Shown in pieces: positions 1-64,000 of a DNA stretch of 64,000 nucleotides. This DNA comes from Hymenobacter polaris (GTDB taxonomy: Bacteria > Bacteroidota > Bacteroidia > Cytophagales > Hymenobacteraceae): contig NZ_JABBGH010000002.1 of NCBI RefSeq assembly GCF_012927305.1, forward strand, positions 1,240,001 through 1,304,000, written 5' to 3'. Each line of letters begins with the position of its first letter. Positions within the stretch are counted from its first letter, which is position 1. The translations under genes and the position numbers were made by a program. The notes beneath the pieces are model-generated. The model ran no database searches. It saw only the letters and a program-made list of their open reading frames with translations, and had not been told where the DNA came from.

Positions 1-1
1 C

Positions 2-514
2 ACCGTGGGCCCCGACCAGAAGGAGAACATCGAGCTGGTGCCCCTGAAAGCCGCCGCCGGCTACCTCAACGGCTACGCCGACCGTGAGTTCATCGAGGAG
101 CTGCCGCGCTTCCGCCTGCCCATGCTGCCCGGCAACGGCACCTACCGCGCCTTTGAGATTGCGGGCGACTCGATGCTGCCCCTGGTAAGCGGCACCACTA
201 TCGTGGGCCGCTACGTGGACGAATGGAACACCATCAAGGATGGCACGCCCTGCATCGTGGTAAGCCAAAAGGAGGGCATCGTGTTCAAGCGCATCTTCAA
301 CAAGCTCAAGCAGAACCACTTGTTTGCGCTACATTCCGACAATCCCACGTACTCGCCCTACGACATCAAGGCCGAGGATGTGCTCGAAATCTGGGAGGCT
401 AAGAGCTACATCAGCAGCACTTTCCCCATCGGCGGCGTATCACTAGAGCAGCTGGCCAGCATGGTGCTCGACCTCACGCAGCAGGTGAAGAAGCTGCAAA
501 TGGTGCGCGTGTAA
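2..514 (+). CDS. S24/LexA-like repressor C-terminal part, cut by window edge
   Basis: The reading frame is open to the left edge, so the true start lies outside and the visible 170 codons are the C-terminal part. The segment carries an S24/LexA-type peptidase fold: GDSM, with Ser56 counted from the GTG at position 5, and the lysine of VFKRI, Lys95. The 39-residue Ser-Lys spacing suits the self-cleaving Ser/Lys dyad of this family. Proteins of this build usually have an N-terminal XRE helix-turn-helix, which here would be upstream and unseen. The role would be a DNA-binding repressor that may undergo RecA-stimulated or autonomous cleavage. The last 40 residues form a probable amphipathic helix of unknown function. 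A strong hairpin follows. The S24 assignment is fairly sure; the regulon is unknown. Confidence 0.8.
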   Translation, partial: TVGPDQKENIELVPLKAAAGYLNGYADREFIEELPRFRLPMLPGNGTYRAFEIAGDSMLPLVSGTTIVGRYVDEWNTIKDGTPCIVVSQKEGIVFKRIFNKLKQNHLFALHSDNPTYSPYDIKAEDVLEIWEAKSYISSTFPIGGVSLEQLASMVLDLTQQVKKLQMVRV

Positions 515-541
515 ATCATATAACAGTTGTCATTTGCCAAG

Positions 542-572
542 AAGGCCAGTCGTTTTGCAAACGACTGGCCTT
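542..572. terminator. Bidirectional intrinsic terminator
   Basis: A perfect 14-bp stem (542-555 with 559-572) closes a 3-nt loop. It has A residues on the left and T residues on the right, so it can end transcription from both sides. It lies between the converging S24 repressor gene and the 186-residue membrane protein gene. Confidence 0.85.
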
Positions 573-597
573 TCTTAATGGGTGCTAGGTACACTGC

Positions 598-1158
598 CTA
601 CAAATTGTCATCTGCGGTAGTCTCAACTTCGACCTGTAGGATAGCACCTAACATGGCTGCGCTACGAACGGCTTGCGGCTGCCCAACGTAGGCCGCTACA
701 ATACCAACAGGCGAGCCAGGGACGCGCAGCAATACTTGCCAGTTGTCCTCAACTGCTACAAGGCCGACACGCACAGAGCCATTATCCTCCAGCGGTAGTG
801 AGTGCTTGTGTGGGCGGTGCCGGATAACAACGGATGTGATAATTGGCAGTGGGTTCCACTTGCCAAAGCGTAATCCAACCACCCACAAGCAACTGCGGAA
901 GCGTTTGCGGCTACTATCCAACTCGAAGCGATAATGCTGAGTAGTGGTAGCTACGAGCAGCAATACACTGAATGGCGCAACTACAAGCGCTGCCATTTCA
1001 AGTGATAGCTCGGTTAGGGTATAAACCAGCAATGTTAAAATAAACAAGCTTGTGGCCGCCGCCACGAAACCTCGATACCAATGCTCCGCCAAAAACGGCC
1101 GGCTCAATACCCCATCATAGTGGGTAGCTGAACCGGCCATTTTGAGGTGGAAAGCCAT
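598..1158 (-). CDS. Two-TM membrane protein of unknown function
   Basis: This 186-residue protein has two adjacent hydrophobic segments at about residues 29-48 and 54-70, followed by a soluble C-terminal region of mostly beta character. The layout is that of small bacterial PH-like or YcxB-like membrane proteins, but I recognise no diagnostic motif. The ATG abuts the stop codon of the phosphoglucomutase gene with no gap, so the two are probably co-transcribed and translationally coupled. The protein at 4430-4924 has the same overall design. No function can be assigned. Confidence 0.7.
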   Translation of the reverse strand: MAFHLKMAGSATHYDGVLSRPFLAEHWYRGFVAAATSLFILTLLVYTLTELSLEMAALVVAPFSVLLLVATTTQHYRFELDSSRKRFRSCLWVVGLRFGKWNPLPIITSVVIRHRPHKHSLPLEDNGSVRVGLVAVEDNWQVLLRVPGSPVGIVAAYVGQPQAVRSAAMLGAILQVEVETTADDNL

Positions 1159-2895
1159 CTACTGCAGCTGCATCTCTTCGATAATCTGCTTGATTTTGGC
1201 TTCGGCCTTTTTGTGCGTGGGCTCGTAATCGGCGATGGAAGCTAGGGGCTCCTTCACGCTGAAGTAGAACTTGATTTTGGGCTCGGTACCGCTGGGGCGG
1301 GCCGACACCTTGTCGCCAGCCGCCGTGAGAAACTGCAGCACGTTAGAGCTTTCGACGCCGGTGGGTGTTTCGGTGCCGGTTTGCAGATTATGCAGCTTCC
1401 CGGTCTGGTAGTCGCGGATTTCCACCACTGGCGAGCCGGCCAGCGATTTGGGCGGGTTCTGGCGCAGGTTTTTCATCATCTCCTGGATTTCCTCGGCGCC
1501 GCGCTGGCCCTTCTTAGTCAGCGAGATAAGGTCTTCTACGTAGAGGCCAAACTGGGTGTACATCCGCTGCATCTCCTCGTAGAGCGTGCGACCCTGAGCC
1601 TTGGCCACGGCGGCCATCTCGGCTACCAGCGCGCAGGCCGATACGGCGTCCTTGTCGCGCACGAAGTCGCCAATCAGGAAGCCGTAGCTTTCCTCGCCGC
1701 CGCAGATGTACTGCTGCTGGCCCATCAGCTCGCGGATAAGGCCCGCGATGTACTTGAAGCCCGTAAGCGTGCGGTAATAGGTCACGCCGTAGTGGTGCGC
1801 GATGTCGCCCAGAATCTCGCTGGTCACTATCGTGTACACTATGAAGTCGTGGGGCTGGTGCTTGCCGGTGCGGGCGCGGGCCGACAGGATGTAGTGCGTG
1901 AGCAGGGCGGCGGTTTGGTTGCCGTTGAGCAGTACCCATTCGCCCTGGTCGTTTTTCACGCCTACCCCCACGCGGTCGGCGTCGGGGTCGGTGGCCAGCA
2001 CCAGGTCGGCGTTTTGGGCCTTGGCCTGGTCGAGGGCCAGCTGCATGGCCGATTTCTCCTCGGGGTTGGGCGACTGCACGGTGGGGAAGTTGCCGTCGGG
2101 CGTGGCCTGGGCCTGCACCAAGCTCACATTGGTGAAGCCGAACTCGGCCAGCGCTGGCGGCACTAGCTTCACGCCCGAGCCGTGCAGCGGCGTGTACACG
2201 ATGCCCAGGTCGTGCTGGGCCCGCACGGCGGCCGGGTCAATGCTAAGCTTCTTGACCTCAGCTAAGTAAGCGTCATCTACCTCTTTGCCAATGATATGAA
2301 TGAGGTTGGGGTTGCCCTCAAACTTCACTTCCGACACGTCGGTAATCTTGTTGACCTCCGTGATGATGTTCGTGTCGTGGGGCGACACCACCTGCGCACC
2401 GTCGTTCCAGTACACCTTAAAGCCATTGTACTCCTTGGGGTTGTGCGAGGCCGTGATGACGCAGCCGCTCTGGCAGCCCAGGTGCCGAATGGCAAACGAC
2501 AGCTCGGGCGTGGGCCGCAGGTCGTCAAACAGATAGGCCGTGATGCCGTTGGCCGAGAAGATATTCGCTACCAGCTCGGCAAACTTGCGCGAGTTGTTGC
2601 GCGAGTCGTGGGCAATGGCGGCGCTGATGGGCTCATTCGGGAAGCTCTGCTTGAGGTAGTTGCTCAGGCCCTGGGCGGCCATGCCCAGCGTATAGCGGTT
2701 CATACGGTTCGAGCCCGCGCCCATCAGCCCGCGCAGGCCGCCAGTGCCAAACTCCAGGCTGCGGTAGAAGGCGTCGTTGAGGGCGTCGTCCTGGTGCGAA
2801 TCGACGAGCTGCTTAATTTCGGCCTGAGTATCAGCATCGTAGGCGGGCGTGAGCCAGGTGTCGATGCGCTGCTGAACGGCGGGGGAGAGGGCCAT
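1159..2895 (-). CDS. Phosphoglucomutase/phosphomannomutase family protein
   Basis: This 578-residue phospho-sugar mutase belongs to the alpha-D-phosphohexomutase superfamily and interconverts hexose 1- and 6-phosphates in the cytoplasm. All family signatures are present. They are TASHNP with the phosphorylated Ser at residue 150, the metal loop DPDADR near residue 305, the sugar-binding GGEESYG near 400, and the phosphate-binding RPSGTEPKIKF near the C-terminus. The length fits the long PGM2/PgcA-type branch. A TTG at 2928 would extend the frame by 11 codons, but it overlaps a -7 promoter element, so I chose the ATG at 2895. The product feeds glycogen and cell-envelope sugar-nucleotide synthesis. 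Substrate preference (glucose or mannose) cannot be read from the sequence. Confidence 0.95.
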   Translation of the reverse strand: MALSPAVQQRIDTWLTPAYDADTQAEIKQLVDSHQDDALNDAFYRSLEFGTGGLRGLMGAGSNRMNRYTLGMAAQGLSNYLKQSFPNEPISAAIAHDSRNNSRKFAELVANIFSANGITAYLFDDLRPTPELSFAIRHLGCQSGCVITASHNPKEYNGFKVYWNDGAQVVSPHDTNIITEVNKITDVSEVKFEGNPNLIHIIGKEVDDAYLAEVKKLSIDPAAVRAQHDLGIVYTPLHGSGVKLVPPALAEFGFTNVSLVQAQATPDGNFPTVQSPNPEEKSAMQLALDQAKAQNADLVLATDPDADRVGVGVKNDQGEWVLLNGNQTAALLTHYILSARARTGKHQPHDFIVYTIVTSEILGDIAHHYGVTYYRTLTGFKYIAGLIRELMGQQQYICGGEESYGFLIGDFVRDKDAVSACALVAEMAAVAKAQGRTLYEEMQRMYTQFGLYVEDLISLTKKGQRGAEEIQEMMKNLRQNPPKSLAGSPVVEIRDYQTGKLHNLQTGTETPTGVESSNVLQFLTAAGDKVSARPSGTEPKIKFYFSVKEPLASIADYEPTHKKAEAKIKQIIEEMQLQ

Positions 2896-2925
2896 TGACT
2901 GGGAATAGTTAGGGGGTGGTGCGGG

Positions 2926-2933
2926 CAAAAATA
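2926..2933 (-). promoter_or_regulatory. Bacteroidetes -7 element TATTTTTG for phosphoglucomutase
   Basis: On the minus strand the octamer TATTTTTG matches the Bacteroidetes sigma-70 -7 consensus TAnnTTTG exactly. It lies 30 nt before the chosen ATG, giving a leader of about 25 nt. Its position supports the shorter start of the gene. Confidence 0.6.
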
Positions 2934-3047
2934 ACGGTCTTGCCTAGTGTTTTTGGTAGAACGGCCAACCCGCGAGTTGGTTGGGCTAGCTTAACGCGCC
3001 GCTTGGCCCCTAGGGGGCGCACCGCGCCGCAGTGGCTCGCGCCGGCC

Positions 3048-4307
3048 CTAGGGCACCACCAGCTTCTGGGTGTGCGCGCGGCCGCCCAGCTCCAGGCGCA
3101 GCACGTACACGCCGGGCTCCAGGCCGGCCAAATCCACGTCCTGCTGCTGGGTGCCGGCGGCCAGGGTTTCGGTAAGCACCTCCTGGCCCTGCAGGCTGAG
3201 CACGCGGATAGTGGCCGCCCCTGTTGCGCCGTTGGCGCGCGCCAGGTGCAGGCGCTGCCGGGCCGGGTTGGGCGTAGCTACAATGCCCACGTCGGCGCTG
3301 GCGGCGGGGATGGTGGCTAGGGCGGTGGCGCCCGGCAGCCAGCGGCCCACCCCTAGGGCATATAGCTGAGCCGGCACCGTCAGTAGCGCGTTGCTCACCC
3401 GCTCGTTGCTGATAAACACCCGGTTGCGCGGTCCAAACGCCAGGCCTTCTACCTGCCCCACCGCTATTACGCTCGGCAACTCGATGCGCCGCTTGTTGGC
3501 CCCCAGGTAGCGCGTGCCGCCGAATCCCGAAAGCAGCCACACAAACGCCGCGCCGCTACGCGTGTCGTAGCCCAGCAGGCTGGCCACGGTGCCGGCCGGG
3601 TTGATGTCGGCTGCCGTGATGAGCCCGTTCACATCGAAGGTGGCCTTGAGGTGGGCCACGTAGGTGCCCGGCGCGGCCGGCACGGTGTAGTAGCGGGTCT
3701 TGAAATCAACCCAATCCTTGGTGAACAGGTGCAGCGAGTCGTGGGCGAAGAAAAAGGCCTCGCAGTCGAAGTTGTGCTGGTTGAGGCGGCTGGTAAAGTC
3801 CGTCTGGTCGGGGTAGCTGAAATTGATGGCTTCGGCGGTGGCCGTGGTGGCGGTGGCGCCCAGGTCGGCGCGCGCCACCCGCAGCACGCGCAAGTCGCGC
3901 CGATTGCCGAAGTTGTTGCCAAAGTCGCCCACGTACAGGTAGTTGGCGTCGGCCGCCAGGTCTTCCCAGTCGGTATTGGCGGCGTTGCTCAGGCGCACGC
4001 GCTGCAGGGTTTGCCCGCTGGTGGTGTCGAGGCGAAACAGCACCGGGTCGTTGCCGCTGTCGTTGTGGCTCCAGAGCTGGCCGCCCAGCAGTTGCAGGCC
4101 TGAGCTTTCACTAAGCTCCATATTTAGCTGAGCCCTAGGGGGCAGGGGCGTGGCCGTGGCCGCGTACTGGCACGAGCCGTCGTTGGTGGTGGCGCCGGGG
4201 TTGTAGTTGGTGGCCTGCGGGTCGGGGCAATTTTGGGCCAGGGCCAGGCCGGGTCCCAGGGCCAGCAGCGGCAGCAGCCAGCGTAGTTTTTTCCAGAAAG
4301 AAAGCAT
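3048..4307 (-). CDS. Secreted T9SS type A sorting-domain protein
   Basis: This 419-residue exported protein starts with a signal peptide (MLSFWKKLRWLLPLLALG, ending near ALAQ). It is followed by a Cys-containing NYNPGATTNDGSC motif of the short Asp/Asn-rich kind common in Bacteroidetes surface proteins. The body resembles a beta-propeller, with repeated LYVGDFGNNFG-like strands. The last 75 residues (PNPARQRLHL to LVVP) form a type A T9SS C-terminal sorting domain, so the protein is sent across the outer membrane and is probably surface-anchored or released. Thirteen extra codons upstream are possible but would spoil the signal peptide. Substrate or ligand is unknown. Genome-wide, such proteins include adhesins and hydrolases; no hydrolase motif is visible here. 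Confidence 0.8.
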   Translation of the reverse strand: MLSFWKKLRWLLPLLALGPGLALAQNCPDPQATNYNPGATTNDGSCQYAATATPLPPRAQLNMELSESSGLQLLGGQLWSHNDSGNDPVLFRLDTTSGQTLQRVRLSNAANTDWEDLAADANYLYVGDFGNNFGNRRDLRVLRVARADLGATATTATAEAINFSYPDQTDFTSRLNQHNFDCEAFFFAHDSLHLFTKDWVDFKTRYYTVPAAPGTYVAHLKATFDVNGLITAADINPAGTVASLLGYDTRSGAAFVWLLSGFGGTRYLGANKRRIELPSVIAVGQVEGLAFGPRNRVFISNERVSNALLTVPAQLYALGVGRWLPGATALATIPAASADVGIVATPNPARQRLHLARANGATGAATIRVLSLQGQEVLTETLAAGTQQQDVDLAGLEPGVYVLRLELGGRAHTQKLVVP

Positions 4308-4429
4308 GGCGCAGACGCCCTGAGGCGCGGTAGGTAGCGCCCGCAAGATACGCCTAGGGGTGCGCCAGCGCGTGAAGGAGAAAAACGGCTAAGAACGAGA
4401 ATAATAAAAAGGCGCTAGCGGCCAATCCG

Positions 4430-4924
4430 CTATTTTCTGGCAGCCGGCAGCTCCTCGTGCAGTGCCACGCCATAGCGCTGGGCAAACTGGCGCAGCTGCT
4501 GGTTGAAAAGCGCCCGCCGCCGCGTGCCCCGGATTTCGCGCAGATTCAGCACGTGAAAATCACCGTCCTTCAGGCGCAGGCGCAGCTGGCGCGGCAGCAA
4601 CTCCAGCAGCTCGATGTTTTCGACCGGAAACACCTGCTTGGCCCGAAATAAGCCTGCCTTGCGCACCAGGTAGCCGGGCGCAAACTCGAGGTAGCTTTGG
4701 GTGCCGAACACCGGCGCATTGTGCACCAGAATAAACCCCAGGTAGCCCGCGCAGGCCAGCAAGAAGATGTAGTGCAGCGGCACGTAATTATGCTGCTGCG
4801 GGTTGCCCAGCAGCATCAGTAGGGCGTAGGCGATGGCAAAGAGCGCCAGCGACACCTGCACGCCAAACGAGAGGCGCGAGGAGTTGGCGGGGCGCAGGCG
4901 AATGCGGGTAGTACCAGTGGGCAT
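4430..4924 (-). CDS. Two-TM membrane protein of unknown function
   Basis: This 164-residue protein has two transmembrane segments at about residues 21-40 and 52-69, then a beta-rich soluble domain containing LELLPRQLRLRLKDGDFHVL. That is a PH-like pattern, as in small bacterial PH-domain membrane proteins. The design parallels the protein at 598-1158. I start at the ATG 4924 because a perfect -7 element (TACTTTTG) ends 4 nt before it; a longer form would run through that promoter. It lies downstream of the OsmC gene, from which a long perfect inverted repeat separates it. Function unknown. Confidence 0.7.
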   Translation of the reverse strand: MPTGTTRIRLRPANSSRLSFGVQVSLALFAIAYALLMLLGNPQQHNYVPLHYIFLLACAGYLGFILVHNAPVFGTQSYLEFAPGYLVRKAGLFRAKQVFPVENIELLELLPRQLRLRLKDGDFHVLNLREIRGTRRRALFNQQLRQFAQRYGVALHEELPAARK

Positions 4925-4928
4925 GGGG

Positions 4929-4936
4929 CAAAAGTA
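4929..4936 (-). promoter_or_regulatory. -7 element TACTTTTG, 4 nt from the ATG
   Basis: An exact TAnnTTTG match on the minus strand ends 4 nt before the ATG at 4924. With the usual Bacteroidetes spacing, transcription would begin at or next to the start codon, which predicts a leaderless mRNA. Confidence 0.6.
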
Positions 4937-4944
4937 GGTAGAAG

Positions 4945-5002
4945 TTAAAAAGCACGTCATGCCGAGCTAGCATCCGCTAGCTCGGCATGACGTGCTTTTT
5001 AA
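4945..5002. repeat. 27-bp perfect inverted repeat with REP-like ends
   Basis: The arms 4945-4971 and 4976-5002 are perfectly complementary around a 4-nt loop (ATCC). The outer part ends in A/T runs, so it can act as a bidirectional terminator, on the minus strand for the OsmC gene. The inner sequence CGTCATGCCGAGC differs by one base from the CGTCATGCTGAGC ends of the larger elements at 38321, 44480 and 45560. It may therefore be a minimal member of that family. Confidence 0.8.
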
Positions 5003-5013
5003 TACCCTAGATA

Positions 5014-5445
5014 CTACGCCAGTTTGGCTTCCAGCGTCATTTCGCCGATGGCCCCTAGGGCCTTCGATACTGGGCAGTTGGCCTTGGCAAACTCGGCGTG
5101 CTTCTGAAAGTCTTCGGGCGTGATGTTGCCGCCCGTTACTTTGCCTTCCACGCTCACCGCAATCTTGGTGATGACGGGCGGCTGCTGGCTGGGGTCGAGC
5201 GTCACGGTCGAGGTGGTGTGCAGGTCCTCCACGGTGTGGCCGTGCTGCGAGAGCACGATGGCCAGAAACATGGTGTAGCAACCGGCGTGGGCGGCGCCAA
5301 TCAGCTCCTCAGGGTTGGTGCCTTTCTGGCCCTCAAAGCGCGAGCCTACCGAGTAAGGGGCCTCTACCACGCCGCTTTTGGTGCTGATGCTGCCGTGGCC
5401 TTTCGCGTCGCCCGTCCACTGAGCTTTGCCGAACTGGTTAATCAT
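5014..5445 (-). CDS. OsmC/Ohr-family peroxiredoxin
   Basis: This 143-residue protein has the two redox cysteines of the OsmC/Ohr family, in GCYTMF near residue 57 and in NCPVSKAL near residue 124. These enzymes reduce organic hydroperoxides using a Cys-Cys pair and a dithiol reductant in the cytoplasm. The spacing, the ELIGAAHAGCYTM helix and the C-terminal beta strand fit OsmC rather than Ohr. The frame extends 25 codons upstream, but family members begin at MINQFGKAQW-like sequence, so I start at the ATG 5445. No sensor-regulator gene is adjacent. Confidence 0.93.
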   Translation of the reverse strand: MINQFGKAQWTGDAKGHGSISTKSGVVEAPYSVGSRFEGQKGTNPEELIGAAHAGCYTMFLAIVLSQHGHTVEDLHTTSTVTLDPSQQPPVITKIAVSVEGKVTGGNITPEDFQKHAEFAKANCPVSKALGAIGEMTLEAKLA

Positions 5446-5649
5446 AAAGAAGATAAGAAAAGAGAGAGAAAAAGGAAGACTGCTAGCCCGTGGGTGGGTT
5501 AGCAGCTTCCATACGTCCAACTAGTAGCCTAAGATTTTGTTGAAGAAAATGGCGCAAAAAATTAAACAAGCTGCTGGCGCTACCGGCGCAGTACTGCGCA
5601 TGTGCGCTCCCGGTCAGACTTTTGCTTCCTCACCGACCCTAGCCCCCTC

Positions 5650-7143
5650 ATGGGACTGAAAGCCCTGCTGAGCCGCCCGCTGGCGGCCTACACCGTGCAC
5701 CGCTACCGCCAGTGGCAGCGCCAGCCTGCCGCCACCCAGGCGCGGCTGCTGCGCCAGCTGGCGCGCGCGGCGGCGGGCACGGCGTTTGGCCGCGCCCACG
5801 ACCTGGGCGGCGTGCGCACGCCCGCCGACCTGGCGGCCCGCGTGCCCGTGCGCGACTACGAGGGCCTGCGGCCGTGGTTTGAGCAGGTAAAGGCCGGGCA
5901 GCCCGACGTGCTGTGGCCCGGCCGCCCGCTGTATTTGGCCAAAACCAGCGGCACCACCAGCGGCGCCAAGTACATTCCCATTACCCGCGCCAGCATCGGC
6001 AACCACATCGGGGGTGCCCGCGACGCGCTGCTGCACTACGTGGCCGCCACCGGCCGGGCCCGCTTTCTCGATGGCAAGCTGATTTTTCTGTCGGGCTCGC
6101 CCGAGCTGGAGCGCGTGGGCGGCATCCCCACGGGCCGGCTCTCGGGCATCGTCAACCACCACGTGCCCAGCTACCTGCGCGGCAACCAGCTGCCCAGCTA
6201 CGCCACTAATTGTATAGAAGACTGGGAAGCCAAGCTCGATGCCATCGTGCGCGAAACCCTGGGGCAGCCCTTGTCGCTCATTTCCGGCATTCCGCCCTGG
6301 GTGCAGATGTATTTCGACCGCCTGATGGCCCGCACCGGGCGGCCGGTGGGTGAGCTGTTTCCCGAGTTCGACCTCTTCGTGTCGGGCGGCGTGGCCATGG
6401 CGCCCTACCTGGGCCGCCTGCGTGAAAGCATTGGCCGGCCGGTGGCCAGCATCGAGCTGTTTCCGGCGTCCGAGGGCTTCCTGGCCTTCCAGGACCAGCC
6501 CGGCAACCCCGGCCTGCTGCTGCGGCTGGCTAGCGGCATTTTCTTCGAATTCGTGCCCGCCGAGCGGTTTTTCGAGCCCCGGCCGCCCCGCCTTACCATT
6601 GGCGAGGTCGAGCTGGGCCGCCAGTACGCCGTGGTGCTCACCTCCAACGCCGGCCTCTGGGCCTACTCGCTCGGCGACACGGTGCGCTTCGTGGATTTGC
6701 ACCCGCACCGGGTGGTGGTGACGGGCCGCCTCACGCACTTCCTCTCGGCCTTCGGCGAGCACGTGATTGGCGAGGAGGTAGAGGCCGCCCTGCGCGAGGC
6801 CGGGCGCCAGTACCCCGAAGCTGAGGTAACGGAGTTCACGGTGGCCCCCTTGGTAAGCGCCGACCCTAGGGAGCCCTCGCGCCACCAGTGGCTGGTGGAG
6901 TTTGCCCAGCCGCCCCGCGACGCGCCCGCCTTCGCCGCCACCCTCGACGCCGCCCTGCGCCAGCGCAACGCCTACTACGACGACCTGCGCCAAGGCCACA
7001 TCCTGGCGCCGCTGCAACTTACGGCGCTGCCCCTAGGGGCCTTCCAGCGCTACATGAAGAGCATCGGCAAGCTTGGCGGGCAGAACAAGGTGCCTAGGCT
7101 GGGGAACGATAGGGCAGTGGCGGAAGGGCTGCTGCAAGCTTAA
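5650..7143 (+). CDS. GH3 auxin-responsive promoter family protein
   Basis: This 497-residue protein belongs to the GH3 branch of the adenylating ANL superfamily. Plant relatives join amino acids to acyl acids such as jasmonate and indole-3-acetate. The ATP-binding P-loop-like KTSGTTSGAKYIPIT lies near residue 97, and YSLGDTVRF, a conserved adenylation motif, near 340. The length is close to other bacterial GH3 proteins, which are common in Bacteroidetes but whose substrates are unknown. The ATG 5650 is preferred to a GTG at 5602 because a -7-like GACTTTTG lies between them. CCCTAGGG sites at 6865 and 7031 sit inside the gene. It is a single gene with no obvious partner. Confidence 0.9.
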   Translation: MGLKALLSRPLAAYTVHRYRQWQRQPAATQARLLRQLARAAAGTAFGRAHDLGGVRTPADLAARVPVRDYEGLRPWFEQVKAGQPDVLWPGRPLYLAKTSGTTSGAKYIPITRASIGNHIGGARDALLHYVAATGRARFLDGKLIFLSGSPELERVGGIPTGRLSGIVNHHVPSYLRGNQLPSYATNCIEDWEAKLDAIVRETLGQPLSLISGIPPWVQMYFDRLMARTGRPVGELFPEFDLFVSGGVAMAPYLGRLRESIGRPVASIELFPASEGFLAFQDQPGNPGLLLRLASGIFFEFVPAERFFEPRPPRLTIGEVELGRQYAVVLTSNAGLWAYSLGDTVRFVDLHPHRVVVTGRLTHFLSAFGEHVIGEEVEAALREAGRQYPEAEVTEFTVAPLVSADPREPSRHQWLVEFAQPPRDAPAFAATLDAALRQRNAYYDDLRQGHILAPLQLTALPLGAFQRYMKSIGKLGGQNKVPRLGNDRAVAEGLLQA

Positions 7144-7184
7144 CGTGGTGGCCGCTGCCCCCACTAGTGGCCGTGCTGCTTTTG

Positions 7185-7192
7185 TACCTTTA
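7185..7192 (+). promoter_or_regulatory. -7-like element TACCTTTA, 4 nt from the ATG
   Basis: TACCTTTA differs from the TAnnTTTG consensus only in its last base and ends 4 nt before the ATG of the Uma2 gene, again predicting a leaderless transcript. Confidence 0.45.
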
Positions 7193-7196
7193 GATT

Positions 7197-7799
7197 ATGG
7201 CGCCCATCACCGACATCTCGCAGCTTGACCCTAATCAGACCTATACCTACGCCGACTACCTGAGCTGGCGCTTCACCGAGTACGTGGAGCTTATCAAAGG
7301 CAAGCTGCTGCGCAAGGTATCGGCCCCGACTTCGGAGCACCAGCAGATAGCCACCAACTTTACAGTGGAGATAGGCCGTTTTTTGAAAGGAAAAGTGTGC
7401 CGCATCTATACCGCGCCCTTCGACGTGCGCTTGCTGCGCAGCACGGGCAATGGCGACGCCCAGATTAAAACCGTGGTGCAGCCCGATATCAGCGTAGTAT
7501 GCGACCTCAGCAAGATTGACCGGCGCGGCTGCCTGGGGGCGCCTGATTGGATTATTGAGATTGTATCGCCTAGCTCACTGGTGCTCGACACGCGCACCAA
7601 ATTTGACCTGTACGCCGAAAATGGCGTGCGCGAATATTGGATAGCCTACCCCGGTGAGCAGGTGGTGACGGCCTATGTGCTGGATGCCCACGGCCAGTAC
7701 GAGCTAACCGGCGCCTACTCCGAGCCGGGGCCCATGCCCGCGGCCTGCCTGCCGGGGCTGGCCGTGGAATGGGTTGATATTTTTGAAGAAGCGAGGTAG
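7197..7799 (+). CDS. Uma2-family (DUF820) restriction-endonuclease-fold protein
   Basis: This 200-residue protein has the Uma2/DUF820 hallmarks: TYADYLSW at the N-terminus, HQQIATNF, VQPDISVVC and WIIEIVSPSS. The last three carry the Asp and Glu residues of a PD-(D/E)XK nuclease-like core. The family is greatly expanded in cyanobacteria, Chloroflexi and Hymenobacter-like bacteria. Its biological role is not established. The gene is single, with its own promoter-like element immediately upstream, and no toxin or antitoxin partner is visible. Confidence 0.9.
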   Translation: MAPITDISQLDPNQTYTYADYLSWRFTEYVELIKGKLLRKVSAPTSEHQQIATNFTVEIGRFLKGKVCRIYTAPFDVRLLRSTGNGDAQIKTVVQPDISVVCDLSKIDRRGCLGAPDWIIEIVSPSSLVLDTRTKFDLYAENGVREYWIAYPGEQVVTAYVLDAHGQYELTGAYSEPGPMPAACLPGLAVEWVDIFEEAR

Positions 7800-7864
7800 C
7801 CCGCTGGGCAAGCGTAAGCTGCCCGCAGCAGCCTAGGGCCCCAAACTTGCGTAAGGGGGAGCTT

Positions 7865-8287
7865 ATGGTTAATAAGCTGCTCTTTTACTCGTTGCTGCTG
7901 CTGGGCGCGGGTCTGGTGCTATACCTCAGCTGGCAGTCGCACCCCAAGATGGCAACTGACTGGTTTATACCTGCTTGGGTAGCCAGTTGGGCCGATAAGC
8001 AACAAAACGACACCCTACGCACGGCTGTGCCCTTCGTGGCGCTGGGCTGGCTGCTGGGCGGCTGGCTGGCTTTCAAAAACAGCCCCTGGCGGCAGTGGCT
8101 CCTGGCCTGGGCGGGGCTGGTGGCCCTGGTGAGCACGGCCGAAGTGGGCCAACTATTTCGCGCCGACCGCTCCTTCGACCTCAAGGATATTGGCTGGGGT
8201 GCGGCCGGGGCCTTGCTGGGCCTGGGCACGGTAGCGGCCCTGTGGGGGCTGCGCCAGGCCGTGAAGCTGGCCCGCCGCCGGCCCTAG
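7865..8287 (+). CDS. VanZ-like membrane protein
   Basis: This 140-residue protein has four predicted transmembrane segments. Its pattern E-x2-Q-x3-R-x7-D-x4-G (AEVGQLFRADRSFDLKDIGW) resembles the conserved loop of the VanZ family, where D and N residues recur. VanZ proteins are linked to teicoplanin resistance in Gram-positives, but most homologues have no known role. The ATG at 7865 follows the purine-rich AAGGGGGAGC, a rare Shine-Dalgarno-like match here, so it is preferred over an upstream TTG. It converges on the GT39 gene; a short 8-bp hairpin at 8299-8319 lies at the junction. Confidence 0.6.
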   Translation: MVNKLLFYSLLLLGAGLVLYLSWQSHPKMATDWFIPAWVASWADKQQNDTLRTAVPFVALGWLLGGWLAFKNSPWRQWLLAWAGLVALVSTAEVGQLFRADRSFDLKDIGWGAAGALLGLGTVAALWGLRQAVKLARRRP

Positions 8288-8305
8288 GGCTGACCCTGCT
8301 GCTAC

Positions 8306-9961
8306 CTAGTTGGTAGCAGTAATCGTTTGCGGGCCGTAGCAACTCCAGCAAATGTCGTCGGCCGTTTGGGCCGGGCCAGGAGCCAGCGGGAAAGTAGCCG
8401 CCGAGTAGCGGGCGGCTTGCTTGGCATCCGTCAAATCATAAAGTTGGGCGTATACTACGGGGTAGCCCACCCCTTCGTCGGGGTAGCGCCAGCGAACCGC
8501 CAAGCGCTGCCCGCGCCGCCCAATGGCATCGAGGTAGCTTGTGAGTGCCCGGTCGTCGGCGGGGGCTGCGTGCGTCATCAGCAGCCACATCCGCCGGCCA
8601 CGTAGCGCATCTACTTCCTTTAAATACTGGCGCTCGGCGCCCGGCTGGCGGCGGTAGCAGTGCCCCAGTAGGTAGCTACCCGGGCTTAGGCCGTATTGCG
8701 GCCCATACCAGCGCAAATATTGGCCCGCGCCATAGTAGGCATACACGGCGTCAGTAGGGCGGCGCACTTGCGCCAGCTTGGCGTAGAGCGTTTTGGCATC
8801 CTCCGTGGCGTAGGGCGGCAAGTTGTGGCGCGTGGTGCTGTAAAGCACGGGTAGCGTGCATATACCCAGCGCCCCCCAGCCTAGAGTTCGGTTGCGCTGC
8901 CAGGCCCACTGCACACCCGCCTGAAAAGCTACAAAGACGAACAGAATGAGGCTAGGCACTAAAAAATCCATTAGCCGCATCCGCAGCGGAAATTGTTGCG
9001 CTGCCGCCGCGGCAATGCTCATGGCCCAGGGGGCCAGCAGTAGCAGCGCCGCTGGGCGCTGCCGCTGCCACAGCACTACCACGCCCACTAGCACCAACAC
9101 CACCCAAATAGAAGTGGGGTGGAGCCAGCCCAACCCGTTGGCCCAGCGCTCGGCCACGTCGCCCCATAATTTGCTCAAAAAATGAGCATTTACTGGCAAC
9201 AACCCCTCACGCCAGAAGTAGTGCATAAACGCCCGGTCAACGGGCTGTAGCGCTGCCTGAGCCAGGGCCAGGCTAGCCCCGCAGCCCACGGTCCATGCCC
9301 CCACCACGGCCGCCGTAGCGGGCAGCCGCGGCCGCCCGGCATCTAGGGCAGCTAGCAGTAACAGCGCCGCGCCGCAGCCGGCAAAAACCATCAGCGATGA
9401 CTGCGAGTAGAACGGCAGCACTAGTCCTCCTAGGCCCGCCAACACCCAAAACCGCGACGGTGGCGCGGGCTCGTCGCGCAGGCGCAGAGCCTGCCACAGC
9501 ACCAGCAAGCCAATAGCCGTGTCGCTAGCGTACTGTTTGACCTGGGTTCCATAGTACACGAAGGTGAAGCCAACGGCCAGCGTGAGCAGCGCCAGCGGCA
9601 CCAGTGGGGGGGCCAACACACGCTGCGCTACCAGCCAAAATAAGGCCAGCGCCGCCAGCGATGCCAGCAGCGCCGGCAGGCGTAGCGCTTGCTCGGAGCG
9701 GCCTAGCCAAGTTAAACAGGCTTTCTCGGCCAGCAGAAACAGCGGCGGTGCCACCTGCGCCTCGGCTAGCGGCTGGCCCACCAGCTGGCCAGCTGAGCGC
9801 GTTACTAGGTTGTGCACCACCGCCAGCTCGTCCATAAATAACGTGGTGCCCAGCTGCCACTGCCACACGCGCAGCGCCGCGCCCACCAGTAAAGCGCCTA
9901 GCGCCAGCCACCACCAGCCCGACCAACGCGTAGTAGTAAGAGGGAATTTTTGGTCCTTCAT
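8306..9961 (-). CDS. GT39-like membrane glycosyltransferase
   Basis: This 551-residue integral membrane protein has about 11-13 hydrophobic segments. The first periplasmic loop carries FMDELAVVHN, with the acidic pair expected for the catalytic Asp-Glu of GT-C fold enzymes of the PMT/ArnT group. The C-terminal 130 residues are largely soluble and periplasmic. Such enzymes transfer a sugar from a polyprenyl-phosphate donor to lipid or protein in the periplasm. The gene starts 14 nt after the stop of a DPM1-like GT2 gene, which would make such a donor, so the two form a donor-and-transfer operon. The acceptor is unknown. Confidence 0.8.
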   Translation of the reverse strand: MKDQKFPLTTTRWSGWWWLALGALLVGAALRVWQWQLGTTLFMDELAVVHNLVTRSAGQLVGQPLAEAQVAPPLFLLAEKACLTWLGRSEQALRLPALLASLAALALFWLVAQRVLAPPLVPLALLTLAVGFTFVYYGTQVKQYASDTAIGLLVLWQALRLRDEPAPPSRFWVLAGLGGLVLPFYSQSSLMVFAGCGAALLLLAALDAGRPRLPATAAVVGAWTVGCGASLALAQAALQPVDRAFMHYFWREGLLPVNAHFLSKLWGDVAERWANGLGWLHPTSIWVVLVLVGVVVLWQRQRPAALLLLAPWAMSIAAAAAQQFPLRMRLMDFLVPSLILFVFVAFQAGVQWAWQRNRTLGWGALGICTLPVLYSTTRHNLPPYATEDAKTLYAKLAQVRRPTDAVYAYYGAGQYLRWYGPQYGLSPGSYLLGHCYRRQPGAERQYLKEVDALRGRRMWLLMTHAAPADDRALTSYLDAIGRRGQRLAVRWRYPDEGVGYPVVYAQLYDLTDAKQAARYSAATFPLAPGPAQTADDICWSCYGPQTITATN

Positions 9962-9975
9962 GGCTAGAAAGTACC

Positions 9976-10701
9976 CTAAGCCTTCAGCAGGCCATACTTA
10001 ATGATGCAATAAATGGCGCGGAAGCCGTCGCGCCAGCCAATTTTCTTGCCCTCGGCGTAGGTGCGCCCGTAATAGCTGATGCCTACCTCGTAGAGTTTGA
10101 GGTCGGGTACCCGCGCTACCTTGGCCGTCACTTCGGGCTCGAAGCCAAAGCGCTTTTCCTGCAGCGAAAGGCCTTGAATAATGTCGCGCCGAAACAGCTT
10201 GTAGCAGGTTTCCATGTCTGTCAGGTTTAAGTCGGTAAACATGTTGGACAGAAACGTGAGCATAGCGTTACCGATGCTGTGCCAGAAAAATAAGATGCGG
10301 TGCGGGTTGCCGCCCATGAAGCGCGAACCGAATACCACGTTGGCAAAGCCCTTGAGCACAGGCTTCAGCAGCAGGTTATATTCTTCGGGGTCGTATTCTA
10401 GGTCAGCGTCCTGCACAATCACGTAATCACCGGTGGCCTCGCGAATGCCTGTGTGCAGCGCCGCGCCCTTGCCCTGGTTCACGGCGTGCTCTAGTAGCCG
10501 CAGCCCCATAGTGGGGTGCTGAGCTGCGTAAGCCCGGATAGTAGCTGCCGAGGCGTCGGTCGAGCAATCGTTGACCAGAATTATCTCTTTCTTAATGCCA
10601 TTGACTAGTTCCAGTTCCCGCAATAAATCCAAAATCTGGTGGATAGTGCGGGCTTCGTTGTAAACCGGAATAACGATGGAGAGCGTGTCGAGCTTTACCA
10701 A
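9976..10701 (-). CDS. GT2 polyprenyl-phosphate sugar synthase (DPM1-like)
   Basis: This 241-residue cytoplasmic glycosyltransferase of family 2 has the GT-A fold motifs [18 protein letters not shown] and the metal-binding [11 protein letters not shown]. It lacks the C-terminal transmembrane pair of GtrB/ArnC types, which puts it closest to DPM1-like enzymes that load a sugar from a nucleotide donor onto a polyprenyl phosphate. It is the first gene of an operon with the GT39-like transferase, 14 nt downstream. The sugar cannot be predicted from the motifs. Confidence 0.9.
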
Positions 10702-11073
10702 AATAGCGGTAGTTAGTAGGTACTAATTGCGTCAGAGTTTACATAATAAATTGGTTTCCTACCAACTATGGCTCATGGCAATGTCCCCAGCTAACTTGCT
10801 GTTGCACGTGTTTAAACTTGACGTTATTTTAAAGATTATATTCTAAAAATTAATAGATTAACATCATAAAACACGGCAATAAAAAACTTGTTTTAAAATC
10901 TCGCAGCGTCGGCGCTTCAACGGCCTAAAAAGGTGGCTCATTAGTACTGCCAGGCTCTTATGGCCACTGGCGCCTAATCTTGGCTGTGGGGCGGCCTACA
11001 GCTAAAAAATCCTGGCGGCGCTCACTAACTATCGAGTTTTTGTGGGCCGCTAGAAGTGGCAACAAAGTACAAT
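10702..11073. other. AT-rich intergenic stretch without recognisable gene
   Basis: This 372-nt stretch is visibly AT-richer than its surroundings, notably 10825-10900. It must contain the promoter of the GT2/GT39 operon and the 3' region of the ABC exporter gene. I see no credible small ORF, tRNA or strong hairpin. Confidence 0.6.
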
Positions 11074-12924
11074 TTACGCCAGCTCGAACTGCAACCGCAA
11101 CAAATTAGCGTACAGCCCGCCCTCGCGCTCACTCAGCTCCTCGTGCGAGCCGGCTTCTACAATGCGGCCGCCGTCGATAACCAGGATTTTATCGACCTTG
11201 CGGATAGTGCTGAGGCGGTGGGCGATGATAAGACTGGTGCGGTGCTGCATCAGCTCGTCGAGGGCACCCTGCACCAGCTTCTCGCTCTCGCTGTCGAGCG
11301 ACGACGTGGCCTCGTCGAGGATGAGGATAGCAGGGTTTTTGAGGATGGCGCGGGCAATAGCCACGCGCTGGCGCTGCCCGCCCGAGAGCTTGATGCCGCG
11401 GTCACCCACTAGCGTATCGAGCCCCTCGGGGAAGTTCTGGATAAACTGCCAGGCGTTGGCGCGCCGGGCTGCCTCCACGATTTCGGCGTCGCTGGCGCCG
11501 GGCTTGCCGTAGGCAATATTCTCGCGGATGGTACCGCCAAAAAGCAAGGTTTCCTGGGGCACGATGCCAATATGAGCGCGCAGAGCCGTGAGGTCATAGT
11601 CGGCCACGTCGTGCCCATCCACCAGGATGCGGCCGCCGCTGAGCGGGTAAAACTGCATGAGCAGGCCGGCGATAGTGCTTTTGCCCGCGCCGCTGGGGCC
11701 TACCAGGGCAATTTTCTCGCCCGCCGCAATGTGGAAGTCAATGTCTTGCAGCACCGCCACGTCGGGCCGCGTGGGGTAGCGGAAGGCCACGTGCTCGTAA
11801 CGAATGTCGCCCAGCACCTGGGCCGGCACCAGCCCGAGGGCCGGCTGCTGGTGGGTAGGCTCTGGCGTCTCATCCAGGATTTCCAGGATGCGCTCGGACG
11901 CCCCTAGGGTGCTTTGCACCTTGCCATACAGCTCGCCTAGGCCCGCCACTGAGGCCCCGATGAAGGCCGTGTAGATGATGAACGAGGTGAGGTCGCCGAC
12001 CTCTAGGTGGCCGGGCGTGCCCTTGGGCAGGTGCACCAGCGTGGCCCCGCGCCACAGCACCAAAATGATACCCCCAAATAGCCCGATAATGACGAACGAC
12101 ACGAAGCCGCCGCGGAACAAATTGCTTTGCAGCGCCGCGCGCACCACCTTGTTGAGCGACGCGTTGTAGCGCCGCACCTCAAACTGCTCGTTGGTAAAGG
12201 CCTTCACCGAGTTGATGGACTGCAGCGTTTCCTCCACGATGGTGTTGGTGTGGGCCAGTTCCTGCTGCACGGTGCGGGCCAGGGTGCGAATTTTGCGCCC
12301 AAACAGGCCCGCCGCCAGCACGATGGGCGGAAACGTGAGCAGCATGAACAGCGACAGCTTCCACGACACGGCCACGATGAAGGCGATGCCGCCCACCAGC
12401 GTAAATACCTGCCGGAACAGCTCGGCCAGCGTCAGCGAAAACGAGTCCTGAATCTGGGCTACGTCGCTGGTAATGCGCGAGGTGATAGCGCCCACCCGGT
12501 TCTGCTCGAAGTAGGGGATGGGTAGCTGCACAAACTTGGCGTAGAGCGCCTCCCGGATGTCGCGCACCGTGAACTCGCTCACCTGCGTGAAAAACCAGAT
12601 GCGCCCAAACGAGAAAATGCCTTGCAGCACTGTCACCAAAAACAGCCCTAGGGCCACCCGGTTGATGTCCAGCTCCAGGCCACCGGGCAGGCGCAGCGGC
12701 TCGCCAGTGGCCACGTTCACGAGCTTGCCCGCAATCCAGGGAAACGAGATGGTGCTGAGGCTGCTGAGCACCAGCAGTCCCATGCCCACCGTAAACTTGC
12801 CCCGGTAGGGCAGCACGAAGCGGAAAATGCGCAGGCTGCGCTGCAATGACGCTTTATTTATCTTGGGCTTAGGCAGGTCGGCGGTAAGGTCGCTGCCACT
12901 GGTATTGAGTCCACTACGGGCCAT
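11074..12924 (-). CDS. MsbA-like ABC exporter (fused permease and ATPase)
   Basis: This 616-residue half-transporter has an N-terminal six-helix type IV exporter domain (about residues 35-345) and a C-terminal nucleotide-binding domain. It contains Walker A GPSGAGKST near 409, the signature LSGGQRQR, Walker B ILILDEATSSLD and the switch histidine in IAHRLSTI. It would work as a homodimer in the inner membrane, pumping lipid, lipopolysaccharide precursor or drug. The MsbA/BmrA-like layout fits many substrates. The gene lies 89 nt downstream of the TonB-like gene in the same direction. CCCTAGGG lies in it at 11902 and 12646. Confidence 0.93.
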   Translation of the reverse strand: MARSGLNTSGSDLTADLPKPKINKASLQRSLRIFRFVLPYRGKFTVGMGLLVLSSLSTISFPWIAGKLVNVATGEPLRLPGGLELDINRVALGLFLVTVLQGIFSFGRIWFFTQVSEFTVRDIREALYAKFVQLPIPYFEQNRVGAITSRITSDVAQIQDSFSLTLAELFRQVFTLVGGIAFIVAVSWKLSLFMLLTFPPIVLAAGLFGRKIRTLARTVQQELAHTNTIVEETLQSINSVKAFTNEQFEVRRYNASLNKVVRAALQSNLFRGGFVSFVIIGLFGGIILVLWRGATLVHLPKGTPGHLEVGDLTSFIIYTAFIGASVAGLGELYGKVQSTLGASERILEILDETPEPTHQQPALGLVPAQVLGDIRYEHVAFRYPTRPDVAVLQDIDFHIAAGEKIALVGPSGAGKSTIAGLLMQFYPLSGGRILVDGHDVADYDLTALRAHIGIVPQETLLFGGTIRENIAYGKPGASDAEIVEAARRANAWQFIQNFPEGLDTLVGDRGIKLSGGQRQRVAIARAILKNPAILILDEATSSLDSESEKLVQGALDELMQHRTSLIIAHRLSTIRKVDKILVIDGGRIVEAGSHEELSEREGGLYANLLRLQFELA

Positions 12925-13013
12925 AATATCGGGATAGATGCCAGCCAGCAGGCCAGCGCACTTGCTATAAAGACGTAAAGCGGGCGGAAATACCGCAAGG
13001 CGGCGCCCCGGTG

Positions 13014-13523
13014 CTAATTCAGGCCCGGCGCGTCTTTAGCCGAGCGGGGCACCTTGCGGTCGGTTTCAAATTTGGTGACCCCGGCGTTGTCGAACGGCAC
13101 GGGCACCTGCACCAGAATGGCCACCGGTACCCCGCGCCGGGTAGCGGGCTGCCAGGCCGGCATGGCCTGCACCACGCGCAGCGCTTCGGCGTTGCACTCG
13201 GGCGTGAGGCCCTTGGCTACCTGGGGGTTGATGAGCTTGCCGCTGGTATCGACGGTGGCCTGCACCACCACGTCGCCCGTCACGCGGGCCTGCTTGGCCT
13301 TGGCGGGCACCTGCACGTGCTGGCTGAAGTACTCGCCCATGGCTTCCTCGCCGCCGGGGTACTCGGGGGCGTGGTCGGGGCGGTTGGCGGCCCCGCCGCC
13401 GGCTTGCAGCTGCATGGCGCCGGGCGCCAGCGTGATGGGCGCCTTGGCCGCTGGCGCGGGCTTGGTTTGGGCCAGCACCCCTAGGGGGGTAGTTAGGACA
13501 AAAGCTAGAATAACGGCGCGCAT
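13014..13523 (-). CDS. Periplasmic TonB C-terminal domain protein
   Basis: This 169-residue protein has a signal peptide (MRAVILAFVLTTPLGVLAQ), a short Pro/Ala linker, and a TonB C-terminal domain marked by EYPGGEEAMGEYFSQHV, GDVVVQATVDTSGK and ALRVVQAMPAWQPA. It lacks the N-terminal membrane anchor of a true energy transducer, so it is probably a soluble periplasmic variant, of which Bacteroidetes encode many. The ATG at 13523 gives the cleanest signal peptide. The gene is 45 nt downstream of the symporter gene and may be read with it. It could touch TonB-dependent receptors or serve an unrelated binding role. Confidence 0.8.
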   Translation of the reverse strand: MRAVILAFVLTTPLGVLAQTKPAPAAKAPITLAPGAMQLQAGGGAANRPDHAPEYPGGEEAMGEYFSQHVQVPAKAKQARVTGDVVVQATVDTSGKLINPQVAKGLTPECNAEALRVVQAMPAWQPATRRGVPVAILVQVPVPFDNAGVTKFETDRKVPRSAKDAPGLN

Positions 13524-13568
13524 AAAAGAAAAACGGATAAGGATAACCAACGGAAAGCCAATTCAAAT

Positions 13569-15071
13569 TTACGACAAAATCGGTGCGGCTTCGGTTCGGG
13601 TGGTGGGGCGCGAGATTAGCAGTAATCCGAGAAAGATGAGCAGCCCATTAAGGAGCAGAATCTCGAAGCCGAACTTATAGCCGTTGAGCCACTCCACGGA
13701 GTGCGTGACGATGAGCAGCGTGAGGCCCACGCCGGCTGCGCAGGTGGGCAGCACCAGGCGCTCGCGCAGGCGCCGCGTGGTGAAGATGCCGAACGCAAAC
13801 AGCCCCAGCAGCGGCCCGTAGGTGAAGCCCGCCGCCTTGTACACGGCATCAATCAGGCTCTGCTCGTTGAGGGCGCGGAAGATGAGGATAATCACAATCA
13901 GCACCACTGACCAGCCCAGGTGCGTGAGCTGCCGCAGCCGGGTTTGGCGCTTTTCGGAATACTGCTGGATGTTCAGAAAATCGACGCAGAACGAAGTGGT
14001 GAGCGCCGTGAGGGCCGAGTCGGCCGAGGCGTAGGTGACGGCGATGATACCCAGAATGAAGATGATGCCCGCCGCCAGCGAAAACTGCGTGGTGGCCAGG
14101 TAGGGGAAAACCTTGTCGGTATCGAGCCCGCCCTTGGCGTTGAGCAGCTGCGGCATGTGGGTTAGGTCGAGGCCCTTGGCGGCGGCGTATTTATAGAGCA
14201 GCACCCCTAGGGTCAGAAACAGGACGTTGACGCTCACGATGACGGGCGTAAACCAGAATAGGTTTTTCTGGGCTTCGCCGAGGCTGCGGCAACTCAGGTT
14301 TTTCTGCATCAGGTCCTGGTCGAGGCCCGTCATCACGATGGTGATGAACATGCCGCTGGCAAACTGCTTCCAGAAAAACTTATCATCCCGAAAATTCGAG
14401 AAGTACACCTGCGACATGGGGCTGTCGCGCACCGTGCCAATGAGTTGCTTAAACGAATAGTTGAGCGCATCGGCCATGAAGTAGATGCTCAGGGCCACGC
14501 AGCTCAGCATAGCCAGCGTCTGGAAGGTATCGGTCCAAAGAATGGTTTTGAGGCCGCCCCGAAACGTGTAGAGGTAAATGAACAGGATGCTGACAACTAC
14601 CGTGACCCAGAACGGCACGCCCATCGAGTCGAACACGGCCAGCTGCAGCACACCCGCCACCAGGTAGAGCCGCAGGGCCGACCCTAGGGAGCGCGAAATT
14701 AGGAAAAACAGCGCGCCCGTTTTGTAGCTCCAGTAGCCGAAGCGCTGCTCCAGATACGAGTAGATGCTCACCAGCCGCAGCCGGTAGTAGAGCGGCAGCA
14801 GCACGGTGCCGATAACCAGGTAGCCCGCCACGAAGCCCAGGGCCACGGCCAGGTAGCTCCAGCTTTTGCCATACACGTTGCCCGGCACCGAAATAAACGT
14901 GACGCCCGAGAGCGAGGTGCCAATCATGGCGAAGGCCACCATGTACCAGGGCGCGTTGCGGTTAGCTACGAAGAAGCTTTCGCTGGTGGCCCCGCGCGAG
15001 GTGAGCAGGGCAATGATGACGAGAACGATGAAGTAGCCCGCAACCAGGCTCAGAATAAGGGTCGGCGACAT
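13569..15071 (-). CDS. Sodium:solute symporter family protein
   Basis: This 500-residue protein has about 13 transmembrane segments typical of the sodium:solute symporter (SSS) family. The N-terminal FFVANRNAPWYMVAFAMIGT and the unwound-helix region GTSLSGVTFISVPG carry the family's conserved Gly/Ser pattern for Na+ and substrate. Transport would be Na+-driven uptake of a small solute, such as a sugar, sialic acid, amino acid or vitamin; sequence alone cannot choose. It is followed at 45 nt by the TonB-like gene. No catabolic partner gene is adjacent. Confidence 0.92.
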   Translation of the reverse strand: MSPTLILSLVAGYFIVLVIIALLTSRGATSESFFVANRNAPWYMVAFAMIGTSLSGVTFISVPGNVYGKSWSYLAVALGFVAGYLVIGTVLLPLYYRLRLVSIYSYLEQRFGYWSYKTGALFFLISRSLGSALRLYLVAGVLQLAVFDSMGVPFWVTVVVSILFIYLYTFRGGLKTILWTDTFQTLAMLSCVALSIYFMADALNYSFKQLIGTVRDSPMSQVYFSNFRDDKFFWKQFASGMFITIVMTGLDQDLMQKNLSCRSLGEAQKNLFWFTPVIVSVNVLFLTLGVLLYKYAAAKGLDLTHMPQLLNAKGGLDTDKVFPYLATTQFSLAAGIIFILGIIAVTYASADSALTALTTSFCVDFLNIQQYSEKRQTRLRQLTHLGWSVVLIVIILIFRALNEQSLIDAVYKAAGFTYGPLLGLFAFGIFTTRRLRERLVLPTCAAGVGLTLLIVTHSVEWLNGYKFGFEILLLNGLLIFLGLLLISRPTTRTEAAPILS

Positions 15072-15217
15072 TTTTTGAAGCTGTTAGCTCTTAGCTGCTA
15101 GCTACTGGCTTTTTAGAGCAGCGTAACAAGTCGGCAAAGCTACAGGCTTGCGCCGTTGCGTCACCCCTAGGGCTGCTTATCACGCAGCCAACGGCCAACC
15201 AGCTAGCAACTCAAAAA

Positions 15218-16228
15218 TTACATCCACTGCGTCCAGTCCAGCACTTCGCCCACGGCGGGGGCGTGCAGCTCGCCGCGCAGCAGGCCACCGGCCGCCACCT
15301 CGGTTAGCAGGCGCAGGGGCTCCGAGGCGGGCTCGTCGCTCAGGTCGAAGGTGCCGTAGTGCATGGGCACCAGGTGGCCGGCGCGCAGCACGTTGGCGGC
15401 TTTGGCAGCCTCGTGGGGGTTCATGTGGCTCTGGTGCATCATGAAGGGCGGCTTGTAGGCCCCGATGGGCAGCAGCACAATGTCGAGCGGCCCAAACGCC
15501 TGCTCAATCTGCTCGAAGTGGTCGCCGTAGCTGCTGTCGCCGCCGAAGTAGATGAGCCGGTCGGCGGTCTTGATGAGAAAGCTGCCCCACAATATCTCGT
15601 TCAAGTCGAACAAGCCGCGGCGGCTCCAGTGGCTGGCGGGCAGGTAGTATAGCTCGAAGGGTGCGGCCGGCCCCAAGTCGAACTGCTGCCACCAGCCGGC
15701 CTCCTGCACTGGCAACTGGGGCAGCCAGCCGTGCAGCAGCCCGCCCACCCCTAGGGGGCCCAGCACCTGCAAGCGCGGGTTTTGCGCGGCCAGCGTGCGG
15801 ATGGTGCGCTCGTCGAGGTGGTCGCGGTGCGCGTGCGAAAGCAGCAGGTAGTCCACATTGCGCACATCTTGGGGGCGGCAGGGCAGGGGGTGGCGGTGGC
15901 GCAGCCCTAGGGAGCTGAACAGCACTGGGTCGAACACCAGGCTTACGCCCTGCACGCGCAGTAAAAAGCCGGCGTGCCCCAGCCACACCAGCATGTCCTG
16001 GGTCGAGAAAAAGGCCTCGGCGCAGGGCACCACGGCGGGCGTCCAGGTGTCGCGCTTTTTTTCTGCCTTCTGGGGATTGGCCGTCAGCTGCCAGCGCAGC
16101 ACTGTGCCGAAGCTGGGCTCGTAGAGCGTTTCGCCGTTGCAAAATTCGGCGCCGATGAGCTTGTTGCCGGGGTAGCCGGGGCGAATGGTGCGCAGCGCGT
16201 CGTTGCGGCGGTAGTGGGCAGCGGGCAT
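15218..16228 (-). CDS. MBL-fold metallo-hydrolase (NAPE-PLD/UlaG-like)
   Basis: This 336-residue metallo-beta-lactamase-fold hydrolase has SHAHRDHLD, the canonical dinuclear-metal HxHxDH motif. Further metal or active-site candidates are PASHWSRRGLFD, YFGGDSSYGDHF and PMHYGTFDLSD. PASHW followed by a basic patch resembles the phospholipase-D-like NAPE-PLD and RomA/UlaG group, so the substrate may be a phospholipid headgroup or a lactone. No signal peptide is visible, so it is probably cytoplasmic or membrane-associated. It is transcribed alone, away from the Bax-inhibitor gene. Confidence 0.88.
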   Translation of the reverse strand: MPAAHYRRNDALRTIRPGYPGNKLIGAEFCNGETLYEPSFGTVLRWQLTANPQKAEKKRDTWTPAVVPCAEAFFSTQDMLVWLGHAGFLLRVQGVSLVFDPVLFSSLGLRHRHPLPCRPQDVRNVDYLLLSHAHRDHLDERTIRTLAAQNPRLQVLGPLGVGGLLHGWLPQLPVQEAGWWQQFDLGPAAPFELYYLPASHWSRRGLFDLNEILWGSFLIKTADRLIYFGGDSSYGDHFEQIEQAFGPLDIVLLPIGAYKPPFMMHQSHMNPHEAAKAANVLRAGHLVPMHYGTFDLSDEPASEPLRLLTEVAAGGLLRGELHAPAVGEVLDWTQWM

Positions 16229-16363
16229 AAACTATAAGTGGAGCGGCGGGCCACTAATTGGCCACAAAGTTGTTGTAGTACTACCGTCGGCCGCCAAAGT
16301 TCGTATGTGGGCTAGCACGCCGCTTCATTCCGTCCAATCCGCCTTTTTTCCTCCGCTGAATTC

Positions 16364-17092
16364 ATGAGTGATTCCCAATTTTCGTCCGGCCGCTCCCTGG
16401 CTCACCAGCTCACGGAAGAGGATGCCGCCCGCATCCAGGCCCAGTTCTTCGCCCAGGTTTACGGCTGGATGGCCGCTGGCCTGGCCCTCACCGGCGGCGT
16501 CTCGCTGCTGGTGGCTTCCTCGCCCGAGCTTATCCAGCTCATTTTCGGCAACCGCATTCTATTCTTCGCCCTCATCATCGCCGAGTTGGCGCTGGTAGGT
16601 TTCCTCACGGCCCGGGCCGATAGCTGGAGCCGCGGGGCCGTGCAGGCGTCTTTCCTAAGTTATGCCGTGCTCAACGGCCTCACCCTGAGCGTTATATTCT
16701 TGGTGTATACGGCGGGCTCCATTGCCTCCACCTTTTTCACCGCCGCCATCATGTTTGGGGTGATGAGCGCCTTTGGCTACTTCACCCGGTCCGACCTCTC
16801 GGGCTGGGGCAAGCTGCTGGGCATGGCCCTGATTGGGCTGGTCATCGCCGTGGTGGTCAACCTGTTCTGGACCAATAACATCCTTAACTTGATAATATCC
16901 TTCGTGGGCGTTATCCTGTTCACGGCCCTCGCTGCCTACGACACGCAGAAGCTCAAAGCCATTGCGCTGGAAAAAGCGATGGGCAGCGAGGACGCCAGCG
17001 CGAAAGCATCTATCTTAGGGGCCCTCACTCTGTACCTCGATTTTATTAACCTCTTCTTGTTCCTGCTGCGCTTCTTCGGCCAGCGTCGCTAA
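16364..17092 (+). CDS. Bax inhibitor-1/YccA family membrane protein
   Basis: This 242-residue protein has seven predicted transmembrane segments and ends with the family pattern LTLYLDFINLFLFLLRFFG. The acidic pair needed for pH-sensitive ion leak in BsYetJ-type homologues is suggested by AYDTQKLK and YLDFINLF. The family forms Ca2+ leak channels or modulates FtsH-type proteolysis; which applies here is unknown. It is a single-gene unit ended by a clear terminator. Confidence 0.92.
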   Translation: MSDSQFSSGRSLAHQLTEEDAARIQAQFFAQVYGWMAAGLALTGGVSLLVASSPELIQLIFGNRILFFALIIAELALVGFLTARADSWSRGAVQASFLSYAVLNGLTLSVIFLVYTAGSIASTFFTAAIMFGVMSAFGYFTRSDLSGWGKLLGMALIGLVIAVVVNLFWTNNILNLIISFVGVILFTALAAYDTQKLKAIALEKAMGSEDASAKASILGALTLYLDFINLFLFLLRFFGQRR

Positions 17093-17115
17093 AATTATCC
17101 GGAAGCACAGAAAAA

Positions 17116-17145
17116 CCCCGACTGCTCACGCAATCGGGGCTTTTT
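17116..17145 (+). terminator. Intrinsic terminator after the Bax-inhibitor gene
   Basis: A 6-bp GC stem (17116-17121 with 17134-17139) is flanked by AAAAA on the left and CTTTTT on the right. It therefore serves the plus-strand gene and possibly also the converging M61 gene. Confidence 0.8.
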
Positions 17146-17172
17146 GTTGAGGTAGGCCCTAGGGCCCGGGCC

Positions 17173-19323
17173 TTACTTGGCGGCGCTGGCCAGCCAGGCG
17201 GCCCGCTGCTCTTTTTGGGCGGCGGTGGCTGTCATTTTCTCCACTTCCTCCATGGGCTGCACCTGCACGTTGGTGTCCTCCGTCAGCACCACTTGCACCA
17301 AACGCTCCTGGCCGGCGCGGTTGCGCACGCGCACCGGCACGAGGTCGGCGGGCGTGTGGCGGCGCATAATGGTTTCGAGGGTGGTCATGTTGTCAATTTT
17401 CTCGCCGTCGAGCGTAACTATCTGGTCGCCACGGTCGATGCCAGCCTTGTAGAGGCCCGAGCCGATGGTGGTGTTGCGCGAGAGCAGGCAGCGGCCCTCC
17501 TCGTCAAACTCCACCTGCCGGGGTAGCGCGGCGGCCAGGGCCTTCACCGGCGTCACGGCCAAACCCACGGTGGCCAGGTTCTCCTTGAAGCGCGGCTCCT
17601 CGTGCCCGTAGATGTAGCGCCGGAAGAAGCTGCCCGCGAAGGCCGTGTCCTTGGCCACGGTGCCCAGCACGCGCTGCAAGTCGGCCACCGTGAAGGCCTT
17701 GGTGGGGGCTAGGGCGGCCGTCTGGTTTTTGCCAAATTCCTGCCACATGGCCTGCATGTACTTGTCGAGCGAAGTGTGGTAGCGCTGGCGCAGCTGCAAG
17801 TCGAGGCACAAGGCCAGGCCCGCCCCCTGTATGTAGTAGGAGAGGTAAGTGTTGCTGCGGTTGCTGGGGTCGATGCTCACGGCCGCGTCCACGAAGGTGG
17901 CTTGCCGGCTCATCTCCACCGGCGAGGCGTAGCGGGCGCCGGGCGCGTTGGCGCGCGCATTCACCCACGAGCTGACGCGCTCGAAGAACTGCTCGTCGTT
18001 GTAGTAGCCCGCCCGGCGCAGAATCAGCTCGCCGTAATACTGCGTGAAGCCCTCGCCAAACCAGAGCGCATCGCTCATGTTAGCGCGCTGGAAATTAAAG
18101 GGTTCTAGGCCCTTCGAGCGAATGCGCTCGGTGTTGTAGGAGTGAAAAAACTCGTGCGACACGGTGCCCAGGTTGCGCAGCTCACCCTCCTCCTTCAGCG
18201 GCAGGTTGGAGGTAAGCGAGGTGGAGTTGCGGTGCTCCATGCCATCACCGCTGGCCTCGGGCAGGTAGTCGGCCAGGAAGGTATAGCGGCCAAAATCGAA
18301 CTGGGGCAGCTCGCCGCCGTACACGCCGGCCGCCTCGCGCACCACTTTCTGGGTCTTTTTCACGAAGTTATCTACCTCCGAAGCCGGACCCTGGTAGTAG
18401 GTTGCCATCTCGAAGTGGCGGCCCCCGTCCTGCCAGGTGTGCAGCAGCTGCGGGGTGCCCGCTACAATGGGGCTGTCCATCAGATACTGCAAATTGGGCG
18501 CCGTGAAGGTGGTTTTATCGGCGCCGCTGGCCCGCAGCTGGGTGGCGGCTTTCCAAGTGGCGGGCATGTCCAGCTTCACCTCGGCCGCCCGGTTCTCCAG
18601 GCCGTCGGCGTAGCAAAGCGTAGCCGGCAGGTTGAGGTGGGCGTGCTGCTGGTCGATGCCTGCGTAGGTGCCGTCGGTGCGGTCGCCATACAGGGTGTAG
18701 TTGAACTGCACCGTGCCGTCGGCGCCCGGCACTACCTCCCACGCGTACGGGTCGACGCGGTTGACAGCCAGCAGCTTGCCCGCACCATCGGTGGCGATTA
18801 CGTAGTACGTGTTCTTGATAAAATCGTGCACCGCGTAGCGCCCCGGCGACGAGCGCGCCATGCGCACCGTCAGCTTCTGGCCCGGTGCCAGCCCCTCAAA
18901 CGTAGCGCCGACGCGGGCCTCGTGGTGAATGGCGTTGGGGAAGGAGATGGTGTAGCGCACCGGCGGGCCCACGGCCGCTGCCGGGCGCGCCACTGGCGCT
19001 ACCACGGCCGCCGGCCGGGCCACCGGGGCTGCCGGGGCCGCTGGGGTAGCTACAACTACCGCCGCTGGGCGCGCCGCCGGAGCCGTAGCAGCCGGCCGCC
19101 CCACTGCAGCGGCAGGGCGCGCCGCCGGGGTAGCTGGCCGTACTGCCGCTGCAGTGGGCCGCGCCGCTGCGGTAGCGGGCCGCGCTGCCGCAGCAGCCGG
19201 CCGCGCTACCGGGGTAGCCGGCCGTACAACTGCCCCAGGCTTAACCTGCGCGCTAACCCAATCGGGTAGTAGTATTATTCCACCTAGCACCCACCCAATA
19301 GTGTAAAGAGAACGTTTTTTCAT
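17173..19323 (-). CDS. M61 family metallopeptidase with PDZ domain
   Basis: This 716-residue exported protein has a signal peptide (about residues 1-26), then a low-complexity Ala/Pro/Arg spacer of about 100 residues built on repeats such as ARPAAA. The M61 glycyl-aminopeptidase-like region follows, with zinc ligands in HEFFH at residues 390-394 and the downstream glutamate in WFGEGFTQYY near 423. A PDZ-like domain (about residues 620-690, GLYKAGIDRGDQIVTLDG) closes it. M61 enzymes cleave N-terminal Gly or Ala residues; family members in Bacteroidetes are periplasmic or outer-membrane. The ATG 19323 fits the signal peptide; a start 22 codons earlier does not. The spacer is much longer than family members need. 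Confidence 0.9.
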   Translation of the reverse strand: MKKRSLYTIGWVLGGIILLPDWVSAQVKPGAVVRPATPVARPAAAAARPATAAARPTAAAVRPATPAARPAAAVGRPAATAPAARPAAVVVATPAAPAAPVARPAAVVAPVARPAAAVGPPVRYTISFPNAIHHEARVGATFEGLAPGQKLTVRMARSSPGRYAVHDFIKNTYYVIATDGAGKLLAVNRVDPYAWEVVPGADGTVQFNYTLYGDRTDGTYAGIDQQHAHLNLPATLCYADGLENRAAEVKLDMPATWKAATQLRASGADKTTFTAPNLQYLMDSPIVAGTPQLLHTWQDGGRHFEMATYYQGPASEVDNFVKKTQKVVREAAGVYGGELPQFDFGRYTFLADYLPEASGDGMEHRNSTSLTSNLPLKEEGELRNLGTVSHEFFHSYNTERIRSKGLEPFNFQRANMSDALWFGEGFTQYYGELILRRAGYYNDEQFFERVSSWVNARANAPGARYASPVEMSRQATFVDAAVSIDPSNRSNTYLSYYIQGAGLALCLDLQLRQRYHTSLDKYMQAMWQEFGKNQTAALAPTKAFTVADLQRVLGTVAKDTAFAGSFFRRYIYGHEEPRFKENLATVGLAVTPVKALAAALPRQVEFDEEGRCLLSRNTTIGSGLYKAGIDRGDQIVTLDGEKIDNMTTLETIMRRHTPADLVPVRVRNRAGQERLVQVVLTEDTNVQVQPMEEVEKMTATAAQKEQRAAWLASAAK

Positions 19324-19436
19324 AAATTGTAACAGGATAATACTAATAATGCTTGCTTGCCTAGCATAGTGGCTGCAAAGTACTGACAAAACTCAATAGC
19401 GCATCTAGTTTGTGGCACTATTCGGCGAGCCGGCCC

Positions 19437-20105
19437 CTAGGCCGGGCGCCACACCTGGGCCGCCACCGCCCCCCCGAAGAAGCGCTGCTCCCAAGTCGGC
19501 CGCAGGCCTAGGGCCGCCAGCCCGGCCGGCCACGGGGGCATGCGGCGCGCCTCCAGCCCCACCGCCCACCCAAAAAACCAGTACATCAGGGCCAGCAGCG
19601 CGCGCCGCCAGCCCCCGCGCGCCGGCCAAAAATCGGCCACTAGCCAGGGGGCGCCCGGCCGCCGCGCCGCATCGAGGCGCAATAGGGCAGCTGGCAGGGT
19701 TTCGGGCAGAAAGGAGTCGAGCACAAAAAACGTGACGAGAGCGTCGAACTGCTCGCCGGGCCTTAGGGCCCTTTCGCTGCCCAGGCGCAGCTCGATGCTG
19801 GCGCCGGGCGGGGGCGGGGTGCGCCGCAGGCGGGCCGCCGTGCGCGCCAGCATGGGAGCCGCCACTTCCAGGTACAGCACTTGGGCCTGCGGGCATTGCC
19901 GCCACAGGGGGCGCAGCACCCAGCCAGGGCCGCCGCCCAGCACCAGCACGCGCGGCGCGGGCCCCAGCTCTGCCAAGCCGGCCGCCAGCGCCGCCCGCTG
20001 GGTGCGCCGCAAGCTGCCCCCAAAAGCCACCACCGCCAGCAGGTCGTAGTAGCGGGCCAGCGCGCCGTAGTCGGCCGGGTGGCGGGGGGCGGGGGGAGTA
20101 GGCAT
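19437..20105 (-). CDS. Class I SAM-dependent methyltransferase
   Basis: This 222-residue protein has motif I VLVLGGGPGWVL and an acidic motif II-like YLEVAAPML, fitting a Rossmann-fold methyltransferase. The substrate is not apparent. A hydrophobic stretch (LLALMYWFFGWAVG) near residue 175 suggests membrane association or a lipid substrate. A start 36 codons upstream is possible but would cross a -7-like AATTTTG; the ATG at 20105 is preferred. The GC-rich DNA also leaves a long open frame in another register (19405-20154), which I take as a shadow. Confidence 0.75.
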   Translation of the reverse strand: MPTPPAPRHPADYGALARYYDLLAVVAFGGSLRRTQRAALAAGLAELGPAPRVLVLGGGPGWVLRPLWRQCPQAQVLYLEVAAPMLARTAARLRRTPPPPGASIELRLGSERALRPGEQFDALVTFFVLDSFLPETLPAALLRLDAARRPGAPWLVADFWPARGGWRRALLALMYWFFGWAVGLEARRMPPWPAGLAALGLRPTWEQRFFGGAVAAQVWRPA

Positions 20106-20246
20106 GGGTGTGGTAGCAACCAGCGGCGAGGAGTATTGATAGCCCAGGGTGCAAAATTTTAAAAAAAATGCGCGACGCAAGTAGCTGAAAAACAATTTTC
20201 CGGCCCTCGCCAACCAGCTACCCTAGGCCCCAGTGCTAGCTATAGC

Positions 20247-20278
20247 TTGCGCGGAGTCAGAAAAATAGCGTACCTTTG
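20247..20278 (+). promoter_or_regulatory. Promoter of tRNA-Leu (TTG - 21 nt - TACCTTTG)
   Basis: A -33 TTG at 20247-20249 and an exact -7 TACCTTTG at 20271-20278 are separated by 21 nt, which matches the Bacteroidetes consensus TTTG-N19-21-TAnnTTTG. The tRNA begins 50 nt further on. Confidence 0.75.
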
Positions 20279-20328
20279 TGCCAGCAAAACGCCCCCGCTC
20301 CGTGCGGGGTAGCCGTAGTGCCTAGCCC

Positions 20329-20410
20329 GCGCTTGTGGCGAAATTGGTAGACGCGCTGTCTTCAGGCGGCAGTTCCGCAAGGTGTGAGAGTTCGAGTCTC
20401 TCCGAGCGCA
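20329..20410 (+). tRNA. tRNA-Leu (anticodon CAG)
   Basis: This 82-nt cloverleaf has a 7-bp acceptor stem (GCGCTTG with CGAGCGC, one G-U pair) and the D-arm GGCGAAATTGGTAGACGC. The anticodon stem is CTGTC/GGCAG with anticodon CAG at 20363-20365. A long variable arm, expected for leucine, and a T-arm with TTCGAGT follow. The discriminator is A; CCA is not encoded. It reads CUG codons, the dominant leucine codon here. Confidence 0.95.
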
Positions 20411-20427
20411 CGAGGTTTATACGAAAA

Positions 20428-20457
20428 GAGCCGGTCCTATTAGGGCCGGCTCTTTTT
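20428..20457 (+). terminator. Intrinsic terminator of tRNA-Leu
   Basis: A 10-bp stem (20428-20437 with 20443-20452) has a 5-nt loop and TTTTT at 20453-20457, starting 18 nt after the tRNA. Confidence 0.9.
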
Positions 20458-20781
20458 GCGTTTTAGCCGGTGGCATTTCACCTGCAAGCTGCCGCGTTCC
20501 AGCTGTTGGTCCTGGCTGAACATTGGCAGTCAGAGGGCGTATTGAAAGCTGAAAATAGCCTGAAAATCAAGGTATTCGGTGCAGCCGCGTACGCCGGTCA
20601 ATTAGCAACTAATATACTGAGCGCAGCAAGCTTGTCTTGGGTAAGGGCAGCGCTTTAACACCACTCGGCGCGCCGGTCTGACAGCTAGCTCGTGCGCGGC
20701 CCCCTAGGGTACTAACGCAAACTCTCGGACCATTTGGCGCTGGTTTCAACCAACAAAATTTCAGTTAAACCCTACAACATT
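20458..20781. other. Intergenic stretch before the multicopper oxidase
   Basis: These 324 nt hold one CCCTAGGG site (20702-20709) and presumably the oxidase promoter. A 62-codon open frame at 20470-20658 has no promoter-like or ribosome-binding support and no recognisable family. I see no copper-responsive operator I could name. Confidence 0.5.
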
Positions 20782-23370
20782 ATGCCCCGAAGGATACTCT
20801 TGCTACTGCTGCTGGTACTGCCTACGCTGGTACGCGGCCAGCGCGGGCCGGTGTATGCCCGGCCCGCCGCCTACGCCGGCCTCTACAGCAGCCCCGAAGC
20901 CGCGCGAACCCGCACGCCCCGCCTCGTGCGCTACGACTTGGCCGTGCGCGACACCGTGCTGGTGCGGGGTGGGGCGCGCAACCACGCCCTGGCCACCAAC
21001 GGGCAGGTGCCGGCCCCCACGCTCACCTCCACCGAGGGCGATACGGCGCTCATCTATGTGCGCAACAACACCGGGCGTACCATCTCGTTTCACTGGCACG
21101 GCATGCTGCTGCCCAACCGCTACGACGGGGTGCCCATCCTCACTACCGAGCCCATTGCGCCGGGCACGGTGCACACCTACAGATTCGCCATTAAGCAGCA
21201 CGGCACGCTCTGGTACCACTCGCACACGCGCCTCAACGAGCAGCTGGGGCAGTACGGGCCCATCGTAGTGTACCCGCCCACGCCGCTGCCCACCCCCGAC
21301 CAGGTGGTGCTGCTCTCGGACTGGACGCGCGAGCGGCCCTGAGAGATTCTGCGCTCGCTCAAGCGCGAAACCGATTGGTACGCCATCGAGCGGGGCTCGG
21401 TGCAGAGCTACGGCAAGGCCTTGCTGAGCGGCTACCTGGGCACCAAGCTGGGCCAGGAGTGGCGCCGCATGCCCCAGATGGACCTGGCCGACGTGTATTA
21501 CCAGGCCAGCCTCGTGAATGGTCAGCCTAGCCAGGCGCTGCCCCAGGCCCGGCCCGGCCAGCCGCTGCGCCTGCGCGTCATCAACGGCTCGGCGGCCAGC
21601 TACTACTGGGTGCAGTTTGGGGGCGGCAAACTGCGCGTGGTGGCCACCGACGGCGTGGACGTGGAGCCCGTGGAGGTGGATAAGCTGCTGGTAGCCACCG
21701 CCGAAACTTTCGATGTGGAAGTGACGCCGCCCGCCATAGGGCAGTACGAGCTGCGCGCCACTTCCTGGGACATGGCCGGGTACAGCAGCTTGTGGCTGGG
21801 CAGCGGCGGCGAGCGGCACGAGGCCCCCACGCTGCCCCGCATCAACTATTTCGAGCTGGTGCGTAATATGAACGGCATGATGAGCAAGATGCCCGGCATG
21901 CACATGGGCCGCGCTCCGGCCGGCGTGCCCGCCCCCGCCGTGGCCGCTGCCGGCACCGCCCTGCCCCCGCCCGGCCCCGGCATGAAGATGGACGGTATGA
22001 AGATGGGCGGCCGGGCCGATGCGAAAATGCCCAGCATGACCATGAGCTCGGCCAAAGGCTCCCAGCAGATGCCTGGCATGAAAGGCGAAGCAAACGGCGC
22101 CGACGCCCAGCCGATGCCCGGCATGAAAATGGGGGGCGCCGCGCCCGCCGACAGCGCCCGCCCTAGGGCCACCGCCAAGCCCAACCTGGACAGCCTGGAC
22201 AAAGCCCCGCCCGGCAGCATGGCCGAAACCAACATGGCCGGTATGGCTATGCCCATGGCCGATGGCAACGGCAGGAAAATGAGCGGCATGGGCGGCATGC
22301 CCATGGCCCCCCTAGGCACCTTCAACACCGGCGCCAAGCAGCTGCAGGCCGCTTTCCCGCACGAAACCCTGCTCGACTACACCATGCTGCGCGCCCCCCA
22401 ATCCAGCGCCCTGCCCGCCGACCGGCCCGTGCGCACCATCCACCTCTACCTGACGGGCAACATGTTTCGCTACGTGTGGAGCATCAACGACACGCCCCTC
22501 TCGCGGGCCGATAAGATTACCATCAAGCGGGGCGAAACCGTGCGCTTCGTGCTGCACAACACCACCATGATGAGCCACCCCATGCACCTGCACGGGCACT
22601 ACTTCCGGGTGGTGAACGGGCAGGGCGACCACGCCCCGCTCAAGAACACGCTCAGCGTGGCGCCCATGGACTTGGTGACCATCGAGTTCGACGCCAACGA
22701 GTACCGCGACTGGTTCTTCCACTGCCACCTGCTCTACCACCTCAACTCGGGCATGGCCCGCATCGTGCACTACGCGGGTGACTCGGTGCGCACCGACAAC
22801 CCCAGGCTGCTCGCGCGCTTCATCGGGCAGGACCGCAAGCTCTTTCCCTATATCGACGCCACGGTGCAAAGCCAGGGCACCTGGCTGGAGGGCGGCATCC
22901 GCAACTCGTACTGGCTGCTGCGCCAGGAAGCCCGCTTCGACTGGCACGGCGACTACGAAGCCGAAACCCACCTGCAGCGCTACCTAGGGCCCAAGCAGTT
23001 CTTGGCCGTGTATGCCGGCGCCGACTTCCGCGATAACACCCGCTACCTGGCCCCCGACGTGCGGAAGCGCGACGAGAACGGCCACCGCACCAACTCGCAC
23101 GACTACCGCCAGGTGGTGTGCGTGGGCGTGCGCTACTTCCTGCCGATGATGGTGTGGTCGGATTTGCGCTTCGACAGCGGCGGCAAGCTGCGCCTGCAGC
23201 TCGAGCGCGAGGGCCTGCCCCTCACCAGCCGCCTGCGCTGCGACCTGCGCGTGAATACCGACCGGGAGTACACCGTCAACCCCTACTACATCCTGGGCAA
23301 GTACGTGGCCCTCTCGGGCAGCTACGACAGCGACTACGGCTGGGGCGCCGGCCTGCGCATTATCTACTAG
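20782..23370 (+). pseudogene. CopA-like multicopper oxidase broken by an in-frame TGA
   Basis: A signal peptide (MPRRILLLLLLVLPTLVRGQ) is followed by the first cupredoxin domain, with copper ligands in SFHWHGML and WYHSHT. A TGA stop at 21340-21342 (codon 187) then ends the frame. The same frame resumes at once (EILRSLKRETDWYAIERG) and stays open to 23370. It carries the middle cupredoxin domain, a Met-rich copper-binding insert (about 21868-22300, many MPGM and MKM units) and the C-terminal copper sites HPMHLHGHYFRV and HCHLLYHL. A further 190 residues of amphipathic beta strands at the end recall CopB-like outer-membrane barrels. Cut in two, neither half can hold the trinuclear copper centre. 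No shift of frame is involved, so the cause is a single nonsense substitution, readthrough, or a base-calling error. The normal role is periplasmic Cu(I) oxidation and copper resistance. Confidence 0.85.
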
Positions 23371-23374
23371 CGCT

Positions 23375-23405
23375 GCCGCCCCCCTAGGGGCCCTAGGGGG
23401 GCGGC
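23375..23405. terminator. Palindrome made of two CCCTAGGG octamers
   Basis: Two CCCTAGGG sites (23382-23389 and 23391-23398) lie side by side inside a perfect 31-nt palindrome with 15-bp arms around one central G. It begins 5 nt after the oxidase stop codon and could act as a hairpin 3' end, but no T-run follows, so the terminator role is a guess. Confidence 0.5.
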
Positions 23406-23468
23406 AAGGCGCGGCAGCCTATTTTAGCAAAAATTCGTTAAACCGACTTTTTGCTTCCCGCTGCCCCT

Positions 23469-24200
23469 ATGCCTGCTCCCGTCGCGCCCCACCAACCCGA
23501 GCCGCCCTCCTCACGCTGGGCTGCCTTCACGGGGCTATTCACGGCGCAGGTGCTGCTGGCGCTGGGGCTGTTCGTGGCGGCGTTCGCGCTGTTTTTCTAC
23601 CTGGCGCGGGTGGTGTTTCGCGAGCACTCACAGGTGTTCGATAACTGGGGCTTCGCCCAGATGGACCGGCTGCGGGCGGCGCAGCCCTGGCTTACGTGGC
23701 CCATCGAGAACGTGCTCACGCGCTTCGGCTCGGTGTATTTTTTCGTGCCGGCCAGCGTGCTGGTGCCGGTGCTGCTGTTTCGGGCGGGCCGACGCCGCTA
23801 CGCCATCGAGTTCATGCTCTCGATGGCCGGCGGCATCGTCCTCAACGAGCTACTGAAAGCCTGGTTCCACCGCGACCGGCCTACCTCGGCCCTCATCCAC
23901 CAGTATGGCCTGAGCTTTCCCAGCGGCCACGCTATGATGAGTGTGGCCTTCTACGGCTGCCTGGCCTGGATTGCGGTGCAGCACGGCCGGCCCCGCGCCT
24001 GGGCGGTGGCCCTAGGGGCCTTCACCCTGCTCATCGGCCTCACGCGCATTTACCTGCACGTGCACTATCCCACCGACGTGGTGGCCGGCTTCGCCGCCGG
24101 CCTGGCCTGGCTAGTGCTGCTGCGCACGGGCCTGCAACTTTTTTGGAAAGAGAAAAAAGAGTTGATTGACGAAGGCCAGCCGCTGCTAAATAACCCATAA
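23469..24200 (+). CDS. PAP2-family membrane phosphatase
   Basis: This 243-residue membrane protein has six predicted transmembrane segments and the three acid-phosphatase motifs KAWFHRDRP, PSGHAMMS and LTRIYLHVHYPTDVVAG. Such enzymes dephosphorylate undecaprenyl pyrophosphate, phosphatidic acid or phosphatidylglycerophosphate at the periplasmic face. A long C-terminal tail is basic. The ATG at 23469 is preferred over a TTG six codons upstream. It may be co-transcribed with the broken oxidase, or use the promoter-like CGACTTTTTG just before it. Confidence 0.92.
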   Translation: MPAPVAPHQPEPPSSRWAAFTGLFTAQVLLALGLFVAAFALFFYLARVVFREHSQVFDNWGFAQMDRLRAAQPWLTWPIENVLTRFGSVYFFVPASVLVPVLLFRAGRRRYAIEFMLSMAGGIVLNELLKAWFHRDRPTSALIHQYGLSFPSGHAMMSVAFYGCLAWIAVQHGRPRAWAVALGAFTLLIGLTRIYLHVHYPTDVVAGFAAGLAWLVLLRTGLQLFWKEKKELIDEGQPLLNNP

Positions 24201-24205
24201 GCGCT

Positions 24206-26590
24206 TTAAACGCGCACTTTCACGCGCAGGGCCAGCAGGCCTTTCACGCCCTGTAACTCTTCCAACTCCAGGCTTTCTATGCCGGGCTCCAGCAGGCCGC
24301 GGTCCTGCAAGTAGTCAATGTACTCGTGGTACTCAGTGGCCTCGCGGGTTTGGGCGTACACCAGGGCCAGGTAGCCGGGCTGGGTGAGGCGCTCGCCGGT
24401 ACCGAGCACGGTGGCCTTGTCGATGCGCTTCTTAATTATCTCATAGCGAATGTTATACGTGCCATCCACGTCGAACTGCCGCTCGTCCTGCCGGAAGCGG
24501 ATGCTCAAGGGCTGCGAATGAATGAGGATGAGCTGCGTGGTGGCGAGGGGAACCGGTAACTCGGCCTGCAGGGCGTGGGTGCGGCGCGTTATCTCCACCA
24601 TCACCAGCAGCTGCCACAGGCGCAGGTTTTTTAGGAAAACCAGGTCGAAGGGCTTGTCTTGCACCAAGCTGCCGCCCACGTAAATATTATATTCCACCCC
24701 GTCGGTTTTGAGGCGCTGGTAGTAGTGCGGAAACATGGCCTGCGCTTCCGCTTCCTGCTCATCGAGGTAGTCGCTGATGGTATCATTGAGGCGCGTTACG
24801 CTCAACTCAAAGTCGCGCCGCCGCTTATACAGGATGCCCAGGTGCTCGTCGATGTGCTGCCAGTAGCCGGCGATGGTGGGGCGCAGCTCGGGCACGTTCT
24901 GAGCCAGGTACTCAAACAACGGCTCCACTTCAGTCCGCAGCGAATCGTAGATGCTGACCTCATCGCCGCTTAAGATGCCTTGCCGCAAGCGGCGCAAGTG
25001 CTTGTTCACGTAAAACTTTAGCTCGTCTAGGATAGGGAGCTGCTGGTATTCGGAAGCTTTTTTCAGCACCCGGCCGGCTAGGGTCAGGTGCTCGATGAGG
25101 TCGCCCTGCACGGCTTCGTTGCGGGCCGTGCTGCTGCCCCGGATGTCGCTGGAGCCGTGCAGCGGGTACACGTCCTCAAACACGATGGCCTCCATCTCGA
25201 CCACGCGGCCGCCGGCTTCCTCGCGGCGGGCCAGCAAGCGGCGGGCCGCGTCGTTGAAGCGCCACTCCATGGTGGGGTGAATAGCGGTAAAGTACTCTTT
25301 TACGACGGACTGTACGCGCGTTTCCTGGTCCTCAGCGTTGCGCTTCACGGCCACCGCAAACAGCGGCACAAACTGGTTGACTAGCTCCAGGGCAAACTCG
25401 TCGAGGTCGCCCACGCCGGGCGAGCCCAACTCCAGCAGGCCTACCGTGTCGGAGCCGTAGGGCAGGGCCGCCAAGATAGCCGAGCGCACCCCTAGGCGCA
25501 GCATTTGCTGGCGCAGGCTGTCGGGCAGCTCGGGGGCGGTGGCCACATCGTCGAGCACCAGCGGGCGGCGCTCAGTCAGCAGGCGGTTATACACCTGCCG
25601 GAAGTCGTTTTCCAGCCCCTGGCCTTGCAATTGCTTGGTCAAAAAGCTGTGGTTCACCTTGCGCCCGAAGTCCACAAAAGCCTTTTTGCGCTCGTCGTAG
25701 GCGGCAATGCCCAGCTGCAGGGCCGGCAGCGCAAACAGCACCCGCAGCTTTTCCTGAATCTGCTCAATGCGGTCGGAGGCCTGCAGCACGTCGCGTTCCA
25801 GCAGGTCGTATTTCAGCTCGCTCAGAATTTCCTGGGTCGTCACGTCCACTAGCTGCAGCAGGTTGAAGCCTTCGAGCATGAAATGGGCGGGCGGCAGCAG
25901 CTCGTACCAAGTGGGCAGGTGGTGGCGGTGGCGCAGCAAGTGTTGCACCTGCTCGGCGCTAAGCGCGGGCTTCTCGCCCACCACCCGCACCCGCACAAAG
26001 GTTGAGTCGATGCTGACGCCGTAGTGCCGGTAGAGCCCAATGCGGTAGTCGGGCACGGTGAAGATGAGCGCCCCCGGCAGCGGCAGCTCGGCCCCATATT
26101 CGCGGCTGAGAATGAGCAGGTAAGCCAGCCGGGTCATCAGCTCCTCCAGCATGGCTAGGTCCACGTTGAGTGGCTGCTTAATGGTGCGGTCGCGCCCCAG
26201 CAGCACCTCCGCGAAGCGCGGGGTATAGTAAAACGCCTGGCGATGAAACGGCACGATAGCCCCCGTGATGGCCGTGGCCGTGGCCGCGGGCGGAAACATG
26301 GCCAGCATCAGGGTATCTACCAGCTCAGGGTTGGCATCGAGCACGGCCACACTGGGCAGGTCGCCGTGGCAGGCCGGATGCTCGGCCACCTGACGGGCTA
26401 CCGTGCGGGCCAGGCGGGCCACGCCGGGATTGTCATCGTGTTCGTGCTGAGCCCAGTAGGCTATCAGCGGCTCCAGGCTTAATACTGCCGCGAAGGGGAA
26501 GCCGGTGGGCGCGGCGCCGGCCGCCGGGGCTAGGGCCAGCGGCTGGTCGGCGGGGCTAGGGGGGGCAGAAAGCAGGCTAGGGGCGGGCAT
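24206..26590 (-). CDS. Large GAF-domain protein of unknown function
   Basis: This 794-residue cytoplasmic protein has no signal peptide or transmembrane segment. A GAF-like domain occupies about residues 275-420 (LFALPALQLGIAAYDERKK to ALPYGSDTVGLLELGSPG). It is flanked by a 270-residue N-terminal region and a long, mainly helical C-terminal region of about 370 residues. No kinase, cyclase, EAL or helix-turn-helix motif is visible. Similar long single-GAF proteins occur in Cytophagales, but I know of no described function. The C-terminus, with DGTYNIRYEIIKKRIDKA, may bind a partner. It is transcribed alone and converges on the PAP2 gene with only 5 nt between stops. Confidence 0.75.
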   Translation of the reverse strand: MPAPSLLSAPPSPADQPLALAPAAGAAPTGFPFAAVLSLEPLIAYWAQHEHDDNPGVARLARTVARQVAEHPACHGDLPSVAVLDANPELVDTLMLAMFPPAATATAITGAIVPFHRQAFYYTPRFAEVLLGRDRTIKQPLNVDLAMLEELMTRLAYLLILSREYGAELPLPGALIFTVPDYRIGLYRHYGVSIDSTFVRVRVVGEKPALSAEQVQHLLRHRHHLPTWYELLPPAHFMLEGFNLLQLVDVTTQEILSELKYDLLERDVLQASDRIEQIQEKLRVLFALPALQLGIAAYDERKKAFVDFGRKVNHSFLTKQLQGQGLENDFRQVYNRLLTERRPLVLDDVATAPELPDSLRQQMLRLGVRSAILAALPYGSDTVGLLELGSPGVGDLDEFALELVNQFVPLFAVAVKRNAEDQETRVQSVVKEYFTAIHPTMEWRFNDAARRLLARREEAGGRVVEMEAIVFEDVYPLHGSSDIRGSSTARNEAVQGDLIEHLTLAGRVLKKASEYQQLPILDELKFYVNKHLRRLRQGILSGDEVSIYDSLRTEVEPLFEYLAQNVPELRPTIAGYWQHIDEHLGILYKRRRDFELSVTRLNDTISDYLDEQEAEAQAMFPHYYQRLKTDGVEYNIYVGGSLVQDKPFDLVFLKNLRLWQLLVMVEITRRTHALQAELPVPLATTQLILIHSQPLSIRFRQDERQFDVDGTYNIRYEIIKKRIDKATVLGTGERLTQPGYLALVYAQTREATEYHEYIDYLQDRGLLEPGIESLELEELQGVKGLLALRVKVRV

Positions 26591-26652
26591 GGCAAAAAAG
26601 GCGGCGCGAGTAGCTATACGCAGGCGCCCCCGCCAGGGGCTAGGCGCCGCAC

Positions 26653-27273
26653 CTATTTGGTAAGCTGAATAACGACCGGCACCCGGTTGCTGCCCGAGCC
26701 GGCTTCGGTGGTATTGGTAATGATATTAGGGTCGGTGAAGTTGCCACCCAGGATGCGCACCCGCTTCAGCGAGTTCTCGTAACAAGTGCAGCAGCCATCG
26801 GCCTGGTAGCGCCCAATCACCCGGATGCGGTCGAGCGAGAAAGTGGTGAAGGTGTGCTTCTTGAACGTGCCGGCGCTGTCCTGCGGCACGTAGAGGCGGT
26901 AGCGGTAGCGGCTGATGTTACCGCCCGCCGTGGCCGCCGCAAACGGGGCATTATTGCTCAGAATAAGCAGGCCTGTCGTATCAACGCTGATAGGACTAGC
27001 TGCCAGGCGTCTTTTTAGCGTGTTATTCACACGCTGACTGCGCACCAGCGGTAGCGAGTCAAGGCTGAGGCCGGCTCTGGTACTATCGTAGCGCGCCAGG
27101 TATACGGTAGCTATTTCAGTATTGCTGAAGGCATTGGCGCCTTGCGTTCTGAACGAGAAATATAGCGAGTCGGCCAGCAAGTCCTGGCAGTCGCAGGGAG
27201 TGTTGCCGCAGCAGCCAGCCAGCAGCACTAGCAGGGGGGAGCCCAACAGGGCCAGCAGAAGTTTACGAAGCAT
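26653..27273 (-). CDS. Lipoprotein with Cys-rich N-terminus, unknown function
   Basis: This 206-residue protein has a type II signal peptide ending in LLVLLAGC. The mature N-terminus is unusually Cys-rich (CCGNTPCDCQDLL), and a second cluster (DGCCTCYENSL) lies near residue 150. The rest is predicted beta-rich, with no domain I recognise. The cysteine clusters could bind metal or form disulfides. The ATG at 27273 fits the lipobox; earlier starts would add a Pro/Arg-rich, non-signal sequence. A long hairpin lies between it and the preceding lipoprotein gene. Confidence 0.65.
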   Translation of the reverse strand: MLRKLLLALLGSPLLVLLAGCCGNTPCDCQDLLADSLYFSFRTQGANAFSNTEIATVYLARYDSTRAGLSLDSLPLVRSQRVNNTLKRRLAASPISVDTTGLLILSNNAPFAAATAGGNISRYRYRLYVPQDSAGTFKKHTFTTFSLDRIRVIGRYQADGCCTCYENSLKRVRILGGNFTDPNIITNTTEAGSGSNRVPVVIQLTK

Positions 27274-27290
27274 ACGGATACCTAAACGAA

Positions 27291-27336
27291 CACCCGGCCC
27301 GGGCAGTGTGCGGCGGCGCACTGCCCGGGCCGGGTG
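27291..27336. repeat. 18-bp perfect GC-rich inverted repeat
   Basis: The arms 27291-27308 and 27319-27336 are perfectly complementary, with a 10-nt loop. It lies between two same-strand lipoprotein genes. On the minus strand it is followed by the weak T-run TTCGTTT, so it may attenuate or end transcription of the upstream gene. Confidence 0.75.
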
Positions 27337-27357
27337 GCAAAGGTCGGGCGGGGCAGC

Positions 27358-28011
27358 TTAGCGGCCGTCGCCGGCCGAAGCGGCGTTGCTTACTTGCCCG
27401 CCGGCCAGCATCAGCGTGCGCAGGCGCGTCGAGGCGGTATCGAGCTGGGGCCGAATCTGGGCTAGGGCCTCGCGCAGGGCAATAACGTCGGCCAGACGCG
27501 GCGCGTCGGTTTGCGAGTAGCCGTGGTACATGGCCACTTTTACGTTGGAAGTGCCTTTGCCCACGTAGGTGCCCAGCAGCTCGCCGCTGGCGTTCATCAT
27601 TTGCACCTCGGCTTGCAAGTCGGTTTTATACCACTCCAGCGGGGCACCTACTACGCTGGGCGCCAGCATGGTAAGTACCTGGGCGGCTTGTAGGCTGCGG
27701 CCAGTGCGGTTGGTGTGCACTTTGGTTACTACCAGGCGGGCGTAGCCGTAGGTGACCGAGTCGGTAGGCTCCAGAATGTTGCGCTGCAGCTCGGCCTTGA
27801 ACATGCGGAGCGGGTCTTCGGGCAGGGCACCATCGTTCATGGCCAGCGGGCCGGGGTCGGCAGTGATTTCCAGCGGGGGCAGGCGCTTGCTGATAACGGC
27901 CGTGGGCGTGGAGGTGAACATGCCCTTCGATGATTTGCAGCCGCCTAGGCCCGTAGCCAGGGTTAGCAGCGCGAGCCCGCACGAACCGATAACTGTGGAG
28001 GTAAGCTTCAT
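27358..28011 (-). CDS. Lipoprotein of unknown function
   Basis: This 217-residue protein has a lipoprotein signal ending in LATGLGGC at Cys25, so it is probably anchored to an envelope membrane. The mature part is about 190 residues of mixed alpha/beta character with no motif I recognise. A conserved-looking core is SVTYGYARLVVTKVHTNRTG. It is transcribed in the same direction as the Cys-rich lipoprotein 84 nt downstream, with a hairpin between. The two may form a small envelope operon; function is unknown. Confidence 0.7.
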   Translation of the reverse strand: MKLTSTVIGSCGLALLTLATGLGGCKSSKGMFTSTPTAVISKRLPPLEITADPGPLAMNDGALPEDPLRMFKAELQRNILEPTDSVTYGYARLVVTKVHTNRTGRSLQAAQVLTMLAPSVVGAPLEWYKTDLQAEVQMMNASGELLGTYVGKGTSNVKVAMYHGYSQTDAPRLADVIALREALAQIRPQLDTASTRLRTLMLAGGQVSNAASAGDGR

Positions 28012-28599
28012 AAGTAGAAAGTGTAAAAATCGTTGTTATACCTGAGGATAGTATTATTGCTAGAAGAAGTTGAATATGCTGGTAAATACTACGCAGTCAG
28101 CTTAATTGCGCCTCTAAATTACTGCTTTTGCCCTGAATAGGCGCAAGGCAATAATAGCAAATTTCCACTTTTATTGAAATTCATGGGTTAAACGCGCTGG
28201 TTTAGCTTTAGTTAGCAGCCTGCGTAAAAAAACGGATGTTAGCCAGCAGCACAACGTAGAAATACCCAAAACTGTGTGAAGTGCTGGTAGCCCTCGCTTA
28301 ACAACCCGCTTGCCTAAGCGGCAGGTGACGGGAAGCTGCCCGCGCCGCCCAGCAAGACTAGGGGGGTGGGGCAGGCGGCGAAAAACAAGAGTGTCCGCGC
28401 CGCCGACGTGCGCCGCCACCGACTGGGGGAGCAACGCTGCCGCGAAAAATTAGGTTGCCCATTGCAGCCACCGCACACCCTAACTTAGGAAGGGGCCCTA
28501 GAACAGCAACAGCGCTAAGTCAGGATTTGCCGTATGAGTCCCAGAATTTGCTCTGGCGCACTTTCAGTTCGCACGTTACCTCTTTCACCTTTTCACTTT
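28012..28599. other. 588-nt intergenic region
   Basis: This stretch separates the divergently transcribed lipoprotein and DUF4292 genes and must hold both promoters. The part nearest 28020-28180 is AT-rich. An 87-codon minus-strand open frame at 28171-28434 has no family resemblance, and I treat it as chance. I see no RNA gene. Confidence 0.55.
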
Positions 28600-29403
28600 A
28601 TGAATAAAGCAGCCCTGCTGCTGGCTGGGTTGGCCCTCGCCAGCTGCCACCGCGCCGCCAATGTCAAGTCCGGCTCGGTTTCGGCCGGTACCTCTACGCC
28701 CGTTGCCCAGCCCGTTACCACGCCCGCCGGCGTGAAGACCGCCAATACCAACTTCAAGTACCTGAATGGGCGCGGCAAGGTGCACTTTAAGCGCAAAGAC
28801 ACAGACCAATCGGCTAACTTCGCCTTACGCATCAACCGCGACTCGGCCATCTGGCTGTCGGGCTCGCTGCTGGGTATTGAGGGGGTGCGCGCCCTGCTCA
28901 CGCCCGACTCGGTGCGGGTGGTGAACCGCCTGCAAAAGACTTACTTCGCCGGCGACTACGCCTACCTGAGCCAGCTGCTGAACGTGCCCGTGAGCTACCA
29001 GCAGATGCAGGCCATCTTGCTGGGCGACTACCAGCCCGCCCCTAAAGGCGCCCTGCCGATAGTGAAGCAAGAGGGTGACAACCAGAGCGTAACTTATCCC
29101 CAGGCGCCCCTGATACTGGAGCAGCTGGTGAGCCAGAGCACCGGCCGCCTGCAGCAGCTGAAGGTAAGCGAGAGTAACGCTCAGCGCAGCCTCACCGTGG
29201 GCTACACCGATTTTCAGGCGCCTACCGGCTCGCCGCTGCCCTTCGCCTTCACCACCAACGTGCTGGGCCAGCAGGGCGCGGGCGCCGAAGCCACCTCGGC
29301 CACCCTCAACTACCAGAAGGTAGAGGTAGGCGCCGGCCGCCTCGATTTTCCCTTCAGCATCCCCAGCGGCTACAAGAAGGAGACGCGAGTAGGCAAGAAG
29401 TAG
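28600..29403 (+). CDS. DUF4292-family lipoprotein
   Basis: This 267-residue protein has a lipoprotein signal ending in LALASC and the DUF4292 pattern RGKVHFKRKDTDQSANFALRI, with SIWLSGSLLGIEGVRALLTPD. The fold resembles LolA/LolB-like or outer-membrane lipoproteins. DUF4292 genes very often lie directly before an EnvC/M23 gene in Bacteroidetes, as here, so a role in cell-wall or outer-membrane maintenance is likely. The ATG at 28600 is the only start that gives a proper signal. A hairpin ending the gene contains CCCTAGGG in its loop. Confidence 0.85.
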   Translation: MNKAALLLAGLALASCHRAANVKSGSVSAGTSTPVAQPVTTPAGVKTANTNFKYLNGRGKVHFKRKDTDQSANFALRINRDSAIWLSGSLLGIEGVRALLTPDSVRVVNRLQKTYFAGDYAYLSQLLNVPVSYQQMQAILLGDYQPAPKGALPIVKQEGDNQSVTYPQAPLILEQLVSQSTGRLQQLKVSESNAQRSLTVGYTDFQAPTGSPLPFAFTTNVLGQQGAGAEATSATLNYQKVEVGAGRLDFPFSIPSGYKKETRVGKK

Positions 29404-29424
29404 TAGCGCCTCATTGATGGCTGC

Positions 29425-29473
29425 AGCACAAAGCCGGCTGACTGCCCTAGGGGTGGTTGGCCGGCTTTGTGCT
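29425..29473 (+). terminator. Hairpin 3' of the DUF4292 gene
   Basis: Fourteen-bp arms (29425-29438 and 29460-29473) surround a 21-nt loop that contains CCCTAGGG at 29445-29452. There is no long T-run after it, so termination is plausible but partial readthrough into the EnvC-like gene may occur. Confidence 0.55.
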
Positions 29474-29630
29474 AGCTAAGAGGAGATGCCAGGCCGCTGC
29501 TAAGCGCAGGATGGTGCTGGCTTTGGTGGAAGCCGCTGGCTGCCTGCTGGGCGCGGCGCGGCAGCGGTGGGGCCGCCAGCCGGTTAGTCGTGCGTTACTT
29601 TGTAGAGCGGCCGGCTGGCCGCGTTTGCCC

Positions 29631-31196
29631 GTGACTTTCGCACCACTACTTTCTGCTCTTTACCGAAGCCTAGGCCCGCTGCTGCTGCTGCTGCTACTGG
29701 CGGGGCCCGTGGCCGCGCAGCACCGCCGCCCGGCCACCAAGGGCAAGCCGGCGGCCAAAACCAAGAGCAATGCGCCGGCCAAAGCAAAAAGCAGCGCCCA
29801 GGCCCCTAGGGCCCGGCGCACCAAAAAGGGCCGCTCAGCTGAGGAGGAACCCGCGCCGCGCCGCGGCCGCACCAGCCGCCGCGAGCGGCCCGCCGCTGCC
29901 AAAAGCAAGGCCCAGCTGGAGCGGGAGCGCCAAGCCAACCTCAGTCGCATTGCCGAGGCGGGGCAAGTGCTCACCCAAACCACCCAGAAAAAGCAAGCGA
30001 CCCTCGGGCAGCTCAACGTCATCAAGGAGAAGCTGACGGTGAAGCAGGGCCAGATTCAGCACATCTCGACCCAGCTCACGGGCATCGAGCGCAACGTGCA
30101 CCACACCACCCAGCAGGTGCTAAGCACCACCGAGCAGCTGGCCCGCCTCAAGCAAGAGTACGGGCGGCTGCTCTACACGGCCTCCAAAACCAGCAGCGGC
30201 TTCAACCAGCTTATGTTTTTGTTTGCGGCCGAGTCGTTCAATCAGTTCGTGCAGCGCCTGCGCTACGTGCACCAGTACACCCAGCAGCGCCAGCAGCAAG
30301 CCCTGCGCATCGTGATGGCGCAGCAGCAGCTAGGGCAGCAGCTCGACGGCCTCACGCGCCAGCGTCAGCGCCAGCAGCGCCTGCTAAAAACTCAGCTGGT
30401 AGAAAGCAAAAATCTGCTAGGCCTCAAGAGCCAGCAGGATGAGGTGGTGCAGCAGTTGAGCCAGCAGGAGCAGGGCCTGCGCCAGGAGCTGGCCGAGCGC
30501 CAGCAGGCCGTGGCCCGCCTTGATGAGCTGATTGCCCAGCGCGTGCGCGAGGAAATTGCCCGCGCCGCCCGCGCCGCCCGCCTGGCCGCCGCGGCGGCCC
30601 GCCGCCGCGCTGAAGCCCGCGCCACGGCCGCCGCCCGCCGCGCCCGCCGCAGCGAAGCCCCGGCCTCGGCCGACGAGGAGGGCGGCGACCCCAGCGCCAA
30701 CCCTGACAGCGACAACCCCGAAGAAACCAGCGCCGACCGCAGCGCCCGCCGCGTGGCCCTCACGCCCGAAACGGCGGCCGTATCGGCCAACTTTGCCGAC
30801 AACCGCGGGCGGCTGCCCTGGCCGGTGGCGCACGGCTTCGTGGCCCAGCACTTTGGGCGGCACCCGCACCCGGTGCTCAAGCACGTGACGGTGGACAACC
30901 GCGGCGTGGACATTCAAACCAACCAGGGCGAGGCGGTGCGGGCCGTGGCGCCCGGCCGGGTGCTGACGGTGGCCCAGGTGCCGGGCATGGGCACCATCGT
31001 GATGGTGCAGCACGGCGAATACTTCACGGTATATGCCAAGCTGCGCGGCGTGAGCGTGCACGAGGGCCAGCAGCTCAGCGCCCGCGAGCCCCTAGGCACC
31101 GCCGCCACCGACGCCGACGGTACTGCCCAGGTACAGTTCCAGGTTTGGCGCAATTCGGCCAACCTCAATCCCGAAAACTGGTTGGGCAGGAAGTAA
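29631..31196 (+). CDS. EnvC-like murein hydrolase activator
   Basis: A putative GTG start at 29631 gives a 521-residue protein with a signal peptide (core LLLLLLLAGPVAAQ), a basic Ala/Lys-rich linker, a coiled coil of about 230 residues, and a C-terminal LytM domain (RGVDIQTNQGEAVRAVAPG to the end). The LytM zinc residues are lost: the His of HxGxD is Asn (NRGVD), and the second His motif reads VQFQVW. It should therefore activate amidases rather than cut peptidoglycan itself, like EnvC. No ATG lies near the signal; in-frame starts at 29457 and 29511 would add residues with no function visible. A near-consensus TTACTTTG lies before the GTG. It lies downstream of the DUF4292 gene. Confidence 0.85.
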   Translation: MTFAPLLSALYRSLGPLLLLLLLAGPVAAQHRRPATKGKPAAKTKSNAPAKAKSSAQAPRARRTKKGRSAEEEPAPRRGRTSRRERPAAAKSKAQLERERQANLSRIAEAGQVLTQTTQKKQATLGQLNVIKEKLTVKQGQIQHISTQLTGIERNVHHTTQQVLSTTEQLARLKQEYGRLLYTASKTSSGFNQLMFLFAAESFNQFVQRLRYVHQYTQQRQQQALRIVMAQQQLGQQLDGLTRQRQRQQRLLKTQLVESKNLLGLKSQQDEVVQQLSQQEQGLRQELAERQQAVARLDELIAQRVREEIARAARAARLAAAAARRRAEARATAAARRARRSEAPASADEEGGDPSANPDSDNPEETSADRSARRVALTPETAAVSANFADNRGRLPWPVAHGFVAQHFGRHPHPVLKHVTVDNRGVDIQTNQGEAVRAVAPGRVLTVAQVPGMGTIVMVQHGEYFTVYAKLRGVSVHEGQQLSAREPLGTAATDADGTAQVQFQVWRNSANLNPENWLGRK

Positions 31197-31210
31197 TTAG
31201 TCACCAGTCA

Positions 31211-34200
31211 TTATCTCATCATCTCCACCCAGCCTTTGATGGCGGGCGAGTTGTCGGCGGGGGTGATGAGGTAGTAGTAGATGCCGGGGGCCAGGCCCGC
31301 GCCGTCCCAGGTGTTTTGATAGGCGGCGTCTTCGTACACCTGCTGGCCCCAGCGCGAAAACACTTGCAGGCGCGGCGCGCAGCCCCCCAGGCGCGGGGCA
31401 AAGCGGTCGTTCTGGCCGTCGCCGTTGGGTGTGAACACGTTGGGAATGAGCATACCCTGCACCACTATGGGCGGCAGGCCCAACTGCTGCGAACAGCGGT
31501 TCTGGTTGTAGCGCACCGACACGCGGGGGCGGAAGGTGCCGGCCGCGCGGTAGGTGTGCGTCACGTCGAAGCCCGTTACGGCGGTGCTATCGTCGCCGAA
31601 GTACCAGGTTACTACTGCGTCGGTGGGCAGGGTGGCGGGGTCCTGGCGGTAGTGCAGCAGCAGCGGGGCCACGCTGGTGGGCGTGCAGGTGCCCGGCACC
31701 AGGCTAGGGGCTAGAGTGGGCGCGGCCAGCAGCGTGATGCGGCGCGTGGTTTGCGAGGGGCAGGTAGTGGCGGCGCCCACCAGGTAGGTGAGCACGTAGG
31801 TGCCCGCCGCTGTGGGCGGGATAAATACGCCGCCCGCCGACACGCCGGGCCCGCTCCAGGTGCCACCCGCCGGCAAGCCACGCAAGCTGAACGGGCGCGT
31901 GGCGCCGGGGCACAGCACCGTATCGGGGGGCGCCACGGCCACGAAGGCGGGCATCACCTGGATGGTGGTAGTGGCTTGGCTGGCCAGGTTGGCGCACACC
32001 GAGTTGGCCAGCACCGTGTAGGTCAGCGTATGGGTGCCCACTAGGCCCGCGGCGGGCGTGAAGACGTAGCCCGCCGCCACCGAGCCCGACACGCCCGGCC
32101 CACTCCAGGTGCCGCCCGCCGGACTGCCGCCCGTGAGGGCTACCGGGGCGTTGGTGGCGCACACGGCCCCTAGGGGCTGCACGACGGCTTGGGGCGGGGC
32201 CGATACCGTTACCAGCACCTGGGCGGTGGCTTCGCAGGTGCCATTGGCGGTAGGCACCGAGTAGGTAAGGGTTTGGCGCACGCTGCCCAGGGCCGGGTTG
32301 GGGGTGAAGGTGTAGCCGGTGCGGGCCGAGCCCGCTACGCCGGGCCCGCTCCAGGTGCCGCCCGCGGGCCGGCCGCTGGGCAGCGCCACCGGGCCGCTGT
32401 TCGAGCACAGGGCGAAGTCGGCGCCGGCCGTGGCACCCAGCACCGCCACCTGCCGGGTGGCCGAACTGGGGCAGGGCGTGTTGGCCCCCACGGTGTAAGT
32501 GATGGTGAAGATGCCCGCCCCGGCCGCAGCCGGCGAAAACGTATTGCCCACCACGCCCGGCCCGCTAAACACGCCCCCCGCCGGGCTGCCTTGCAGCGCC
32601 ACGGTGGGCGGCGCCACGCCCGCCTGCAGGCAGTAAGTATCCTGCGGTAAAGGGGCTAGGGCGGCCGTCTGCACGGGCGCCACCGTGATTACTTGCCGGG
32701 CCGTGACGGTGCAGGCGGTCGTCACGCCCGTCAGCGTGTAAGTAAGCGTTTGCACGCCCACCAGTGCCACCGCAGGCGTGAAAACGTAGCCCGCCGCCAC
32801 CGAGCCCGACACGCCCGGCCCGCTCCAGGTGCCGCCGGCCGGCGTGCCGCTTAGTGTTACTGCCCCCGAGTTGGCGCACACCGTGCGGTCGCTGCCTACG
32901 GTAGCCACGGTGGGCTCGAAGTTGATTTTGAAGGCCGCGTTGTTGCACAGTGCCTGGCCGTTGGTGCTTTTCGAGCCGTTGACGGTGGAGTAAGTGTAGG
33001 CGCCCGGCGGCACTGGGAAGCCGGTGGTGCTGAAGCACGAGCACACCGCCGCGTAAACCACCCCCCTAGGGTCAAAGCGCGAGGTGCCGCCGTCCACGTG
33101 GTCGCCGGTCGAGTAGGGCGTGGCGTTGCCGTAGTAGGTGCCGTAGGCCAGGCTGCTGAGGCCGGCCGAGAACTGCACCAGGTAAAAGTCGGAGCCTTGG
33201 CCGGGCGTGTCGGGCGTGGTGCGCACGGCGTTGGGCGTGGTAGGCATGCCATCGGTGTAGCCGTTTTGCGACTGGTACCCGGCGTAGGTATAAGCCACCT
33301 GGTTGGTTTGCCCACCCCAGCCGCAGGCATACACCCGGTCGCACTGGTCTACCAGAAAGGCGGTGGGCGAAATATCAATCGTGCTGCGGCCGCTGCCAAA
33401 CACCGTGCTCACTTGCAGCGTGGCCAGGTCGGCGCTGAGCTTACTGATGAACTGCCGGCTGCCGGCGTTGCGGTACGTACCCGCCGTTACGGGCCAGGTG
33501 CCTAGGGTCTGGCCCAGCAGGTACACCCCGCCATCGGCCCCGAGCTGCACAAAAAAGGCTTGGTCGTAGGCGCTGGTACCTAGGAAAGTGGCCCGCTGCA
33601 CGGCGCTGCCATCGGCCGCGATGCGCGCCACGAAGCCATCGACGCCGCCCTTGCTGGTGGGCTGATAGCCGCCCGTGGTGCCCGGCAGGCTGGCGCTAAG
33701 CGTGCCGCCCGCCGCGTACACGTTGCCGCTGCCATCGAGCTGCAGCGAGTAGGCCGCGTCGGCGGCGCTGCCACCCAGCAAGCCGCTCCAGCCCAGGCTG
33801 GTAAAGTCGGGGTTGAGCTTGCAGAGCACCGCGTCGGAGGTGCCGCCGCGGTAGCTGGGGCCAAAGCTGCCGGCGGTGGTGGGGAAGTCGGCCGAAGCCG
33901 ACACCGAGGCCAGGTACACGTTGCCCTGGGCGTCGGTGAGCACGTCGCCGCGCAGGGCGTCGCCGTAGTTCTGGGGCAGCTGCCGGGTGGCGGATGTAGC
34001 CACGTAGGCCGCTATGCCGTCGTTGGCGCTGCCGCCTAGGTAGGTCGAGGCCAGCAAGCTGCCGCCGTTGGCGGCCAGGCGGCTCACCACGATGTCGGTG
34101 CCGTTGGTGACCTCGTAGGGGTAGCCAGGGTCGCCAAAGGGCTGCACCGACGTGCCGCCCTTGAAGCCGCGCTGCACCGCCCCGCGCGTAGTAGGGTAGT

Positions 34201-35290
34201 TGGTCGAGGCTGTGCTGCCCAGCACAATCAACTCATTATTAGCGTTTACTACCAGGCTACTCGGAAAGTCGGCCCGGTCGCCGCCCAGGTAGGTGGCCCA
34301 CACCCGCGAGGCCGCCCCGTTCACGGCCGGGTTGTACTTGATGAGCGCGATGTCGATGACGCCGCCGAACGTGGTTTGGAACGCGCCGCCGCTAGTCGGG
34401 AAGCTGGGCAGCGCAAAGCCGTCGTTCAGCACGATGCCGCCCGAGTACATGTTGCCCGCGTTGTCGTAGGTGGCCGTGAAGCCCCAGTTGCTGCCCAGCG
34501 CCCCCGAGTAGGTCGAGAAAATCACCGTGGGGTCGATGACCAGCGGCCGGGCGTGGTCGTAGGCGCCCAGCTCAAACGACACGATACTTTCTTCGGGGTC
34601 CAGCCGGTAGGCGCAGGCCACGGGCTGGCGCGCGCCGCTGGCGAGGTCGAGCTGGTAGGCTTGCGGGTGCAGCTCGGTGAGGTCGCCCACGGTGGTGCCC
34701 ACGTGCAGCTGGCCGTCGGCGCTCACACTCAGGCTGGTGGCGCCCTCGTAGCGCAGGCGCACTTGCCCAGGGTCGGCCCCGGCGGCCAGCTCCAGGTCGT
34801 ACTCTAGGTGCTGGGTGGCGTTTTCGTACAGCCGCACGTCGATGCCCGGCCAGGGCTGCTGGTAGCTTACTTGTCGGTAGCCGGCAGCGGCCGGGGCCCA
34901 GTGGGCGGGGTCGTTGCCGCTCAGGTAGTTGTGGGTGCCGCTGGTGGCCTGCGCGGGTTGCAGCGGCGCGCTGGCCCTAGCCCCCTCAAAGCGCACCCAG
35001 AGCTGGTGGCCGCGCAGCGCCTCGCCGCTGCCGCGCGCCCCGGCGGGGGCGTCGTGGTCGTGGGGGTGGGGCAGGGGCTGCATCAGCACGTAGCGCAAGG
35101 CGCTGCCTTCCAAGTACAAGTGCCCGCCCGGCACGGCCGCCCCGTAGCGCACGCCGGCCGGCCACTGCCCCTGGTTCTGGATAAATTCCAGCGACTGGTC
35201 GTCGGGCGGTGGGGTGGCCAGGTGGGGCTGCGCGTGGCCCGTGGCAGCCAGCGCAAGAAAGAGGTAGAAGCAGTAAAGAAATTGTTTCAT
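31211..35290 (-). CDS. Giant SBBP-repeat/T9SS type B secreted protein
   Basis: This 1359-residue protein has a signal peptide (ending TGHAQ). Then come SBBP-type beta-propeller repeats, with ASTYLGGSANDGI-like units at roughly residues 280-800. Five Ig/PKD-like repeats of about 82 residues follow, each starting with a PAGGTWSGPGV-type motif. The C-terminal gliding-associated sorting domain reads LIPNVFTPNGDGQNDRF. It would be exported through the T9SS and attached at the surface as type B cargo. The ATG at 35290 is right after the signal-like leader; the frame continues 55 codons upstream without signal features. Repeats 2 and 5 are almost identical in DNA. The role may be adhesion or gliding. 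Confidence 0.85.
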   Translation of the reverse strand: MKQFLYCFYLFLALAATGHAQPHLATPPPDDQSLEFIQNQGQWPAGVRYGAAVPGGHLYLEGSALRYVLMQPLPHPHDHDAPAGARGSGEALRGHQLWVRFEGARASAPLQPAQATSGTHNYLSGNDPAHWAPAAAGYRQVSYQQPWPGIDVRLYENATQHLEYDLELAAGADPGQVRLRYEGATSLSVSADGQLHVGTTVGDLTELHPQAYQLDLASGARQPVACAYRLDPEESIVSFELGAYDHARPLVIDPTVIFSTYSGALGSNWGFTATYDNAGNMYSGGIVLNDGFALPSFPTSGGAFQTTFGGVIDIALIKYNPAVNGAASRVWATYLGGDRADFPSSLVVNANNELIVLGSTASTNYPTTRGAVQRGFKGGTSVQPFGDPGYPYEVTNGTDIVVSRLAANGGSLLASTYLGGSANDGIAAYVATSATRQLPQNYGDALRGDVLTDAQGNVYLASVSASADFPTTAGSFGPSYRGGTSDAVLCKLNPDFTSLGWSGLLGGSAADAAYSLQLDGSGNVYAAGGTLSASLPGTTGGYQPTSKGGVDGFVARIAADGSAVQRATFLGTSAYDQAFFVQLGADGGVYLLGQTLGTWPVTAGTYRNAGSRQFISKLSADLATLQVSTVFGSGRSTIDISPTAFLVDQCDRVYACGWGGQTNQVAYTYAGYQSQNGYTDGMPTTPNAVRTTPDTPGQGSDFYLVQFSAGLSSLAYGTYYGNATPYSTGDHVDGGTSRFDPRGVVYAAVCSCFSTTGFPVPPGAYTYSTVNGSKSTNGQALCNNAAFKINFEPTVATVGSDRTVCANSGAVTLSGTPAGGTWSGPGVSGSVAAGYVFTPAVALVGVQTLTYTLTGVTTACTVTARQVITVAPVQTAALAPLPQDTYCLQAGVAPPTVALQGSPAGGVFSGPGVVGNTFSPAAAGAGIFTITYTVGANTPCPSSATRQVAVLGATAGADFALCSNSGPVALPSGRPAGGTWSGPGVAGSARTGYTFTPNPALGSVRQTLTYSVPTANGTCEATAQVLVTVSAPPQAVVQPLGAVCATNAPVALTGGSPAGGTWSGPGVSGSVAAGYVFTPAAGLVGTHTLTYTVLANSVCANLASQATTTIQVMPAFVAVAPPDTVLCPGATRPFSLRGLPAGGTWSGPGVSAGGVFIPPTAAGTYVLTYLVGAATTCPSQTTRRITLLAAPTLAPSLVPGTCTPTSVAPLLLHYRQDPATLPTDAVVTWYFGDDSTAVTGFDVTHTYRAAGTFRPRVSVRYNQNRCSQQLGLPPIVVQGMLIPNVFTPNGDGQNDRFAPRLGGCAPRLQVFSRWGQQVYEDAAYQNTWDGAGLAPGIYYYLITPADNSPAIKGWVEMMR

Positions 35291-35497
35291 AGCGAGTGAA
35301 AAATCCCGGTAAGTAAAGCTACGCCGAGCCACCACAATACCCGGCGGGCGGCGGCGTATTTTTGCGGCGGCGGCTGGCCAAGGCTGCCGCCGCATCGGCC
35401 AGCCCCAGGCCCCTGCGGCGGCCAAAGGCCGGCCAGCCTGGTTCGCTGCCCCCACGTAAGCTGCCCTGCCGGCCGTAGCTGCCCCCGTTTTTTAGTT

Positions 35498-36649
35498 ATG
35501 CGCCGCCTGTTTTCTTACCGTTTTACCTGGCTGGTGCTGCTGGCGCTGCTGCTGGCCGTGGGGGCCGAGCGGGTGCCGGGCGGGCAGCTGGCTCTGGCGC
35601 CGCTGCTGGCGCTGGCCGTGCCGCCGCTGCTGCTGCTCACGGCCTGGCTGGCGCTTTACTGGGCACTGCGGCGGCGGCCCATTGCGCTGCTGCTGCTGGC
35701 GGCGCTGGCGCTGGCCTGGCCGCAAGTGCAGCGAGGGCTGCCGCTGCACTGGGCCGGCCTGCGGGCGCGCCTCACGCAGTACGCCCACACGCCCCTGGCC
35801 GCCCAGGCCCCTAGGGCCGCGCGCGAGCTGCGCCTGCTATCGGCCAACGTGCGGATTTTCAACGTGTACGCGCAGCTGCGCCGGCCCGACCCGGCCGCGC
35901 CCGGCAAGTTCATCGCCTGGCTGGCCGCCAGCCCCGCCGACGTGCTGTGCCTGCAAGAGTACTACCAGGAGCCGGCGGGTGTCAAGTCGGCCGATGGCAG
36001 CCTCTTTCGGGTGGGCGAGCACCTAGGGCCGGCGGCGGGCCGCGAGGTATTCGTGTCGAAGAGCCTCACCAATAGCATGGGCGCCGAGTTTGGGCTGGCT
36101 ATTTTCTCGCGGCTGCCCATCGTGGGGCGGGGCGAGATTTCCTTCGGCCGCCTCACCCAAAACCACGCCATGTGGGTGGACGTGGTGGGGCCCGGCCCGC
36201 GCGATACGGTGCGCATCTTCAACGCCCACCTGCAAAGCATGAGCCTGGATGAGAACGACCTGGTGGCCGCGGGCTCGTCCAGGGCCGGCCTCGAAAGCAA
36301 GGGCCGGGGTTTGTTGCGGCGCTTCGTGCGCGGGGCCGCCCGCCGCGCCTGGCAGGCCGATACGCTGCTGGCCCACCTTCAGCGCTCGCCCTACCCGGTG
36401 CTGCTGGCCGGCGACCTCAACGACCTGCCGTATTCCTACGCCTACCAGCGCCTGGCCGGCCCCCTGCAAAATGCCTGGGCTACCGTGGGCTTCGGGGTGG
36501 GCAACACCTATCACGGCCACCTGCCCCCGCTGCTGCGCATCGACCAGCAGTTTGCCGGCCCGCAGTGGCAGGTGCTGGCCTGCCGCATCCACGCCGAAAT
36601 TCCCTACTCCGACCACTACCCCGTGGAGGCGGCCTACCGCCTGCGCTAG
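35498..36649 (+). CDS. Membrane-anchored EEP-family hydrolase
   Basis: This 383-residue protein has two or three N-terminal transmembrane segments (residues 10-80) and a C-terminal endonuclease/exonuclease/phosphatase domain. The family pattern is complete: LSANVRIFN, LCLQEYYQ, NAHLQS, GDLNDLPYSYAY, RIDQQ and SDHYPVEA supply the metal-binding Asn, Glu, Asp and His residues. Substrates in the family range from nucleic acids to phospholipids and sphingolipids. The membrane anchor points toward a lipid or envelope substrate. It starts at the ATG 35498; the T9SS protein is transcribed away from it. Confidence 0.88.
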   Translation: MRRLFSYRFTWLVLLALLLAVGAERVPGGQLALAPLLALAVPPLLLLTAWLALYWALRRRPIALLLLAALALAWPQVQRGLPLHWAGLRARLTQYAHTPLAAQAPRAARELRLLSANVRIFNVYAQLRRPDPAAPGKFIAWLAASPADVLCLQEYYQEPAGVKSADGSLFRVGEHLGPAAGREVFVSKSLTNSMGAEFGLAIFSRLPIVGRGEISFGRLTQNHAMWVDVVGPGPRDTVRIFNAHLQSMSLDENDLVAAGSSRAGLESKGRGLLRRFVRGAARRAWQADTLLAHLQRSPYPVLLAGDLNDLPYSYAYQRLAGPLQNAWATVGFGVGNTYHGHLPPLLRIDQQFAGPQWQVLACRIHAEIPYSDHYPVEAAYRLR

Positions 36650-36773
36650 GGGCCTAGGGATGGCACCTGCTAACTCCCAACTTCCTGCCGAACTTTGCGC
36701 CCGCTTCGGCGTTCCGTAGTGCCGACTTCGCCGCAATTGACGACGCCTTGTCGTTAATTGCCCCTTATCCATC

Positions 36774-38300
36774 ATGCCGTTAACGCTTTATAATACCTTA
36801 ACCCGCCAGAAAGAGGCCTTCGAGCCGCTGCACCCGCCGCTGGTGGGGCTCTACTTGTGCGGGCCTACCGTCTACAACGATGCCCACTTGGGCAACGCCC
36901 GCGGCCCAATCGTGTTCGACGTGCTGACGCGCTACTTGCGCCACCTAGGCTACCAGGTGCGCTACGTGCGCAACATCACCGACGTGGGCCACCTCGAAAG
37001 CGACGCCGACACCGGCGAGGACAAGCTCGAAAAAGCGGCCCGCGCCAAGCAACTGGAGCCCATGCAGGTAGCCCAGCACTACACCGTGCGCTACCACCAG
37101 GCGCTGGCCGCCCTAGGGTGCCTGCCGCCCGATATTGAGCCCCAGGCCAGCGGCCACATCACCGAGCAAATCGGGCTGACCCAGGAAATCCTGAACAAGG
37201 GCCTGGCCTACGAATCGGCCGGCAGCATCTACTTCGACGTGAACCGCTACAACGCCGAGGGCGGGCAGTACGGCCGCCTCTCGGGCCGCGTGGTGGAGGA
37301 ACTGCTGGCCGGCGCCGGCCCTCGGGACCTGGCCGGGCAGGACGAAAAACGCTCGCCCGTAGACTTTGCGCTGTGGAAAAAGGCGAGCCCCGCGCACATC
37401 ATGCGCTGGCCCTCGCCCTGGGGTGAAGGCTTTCCCGGCTGGCACCTCGAATGCTCGGCCATGAGCCGCAAGTACTTGGGCGCCAGCTTCGATATTCACG
37501 GCGGGGGGCTCGACTTGATGTTTCCGCACCACGAGTGCGAGATTGCCCAGAACGAAGCCAGCGCCACGCCCAGCACCGGCGCCCGCTTCTGGCTGCACAA
37601 CAATATGCTGACCGTGAACGGCCAGAAGATGAGCAAGTCGCTGGGCAACTTCATCACCCTCAGCGAGTTCTTTCAGGGCAGTAGTGCCGCGCTCTCGCAG
37701 GCCTACTCGCCCATGACACTGCGCTTCTTCTTCTTGCAAGCCCAGTACCGCTCGCCCATCGACCTAAGCGACGACGCCCTGCAAGCCGCCCGCAAAGGCT
37801 ACCGCAAGCTCATGAACGGCCTGCGCCTGCTCGATAAGCTAGGGGAGGGGCTGGCCGGCCAGGATTTGACGCCCGAGCCGGCGCCCACCCAGCCGGGGCC
37901 GCCCTCGGCCAGCCAGCAGCTGCGCAACCTGGCCGCCAAGCCGCTGGAGTTTTTGAGCGACGACCTGAACACGCCCCGCGCCCTGGCCGCCTTATTCGAC
38001 TTGCTCAAGCGCCTCAACACGCTGGCCGCCAACCCCACCGCTCTGGCCGACATCAGCCCCGCCGCGCTGCACGAGGCCCTAACCACCTACCGCACTGTGG
38101 TAACGGACATCCTGGGTTTGCGCGACGAGCCCCGCGCCAGCGCCGAGGAGCTACTGGCCTTAGCCCTAGGGTTCTACCAAGAGGCCAAGGCTGGCAAAGC
38201 TTACGACAAGGTAGACCAGATTCGGGCCGCGCTCAAGGAGCAGGGTATCGTCATAAAAGACACGAAAACTGGCGTGGAATGGGCCTACAGCGAAGAGTAG
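36774..38300 (+). CDS. cysS: Cysteinyl-tRNA synthetase
   Basis: This 508-residue class I aminoacyl-tRNA synthetase has HLGN (His38) in place of HIGH and KMSKS near residue 285. The zinc-binding Cys and His residues of CysS are there: [17 protein letters not shown] and HHECE. It charges tRNA-Cys with cysteine. The C-terminal helical anticodon-binding domain is of the usual length. The start ATG at 36774 gives a standard length. Two CCCTAGGG sites lie within it, each encoding Leu-Gly (CTA GGG). A dyad-symmetric repeat follows 21 nt after the stop. Confidence 0.97.
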
Positions 38301-38320
38301 GCCGCAACTGTTACTTAATA

Positions 38321-38425
38321 GAACGTCATGCTGAGCTTGCCGAAGCATCTCTGCTGCGCAAGTAACCTTAAACGTTAGGATTACTTACGCGATAGAGATG
38401 CTTCGGCAAGCTCAGCATGACGTTC
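38321..38425. repeat. 105-bp dyad-symmetric intergenic element, copy A
   Basis: The perfect 32-bp arms 38321-38352 and 38394-38425 contain GTCATGCTGAGC and CGAAGCATCTCT. The 41-nt interior is itself imperfectly palindromic (GCAAGTAA with TTACTTACGC). It lies between CysS and the M28 peptidase gene. Related copies are at 44480-44590 and 45560-45715. Nothing suggests a protein. It may be a mobile REP-like or MITE-like element with no transposase in view. Confidence 0.85.
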
Positions 38426-38451
38426 TTGCAGATTGAAAAGAAATTAATTCT

Positions 38452-39477
38452 ATGCGTTTCCCCAAGTTGCTGCCGCTGCTGGCCCTAGGCGGCGCGTTCG
38501 TCCTCACCGCCTGCCCCGACAAGAAACCCGCCGAGCAGACCAGCGCGCCCGCCGAGGAAAAGCTGCGTAAGGCGCCGGCCTTCAACGCCGACTCGGCTTA
38601 TGCCTACACGGCCAAGCAGGTAGCATTCGGCCCTAGGGTGCCCAACAGCAAAGCGCACGTAGCTTGCGGCAACTACTTGGTAGCGAAGCTAAAAAGCTTT
38701 GGCCTGACGGTGTACGAGCAGCCGTTCAAGGCGATGACGTTTGACGGCACCAACATCAGTGCCCGCAACATTGTGGCCCAGTACCAACCCACGGCGGCGC
38801 GGCGCGTAGCCTTGTTCGCGCACTGGGATACCCGCCCTTTCGCCGATGGCGAAAAGGATAAAGCCAAGCGCAAGCTGCCCATGGACGGGGCCAGCGACGG
38901 AGCCAGCGCCGTGGCCGTGGCGATGGAAATAGTACGCACCTTGAGCCAGCAGCCCGAAAAAATGGCGCCCAACGTGGGCGTAGACGTTATCCTGGTTGAT
39001 GCCGAGGACTGGGGCTTCGATGCCGACCGCATCGATGGCCAAAAGAACCTGCTGGCTGGTAGCGGCGACGGCTGGTGCCTAGGCTCGCAGTACTGGGCCA
39101 AGAACATGGTGCCGCCCAACTACAAAGCGGAATACGGCGTGCTGCTCGACATGGTAGGGGCCAAGGATGGGCATTTCACCCGCGAGGGCATATCGCTGGA
39201 AAAGGCCCGCAACGTGGTAGATAAGATTTGGAATACCGCAGCTAAGATTGGTTATTCCGACTATTTCCTCTTCCGAGACACCGGCGCCATCACCGATGAC
39301 CACGTGTACATCAACCAAGCGGGCATCCCGACCGTGGACATCTACGACCACCCAGCCTTTGGGGAAGAGTATTTTAAGCCTTACCACCACACCACGGCCG
39401 ATAATATGAGCATCATCGACCGCAAAACGATGAAAGCGGTGGGCCAAACACTGGTACAGGTTATTTACCAGGAGTAG
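38452..39477 (+). CDS. M28-family zinc peptidase lipoprotein
   Basis: This 341-residue protein has a lipoprotein signal ending in FVLTAC (Cys20). The M28 fold shows metal-ligand candidates in AHWDTRPF, GASDGASAV, VDAEDWGFD, DDHVYINQAGIPTVDIYD and HTTADN. That combination, with a Trp-rich active-site loop, resembles glutaminyl-peptide cyclotransferase-like M28 members, so the reaction could be peptide cyclisation rather than cleavage. The location would be the outer or inner membrane facing the periplasm. The ATG at 38452 follows the repeat element. It converges on the DinB-like gene. Confidence 0.9.
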   Translation: MRFPKLLPLLALGGAFVLTACPDKKPAEQTSAPAEEKLRKAPAFNADSAYAYTAKQVAFGPRVPNSKAHVACGNYLVAKLKSFGLTVYEQPFKAMTFDGTNISARNIVAQYQPTAARRVALFAHWDTRPFADGEKDKAKRKLPMDGASDGASAVAVAMEIVRTLSQQPEKMAPNVGVDVILVDAEDWGFDADRIDGQKNLLAGSGDGWCLGSQYWAKNMVPPNYKAEYGVLLDMVGAKDGHFTREGISLEKARNVVDKIWNTAAKIGYSDYFLFRDTGAITDDHVYINQAGIPTVDIYDHPAFGEEYFKPYHHTTADNMSIIDRKTMKAVGQTLVQVIYQE

Positions 39478-39493
39478 GCCCTAGGGCTAGTAG

Positions 39494-40078
39494 CTACCGA
39501 TTGGCCGTGGCTTGCACTATCTGCTCGGCCTGCTTGACGTAGCGCTGGGCGTGGGCTACCAGGGCCTCCAGCACGTCGGTGAGGCGCAGGCGCAGCCAGG
39601 GGTAAAGGGGGTTGGGCACGCGCACGGCCCCGGCATCGACCTGGCGGGCCAGCAGCAGCAGGCGTAGCAGCTCGTCGAGCTGGCGATTGAAGGCCTCGAC
39701 CACGGTGCCGGTGAGGCGGGTGCCGGTGGGAGCATACTGCTTAGGCAAGCGCAAGAGGCTGTCGCCTAAGCCATTGCGCTGGCTAGCGCTGCGCGTGACG
39801 TAGCGCCCCAGCCAGCCGCTGCGCACCCGCTGGCCGGCCGCTGAACCCTTGGTGTGGGCCAGGCGCAAGCGGGCCTTTAGGGTGGGCAAAAAGTAGCCGC
39901 CTACCAGGTTGAGGTGCTCTAGGCACTGAGCAGCGCTCCAGTTATCGTAGCCCGGCCGGCGGTTGAGCTGCTCGGACGTGAGGGGCCGTAGGTGGCGGTA
40001 CGCTAGTACGCGCAGGGCCAGTACCTGATTGGTAAGTTGGTCGAAAAACTCGGTAGTATCGCGCGCGGAAGCACTCAT
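39494..40078 (-). CDS. DinB-like four-helix protein
   Basis: This 194-residue protein has the DinB/YfiT pattern. WSAAQCLEHLNLVGGYFLP supplies the first metal His and helix, and a second His is in LVAHAQRYVKQAEQI. The fold is a four-helix bundle. Family members include bacillithiol transferases and maleylpyruvate isomerase-like proteins, but most have no known role. Nothing in the surroundings points to a particular substrate. The gene's ATG is at 40078, with no strong promoter match visible. Confidence 0.85.
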   Translation of the reverse strand: MSASARDTTEFFDQLTNQVLALRVLAYRHLRPLTSEQLNRRPGYDNWSAAQCLEHLNLVGGYFLPTLKARLRLAHTKGSAAGQRVRSGWLGRYVTRSASQRNGLGDSLLRLPKQYAPTGTRLTGTVVEAFNRQLDELLRLLLLARQVDAGAVRVPNPLYPWLRLRLTDVLEALVAHAQRYVKQAEQIVQATANR

Positions 40079-40192
40079 GCGGGGTAAAAATAGCTAACGC
40101 GGAGGGGTTTGGGTTGTAATATTACGGCAGAGGTTGGTATGTCGGCGCCGGGCAATTGCTTAGCTGGCTAACTCCTAGTATAGTCAAGCCAG

Positions 40193-41188
40193 ATGGCAAA
40201 ATTGTTTTATACGCCCCTAGGCTGGCTCGCCTTAACCGGGCTGCTGCTGCCGCTAGCCGGCCCAGCCGCCGCGCAGGCCGTGCCCAATCCCGTCGAGAAG
40301 CTGGAGAGCCTGGTCACCTTCGGGCCGCAGGCGCCCACCGCCTGGGGCGACGACGACCACTCGCAAACGTTCTTCTTTCTGGTGCCCGCCACCCGGCGCG
40401 AGCCGTTCTACATCCGCGTGTTCGACCCCGACTGCGGCGGCACGCTCGACGCCAAAATCGGCGAGTTCAATACCCGCACCGAGTTCAGCCTGTATGGCGG
40501 GCCGGGCACCCACTCGGCCCCCGGCGCCACCAACCCGCGCCCCGCGCCCGGCACCGTGCCCAGTGGCCGCTTGCTGAAGCAGCAGGCCTTTGGCGTGGAC
40601 CCCGCCACTAACGGCAAATACTGGAACCTAGGCCCTCTAAACCCCCTAGAAGGCGAGTTGGTAGAGCAGTTTAAGGGCTACGTATACAAGGTAGTAGTGC
40701 GTGGGCTGAGCGGCAACGACGGCAACCTGTACCGCTTTTTCCTCAGCAGCAGCCCGAGCAGCGACGTGCCAGTGCCGGGCGGCAACGCCTTCACCTACAA
40801 ATACTGCTTCCGCATTCCGGCGGGGCCGCCCTCGGGCCGACCAGTTACGGTGCACCTCTACCCGTTTGCCGACGAAAACGTGGTCAGCATCAAGCAAAGC
40901 AACTTCGACCTCGACAACACGGCTAAGCTTACCGTATTCAGCGTAGCCAAGAACGGCCACGACGCGGCCGTGAGCGGCGATGGCCAGTGGGCCAGCAGCG
41001 TGCTGCCCATCACGCCCCAGGAGCACGGCCTCTCGCTCGACCTGCGCCTGACTAGCACCTCCAAAATTTTCAACGACGCCACCTTCTACGTTACCGACCA
41101 GTACGATAAAGCCTTGCCGTTCTTCGCCGTGCCCCTAGGGGGCCCGCCGCGCTATAAGTACGACATTGACATGCGCATTCATAGATAA
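40193..41188 (+). CDS. Secreted protein of unknown function
   Basis: This 331-residue protein has a signal peptide (core LALTGLLLPLAGPAAAQ) and a mature region rich in Pro, Gly and Asp. The interior is mainly predicted beta strand, suggesting two beta-sandwich-like domains at roughly residues 35-185 and 200-325. DPDCGGTLDAKIGEFNT and DQYDKALPFFAVPLGG are the best landmarks. I recognise no enzyme motif or sorting domain. A 48-bp inverted repeat begins 4 nt after the stop codon. Confidence 0.6.
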   Translation: MAKLFYTPLGWLALTGLLLPLAGPAAAQAVPNPVEKLESLVTFGPQAPTAWGDDDHSQTFFFLVPATRREPFYIRVFDPDCGGTLDAKIGEFNTRTEFSLYGGPGTHSAPGATNPRPAPGTVPSGRLLKQQAFGVDPATNGKYWNLGPLNPLEGELVEQFKGYVYKVVVRGLSGNDGNLYRFFLSSSPSSDVPVPGGNAFTYKYCFRIPAGPPSGRPVTVHLYPFADENVVSIKQSNFDLDNTAKLTVFSVAKNGHDAAVSGDGQWASSVLPITPQEHGLSLDLRLTSTSKIFNDATFYVTDQYDKALPFFAVPLGGPPRYKYDIDMRIHR

Positions 41189-41191
41189 TGG

Positions 41192-41302
41192 TTAATGTAA
41201 AAAATATAGAGAGATGTGAAGAATGTGAAAATTTCGGAAAGTGCTAATAGTGCCTTCCGAAATTTTCACATTCTTCACATCTCCCTATATTTTTTACATT
41301 AA
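41192..41302. repeat. 48-bp AT-rich inverted repeat between convergent genes
   Basis: The arms 41192-41239 and 41255-41302 pair with a single A-C mismatch (41210/41284) around a 15-nt loop. The outer ends are A/T-rich, so the structure can terminate both converging genes. The sequence is unrelated to the GTCATGCTGAGC family. The length is far beyond what an intrinsic terminator needs. Confidence 0.85.
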
Positions 41303-41306
41303 AAGG

Positions 41307-42560
41307 CTACTTATCCCGGCCGTCGTTGCGGCGAGGGGCGGGGCCGTAGTCGCCGTCGTTGGGCTGGTCGCCATCGGCGGGGCGGTTGTCCTGGCGGGCT
41401 TCCTGGCCGTAGTTCTGGGCCTTGTCTTGCTTGGTGAAGTCGTCGTAGGCGGGCGTTTGGGCGCCGGGGTTCTGGTCGTCATACGAGCCGCCTTTCGAGC
41501 CGTAGCCTTCGCTGGTATTGCCTTCCTTTGAGCCGCCGGGCCCAAAGCCGTTGCGCGAGTCGCCGGTGTCGGGGTTGCCGGCTTTGGCTTGCTCGCTGCG
41601 CTCAAACCCGTAGCCGTAACCTTCGCCCTGCGGCGCGCTGGGCGCATCGACGGGCGCGGGCGTGCCCTGGGGTGCGGTTTTGGCTTCCTGCTGCTGGCCA
41701 TCGTAGCCCCCGCGGGCCGAAGCGGGGTTACTGCCTATCCCGTGTCCATCGGGGGCCAAGGGCAGGTGATTGCTGGGGGTGTTGGCGGGCAGGCCCACGC
41801 CCGCCGTGTGGCCATAATCGTCGGCGTAGGCAGGGCCCACAGTGGGCGCACCGTTATCGTTCTGAAAAGCGGCGGCGGGGCCACCCTCGCTCACCAGGTT
41901 ACGTGTATCCTGCTGGCGGTAAGTGGCGTTAGGATTCGGGTCGAGCGGGCCGCCCTGGGTGGGCGTGGGCGTATCGCGCACGGCGTGGCCCTGCTCGGCA
42001 GGGCTGGTGTCCTGGCCGTCGTAGTCGCGGTAGGCATTGTGCTGGGGGCCAGGTCGGCTGGCGCCGTCGCCGTAGTATTTTTCTTCGGTAGCTTCAGCCG
42101 CGGGGCGCTCGGCCGCCGTGTCAAACTCGCGGTATTGGTTGCCGTAGCCGCCGTGGGTGGCCCCTAGGTGCCCTTGCTCGCCAAAAGCCCCCCGGTTCGG
42201 GGTCGATTCCTGGTTGGCCACGCGGTTGGGGTCGTTGAAGGTAGGCTGCACGTCGTTGCCAAAGTTGCCGCCGTACACGTCGGGCTGGCCCGAGGCGCTC
42301 GGCGGCGCGGGAGCCACCGGCGTGCCCTCAGCGTAGTTGGGCTGCGCGCCGCCGGGCACGGCGGCGCTGGGGTCAGTGGTTAGCTCCTGGCTGGTGGTGG
42401 CCGCGTCGCCCTCGGGCTGCGCCTGGGCATCGGGCGACTGCGTGTTGCTATTAGTCAGCGTGTTCTGCACGTCGGCACCCATTTTGGTATTGGCCACCGA
42501 CGGGCTGCTGTAGTTGCCGGCAATGGAGTTGGTGCCGGGGTATTCGGGGCTATCGGACAT
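41307..42560 (-). CDS. Wholly disordered hydrophilic protein
   Basis: This 417-residue protein has no Cys, no Trp, no signal peptide and no hydrophobic segment. It is made of Gly, Gln, Asn, Asp, Pro, Ser, Thr and Ala, with scattered Tyr (YGGNFGN, YDGQQQ, GYGYGF). It has no repeat of fixed length. It resembles hydrophilins and other intrinsically disordered stress proteins, or a low-complexity phase-separating protein, but has no family signature I know. I start at the ATG 42560. Codon choice looks normal for the genome, which speaks for a real gene. The function proposed is inference only. Confidence 0.6.
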   Translation of the reverse strand: MSDSPEYPGTNSIAGNYSSPSVANTKMGADVQNTLTNSNTQSPDAQAQPEGDAATTSQELTTDPSAAVPGGAQPNYAEGTPVAPAPPSASGQPDVYGGNFGNDVQPTFNDPNRVANQESTPNRGAFGEQGHLGATHGGYGNQYREFDTAAERPAAEATEEKYYGDGASRPGPQHNAYRDYDGQDTSPAEQGHAVRDTPTPTQGGPLDPNPNATYRQQDTRNLVSEGGPAAAFQNDNGAPTVGPAYADDYGHTAGVGLPANTPSNHLPLAPDGHGIGSNPASARGGYDGQQQEAKTAPQGTPAPVDAPSAPQGEGYGYGFERSEQAKAGNPDTGDSRNGFGPGGSKEGNTSEGYGSKGGSYDDQNPGAQTPAYDDFTKQDKAQNYGQEARQDNRPADGDQPNDGDYGPAPRRNDGRDK

Positions 42561-42811
42561 GGCGGAGCGGAACTGGGTGAAGGTGAGCAAAGGGCCGAGT
42601 GAAACCCTAGGGGCTATACGCCCCGGCGTTGATGGGGGTTGGCGGGCAACCGCGCTGAGCGGCGCGCTTGCACCCTAGGGCCGCGCGGGGGCAGCTAGCA
42701 AATTCTTCAGGAAAAAATAAGGTGCGACTGGCGGCCCATCAGCTTTCTTTGGAGTCCTTGCGATTCCTGCCGTTCACTAACCCGCATTTCTACCGCCTCA
42801 CCACTACTTCC

Positions 42812-44455
42812 ATGCAACGACGCTCCTTTTTGCAGCACGGCAGCCAGGCCGCGCTAGCTGCCACCTTGTTGCCACTCGCCGCGGCGGCAACCCCAGTGGC
42901 GCCCGAAACTACCAGCCCCGCCACGGGCGCCGCCGTGCCCGCGCCGCCTGTGCCCTTCGCCCTGAGCGAGGTGCCGCTGAGCGAACTGCAAGCCCGGCTG
43001 CAAAGCGGGCGCACCACCAGCCGCGCCCTCTGCCAGCAGTACCTGGCCCAGATTGCGGCCATCGACCACGCTGGCCCCGGCCTGCGCGCGGTGCTCGAAA
43101 CCAATCCCGATGCCCTAGCCCTGGCCGACGCGCTGGACAAAGAGCGCAAGGCCGGCAAGGTGCGCGGCCCACTGCACGGCATCCCTATCTTGCTGAAGGA
43201 CAACATCGACACCGGCGACAAGATGCAAACCACCGCCGGCGCCCTGGCCCTGGTGCCCCACCGCGCCGCCAAAGATGCCTGGGTGACGCAGCGCCTGCGG
43301 GCGGCCGGCGCCATCATCCTGGGTAAAACCAACCTCAGCGAGTGGGCCAACTTCCGCTCGAGCCACTCGGTGAGCGGCTGGAGCAGCCGCGGCGGCCAAA
43401 CCCACAACCCCTACGTGCTGAGCCGCACGCCCAGCGGCAGCAGCGCCGGCTCGGGCGCGGCGGCCTCGGCCAGCCTCTGCGCCGCCGCTGTGGGCACCGA
43501 AACCAACGGCAGCATCGTGTCGCCCAGCTCCAACAACGGCCTGGTAGGCCTCAAGCCCACGGTGGGGTTGGTGAGCCGCACGGGCATCATCCCCATCTCA
43601 GCTACCCAGGACACGGCCGGCCCCATGGCCCGCACCGTGCGCGACGCTGCCCTGCTGCTGGGCGGCATGGTGGGGCCCGACCCGGCCGACGCCGCCACCC
43701 TAGCCCCCGGCGCCCCCAAAACGCCCCAGGACTACACCCGCCTGCTGCGCCCCGACGCCCTGAAGGGCCAGAAGCTGGGCGTGGAGAAAAGCCACCTGGC
43801 CAGCCAGACGCCTGGCGGCGAACTGCTACGCCGCGCCGTGGAGGTGCTGAAAGCCCAGGGCGCCACCATCACGGAGGTTGACGTGCGCACCGCCACCCAG
43901 CCCATCGGCGAGGCCGAGTTCGACGTGCTGCTCTACGAGTTTAAGGACAGCGTGAATAAATACCTGGCCGGCACCAACGCCCCCGTCAAGAACCTGGCCG
44001 AGGTCATCGCCTTTAATAAGGCCCACGCCGCCCAGGCTATGCCCTACTTCCAGCAGGAAACCCTGGAGCAAGCCGAAAAAACCGACGGCCTGGGCAGCGA
44101 GAAATATAAAGCCGCCCTGCGCAAGGTACTGGACACTAGCCGCCAGGCGCTGGACGCGGCCTTGCAAACCGATGGGGGCCTAGGGGCCATCGTGGCCATT
44201 ACCACCGGCCCGGCCGCCTGCATCGACCTCGTGAATGGCGAGTACAACACCGGCCCCGGCTACTCGGGCGCGGCGGCCATGGCCGGCTATCCGCACCTCA
44301 CGCTGCCCATGGGCTACGTGCACGGCCTGCCCATCGGCCTGTCCTTCGTGGGCGCGCCCTACCGCGAGGCCGAGCTGCTGGCCCTGGGCTACGCCTACGA
44401 GCAAGCCACCAAGCACCGCCAAGCCCCGACCTTCGCCGCCGCCGTAGGATATTGA
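42812..44455 (+). CDS. Amidase-signature family protein with Tat-like signal
   Basis: This 547-residue protein begins [20 protein letters not shown], a twin-arginine-like export signal. The amidase signature follows, with the catalytic Lys in LKDNIDT (about residue 129), the cis-Ser in [10 protein letters not shown] and the nucleophile Ser in TETNGSIV (about 233). It would hydrolyse an amide in the periplasm. A GatA role is unlikely because of the export signal. The chosen ATG is the only one that gives this signal; the frame continues 48 codons upstream. A dyad-symmetric element follows 24 nt after the stop. Confidence 0.9.
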
Positions 44456-44479
44456 GTTAACGCAGCGTAGAAAAGTGGT

Positions 44480-44590
44480 AAACGAACGTCATGCTGAGCC
44501 TGCGAAGCATCTCTCCCGCGTAAGTAAACCCAACGTTTGGAGTTAGTTACGCGGGAGAGATGCTTCGCAGACTCAGCATGACGTTCGTTT
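44480..44590. repeat. 111-bp dyad-symmetric intergenic element, copy B
   Basis: The 44-bp arms 44480-44523 and 44547-44590 have one mismatch. They contain the family core GTCATGCTGAG and CGAAGCATCTCTC, then CGCGTAA. The outer 5' AAACGAA is paired in this copy but absent from copy A. The element sits between the amidase and methyltransferase genes. Confidence 0.85.
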
Positions 44591-44636
44591 TCTGATAACT
44601 GATAATTGTTGACTGATAATTGCCAACTGACCTGCC

Positions 44637-45563
44637 GTGCATTACCTACTGAAAGCCGCCGTGCAAAACGCCGTGGCGTGGCTGCCCCGGCCGCTGGGGC
44701 AGCCGCTCTACTACCAGCTGCAACGCCGCTTTGGGGCCCTGCGCCAGGTCGATTACTGGCGGCACCTGGAGAAAGCGGCCAAAATTGCCGGCATCCTGCG
44801 CCAGCAAAACCTACCCCTGGAGCGTTGCTTTCTGGAGGTGGGCACGGGCTGGGTGCTGGGCACGCCCCTCGGGCTGTGGCTAGCTGGCGCCGCCGAAGTA
44901 ATCACCGTTGATTTGCACTCCTACTTAAAGGAAGAGTTAGTGCTGGGGCTGCTAACCTACGTGGGCGCGCACGCCGCCGAGCTACCGGCGCTCTTCCCGT
45001 GGGTGCCTAGGGCCGAACTGGCGCGCAAGGCGCAGGTGCTGGCCGGCTGCCACTCGCTGGCCGAACTGTGGGCGGCCGTGCCCATCCGCTACGCCGCCCC
45101 CGCCGATGCTACTCGCCTCGAGCTGCCCGCTGCCAGCGTCGACTATCATTATTCCACCAACGTGCTCGAGCACGTGCCGGCCGCCACCCTAGCCGGCCTA
45201 CTGGCCGAGGCCCGCCGCGTGCTGCGCCCCGGCGGTTACCTGGTGCACCTAGTCGATTTGAGCGACCATTTTGGCCACGATGACCCTAGGCGCACGGCGG
45301 TGCACTTTCTGCGCCACGGCCCGCTGGCGTGGCGCCTGCTGGCCGGCAACCGCTTCATGTACCAAAACCGCCTGCGCCTGCCCCAGTACCGGGCGCTGTT
45401 TGCCGCCGCCGGCCTGCCCATCGCCTGGGAGCGTGCCGTCACCGATGCGCCCAGCCTGGCGCTGCTGCAAGCCCCTAGGCCGCCGGTGCATCCGCAGTTC
45501 CGGCGCTTTTCGGCCGAGGAGCTGGCATCGGTGTATTGGGAAGTGCTGGCGGTGAATCCCTAG
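44637..45563 (+). CDS. Class I SAM-dependent methyltransferase
   Basis: This 308-residue protein has motif I FLEVGTGWVLGTP, acidic motif II VITVDLH and motif IV-like STNVLEHV, the canonical order for Rossmann-fold methyltransferases of the Methyltransf_11/25 type. LRPGGYLVHLVDLSDHFGHD follows as motif V. The start codon is GTG at 44637; no ATG precedes it in frame nearby. The TAG stop codon lies within the left arm of the inverted repeat at 45560-45715. The substrate is unknown; a lipid or natural-product substrate is possible. Confidence 0.8.
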   Translation: MHYLLKAAVQNAVAWLPRPLGQPLYYQLQRRFGALRQVDYWRHLEKAAKIAGILRQQNLPLERCFLEVGTGWVLGTPLGLWLAGAAEVITVDLHSYLKEELVLGLLTYVGAHAAELPALFPWVPRAELARKAQVLAGCHSLAELWAAVPIRYAAPADATRLELPAASVDYHYSTNVLEHVPAATLAGLLAEARRVLRPGGYLVHLVDLSDHFGHDDPRRTAVHFLRHGPLAWRLLAGNRFMYQNRLRLPQYRALFAAAGLPIAWERAVTDAPSLALLQAPRPPVHPQFRRFSAEELASVYWEVLAVNP

Positions 45564-45715
45564 GGTAGTATCTGCTTAAAACAGGCGGTCATGCTGAGCG
45601 CAGCCGAAGCATCTCTACCGCGTCACTAACTCCTAACGAAAGGAATTACTTACGCGGTAGAGATGCTTCGGCTGCGCTCAGCATGACCGCCTGTTTTAAG
45701 CAGATACTACCCTAG
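45560..45715. repeat. 156-bp inverted repeat with 64-bp perfect arms, copy C
   Basis: The arms 45560-45623 and 45652-45715 are perfectly complementary, with a 28-nt centre. The family core (GTCATGCTGAGC, CGAAGCATCTCT) lies inside, while the outer 29 bp are unique to this copy. The TAG stop codons of the converging methyltransferase (45561-45563) and GlcD-like (45712-45714) genes are both inside the arms, at mirrored positions. It must act as a strong hairpin for both mRNAs. Confidence 0.9.
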
Positions 45716-47121
45716 AAAATCTTGCCGGGGTTTAGGATGCCGTGCGGGTCGAATACCTGCTTGATGCCGCGCATCAGGTTCAGATTAGCCTCTTTGAGGG
45801 CAATGTGCAGGTAGGGCTTCTGCACCAGCCCAATGCCGTGCTCGCCCGAAATGGTACCCCCTAGGCGCACGCAGAGCGCAAAAATCTCCGATATGGGCGC
45901 GCGCAGGCCGGTCGTCCACTGCTCCTCGCTCAGGTCGCCGCGGATGATGTTGACGTGCAGGTTACCGTCGCCCGCGTGGCCGTAGCACACGCTCTTGAAG
46001 CCGTAGCGGGCGCCGATTTCCTTCACGCCCTTCAGCAGCGTAGGCAGCTCGGCGCGGGGCACCACGGTGTCTTCCTCCTTATACACCGAGTTGTAGCGCA
46101 CCGAGTTACCAATGTTGCGCCGAATACGCCACAGGTCGTCCTTTTGGGCGGCGGTGTCGGCCAGCAGGATTTCGCCCACGTCGTAGGTTTCCAGCACTTC
46201 GTACACCTTCTCGGCTTCCTTATAGAGCTGGTCGAGGTCCTGGCCGTCCAGCTCAATGAGCAGGTGGGCGGTGATGTCGTCGGGCAGCGTGAGGGGAATT
46301 TTGAGGTAGTCCGACGACCAGGCGATGGCCTCGCGCTCCATAAACTCCATGCCCGAGGGGATGATGCCCGCCCGAAATACCGCCGATACTGCCGCCGCCG
46401 CCTGCGCCTCCTGTCGGAAGGGTACCAGCATCAAGATATTGTGCTGGGGGTAGGGGAGGAGCCGGAATACGGCCTTGGTAATGATGCCCAGGGTGCCTTC
46501 CGAGCCCACCATGAGTTGGGTCAGGTTGTAGCCGGTGGCGTACTTGAGGGTATTGGCGCCGGTCCAGATAACGTCGCCGGTGGGTAGCACTACCTCCAGG
46601 TTCAGCACGTAGTCGCGGGTGGTGCCGTACTTCACGGCCTTGGGCCCGCCGCTGCTCTGGCTCAGGTTGCCCCCCAGGAAGCACGAGCCCTTGCTGGCCG
46701 GGTCGGGCGGGTAAAACAGCCCCACTTCCTGCACCGCGTTCTGGAACGCCTCCGTCACCACGCCCGGCTCCACGGTGGCTTGCAGGCTCTGCTCGTCGAT
46801 GTTCAAAATCTTGTTGAAGCGCTCCATGCTCAGCAGCACGCCCTGGTGCACGGGCAGCGCCGCGCCGCTCAGGCCGGTGCCGGCGCCGCGGGCCGTTATG
46901 GGAATATGGTGCTCGTGGCAGAGGCGCATGATGGCGCTCACTTCCTCCACCGTGCCGGGGCGCAGCACCACGTCGGGCGGAAACAGGAAGTCTTCGGTAT
47001 GGTCGCGCCCGTAGGCTTCGTACACCAGCGCTTCGGTGCGGGCGGCCGTCAGCACGTGGGCCGGGCCTACAATGCCCTCAAAGGCCACCACCAGCTCGGC
47101 GGTAAGGGGAGTGAAAGTCAT
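45712..47121 (-). CDS. GlcD-like FAD-linked oxidase
   Basis: This 469-residue protein belongs to the FAD-binding PCMH/VAO group of D-2-hydroxyacid dehydrogenases. The FAD domain shows RGAGTGLSGAALPVH and GSCFLGGNLSQSSGGPKAVKYG; the cap domain ends with CYGHAGDGNLHVNI and SGEHGIG, both metal- or substrate-binding loops in glycolate and lactate oxidases. It lacks GlcE and GlcF partner genes nearby, so it may act alone on D-lactate, glycolate or 2-hydroxyglutarate. Its TAG stop is inside the 64-bp inverted repeat. Confidence 0.9.
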   Translation of the reverse strand: MTFTPLTAELVVAFEGIVGPAHVLTAARTEALVYEAYGRDHTEDFLFPPDVVLRPGTVEEVSAIMRLCHEHHIPITARGAGTGLSGAALPVHQGVLLSMERFNKILNIDEQSLQATVEPGVVTEAFQNAVQEVGLFYPPDPASKGSCFLGGNLSQSSGGPKAVKYGTTRDYVLNLEVVLPTGDVIWTGANTLKYATGYNLTQLMVGSEGTLGIITKAVFRLLPYPQHNILMLVPFRQEAQAAAAVSAVFRAGIIPSGMEFMEREAIAWSSDYLKIPLTLPDDITAHLLIELDGQDLDQLYKEAEKVYEVLETYDVGEILLADTAAQKDDLWRIRRNIGNSVRYNSVYKEEDTVVPRAELPTLLKGVKEIGARYGFKSVCYGHAGDGNLHVNIIRGDLSEEQWTTGLRAPISEIFALCVRLGGTISGEHGIGLVQKPYLHIALKEANLNLMRGIKQVFDPHGILNPGKIF

Positions 47122-47305
47122 AAGATATAGGTTTTGAGTTACTTAATTGAAAAAGGTAAAGCCTTCGGGAGTAGGTAGCTGCCAAGGAAGAGAAGTAGAA
47201 AACCAACGGCCGGTTTTCCTGCGCAAGCCCGGCCGTGCAGCTGCCGCAAGGCTGCCTTTCTAAACCACCGCCACTGCTCAAATGCCTCGCCACATACTGC
47301 CGGGT

Positions 47306-47313
47306 TATATTTG
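47306..47313 (+). promoter_or_regulatory. -7 element TATATTTG before the NlpC/P60 gene
   Basis: An exact TAnnTTTG match ends 6 nt before an in-frame ATG at 47320 and 36 nt before the preferred ATG at 47350, so the transcript either is leaderless from 47320 or has a leader of about 30 nt. Confidence 0.55.
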
Positions 47314-47349
47314 CAGTTAATGGGGCGCGAATCAACGAAGGTAAGCCTG

Positions 47350-48024
47350 ATGATGCTAGCGCAAAACTACCCCGGCCCGGCCCGGCCCGCTACCCTAGGG
47401 GCCTGGCTGCGGCGAGCCGCCTGGCCCCTCTTATTACTACTGTTGCTGCTGGGCACCAGCTGCCAGCGCCAGCTCAACCAGCGCACCGGCTACCGCTACC
47501 CCTCGCGCAGCAGCGGCCGCCTAGGGGCCCACCGCGCCCCGGTGGTCGTCAAGTCCAAAACCAAGGCGAGCAGCCCCGGCACCACGGCTGGCAAAACGGT
47601 GGTGAAGCAGCGCATCACCCGGCCCACCAGCGCCAGCGGCGCGCTGGCCACGGTTATCGAAGCGGCGCGTTCCTACCAAGGCACCCCTTACGTGTACGGC
47701 GGCACCACCCGCGGGGGGCTCGACTGCTCGGGGCTGTTGCAGCTGTCCTTTGCCGAGGCGGGCATCACCATTCCGCGCTCCTCCAACGAGCAGGCGGTGT
47801 GGGGCGACCCCATTAAGCCCACCGAGCTGCGCCCCGGCGATTTGCTGTTCTTCGGGCCCTCGCCGGGCGCCCGCACCATTACGCACGTGGGCCTGGTGAC
47901 GGTAGTAGATGCCGACGGGGTGGAGTTTATTCATGCCTCCTCGTCGCTGGGGGTGGTCGAAAATAGCTTCGAGCTGGACTATTACCTCAGCCGCTTCATT
48001 CGGGCAGTGCGGCCGCGGTTTTGA
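47350..48024 (+). CDS. NlpC/P60 peptidoglycan endopeptidase lipoprotein
   Basis: This protein of about 224 residues has a lipoprotein signal ending in LLLGTSC (Cys38), then a basic linker. A C-terminal NlpC/P60 domain follows, with catalytic Cys126 in DCSG, His179 in THVGLV and His195 in FIHASSS as the third polar residue. It should cleave the stem peptides of peptidoglycan. The start may be the ATG at 47320 (leaderless, extra 10 residues), 47350 or 47353; I chose 47350 because the signal then has a normal length. It is transcribed away from the GlcD-like gene. Confidence 0.85.
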   Translation: MMLAQNYPGPARPATLGAWLRRAAWPLLLLLLLLGTSCQRQLNQRTGYRYPSRSSGRLGAHRAPVVVKSKTKASSPGTTAGKTVVKQRITRPTSASGALATVIEAARSYQGTPYVYGGTTRGGLDCSGLLQLSFAEAGITIPRSSNEQAVWGDPIKPTELRPGDLLFFGPSPGARTITHVGLVTVVDADGVEFIHASSSLGVVENSFELDYYLSRFIRAVRPRF

Positions 48025-48129
48025 GGGTCTAGGGTCTGCTAGATGAAGAATTAGTAAAGCTCGACCTTTAATAAATGCTACTTCTTGACTTGGTAATACA
48101 AGCGTAACATTGGGTGTGTGCCTTAGCCG

Positions 48130-48137
48130 TAATTTTG
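48130..48137 (+). promoter_or_regulatory. -7 element TAATTTTG of receptor 1
   Basis: An exact TAnnTTTG match lies 44 nt before the receptor ATG. The second receptor gene has the same TAATTTTG at 52043, which suggests that the paralogues share regulation. Confidence 0.6.
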
Positions 48138-48181
48138 CGGGGTTGTTGAACGCATCATTTTTCAGCAATTCAGCTCTGATT

Positions 48182-51100
48182 ATGGTTCAGAAAATACTAC
48201 GTCACCTCCTTATAATGCTACTGATAGTTGGCTCGGGCCAATTGGGCTGGGGCCAGGGAGCTACTACTGCCGCCATGAGCGGCACCATCACCGACGCCAA
48301 GGGCGGCGCGCTGCCGGGCGCCACGGTCATTGCCGTGCACACGCCCACCAACACGCAGTACGTGTCGCCCACCAACGCCGACGGCCGCTTCAACATCCAG
48401 AACATGCGGGTGGGCGGCCCTTACACCGTAAAGGTGACCTTCGTGGGCTACACTGATTTTACCCGCACCGGTATTAACCTGACGCTGGCCGAAAACTTCC
48501 GCCTCGATGTGAAGCTGAGCGAAAGCTCGTCGCAGCTGGCCGAAGTAACCGTAACCGGCACCCAAAACCCGGTCATCAACGCCGACCGCACGGGTGCGGC
48601 CACTACTATTCAGCGTGCTCAGATTGAACGCCTGCCCACCATCAACCGCTCGTTTGCCGACTACACCCGCCTCACGCCGCAAGCCAGCGCGGGCGGCGGT
48701 TTTGGTGGCCGCAACAACCTGTACAACAACATCACCATCGACGGCGCGCTGTTCAACAACTCGTTTGGTTTGTCGGGCACCATCGGCGGCCAGGCCAACG
48801 CCCAGCCCATTTCGCTCGATGCCATCGACCAGATTCAGGTAAGCATTGCCCCCTACGACGTGCGCCAGGGCTCGTTTACCGGCGCTGGTGTAAACGCCGT
48901 AACGCGCTCGGGCTCCAACCAGGTATCGGCCTCTATCTATGGCTTTTACCGCGACCAGAAATATACGGGCAGCCACATCGCTGATGTGAATAACAATATT
49001 GCTAACTTCAATTTGAAGAACTTTGGCTTCCGCGTGGGTGGTCCTATCATCAAGGATAAGGTATTCTTTTTTCTAAACGCCGAGCGTGAGCTGCGCAGCG
49101 ACCCGCCCACGGGCAACTACATGGCCGCCACGACTGCTAACCCCACCGACGGCCAGTCAATCTCGCAGGTGGCGGCTTCAGATTTGAATACCCTCTCTAG
49201 CTTCCTGACTTCTAACTACGGCTACAATCCCGGCCCCTACCAGGGCTACCAGCTGGCCCAGAATAGCGATAAGATTACGGCCAAAATCGATTGGAATATC
49301 AGCAGCAACCACCGCTTCAACATCAAGTACAACTACCTGAAGTCGTACCGCGATTTGCCGCCGAGCAACTCAGGCGCCGTCAACTCCAGCGCCAGCCGTT
49401 CGCAAACGTTGTTTGGCCTGCCCTACCTGAGTTCCTACTACCGTATTAATAACAACATCAACTCGTTCATTGCCGAGTTGAACAGCACCCTAGGGGGTGG
49501 CAAGTTCTCAAACAACCTAACGGCCGGCTACTTAGCCAACCGTGACTTTCGCCAGGGCGCGGGCGGGGGCGACATTCCGCTTTTCCCACTGGTAGATATC
49601 GGCAACACGACCACCGGCCTAAGCGCCGTGGGCTCGCGCGTAACGGCCGCCCAAACGCTGACTACGTTTGGCTACGAGCCATTTTCGGCCTTCAATATCC
49701 TGAATACCGACACCTACCAATTAGGCGACAACTTCACCGCCTTCCTAGGCAAGCACAACGTCACGATTGGCACCTACAACGAGCTGTATAAATATACCAA
49801 CGGCTTCGCGCCGCAGTACTATGGTGCTTTCGTATATAACTCGCTGCAAGACTTTTACGCCTCAGCGGCCACCACTGCCGCGCCCTATGGCTACAACTAC
49901 GCCAATGGCCAGCTAACGCCCCGCACCTCGGCCGATGGCCTGCGCTCGGCCCAGCGCTACCAGTTGCGCTATTCGGCCCTCGCTGATGGCTCGTTTCCCT
50001 ATGCCACCACCAACGCCGCTCAGATTGGCCTCTACATTCAGGACGAGTACTCGCCCACTAGCAACTTTAAGGTTACCTACGGCGTGCGCGGTGATTTACC
50101 CATCATCTATTCTGACATTCAGCAGAATACGGCCCTGGCTGCCTTCAACGACTTCCGGGGTGGCACGCACATCAATACCAGCCAGCTACCTCGGCGCCGG
50201 GTGCTATTCTCGCCCCGCGTAGGTTTTAACTGGGATGTGAACGACGACCGCAAAATCCAGCTGCGCGGCGGCACGGGCGTGTTCACTGGCCGCGTGCCCT
50301 ACGTGTGGATTTCCAACCAAGCCAGCAACAACGGCGTGCAGTTTGGCACGGTTGACTTCCAAGGTACTACGTCGGTGGGCTACCCCTTTAGCCCCAACGT
50401 GGACCAGTACCGCACGGCTCTTACCGCCGGTGGGGCTAATACCTCGTATAACATTGCCGTGACGGCCCGCGACTTCAAGTTCCCGCAGGTGTGGCGCAGT
50501 AACCTAGCCCTCGATAAGCAGCTAGGCGGTGGGGTGGTCTTCACCCTTGAAGGCCTTTATACCAAGGACTTGAACGCGGTGTACTTCCAGAACATCAACC
50601 TGCCTTACTCAACCAACAACGCCGTAGCGGCTATTCCGGGAGATGCTTCGGCTGGCGACCGCCGCCCCATTTTCTACACCCGCGTGAGCGCGGCCAGTCC
50701 CACGGTAAATACCAGCCCCTACAACCGCATCCACGGCCAGAACGCAAACGGTGTGGCTAACGCGCCCAGCACCGTATCGCTGACTAACCCGACCATCACC
50801 GACGCCATCCTGCTGAACAATACCAACCAAGGCTATTCGTACAGCATCACGGCGCAACTGCAGAAAACCTTCAGCAACGGGCTGTACGCCATGGCCGCCT
50901 ACACCTACTCCGACTCGCGCTCGGTGAATGACGGAGGTTCGATTGCCCAGTCTAGCTGGGCCGGCCGCCCCGTATCGGGCGACCCCAACTCGGAAGACCT
51001 TGGCTACTCGGCTTACCTCATTCAGCACCGCGTCATCGGCTCGCTCTCGTACCGGATTAATTACTTGGACCACCTAGGCACCACCTTCTCGCTGTTTTAC

Positions 51101-51718
51101 GAAGGCGCCCCGGCCGGCCGCTACTCGTACACTTACAGCGGTGATATGAATGGTGACGGGGTTTCGGGCAACGACCTCATGTACATCCCGCGCAACGCCA
51201 GCGACATTGTATTAACCGACCGCACGTATTTCTCGGGCACCAGCGACCAGCGCGTGTATACGGCCGCCCAGCAGGCCACTGACCTGGATAACTACATCAG
51301 CGCCGACCCTTACCTGAGTAAGCACCGCGGTGAGTATGCGGCCCGCAACGGCGCCACGCTGCCCTGGCAGCACCGCGTAGACTTCCGCTTGTTGCAGGAC
51401 ATTTTCACTAACATTGGCAGCAACAAAAACTCGCTGCAATTCAGCATCGATATCTTCAACATCGGCAACCTGATTAACCGCAACTGGGGTCTCTATCAAT
51501 TCCAGTATACCGCTTCGCCGCTGGCCTTCCAGGGCTACAATGCCGCCGGGCAGCCCACCTACCAGTTCACCTACGTGGCCAACCCCACGCGCACCGTATC
51601 GGGCAGCACCTCAACCGTGACGCCCGCCACAACGCTTACTACTCCATTCCGCAACGATGTAACGACGCTGAACTCGCGCTGGCAGGCCCAGATTGGCTTG
51701 CGCTACTTGTTCAATTAG
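48182..51718 (+). CDS. Oar-like TonB-dependent receptor 1
   Basis: This 1178-residue outer-membrane protein has a signal peptide (MVQKILRHLLIMLLIVGSGQ). A carboxypeptidase-regulatory-like Ig domain (AMSGTITDAKGGALPGAT to VGYTDF) comes first. A TonB plug (ADRTGAATTIQRAQIERLP to RSGSNQVSASIYGF) and a large beta-barrel ending LRYLFN follow, with aromatic-and-polar barrel-assembly end residues. This build is the Oar branch, which is distinct from SusC: no SusD gene is next to it. In Myxococcus Oar exports protein; in Bacteroidetes some Oar-like receptors export or import unknown cargo. It forms a tandem pair with the next receptor. The start ATG at 48182 gives a clean signal; upstream codons do not. 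Confidence 0.9.
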   Translation: MVQKILRHLLIMLLIVGSGQLGWGQGATTAAMSGTITDAKGGALPGATVIAVHTPTNTQYVSPTNADGRFNIQNMRVGGPYTVKVTFVGYTDFTRTGINLTLAENFRLDVKLSESSSQLAEVTVTGTQNPVINADRTGAATTIQRAQIERLPTINRSFADYTRLTPQASAGGGFGGRNNLYNNITIDGALFNNSFGLSGTIGGQANAQPISLDAIDQIQVSIAPYDVRQGSFTGAGVNAVTRSGSNQVSASIYGFYRDQKYTGSHIADVNNNIANFNLKNFGFRVGGPIIKDKVFFFLNAERELRSDPPTGNYMAATTANPTDGQSISQVAASDLNTLSSFLTSNYGYNPGPYQGYQLAQNSDKITAKIDWNISSNHRFNIKYNYLKSYRDLPPSNSGAVNSSASRSQTLFGLPYLSSYYRINNNINSFIAELNSTLGGGKFSNNLTAGYLANRDFRQGAGGGDIPLFPLVDIGNTTTGLSAVGSRVTAAQTLTTFGYEPFSAFNILNTDTYQLGDNFTAFLGKHNVTIGTYNELYKYTNGFAPQYYGAFVYNSLQDFYASAATTAAPYGYNYANGQLTPRTSADGLRSAQRYQLRYSALADGSFPYATTNAAQIGLYIQDEYSPTSNFKVTYGVRGDLPIIYSDIQQNTALAAFNDFRGGTHINTSQLPRRRVLFSPRVGFNWDVNDDRKIQLRGGTGVFTGRVPYVWISNQASNNGVQFGTVDFQGTTSVGYPFSPNVDQYRTALTAGGANTSYNIAVTARDFKFPQVWRSNLALDKQLGGGVVFTLEGLYTKDLNAVYFQNINLPYSTNNAVAAIPGDASAGDRRPIFYTRVSAASPTVNTSPYNRIHGQNANGVANAPSTVSLTNPTITDAILLNNTNQGYSYSITAQLQKTFSNGLYAMAAYTYSDSRSVNDGGSIAQSSWAGRPVSGDPNSEDLGYSAYLIQHRVIGSLSYRINYLDHLGTTFSLFYEGAPAGRYSYTYSGDMNGDGVSGNDLMYIPRNASDIVLTDRTYFSGTSDQRVYTAAQQATDLDNYISADPYLSKHRGEYAARNGATLPWQHRVDFRLLQDIFTNIGSNKNSLQFSIDIFNIGNLINRNWGLYQFQYTASPLAFQGYNAAGQPTYQFTYVANPTRTVSGSTSTVTPATTLTTPFRNDVTTLNSRWQAQIGLRYLFN

Positions 51719-51752
51719 TCACTCCAGCGCTCCTAGGGGGCTAGGCGTACCG

Positions 51753-51780
51753 AAAGGGCAGGAAGCAATTCCTGCCCTTT
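51753..51780 (+). terminator. Intrinsic terminator of receptor 1
   Basis: A perfect 12-bp stem (51753-51764 with 51769-51780) has a 4-nt loop and T-run, 34 nt after the receptor stop. Confidence 0.9.
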
Positions 51781-51783
51781 TTT

Positions 51784-52042
51784 GATGACGGAGGCCTAGG
51801 AGCATCTAACCAACACCGGTTGGATGAAGAAGTGAAAAATTTGGAATTGTACAATTATTTGAACCTTTCTGAAGTAATCTGGTCGGCGTGCTACAGCGCT
51901 GCCATTCATAAGATAATAGCTTGACTAATGCATTATTATGCTGCCTATTTAAAGCCTCGGGGTTAGCCTGGCGCAGGTATAAGCTGGCAGGGTAGTACCC
52001 AGCCCAGACTTGCTAGCAACCCAATGACCTGTGAAATCACCT
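51784..52042. other. AT-rich upstream region of receptor 2
   Basis: After the terminator, about 260 nt are AT-rich (notably 51835-51950), contrasting with the neighbouring coding DNA, and contain one CCTAGG at 51795. No small ORF or hairpin of note is visible. It probably holds regulatory sites for receptor 2. Confidence 0.45.
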
Positions 52043-52050
52043 TAATTTTG
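52043..52050 (+). promoter_or_regulatory. -7 element TAATTTTG of receptor 2
   Basis: An exact TAnnTTTG match lies 45 nt before the ATG at 52096, almost the same distance as the identical octamer of receptor 1. Confidence 0.6.
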
Positions 52051-52095
52051 TACTGGTTTTAATTAAGCCTACATCTTCCACTAACCATTTTCTGT

Positions 52096-55000
52096 ATGAT
52101 TCAGAAAGTTTTACGACACTTGTTGCTCTTAGTGCTGGCGGTGGGTCTAGCCCACAGCGGCTGGGCACAGGGCATCACTACGTCGTCGATTGCGGGCACA
52201 GTTACCGACCAAAAAGGGGGCGAGCTGCCAGGCGCCACGGTCATTGCTGTGCACACACCTACTGGCACGCAGTACGTAGCACCCACCAACGCCGACGGTC
52301 GCTACTACATCCAGAACATGCGCGTGGGTGGGCCCTACACCTTGAAGGTAACCTTTGTAGGCTACCAGGATTTCAACCGCAGCAACGTGGTGCTGACGGT
52401 AGGCCAAACCCAGCGCATCGACGTGAAGCTGGGTGATGCTTCGACCCAACTAGCTGAGGCCGTGGTAGTGGGTAATAACCCTCGCTCGGTGCTCAACGCC
52501 GAGCGCACGGGCCCGGTAACCAACATCAGCACCGAGCAGTTGCAGCGCCTGCCTACCATTCAGCGCAGTCTGAACGACTTCTTGCGCCTCACGCCCCAGG
52601 CTTCGCCCACCTCACAGGGCGCGATAGGGGGGGGTAACTACCGCCAGAATAACATCACGGTAGACGGCTCGGACTTCAACAACAACTTCGGTATCGGTGG
52701 TAACCTGCCAGCCAACGGCTCGCCCATTTCGCTCGATGCCTTGGAGGAACTAACGGTAAACATTGCGCCCTTCGACGTGCGCCAATCGGGCTTCGTGGGT
52801 AGCGCGGTGAATGCGGTGACGCGCTCGGGTTCGAACCAAGTGCAGGGCTCGCTCTACACCTTCTACCGCAATCAGAACTATATCGGTAAGAACGTAGCAG
52901 CTGACCAGTTTACCATCAATCCTACCACGGTGCGCACCTACGGCGCGCGCGTGGGCGGCCCCATTGTTAAGGATAAGCTATTCTTCTTCCTGAGCTACGA
53001 ACGCTCAACAGAAGACATACCGGGCCCGCAAAATATTGCCTCTACCACCGCCAATCCTTATGGGTCGGCCAGCAACGTTGCCCGCCCCACGGCGGCCCTG
53101 CTCGATAGCTACAGCAGCTACCTGCAAAGCACCTACGGCTACGCCACCGGCCCTTACCAGAGCTACAACTTCCAGAATACGAACAGCCGCTACCTAGGTC
53201 GCATCGACTGGAACATCAACAACAAAAACCACCTGAGCATCCGCTACAACCAGGTAAACAGCCACAACCCCATTCAGGTAAGCACCTCGCGCAGCCCGCT
53301 GGCCAACTATCCGCAAACCCGCACGAGCATCTTCGCGCTGCCCTTTGCTAATTCCAACTACTTCCAGGACTACAACTTCTACTCGGGTGCCCTAGAGCTG
53401 AACTCGACCCTAGGCACGCGCCTCTTCAACACGCTGCGCCTGACCTACACCAACCAGAACGACCCGCGCAGCTCAAACAGCTCCATCTTCCCATTCGTAG
53501 ATATCCTTGATGGCTCGGTGCCCCGCACTACTAGTGGCACTGCTATCGGTGGTTTTGCTTCGTACAGCACCCCCTATACCTCATTCGGCTATGAGCCTTT
53601 CACCTTCGGCAACCTGCGCCAGGTAGAAACCTACTCGGCCGTGGACTTTCTCTCGGGCACTTTTGGCAAGCACACCCTCACCGGGGGCGTGCAGTTTGAC
53701 CTGCAAAGCACCAAGAACGGTTTCCAGCGTTTCGCTACCAGCTACTATACCTACAATAGCTGGTCGGATTTTCAAAATGGCGCCAATCCCGTTGACTTTG
53801 CCATCACTTACTCACTGCTGCCGGGCTTCCAGCAGGCGTTCCCCCGCTTCAAAACGGCCCAGTACTCAGCTTATGTACAGGACGAATACGCTATTAGCGA
53901 GAAATTCCGCCTTACCTACGGCCTGCGTGCCGAGTTGAATTCATACCTGAACGTTCAGGAAATCAAAACCAACCCGCTGATAGCCGCGCAGTCGTTGACT
54001 GATGGCCGCCGTATCGACACGGGGATACTACCCCAGAACCGCGTGCTGCTCTCGCCGCGTATTGGCTTCAACTGGGACGTGAAAGGCGACCGCACGTTGC
54101 AACTGCGCGGCGGCTCGGGCATCTTCACCGGCAAAGTGCCCACCGTGTGGATTGTGGCCCAGTCGGGCGACGCCGGCATGATTCAGGTAACGCAGCAGTA
54201 CTCTACCGTTGGTAGCGGCACTAATGCGGTAAGCCCCGGTTCGGTTTTCGGCTCTATTCCGGGCTTCAACCAGCAGACGGGCGTGCTGCCCTTCAGCCCC
54301 GACCCCGCCGCCCACCGCCCCGATGTGGTACCAACGGCTGGCACCCTGGTGCCCAGCACCGCCAGCGCCACCGACCCCAATTTCCGTAATCCGCAAGCGT
54401 GGAAGAGTGCTTTGGCCCTCGACGCGAAGCTGCCAGGCGGCATCGTAGGTACGCTGGAAGGCACCTATAACAAAGACCTCATCGTGGCCTACGGCCAGAA
54501 CTACAACCTGGTAAATCCGCGTTCGCTCGCTGGTGCCAGCGCCGGCCAGCCGGGCTTCTCCGACAACCGCGACTTTTATCCCAACGCGGTTGGGTCGAAA
54601 TTCACCAGCCCGCTTTATGGCAACGATTTCACGCCCAAAAACAACCCCAACGGTACGCCAGTAGCTGCCGGTGCTTTCAATCCCATTGTGCTTTCGAACG
54701 GCTACAAAGGCTACTACTGGTCGGCTACGGCTCAGCTGCAAAAGTCTTTCAGCAGCGGCCTGCAGGCCTCGCTGGCCTATACCCGCTCCGATGCCCGCGT
54801 GCTGTTTGATGGTAGCGGTGACCAGCTGCTCAACACCTGGTCGGGCACTTACACGGTGAACAACGCCAACAACCCGGCCCTGAGCTACGCCAACTACGTA
54901 GCTCCCGACCGCATCGTGGCCTCGCTCACCTACCGCAAGGAATACCTGCGCCACCTGGGTACCACGATTTCGTTCTTCTATTCAGGGTCAATTCAGGGCC

Positions 55001-55563
55001 GCTACTCGTACATCTACAGTGCCGATTTCAACCGCGATGGCCAGACCAACGACTTGATTTACATTCCGAAGGACGCTAACGACATCACTTTCTCGGACTT
55101 CAACTACGGCACCACCGCGAACCCGAACGTGATTACGGCGGCGCAGCAGAACGTGCTGTTCCAGAAGTTTATTGACCAGGACCCCTACCTGAGCCAGCAC
55201 CGTGGCGAGTATGCCGAGCGCAACGGCGCTACCCTGCCCTGGCGCCATCAGGTGGACTTCCGCGCCGCCCAGGACATCTTCGTTTCGGGTAAAACGCGCA
55301 ACGCCCTGCAATTCACGTTTGACGTGTTCAACTTCGGCAACCTGCTCAACCGCAACTGGGGTATCTTCCAGCAGCCCGTTGTGAGCAACGGTGCCATCCT
55401 GGCACCCACCAACGTGAGCAGCCTGGTAGAAGGCGGTACCGTGAAGCCAACCTTCCGCCTGAGCACCTACGGCGGGGCACCCATTCAGCAGTCGTTCGTG
55501 AATACTATCACCACGGCCTCGACCTACTACATGCAGATTGGCTTGCGTTACAGCTTCAACTAA
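52096..55563 (+). CDS. Oar-like TonB-dependent receptor 2
   Basis: This 1155-residue paralogue of the preceding receptor has the same order: signal peptide (MIQKVLRHLLLLVLAVG), carboxypeptidase-regulatory-like domain (SIAGTVTDQKGGELPGAT), plug (RTGPVTNISTEQLQRLP) and barrel ending LRYSFN. The first 250 nt of the two genes are nearly the same in DNA, while the barrels have diverged, especially in predicted surface loops. The pair therefore arose by tandem duplication and specialised in cargo. A strong terminator separates the two genes, so each is transcribed on its own from similar TAATTTTG promoters. No SusD or substrate gene is present. Confidence 0.9.
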   Translation: MIQKVLRHLLLLVLAVGLAHSGWAQGITTSSIAGTVTDQKGGELPGATVIAVHTPTGTQYVAPTNADGRYYIQNMRVGGPYTLKVTFVGYQDFNRSNVVLTVGQTQRIDVKLGDASTQLAEAVVVGNNPRSVLNAERTGPVTNISTEQLQRLPTIQRSLNDFLRLTPQASPTSQGAIGGGNYRQNNITVDGSDFNNNFGIGGNLPANGSPISLDALEELTVNIAPFDVRQSGFVGSAVNAVTRSGSNQVQGSLYTFYRNQNYIGKNVAADQFTINPTTVRTYGARVGGPIVKDKLFFFLSYERSTEDIPGPQNIASTTANPYGSASNVARPTAALLDSYSSYLQSTYGYATGPYQSYNFQNTNSRYLGRIDWNINNKNHLSIRYNQVNSHNPIQVSTSRSPLANYPQTRTSIFALPFANSNYFQDYNFYSGALELNSTLGTRLFNTLRLTYTNQNDPRSSNSSIFPFVDILDGSVPRTTSGTAIGGFASYSTPYTSFGYEPFTFGNLRQVETYSAVDFLSGTFGKHTLTGGVQFDLQSTKNGFQRFATSYYTYNSWSDFQNGANPVDFAITYSLLPGFQQAFPRFKTAQYSAYVQDEYAISEKFRLTYGLRAELNSYLNVQEIKTNPLIAAQSLTDGRRIDTGILPQNRVLLSPRIGFNWDVKGDRTLQLRGGSGIFTGKVPTVWIVAQSGDAGMIQVTQQYSTVGSGTNAVSPGSVFGSIPGFNQQTGVLPFSPDPAAHRPDVVPTAGTLVPSTASATDPNFRNPQAWKSALALDAKLPGGIVGTLEGTYNKDLIVAYGQNYNLVNPRSLAGASAGQPGFSDNRDFYPNAVGSKFTSPLYGNDFTPKNNPNGTPVAAGAFNPIVLSNGYKGYYWSATAQLQKSFSSGLQASLAYTRSDARVLFDGSGDQLLNTWSGTYTVNNANNPALSYANYVAPDRIVASLTYRKEYLRHLGTTISFFYSGSIQGRYSYIYSADFNRDGQTNDLIYIPKDANDITFSDFNYGTTANPNVITAAQQNVLFQKFIDQDPYLSQHRGEYAERNGATLPWRHQVDFRAAQDIFVSGKTRNALQFTFDVFNFGNLLNRNWGIFQQPVVSNGAILAPTNVSSLVEGGTVKPTFRLSTYGGAPIQQSFVNTITTASTYYMQIGLRYSFN

Positions 55564-55586
55564 GCTGCCTAGGCTAGCAAAATGCT

Positions 55587-55620
55587 AAAAATGGGCGGGG
55601 AGTAGTCCCCGCCCATTTTT
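55587..55620 (+). terminator. Intrinsic terminator of receptor 2
   Basis: A 15-bp perfect stem (55587-55601 with 55606-55620) has a 4-nt loop and ends in a T-run. Confidence 0.9.
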
Positions 55621-55666
55621 TTGCGCCTGATTTCGGGGAACTTAGCAACAAAATGTGGCCTAGGGC

Positions 55667-55696
55667 TTGTAGAAGCCAAAAGGCGCCGTACTTTTG
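55667..55696 (+). promoter_or_regulatory. Promoter of tRNA-Ala (TTG - 19 nt - TACTTTTG)
   Basis: A -33 TTG at 55667-55669 and exact -7 TACTTTTG at 55689-55696 are 19 nt apart, as in the Bacteroidetes consensus. The tRNA starts 43 nt later. Confidence 0.75.
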
Positions 55697-55739
55697 CCGA
55701 ACCAAAACGCAAACGGCGGCTTGGTAATAGCCAACAAAA

Positions 55740-55813
<74 letters not shown>

Positions 55814-55826
55814 CTCCCTTTAGGCA

Positions 55827-55857
55827 AAAAGGCCGCTAGCACTGCTAGCGGCCTTTT
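55827..55857. terminator. Terminator between tRNA-Ala and the Fur gene
   Basis: A 13-bp stem (55827-55839 with 55845-55857) with A-run and T-run on either side can end both the tRNA and the converging Fur-family gene. Confidence 0.85.
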
Positions 55858-55881
55858 CTGTTTGCGATGGCTCCTAGGGCT

Positions 55882-56319
55882 TTAGGCCTGGCACAAGTGA
55901 CAGGTACCCGAGAGCAGGAAGTCGCGGCGCTGGGCCTGGAAGCCGCCGGGCAGCTGCACGGCCGGAATGGCCACCTGGCTGAGGCAGTAGGTGTGGCCGC
56001 AGTCGGTGCATTTGAAGTGCACGTGGTTGTCGAAATGAGCCGCGGCCGAGCACTCGATGGAGCAAGCCGCGTAGCGCAGCACGTCGGTATCGTCGATGAC
56101 GCGGTGGATGAGACCCTGCTGCTCGAAACTTTTGAGGGTGCGGTAGAGGGTGATACGGTCAACGTCGGCCCCAATTTCCTGCTCAATCTCGGCGCCGGTC
56201 AAGGCGAAGCCTTTGCCCGACACGGCGGCCAGCACGGCGCGGCGCACGGGGGTTTGGCGCAGGCCGTGGCGCAGTAGGGTTTGGGCCAGGCGGTCGGGAG
56301 TGGTGGTGGTAGCGGACAT
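55882..56319 (-). CDS. Fur-family transcriptional regulator
   Basis: This 145-residue metalloregulator has an N-terminal winged helix (recognition region DRITLYRTLKSFEQQGL, residues 54-70) and a C-terminal dimerisation domain. The latter holds metal-binding HVHF (99-102) and two CxxC pairs, CTDC at 104-107 and CHLC at 140-143, which form the structural zinc site. Family members sense iron, zinc, manganese or peroxide; motifs alone do not decide. A -7 element sits 4 nt from the ATG. The tRNA-Ala gene converges on it. Confidence 0.93.
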   Translation of the reverse strand: MSATTTTPDRLAQTLLRHGLRQTPVRRAVLAAVSGKGFALTGAEIEQEIGADVDRITLYRTLKSFEQQGLIHRVIDDTDVLRYAACSIECSAAAHFDNHVHFKCTDCGHTYCLSQVAIPAVQLPGGFQAQRRDFLLSGTCHLCQA

Positions 56320-56323
56320 AAGT

Positions 56324-56331
56324 CAAAAATA
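56324..56331 (-). promoter_or_regulatory. -7 element TATTTTTG, 4 nt from the Fur ATG
   Basis: An exact TAnnTTTG match on the minus strand, 4 nt from the ATG at 56319, predicts a leaderless mRNA for the Fur-family gene. Confidence 0.6.
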
Positions 56332-56405
56332 GGGTGGCGCCGCGTACTACGCAGGTAGGCCAGGCAGCGGCAGCTACGTAGCTAGTGGGGCGCGGCCCGC
56401 TAGCG

Positions 56406-56413
56406 TACCTTTG
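56406..56413 (+). promoter_or_regulatory. -7 element TACCTTTG of the GT39 gene
   Basis: An exact TAnnTTTG match lies 48 nt before the GTG start at 56462 and is divergent from the Fur promoter. Confidence 0.6.
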
Positions 56414-56461
56414 CCAGCCCCCAGGCCGGGCGGCTGAGGTGGGTACTACTTAACACTACTT

Positions 56462-58108
56462 GTGGCAGAAACGTTGGCGCGGCGGGTTTTTGAATGGCTG
56501 GGCCAGCGGCCGGGGCTAGTGCTGCTGCTCACGCTGGCCGTGGCCCTGCCGGCGCTGCTGCTGCACCTGGGCTGGCAGCCGCTGCTGGTCGATGAGCCCA
56601 TCCGGGCGCTGGTATCGCTGGAAATGCACTACTCGGGGCGGTTTTTCGCACCTACGCTCCAGGGTTTTCCTTACTACAATAAGCCCCCGCTCTTCAACTG
56701 GCTGCTGGTGGCGCTTTACCGCCTCACGGGCCGCGCCGACGAGTGGATAGTGCGCCTGCCCACCGTGGCCGCGCTGCTGCTGTATGCAGGCGCCATTTGG
56801 CGGGTGCTGCGGCCGCAACTAGGCAGCCGGCTGGCATTCACGGTGGCCCTGGCCTTCGCCACCACGGGCCGCGTGCTGTTCTACGATTCGTTTTTGGGCC
56901 TCATCGACCTCTGGCACGCGGGCCTGACCTGGCTGGTGTTTATGGCCGTGTGGTACCTGGGGCAGCGCGGGCAGTGGGTGCGGCTATTCGTGCTCACGTA
57001 TGCGCTCACGGCAGTGGGCTTCCTGCTGAAGGGGCTGCCCTCGCTGGTGTTTCAGGCGCTGGCCCTAGGGGTGTATTGCCTGGCTACGCGGCAGGTGCGG
57101 CGCCTCTTTAGCGGGGCGCACGTGCTGGGGGTGGGGGTGCTGCTAGGGGTGCTGGGCACCTATTTTCTGCTCTATAGCCGCCAAAACTCCCTCGAAACCG
57201 CCCTGGCTACCCTTTGGGACCAGTCGAGCCAGCGCACGGTGGCCGCCCAGCCCCTGGCTGACTCGGTGCGCTACGTGCTGCTGTTTCCCTTCGATTTCGT
57301 GCGCCACTTCCTGCCCTGGACGCTGCTGGCGGTGCTGCTGCTCACGCGCCGGGCGCGGCAGGTGGTGTGGCAAGCGCCGTTTTTGCGCTACAATGCGCTG
57401 CTGTTTCTGGCGGTGCTGCCCGTGTATTGGCTCTCGCCGGCTACCATCCCGCGTTATCTCTTTATGCTGGTGCCGCTGGGCTTGACGGTAGTTATTCCGC
57501 TGTACCGGCCCGCGCAACTGGCCGGCGCCTGGCCCGCGCGCTGGCTCGATGCGGCGCTGCTGCTGCTACTGGCCTGCACGGCGCTAGCGCCGCTGGTGCC
57601 CGCGCTTAAAGCAGTGGCCCCTGCCCTAGGGGCCACGGGCGCCAGCATGGCCAGCCAGCTGCGGGGCGTGCCCACCTACTGGCTGCCGGGGCTGCTGCTG
57701 AGCGCGGGGCTGGCCGGGCTAGCGTACCTGTTCTACCGCTTGCCCGACTACCGGCTGCTGCTGCTGAGCTATTTTTTGCTGGTGCTGCGGCTGAGCTTTG
57801 ATATTTACGTGTTTCCGGCCCGCCTGGCTACGTCGCCCGAAGTGGCGTATCGCACCGCCGCCGTGCGCGTGGGCCGCGAAACCAGGGGGCGCCCGCTGGT
57901 GCTGTGGCCCGGCGCCCAGCTCGACAATGTAGAGGCCTACTACATTGCCCGCGAGCGGGGCCAAACGCTGGCTACCGGCCGGCTGCCGCCGCACCCCGGC
58001 ACCCTTTACCTGGCCGAAGCCGGGCAGCTCGCGGGCCAGCATTGCCGCCTGCTCGACGAGTTCACCATCGACCGGGGCCTGGTTTTCCAGTTGGTGGAGT
58101 TTCCGTAA
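56462..58108 (+). CDS. ArnT-like GT39 membrane glycosyltransferase
   Basis: This 548-residue membrane protein has about 12 transmembrane segments. The first periplasmic loop has LLVDEPIRAL, with the Asp-Glu pair of PMT/ArnT enzymes, and the second loop YYNKPPLFNW, close to the ArnT pattern H/N-KPP-L-x-Y/N-W. Such enzymes move a sugar from a polyprenyl phosphate onto lipid A or protein in the periplasm. The start is GTG at 56462. The flippase-like gene follows 88 nt later; a deacetylase and GT2 lie in opposite orientation further on. Confidence 0.88.
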   Translation: MAETLARRVFEWLGQRPGLVLLLTLAVALPALLLHLGWQPLLVDEPIRALVSLEMHYSGRFFAPTLQGFPYYNKPPLFNWLLVALYRLTGRADEWIVRLPTVAALLLYAGAIWRVLRPQLGSRLAFTVALAFATTGRVLFYDSFLGLIDLWHAGLTWLVFMAVWYLGQRGQWVRLFVLTYALTAVGFLLKGLPSLVFQALALGVYCLATRQVRRLFSGAHVLGVGVLLGVLGTYFLLYSRQNSLETALATLWDQSSQRTVAAQPLADSVRYVLLFPFDFVRHFLPWTLLAVLLLTRRARQVVWQAPFLRYNALLFLAVLPVYWLSPATIPRYLFMLVPLGLTVVIPLYRPAQLAGAWPARWLDAALLLLLACTALAPLVPALKAVAPALGATGASMASQLRGVPTYWLPGLLLSAGLAGLAYLFYRLPDYRLLLLSYFLLVLRLSFDIYVFPARLATSPEVAYRTAAVRVGRETRGRPLVLWPGAQLDNVEAYYIARERGQTLATGRLPPHPGTLYLAEAGQLAGQHCRLLDEFTIDRGLVFQLVEFP

Positions 58109-58196
58109 CCCCAAGCTCTTGCCTGGGAAGGCAGTATCAGCGGCCGCCCAGGGCCGCCGCCTCATCCTGCCTGCCGAAGCCTAGGGCACTGCACTT

Positions 58197-59129
58197 ATGG
58201 TTGCTACCGATACAAACGACCCGCCACCCGCCGCGCCCGCTGCCCCCTGGCGGCGCCCCGCGGCGCTGCTGCTCAAGCTGGCGTTTATGGCCGGGGCGCT
58301 GTGGCTGGTGGCCCGGCACCTCGACCTGCCGGCCCTGGCCCGCACCCTGCGCGGCGCCCGGCCGGGCTGGCTGGCGCTAGCGGCGGGGTTGTTTACGGCG
58401 TCCAAGCTGCTGTCGTCGGTGCGGCTCAACCGGTTTTTTGGAGTAGTTGGCATTTCGCTGAGCGAGGGTTACAACCTGCGGCTGTATTGGCTGGGCATGT
58501 TTTACAACCTGTTTTTGCCGGGCGGCATCGGGGGCGATGGCTACAAGGTGTATTTGCTGGGCCGGCAGTTTCCGGGGCGGCGCGCGCTCATCTTTCGCGC
58601 CCTGCTGCTGGACAGGCTCAGCGGCATGGTAGCGCTGCTGGTGCTGCTGGCCCTACTGGCCGCCGTGCCCGCCGCCGAACTGCAGCTGGCGGGCGCCGGA
58701 GGCCTTGGGCTGGCGCTGCCGCCCTGGTGGCGGGCAGTGCCCCTAGGGCTGCTGCCGCTGGGGGTGGCGCTCAGCTACGGGCTGGGGTGCTGGGTTTTTA
58801 GCGAGTTTCGGGGGGCGTTTGGGCGCACTTCGTGGCAGGCGCTGGGGGTGCAGGGGGCGCAGGTGCTGTGCGCCTGGGCGCTGCTGGCGGCCCTAGGGGC
58901 GGCGGGCGGCCCGGTGCTGCCCTACCTGCTGGTGTTCCTGGCGTCCAGCATCGCGGCGGTGTTGCCGCTCACCATCGGGGGCCTGGGCGCCCGCGAGCTG
59001 ACTTTTTTGTACGGCGCCAAGCTCTTCGCCCTCAGCGCCCCGGTGGCCGTGAGCATAAGCGTACTATTCTACGTCATCACGGCCCTGGTGAGCCTGGTGG
59101 GCGCCTGGGTGCGGGTGGAGCAAAAGTAG
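58197..59129 (+). CDS. Flippase-like (LPG synthase TM-domain) membrane protein
   Basis: This 310-residue protein has about eight transmembrane segments and the signature of the UPF0104/AglD/YbhN group: GYNLRLYWLGMFYNLFLPGGIGGDGYK, whose glycine-rich part lies near residues 99-121, and LTIGGLGARELTF near 260. The family covers the flippase domain of MprF and stand-alone membrane proteins suspected to move lipids or lipid-linked sugars. It is placed after the GT39 gene in the same direction, which fits a job in presenting a lipid-linked sugar. The ATG at 58197 is used. Confidence 0.85.
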   Translation: MVATDTNDPPPAAPAAPWRRPAALLLKLAFMAGALWLVARHLDLPALARTLRGARPGWLALAAGLFTASKLLSSVRLNRFFGVVGISLSEGYNLRLYWLGMFYNLFLPGGIGGDGYKVYLLGRQFPGRRALIFRALLLDRLSGMVALLVLLALLAAVPAAELQLAGAGGLGLALPPWWRAVPLGLLPLGVALSYGLGCWVFSEFRGAFGRTSWQALGVQGAQVLCAWALLAALGAAGGPVLPYLLVFLASSIAAVLPLTIGGLGARELTFLYGAKLFALSAPVAVSISVLFYVITALVSLVGAWVRVEQK

Positions 59130-59130
59130 C

Positions 59131-59916
59131 TTACTGGCCCGGTAGCTGCCAGGTTTTGGGCAGGTAAGTGGCGGGCGAGGCAGCCGGTAGGAAAACCCGC
59201 GCCGTATCTACCAAGCTCAGCGTCAGCCGGCGGCCGTCGAGGGTGCGGTAGGCTAGGCGCACGAAGCCGAGCTGCGGGTGGTAGTAGCTGTCGAGGCTGG
59301 AAGTACCCACTGGGCAACTAGCTTGGGCCCGCACCAGCCAGCAGGTGAGGGGGCCAAGCGGGGTAGCAAGTAGTTGCTGGCCTAGGGTCTGGTAAGCGTA
59401 GGTAACATGGATTTCGCCTCGCCAAACAGCCCACTTGGGGTCGGCCCACTGGCTACCCACGGCCAGGTGCCAGGGCCAGCGCTGGCCTTGCCGAGCTGGC
59501 AGCTTAATGTAAGGGAATGGGCTTAGCTCCAGGATGCGGTACCTGCCATCGCGCGGCGGATGTAGCCACAACGTGCTGTCATTTTCTATGACCCCTGGAA
59601 AAGCAACGGGCTCAGCATTGGCCCCATAGCTGTAGCTAGTTTTCCATTGACGGAACCAATGACTAAGGCTATCGTCACCTGCCTCAAAAAAAGGAAAATG
59701 AGACAGGGTGCCGTAGGTAGTAATGGCTATGGTATCGACTAGAAAAGGCCGGGTGGCCACCACGCCAAAATGCTCGACCCGGTAGGTAAGCCGGTGGCCC
59801 CGCGTCTTGAACGTCTTACCTGGCAGCCACTCGTGCGGCGGCGCTTGACAGGCGCCAAGTAGCCCGGCCGCCAGCCAAAGGTGAGCCGCGCGGGGCCGGA
59901 AATAGTGGGGAAGCAT
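59131..59916 (-). CDS. Lipoprotein of unknown function
   Basis: This 261-residue protein has a lipoprotein signal ending in LLGACQ (Cys23) and a Trp- and Tyr-rich beta-type mature region (WHLAVGSQWADPKWAVWRGE). I recognise no family. The ATG 59916 fits the lipobox. It converges on the flippase-like gene with only one nucleotide between the stop codons. Being next to the envelope-sugar genes may be coincidence. Confidence 0.65.
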   Translation of the reverse strand: MLPHYFRPRAAHLWLAAGLLGACQAPPHEWLPGKTFKTRGHRLTYRVEHFGVVATRPFLVDTIAITTYGTLSHFPFFEAGDDSLSHWFRQWKTSYSYGANAEPVAFPGVIENDSTLWLHPPRDGRYRILELSPFPYIKLPARQGQRWPWHLAVGSQWADPKWAVWRGEIHVTYAYQTLGQQLLATPLGPLTCWLVRAQASCPVGTSSLDSYYHPQLGFVRLAYRTLDGRRLTLSLVDTARVFLPAASPATYLPKTWQLPGQ

Positions 59917-60044
59917 GGCACAAGGTAGGCCGCTACCAAACTGCGGCGCTGCATAACTCATAGCTCGCCGCCCAGCTCGCGCAACGGCCCTAGGGGTGGC
60001 GGGTGGCTAGAGCTGCCCGGCGCGTGGGTGCGAGTAGGGAAATC

Positions 60045-60767
60045 TTAGCGCGCCGCCAGTTGAATAAGCAGGCGCTGCGCTGCGGTCAGCAGGATGTCCT
60101 GCTGAAAATCAAGTTGGTCGGAGCTAATAGCTAGCTCCCGCAGGCCAGCTACCAACTGGATGAGTGCCGCCAGACGACTATCAGCGGCGGCCGGGTCAAA
60201 GGCTTCGCCGCTCCGGTAGCCAATGTTTGGTTGTACGGTACTAATTAGCAGCCTGGTGCCATCGACGCGTAGCGGTTCTTGCACGGGGTAGCGCATTTGG
60301 GCCAGGGCGACGCTGCACACATCAACCAAGGCCTGGGCCAGCTGTGGCGGAAGCAGTAGCTGGCGCGTCGCAATGGCAGCGCTGTCGAGGCGAGCAGCGC
60401 GTGGGGATGGCGGCTTCACTGTCGCACCCTGCCCATGGAGGACGCCAAGGTTGGCTGGCGCGCCGGGAGCCGAAGCCTGCCAAATACTACGCTTGGCCAG
60501 GCGATAAGTCAATAAATAGGTGGGACCGGTGCGCTCGATGGTCAGCGAGTATTCGGGCGCGAAGGAAGGCAGCACCACTACCTGCACCAGTGCCTGCGCG
60601 GCTTTGTCTGGCAGCAGCAGGTGCCGGATGGTGCCGCGGTAGCGGAGCTGGTCGTCGCCTAGGGCTAGTGCGCTGCGCGGTGGCACCAAATGGTCGTCGA
60701 AAGTAGGCGCCTGCGCCCGCGCTACGCTGGCTGCCAGCCAACCACCTAAGAAAAGCAGATGCCTCAT
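60045..60767 (-). CDS. Secreted protein of unknown function
   Basis: This 240-residue protein has a signal peptide (MRHLLFLGGWLAASVARAQ). The mature part shows two similar beta/alpha halves around RHLLLPDKAAQALVQVVVL and RQLLLPPQLAQALVDVCSV, possibly a duplicated unit. There is no motif of a known enzyme. The start 23 nt after the YdjC-like deacetylase stop makes a shared operon likely. The two similar LLLP-x-AQALV segments are the only internal feature worth noting. Confidence 0.65.
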   Translation of the reverse strand: MRHLLFLGGWLAASVARAQAPTFDDHLVPPRSALALGDDQLRYRGTIRHLLLPDKAAQALVQVVVLPSFAPEYSLTIERTGPTYLLTYRLAKRSIWQASAPGAPANLGVLHGQGATVKPPSPRAARLDSAAIATRQLLLPPQLAQALVDVCSVALAQMRYPVQEPLRVDGTRLLISTVQPNIGYRSGEAFDPAAADSRLAALIQLVAGLRELAISSDQLDFQQDILLTAAQRLLIQLAAR

Positions 60768-60790
60768 GCCGCGAAGTAAGCGGCCGCCGC

Positions 60791-61591
60791 TTATAGCGCC
60801 GCGTAGCTCACCAATTCGCCGCCTAGCTCGCGCAGCAGCCCTAGGGCCTGACCGCCGCGCCAAAACTCGTACTCCGGCACGCGCATCAGCGGCGAGCCGG
60901 GCCGCTCGCTCAGGCCAGGGTGGCTCATAAATTCCACTACCTCGGCCTGCCGAAACGCGGCCGCCACGCCCCGCCGGAAGCCCGCCGCGCTGGCCGGCTC
61001 GGTCGAGAACGTGCTGACCAGTGCGCCCGGCGTAGCAAATGGCCCTAGGGCCTGGCGGCTGCTGGCGGCAAAGGCGCGCAGCACCAGCCCGCGCCCATCG
61101 AGCCGGCCGGCGGCCGTGAGGCGGCGCACCCGGCCCACGCCCAACTCGCGCAAGATGCCCAGCAGCGCGGGCCCCAGCAGCGGATACTGGTGCAGGTGCT
61201 GGTGGCTATCGGCGTGGGTGGGGGCCAGGCCCGCGGCCACTAGGCGGCGCAGCTGGGCGACTACTTCGGTTTTTAGCTCCTGGCGGCGCACCTGGCCGCG
61301 CAAGTAGCGCTGCCACAACTGGCTAGAGGAATAAAACTGCCCGTCGGCATCAACCAGCGAGGGCACGGCCGAAGCGGCACTCAGCGGCGGGCCGGCATTG
61401 AGGGTGAGGTGCAGGCCCACCGAAAAAGCTGGTGAAACCAGCCCGGCCAGCGCTCGCAGGTCGGCAGCGGTGGCGAAGTTGGCCATCACGGTGGTGCTAC
61501 TCACCCGCCCGGCCGCGCCCAGCTCCAGAATGGCCTGGGTGGCGGGCGCGTCCCAGCCGAAATCGTCGCAGTTGATGATGAGCTTCTTCAA
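60791..61591 (-). CDS. YdjC/ChbG/HpnK-family carbohydrate deacetylase
   Basis: This 266-residue protein has the metal and catalytic residues of the YdjC family: NCDDFGW (Asp-Asp), GLHLTL, HADSHQHLH and SHPG. These enzymes remove N-acetyl groups from sugars such as chitobiose (ChbG) or hopanoid-linked GlcNAc (HpnK). No signal peptide is present, so it works in the cytoplasm. There is no ATG near the N-terminus. A TTG at 61591 gives MKKLIIN-type sequence, the normal beginning of the family, so I chose it over the TTG at 61612. The GT2 gene lies 137 nt upstream on the same strand. Confidence 0.88.
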   Translation of the reverse strand: MKKLIINCDDFGWDAPATQAILELGAAGRVSSTTVMANFATAADLRALAGLVSPAFSVGLHLTLNAGPPLSAASAVPSLVDADGQFYSSSQLWQRYLRGQVRRQELKTEVVAQLRRLVAAGLAPTHADSHQHLHQYPLLGPALLGILRELGVGRVRRLTAAGRLDGRGLVLRAFAASSRQALGPFATPGALVSTFSTEPASAAGFRRGVAAAFRQAEVVEFMSHPGLSERPGSPLMRVPEYEFWRGGQALGLLRELGGELVSYAAL

Positions 61592-61728
61592 GGAGCAGGT
61601 AGGAAGTAGCAACTAATTGCGGGGGCAAAAGCAGAAGTAGGGGTGGGGCTGGCCCCCGCCCGTCGTCCGCGCCAGCCGGCAAATAACCGTTCAACTGCAA
61701 GCAGGGGCGTACCCCGCCCGGCCCCAAG

Positions 61729-62748
61729 CTACGCTACTGGCTCATAGGCCGCTGCCGACGCCGCCAGCTGCCTGATAATGTAGGGCTTGCGCGAGGGACG
61801 CGAGTAGTAGTTGTACATGCCGATTTCGGCCAGCACCCCGAAGCAGAGCAGGAAGAGGCCCGCCATCAGCAGGAATAAGCTGAAAATGAATTCCAGGGGG
61901 TAGTGCGCCTCGATATTGAGCCCGAAGAACAGCGAGCGCACCAGAAACTGCCCCGCAATGACGCCACCCACCAGCAGGCACAGCAGCCCCGCCAACCCAA
62001 ACAGCCGAAACGGCTTGCGCCCGTGCACAATAAAGAAGCGCAGGATGAACAGGTCGAGAATGACGTAGAAGAGCTTGCTGAGCTTGTAGTTGCTCTGGCC
62101 AAACTGCCGCTCGTGAATTTCAATCGGGAACTCGCAGTAGCGCAGGCCCTTGCGCGCCACCAGCGCCCCTAGGAAGCGGTGGGCATCGCCGAGCATCTCC
62201 ACGTTTTTCAGCAAGTAGCTGCGGTAGGCCTTGTAAGTGGCTCCGAAGTAGCGCAACTGCACCCCCGACAGGCGCCGGATGATGCCGTGCGCCGTGGTGG
62301 CGAGCGCCGTGGCCACGGCGCCCTCGGGCCGCTTGGCCTTGGCGCCGCCCACCATGTCGTAGCCCGCGTTGATGAGGCTGATAAACTGAGGGATGTAGGC
62401 CGGGTCGTGCTGCAAGTCGCCGTCCATCGCAATAATGACTTCGCCCTGGGCCTGGGCAAAGCCGGCCCGCAGCCCAATAGTCTGGCCGTAGTTGCCGGCC
62501 AGGTCGATGACCACCAGGCTGGGCTCGCGGCTAGCCAGCTCCTGCATAATGCGCCAGCTCTCGTCGCGGCTGCCGTCGTTCACCAGTATTAGCTCGTAGC
62601 GGTAGTGGTGCTGCTGCATCACGGCCGCCACGCGGGCCACCAGTTGGGCTACCGTATCGGCCTCGTTGTAGAGCGGGGCCACTACCGAGATGAGGCCCGA
62701 ATAAGCCGTGTTGGCAGTAGGAACAGCGAGAGGCGGCATGGCAGACAT
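61729..62748 (-). CDS. GtrB/ArnC-like GT2 glycosyltransferase
   Basis: This 339-residue protein has a GT-A domain with VAPLYNEAD, ILVNDGSRD and the metal-binding MDGDLQHDP, and two C-terminal transmembrane helices (residues 255-275 and 290-315). These are the hallmark of polyprenyl-phosphate glycosyltransferases such as GtrB and ArnC, and distinguish it from the DPM1-like enzyme at 9976-10701. The cytoplasmic domain would load a sugar onto undecaprenyl phosphate. It is followed on the same strand by the YdjC-type deacetylase. A -7 element lies 5 nt from the ATG. Confidence 0.93.
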   Translation of the reverse strand: MSAMPPLAVPTANTAYSGLISVVAPLYNEADTVAQLVARVAAVMQQHHYRYELILVNDGSRDESWRIMQELASREPSLVVIDLAGNYGQTIGLRAGFAQAQGEVIIAMDGDLQHDPAYIPQFISLINAGYDMVGGAKAKRPEGAVATALATTAHGIIRRLSGVQLRYFGATYKAYRSYLLKNVEMLGDAHRFLGALVARKGLRYCEFPIEIHERQFGQSNYKLSKLFYVILDLFILRFFIVHGRKPFRLFGLAGLLCLLVGGVIAGQFLVRSLFFGLNIEAHYPLEFIFSLFLLMAGLFLLCFGVLAEIGMYNYYSRPSRKPYIIRQLAASAAAYEPVA

Positions 62749-62753
62749 AGCTG

Positions 62754-62761
62754 CAAAGGTA
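62754..62761 (-). promoter_or_regulatory. -7 element TACCTTTG, 5 nt from the GT2 ATG
   Basis: An exact TAnnTTTG match on the minus strand, 5 nt from the ATG at 62748, predicts a leaderless mRNA for the GT2 gene. Confidence 0.6.
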
Positions 62762-63184
62762 CGGCCGCTGTACCCAGCTGCTGGTCGGTGCTGCAGTTGG
62801 CCAAAGCTGAAGCCCTAGGGGTCGAATGCGCGTCCCAAAAGAAGAAAAGCTAGACAGATGGCTGCTTATAAAATAGTATTAAAGAAAGTTAAAATAGTTT
62901 ATTTACTGTTCAGCTAAAAGGCGTTATGCTAGGCAGTGCAAACTGATGCTGTAATCTTCATACGCATGAAAAAGGGCTTTATTTAGGCTTTGATGGCATC
63001 CGCATGCTTAAATCAGGCATTGACATTGTTTTTGATTACGTTGGTCGAGGCAGTAAAAAAAGTGGTTGAGCAGGCTTTTTAATTTGTAGTATTAAAAGAC
63101 GAGCTACTTATAAAGTTACTTTATGCATTCCCAGTTATCCTATGAAACCAACCCTAGCCCTCTTTCACCTTCACCTTCTATAAA
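62762..63184. other. AT-rich intergenic stretch
   Basis: After the CCCTAGGG at 62813-62820 the DNA turns clearly AT-rich up to 63140. It separates the divergent GT2 and last genes and holds their promoters. I see no gene, tRNA or strong hairpin. Confidence 0.5.
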
Positions 63185-63874
63185 ATGGCTTTAACTGCCA
63201 ACCCCTTCCATCCTGCCACCGGCGAGTTGTTGCCGAGCTACCGGGACGCCTACTTGCGAGGCGACCTGTCAGCTAAAAACACCGAGCTGGTTGATGCTTA
63301 CCTCAAGGCCAACCCCTCGAAGGGCAGCGAAGCCTACTACCGCTTCCACACCCTGCAAACCACCGGGCACAGTGTGCGCCCCGTGGGCTGGCTCGACAAG
63401 CAGCTGAATCTGCTGCGTACCGAGCCGCGGCGCTTTCGCCACCGCGCTGGCTCGCTCGTGCTGGTAGGGGCCCTCATCAGCGGAGCCGTATTTGCGGCCA
63501 GCGGGCCGGTAGCTTCGTCCAAAGACTCGTTTACCAGCACGCCGGTAACTGCCACCACGGTAGCCGAAGCGGGCGAGCTGCTGGCGCCCGAGTCCGTTGC
63601 GGCGCTCACCACTATCAGCGGCCGCATTCTCAATGAGAAGGGCCAGCCGCTGGTAGGCGCCACCGTGCTCGACAAGCGCACGCACCGCGGGGTAAGCACC
63701 GATGCGCAAGGGCGCTACTCGTTTGCCGTGCCCCGCAGCCAGCACGTGCAGCTGCAGTTCGGCTACGGCGGCTACCAAGACGCCGACCTGCTGACGAAGG
63801 GCCAAAGCCTGGGCGATGTAGCCCTGCATCCCCGCACCGACCTGCCCAAGAAGCGTTGGTGGCAGCTGTTTTAA
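63185..63874 (+). CDS. Single-TM protein with carboxypeptidase-regulatory-like domain
   Basis: This 229-residue protein has a cytoplasmic-looking N-terminal part of 85 residues and one transmembrane helix (about 88-108, GSLVLVGALISGAVFAASG). A C-terminal carboxypeptidase-regulatory-like Ig domain (TISGRILNEKGQPLVGATV to VQLQFGYGGY) follows. The layout resembles anti-sigma or sensor proteins that read a periplasmic signal, and in Bacteroidetes such domains precede TonB receptors. No sigma factor gene is in view. The first 85 residues carry no zinc motif. Function is a guess. Confidence 0.6.
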   Translation: MALTANPFHPATGELLPSYRDAYLRGDLSAKNTELVDAYLKANPSKGSEAYYRFHTLQTTGHSVRPVGWLDKQLNLLRTEPRRFRHRAGSLVLVGALISGAVFAASGPVASSKDSFTSTPVTATTVAEAGELLAPESVAALTTISGRILNEKGQPLVGATVLDKRTHRGVSTDAQGRYSFAVPRSQHVQLQFGYGGYQDADLLTKGQSLGDVALHPRTDLPKKRWWQLF

Positions 63875-64000
63875 GTACTTGGCCGCGTTTCGCGGCTAGC
63901 TAGGCTACCCCTGCCCGCAGCCGATGGAGGGCGTTTTTGCGGGTCGCAGCCTAGCGAGCCGCGTAGCAAAGCCGGGCAGGTGCCGCCCGAAGTAGCTTCC

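What the first reader, a model, noticed from the sequence alone, without database searches (positions are those of the whole stretch)
38321..45715. Family of dyad-symmetric elements with copy-specific self-complementary outer arms
Three elements (38321, 44480, 45560) share GTCATGCTGAGC and GAAGCATCTC cores and a palindromic centre. Beyond the shared core, the outer arms differ between copies (3, 7 and 29 extra bp) yet pair perfectly within each copy. A simple insertion would not copy the flanking host sequence in inverted form on the other side. Either the element extends its palindrome into flanking DNA (template switching, hairpin-primed repair) or each copy was selected as a hairpin. No transposase or RAYT gene is near.
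Basis: partly seen in the sequence, partly recalled or inferred. Interest (0 to 1): 0.68.

Follow-up and report, generated by a model that had tools for sequence, protein, structure and literature searches.

The report
Gene-end hairpins growing into flanks
This bacterium, probably a Hymenobacter, carries some 300 or more copies of a short hairpin-forming repeat at the ends of its genes, and in some copies the DNA just outside the repeat appears to have been copied, inverted, to the other side, so that the hairpin grows in place and can overwrite the last codons of a neighbouring gene.

Summary
The three elements are near-perfect hairpins of 107, 111 and 156 bp; beyond the shared core their arms pair perfectly for 5, 8 and 28 bp (reader: 3, 7, 29). 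They are head-to-head dimers of a CGTC-like REP unit, some 300 or more per genome, mostly 15-45 bp past stop codons with A/T tracts on both sides: bidirectional terminators by anatomy. The genome has no Y1 (RAYT-type) transposase match.

Long copy-specific arms are a minority feature: 8 of 69 copies pair for 15 bp or more (0.0 expected from mismatched flanks). They are not special to the element; unrelated hairpins here and in relatives do the same.

Comparison favours growth in place. One 27-bp-armed copy has orthologues without those arms in two relatives. In another, a gene ends with its partner's last codon and stop, where orthologues end differently. Sister species (94% identical) show two clear cases of one flank replaced by the inverted other flank, many double-sided arm changes and one inverted spacer. 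I read this as replication template switching at hairpins, a known mutation mechanism, filtered by selection for terminators. Termination and the molecular step are inferred; insertion into older hairpins is not excluded for single copies.

The parts
38320..38426 (.). Copy 1: head-to-head REP-like dimer between cysS and an M28 peptidase gene (same direction); cores 38325-38351 (+) and 38395-38421 (-); 5 bp of perfect pairing outside the core
44480..44590 (.). Copy 2: dimer downstream of the amidase gene and upstream of the methyltransferase gene; cores 44488-44513 (+) and a one-mismatch core at 44571-44582 (-); 8 bp of perfect pairing outside the core
45560..45715 (.). Copy 3: dimer between the convergent methyltransferase and FAD-linked oxidase genes; cores 45588-45615 (+) and 45660-45687 (-)
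45560..45587 (+). Left 28-nt copy-specific outer arm of copy 3; contains the methyltransferase stop codon TAG (45561-45563)
45688..45715 (-). Right 28-nt outer arm, perfect inverted copy of the left one; contains the oxidase stop codon (45712-45714 on the minus strand)
4945..5002 (.). Short related hairpin with variant core GTCATGCCGAGC; 11 bp of perfect pairing outside the GTC, including A/T tracts on both sides
41192..41302 (.). A/T-rich palindrome without the core, 55-nt arms 93% complementary, filling the gap between two convergent ORFs that end at 41188 and 41307: an example that long gene-end palindromes are not special to the REP-like family

Best explanation
Each element is a head-to-head dimer of a CGTC-like REP unit that forms a strong hairpin with A/T tracts on both sides. 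Sitting just past stop codons, it most likely works as a bidirectional intrinsic terminator (inferred from anatomy). When replication stalls at such a hairpin, the nascent strand folds back or switches to the other strand within the outer stem, copies one arm and its unique flank, and then returns to its own template (inferred; the quasipalindrome template-switch mechanism). The product is what the comparisons show: the opposite flank is replaced by the inverted copy, so the hairpin grows outward in place, sometimes up to or through a stop codon. Selection for a working hairpin and tolerable gene ends keeps some products, and later mutation erodes them. The process acts on strong gene-end hairpins in general, not only on this family.
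For: Perfect outward pairing of 15 bp or more in 8 of 69 dimers against 0.0 from mispaired flanks; inexact flank pairing in 12 of 69 against 0.7. C1:449542: same dimer between the same genes in two relatives without the 27-bp arms. C1:718556: both convergent genes end TAT-TAG inside the arms, while gene B orthologues end differently and matches of gene A reach its stop codon in 16 of 18 relatives. Sister pair G020/G005: right flank of one hairpin and left flank of another replaced by the inverted other flank in G005, the second polarised by outgroup G034. 24 arm pairs changed on both sides and still paired against 1.5 expected, three adjacent ones at one site. One spacer inverted of 30 tested. 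Position and A/T tracts.
Against: C1:274467 has perfect 25-bp outer arms although its two inner loops differ, so a copy tract through the whole arm is excluded there. Long-armed dimers are not more perfect inside than the rest: 5 of 8 against 32 of 61 without a core mismatch, p 0.72. Long arms are rare for this family elsewhere: 0 of 48 in six relatives, 2 of 102 in named loci. No orthologue was available for copy 3 with its partner gene, so its own history is not shown. The first G005 event has no outgroup, and decay of an older palindrome in G020 (two substitutions, one 4-nt loss) is not excluded. Single double-sided changes can also come from compensating selection. T tracts are not stronger on the downstream side in same-direction sites, p 0.32.
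Confidence: 0.68

Rival explanations
1. The dimer inserted into the loop of a pre-existing hairpin, such as a terminator, so the copy-specific outer arms are older than the element.
For: Published precedents: Halothiobacillus CGTC-1 and Anabaena GTAG-15 dimers lie within palindromes (PMC3733652, passages read). C1:274467 has perfect outer arms and unlike inner loops. Plain terminators embedded in longer palindromes exist in this genome.
Against: At C1:449542 the dimer is present without the arms in two relatives. The published targets share a consensus; here outer arms are unique, listed matches of other copies ending within a few nt of the core. Flank replacement on existing hairpins is seen between sister species.
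Confidence: 0.13
2. The inverted flank copies come from repair or recombination (hairpin-primed break repair, cruciform resolution, exchange between arms) rather than from polymerase template switching during replication.
For: Sequence products would be much the same; SbcD, which cuts hairpins in other bacteria (recalled), is encoded; one spacer inversion also fits exchange between arms.
Against: The tracts seen are short (tens of bp) with small length changes of +4 and +2 nt, which fits switching; nothing here separates the two directly.
Confidence: 0.13
3. Selection alone: each copy was kept as a hairpin and point mutations with compensating changes built the matching arms.
For: The sites look like terminators and stems covary, 165 of 175 units against 140.8 with shuffled partners.
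Against: Perfect runs of 17-28 bp in unique flank, three adjacent double-sided changes, and a stretch containing a partner gene's last codon and stop are not expected from stepwise change.
Confidence: 0.04
4. Assembly or polishing artefact that made the two arms alike.
For: Hairpins of this size are hard for short reads; raw reads were not available here.
Against: Long or flank-including palindromes are seen in several separately assembled genomes, and the arms differ between species as inherited sequence would.
Confidence: 0.02

Closest known systems
CGTC-tagged REP elements, head-to-head dimers (Di Nocera et al. 2013, PMC3733652; abstract and passages read)
   Same: Tag next to a short stem beginning AT, loop of about 5, dimers predominantly head to head, mostly intergenic near gene ends, in Bacteroidetes among other phyla, no associated transposase
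   Different: Tail CTC instead of the usual CCA, G in place of the first C of the tag in about a third, two mismatches in the stem; copy-specific rather than consensus outer palindromes
REPINs served by RAYT transposases (PMC3116915, PMC6006769; listing and passages only)
   Same: High-copy inverted pair of REPs with a short spacer
   Different: No Y1_Tnp gene in the genome
Quasipalindrome-associated template-switch mutations in E. coli (PMC7202029; abstract and passages read)
   Same: An imperfect inverted repeat becomes more perfect by copying one arm
   Different: There reporters and hotspots in a laboratory strain; here natural gene-end hairpins, extended into unique flank up to stop codons
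Template switching that creates and maintains RNA hairpins, and arm homogenisation in yeast genes (PMC8794818 abstract and passages; PMC8604942 passages)
   Same: Double-sided changes, new stems in one event, spacer inversion
   Different: Those studies treat RNA genes and yeast coding genes; here terminator-like palindromes between bacterial genes
Bidirectional intrinsic terminators between convergent genes (general knowledge; listing only)
   Same: Stable hairpin with A/T tracts on both sides, just past stop codons
   Different: Much longer stems, built from a dispersed repeat

Membership tests
CGTC-tagged REP superfamily | CGTC motif at one end (often changed to TGTC or CCTC in the published set) | tested here: inconclusive
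   Base before GTC is C in 92, G in 43, T in 3 of 138 ends
CGTC-tagged REP superfamily | Stem of 8-9 bp with A and T in the first two positions | tested here: inconclusive
   Stem starts AT by the search pattern; 5 outer pairs ATGCT/AGCAT or ATTCC/GGAAT covary, 165 of 175 units complementary against 140.8 with shuffled partners; two inner G-A mismatches interrupt the stem
CGTC-tagged REP superfamily | Loop of 4-5 | tested here: inconclusive
   Among the eight commonest loops of 122 own units, 85 have 5 nt, 3 have 4 nt and 20 have 6 nt
CGTC-tagged REP superfamily | Short unpaired tail, most fitting CCA | tested here: inconclusive
   A 3-nt tail is there but it is CTC in 115 of 122 own units; the paper says 'most', so CCA is not strictly defining
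CGTC-tagged REP superfamily | Head-to-head dimers predominant | tested here: met
   69 dimers against 3 single halves
CGTC-tagged REP superfamily | No associated transposase gene | tested here: met
   No Y1_Tnp match in the genome; no transposase domain in nine neighbouring ORFs
RAYT-served REPIN | RAYT (Y1_Tnp) gene in the genome | tested here: not met
   PF01797: 0 matches; control rings in 5 of 14 genomes
Bidirectional intrinsic terminator | Stable hairpin with T tract on both sides, close behind stop codons | tested here: met
   Folds (three copies); 4.2-5.0 T in 8 nt against 2.3 further out; 30 convergent, 38 same-direction, 1 divergent
Bidirectional intrinsic terminator | Ends transcription in both directions | not testable with these tools
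   No RNA data
Template-switch mutation | Derived state has arms made more alike by copying the other arm or flank | tested here: met
Template-switch mutation | Spacer inversion in some events (switch between strands) | tested here: inconclusive
   1 inverted, 20 direct, 9 neither, of 30 tested
Template-switch mutation | Happens during replication | not testable with these tools
   Needs an experiment

The most novel reading that the evidence does not exclude
In this lineage template switching at gene-end hairpins is so active that it is a main route by which terminators arise, grow from stop codon to stop codon and replace one another, and it rewrites protein C-termini and stop codons by copying one gene's end into its convergent neighbour.
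Probability: 0.33. Interest if true: 0.7.

Novelty: new variant of a known kind. Interest (0 to 1): 0.5.

Why it matters
It joins a repeat class that has no known mobiliser to a known mutation mechanism, in natural sister genomes. It offers a testable answer to how long perfect stems arise in one step, and suggests that convergent gene ends, stop codons included, can be overwritten by inverted copying. Because several hairpin sites differ even between 94%-identical species, the process could be measured directly in this genus.

Tried and rejected
Y1/RAYT mobiliser: searched, none found. Lack of SbcCD as the reason long palindromes survive: rejected, SbcD has a match over cut-off; ExoVII large subunit too. 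The ExoI C-terminal domain is absent, but of 14 control genomes only E. coli has it, so this says little. Terminator scan of 38200-45900: the scanner allows loops of 3-8 only and cannot see these stems; no conclusion. Stronger T tracts downstream at same-direction sites: not found, p 0.32. More perfect inner arms in long-armed copies: not found, p 0.72. Clean presence/absence of dimers between sister species: mostly replacement by another hairpin rather than an empty site; G034 has no hairpin at the copy-1 site, but its flanks do not align well enough to show what was inserted. The G051/G034 pair proved only 89% identical and was of little use. Equal stop offsets (4 of 65 convergent hairpins, 0.08 expected from mispaired sides) are not independent proof, since a perfect arm that covers one stop shows its copy on the other strand. 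Of six extension candidates I did not count three with messy alignments (9073, 17819, 383898); of the rest I rely on two (47535, 348793) and call one (85152) suggestive. Ends of genes at C1:34525 and C1:278512 could not be judged: no close orthologues among the sequences held.

Slips: searches printed minus-strand loci in the wrong orientation (corrected); one search printed empty strings for three genomes (repeated); notebook entry 7 gives 1.83 Mb for the six relatives' samples where the lengths add up to 1.63 Mb.
Full report
WHAT IS THERE. The window lies in contig C2 of a 5.59-Mb genome of 8 contigs. Its genus is Hymenobacter by inference: two genomes that the tool calls same genus, G034 and G040, have contigs of exactly the lengths (672,798 and 378,010 bp) of named Hymenobacter records. 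The three elements are confirmed. Each is two head-to-head copies of a unit of the form [C/G]GTC-ATGCT-GAG-loop-CGA-AGCAT-CTC around a spacer. The half-unit pattern gives 312 + 298 exact matches in the genome and 0 for the reversed control. In C1:1-800,000 plus the window, allowing mismatches, I found 69 dimers and 3 single halves.

WHERE IT SITS. With a simple codon-usage gene caller written here (not a standard annotator), 30 dimers lie between convergent genes, 38 between same-direction genes and 1 between divergent genes; of all gaps of 20 bp or more, 109, 362 and 128 are of these kinds. Of the 98 distances from a gene's 3' end to the core listed there for convergent and same-direction sites, 75 are 15-45 bp (counted by hand). 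The 8 nt beyond the 4-nt tag hold 4.2-5.0 T on average against 2.3 further out; in same-direction sites the two sides do not differ, p 0.32. With the folds this is the anatomy of a bidirectional terminator. Termination was not tested.

HOW OFTEN THE ARMS ARE LONG. Perfect pairing outward from GTCATGC is 15 bp or more in 8 of 69 dimers, 10 or more in 13 and 6 or more in 25. The null, which pairs left and right flanks of different dimers and so keeps shared tags and A tracts, gives 0.0, 0.57 and 5.1. With mismatches and gaps allowed, 12 of 69 exceed the 99% null score, 0.7 expected. Copy 3 of the window is the longest (28 bp); copies 1 and 2 (5 and 8 bp) are within or near the shared-tag range. 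In the listed matches (capped lists) other copies mostly end within a few nt of the core, so the outer arms are copy-specific. Elsewhere long arms are rarer in this family: 0 of 48 dimers with 12 bp or more in stretches of six relatives and 2 of 102, 0.03 expected, in 80 named loci (at least 107 stretches matched, 80 were given).

NOT ONLY THIS ELEMENT. The same sample holds 177 hairpins with 16 or more pairs, 8 of them inside called genes; 111 lack the core match used there, though some of these are family members whose palindrome was cut short or whose core varies. Plain terminators lie embedded in longer unique palindromes that begin at, in or 2 bp past a stop codon (C1:443718, C1:278512, C1:58863). 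In 5 of 65 convergent hairpins the arms include a stop codon on both sides, two of them REP-like dimers. Downstream of the oxidase gene, relatives carry quite different hairpins; two of them run, by eye, from stop to stop without the core (G051, G055).

EVIDENCE FOR GROWTH IN PLACE. (1) C1:449542, 27-bp arms: the same dimer between the same genes is found in G047 and G040 (flanks 90-93% identical), where it pairs for only 10 and 2 bp outside the core; the 4-nt tags also differ between the species. By eye the own left flank resembles the G040 left flank more than the right flanks resemble each other. (2) C1:718556, the 27-bp-armed dimer at 718583: both convergent genes end TAT-TAG inside the arms. 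Gene B ends ...LQLGY here, but ...LRLGEAPAG in G047 and ...LELRAPG in G040. Matches of gene A reach its stop codon in 16 of the 18 relatives searched, and in 12 they end in it or one base past it (positions only, letters not available). The simplest reading is that the end of gene B was overwritten by the inverted end of gene A. (3) Sister species G020 and G005 align at 93.9% over 357 kb. At a hairpin of another family (G005 47535) the adjoining left flank is the same in both, but the G005 right flank is the inverted copy of the left, 4 nt longer than in G020; the G005 arms also share a C-to-G change, derived by comparison with other copies. No outgroup was found. At a plain terminator (G005 348793) the right flank is shared and the G005 left flank is its inverted copy, 2 nt longer; outgroup G034 has a left flank more like that of G020, a short similarity. 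A third case, G005 85152, is suggestive. (4) In 59 well-aligned hairpins of this pair 24 arm pairs changed on both sides and stayed paired, against 1.5 expected under independence; 28 pairs changed on both sides in all, against 2-12 when the partner is slid by 2-4 bases; 82 changed on one side. The reverse comparison gives 22 against 1.0 at 50 sites. A looser set with poor alignments gives 65 paired and 36 unpaired double changes and 261 one-sided. Compensating selection can give single double changes; site 134227 shows three adjacent bases changed on both arms. (5) One of 30 testable spacers is inverted between the sisters, 20 are direct, 9 neither; spacer inversion is ascribed to switching between strands in PMC8604942 (passages read).

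MECHANISM. These facts match template switching at imperfect palindromes, in which an inverted repeat becomes more perfect (PMC7202029 and PMC8794818, abstracts and passages; PMC8604942, passages). A switch inside the outer 12-bp stem would extend the arms without touching the inner part, which would explain C1:274467, where outer arms are perfect but inner loops differ; insertion into an older hairpin would explain it as well. Shown: the sequence products, and in two or three cases their direction. Inferred: the polymerase step, termination, and selection as the filter. Hairpin-primed repair or recombination between arms could give the same products.

COMPARISON WITH KNOWN SYSTEMS. The unit is closest to CGTC-tagged REPs, which occur in Bacteroidetes among five phyla, form head-to-head dimers and are not associated with transposase genes (PMC3733652, passages read). 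Tag, stem and tail depart from the published description in part, so I call it CGTC-like and do not file it in one of the four families. It is not a RAYT-served REPIN: no Y1_Tnp match. In print: the core sequence stands in two papers of the library, both unrelated by title and abstract. Listings of four searches showed no report of the pattern: Hymenobacter with palindromic repeats (25 of 1,672 papers listed, 10 of 44), template switching with terminators (all 9) and with convergent genes and stop codons (all 8). This covers open-access PMC text only.

VERDICT. The long arms are single events of a general process on top of a known kind of repeat. What is new here is the scale, the reach to stop codons and the apparent rewriting of a gene end.

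Noticed in passing
whole window and C1:1-800000 (L050-L089): The palindrome CCTAGG is very common in this genome (1233 in 864 kb, 4.3 times the dinucleotide expectation; CCCTAGGG 545 times) and scarce in stretches of six same-genus genomes (3-15 per sample, 0.05-0.13 of expectation; CCCTAGGG 0 in 1.63 Mb). 738 of 1144 lie in called genes, 607 of 711 phased ones in one codon phase. It recalls HIP1 of cyanobacteria (recalled), as a lineage-specific highly iterated palindrome.
   Followed up: partly
window 44637-45563: The methyltransferase gene lies between copies 2 and 3 and has no match better than E 5e-5 in 60 same-genus genomes, where amidase and oxidase are often direct neighbours: perhaps a gene gained between two hairpin repeats.
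   Followed up: partly
G020 and G005 stretches (L172-L211): Even between species 94% identical, several gene gaps hold hairpins of entirely different families, so gene-end hairpins turn over faster than the genes beside them.
   Followed up: partly
C1:302391, C1:312837, C1:337469, C1:466228, C1:628592 and others: Other families of long gene-end palindromes (CCCCACCCCC-type and CGCAGATTTAACGGATT-type) with arms of 50-86 matched pairs, some also reaching stop codons.
   Followed up: no
window 41192-41302: A/T-rich palindrome that fills the whole gap between two convergent ORFs and has no REP core.
   Followed up: no
L234, L244, L264, L268, L293: The exact 27-nt unit also occurs in five loci from Kiritimatiellia and Verrucomicrobia metagenome bins, of 80 loci listed: wrong binning or transfer.
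   Followed up: no
window 44590-44630: Low-complexity TGATAATTG-like repeats directly after copy 2; similar heptamer repeats form hairpins in relatives.
   Followed up: no
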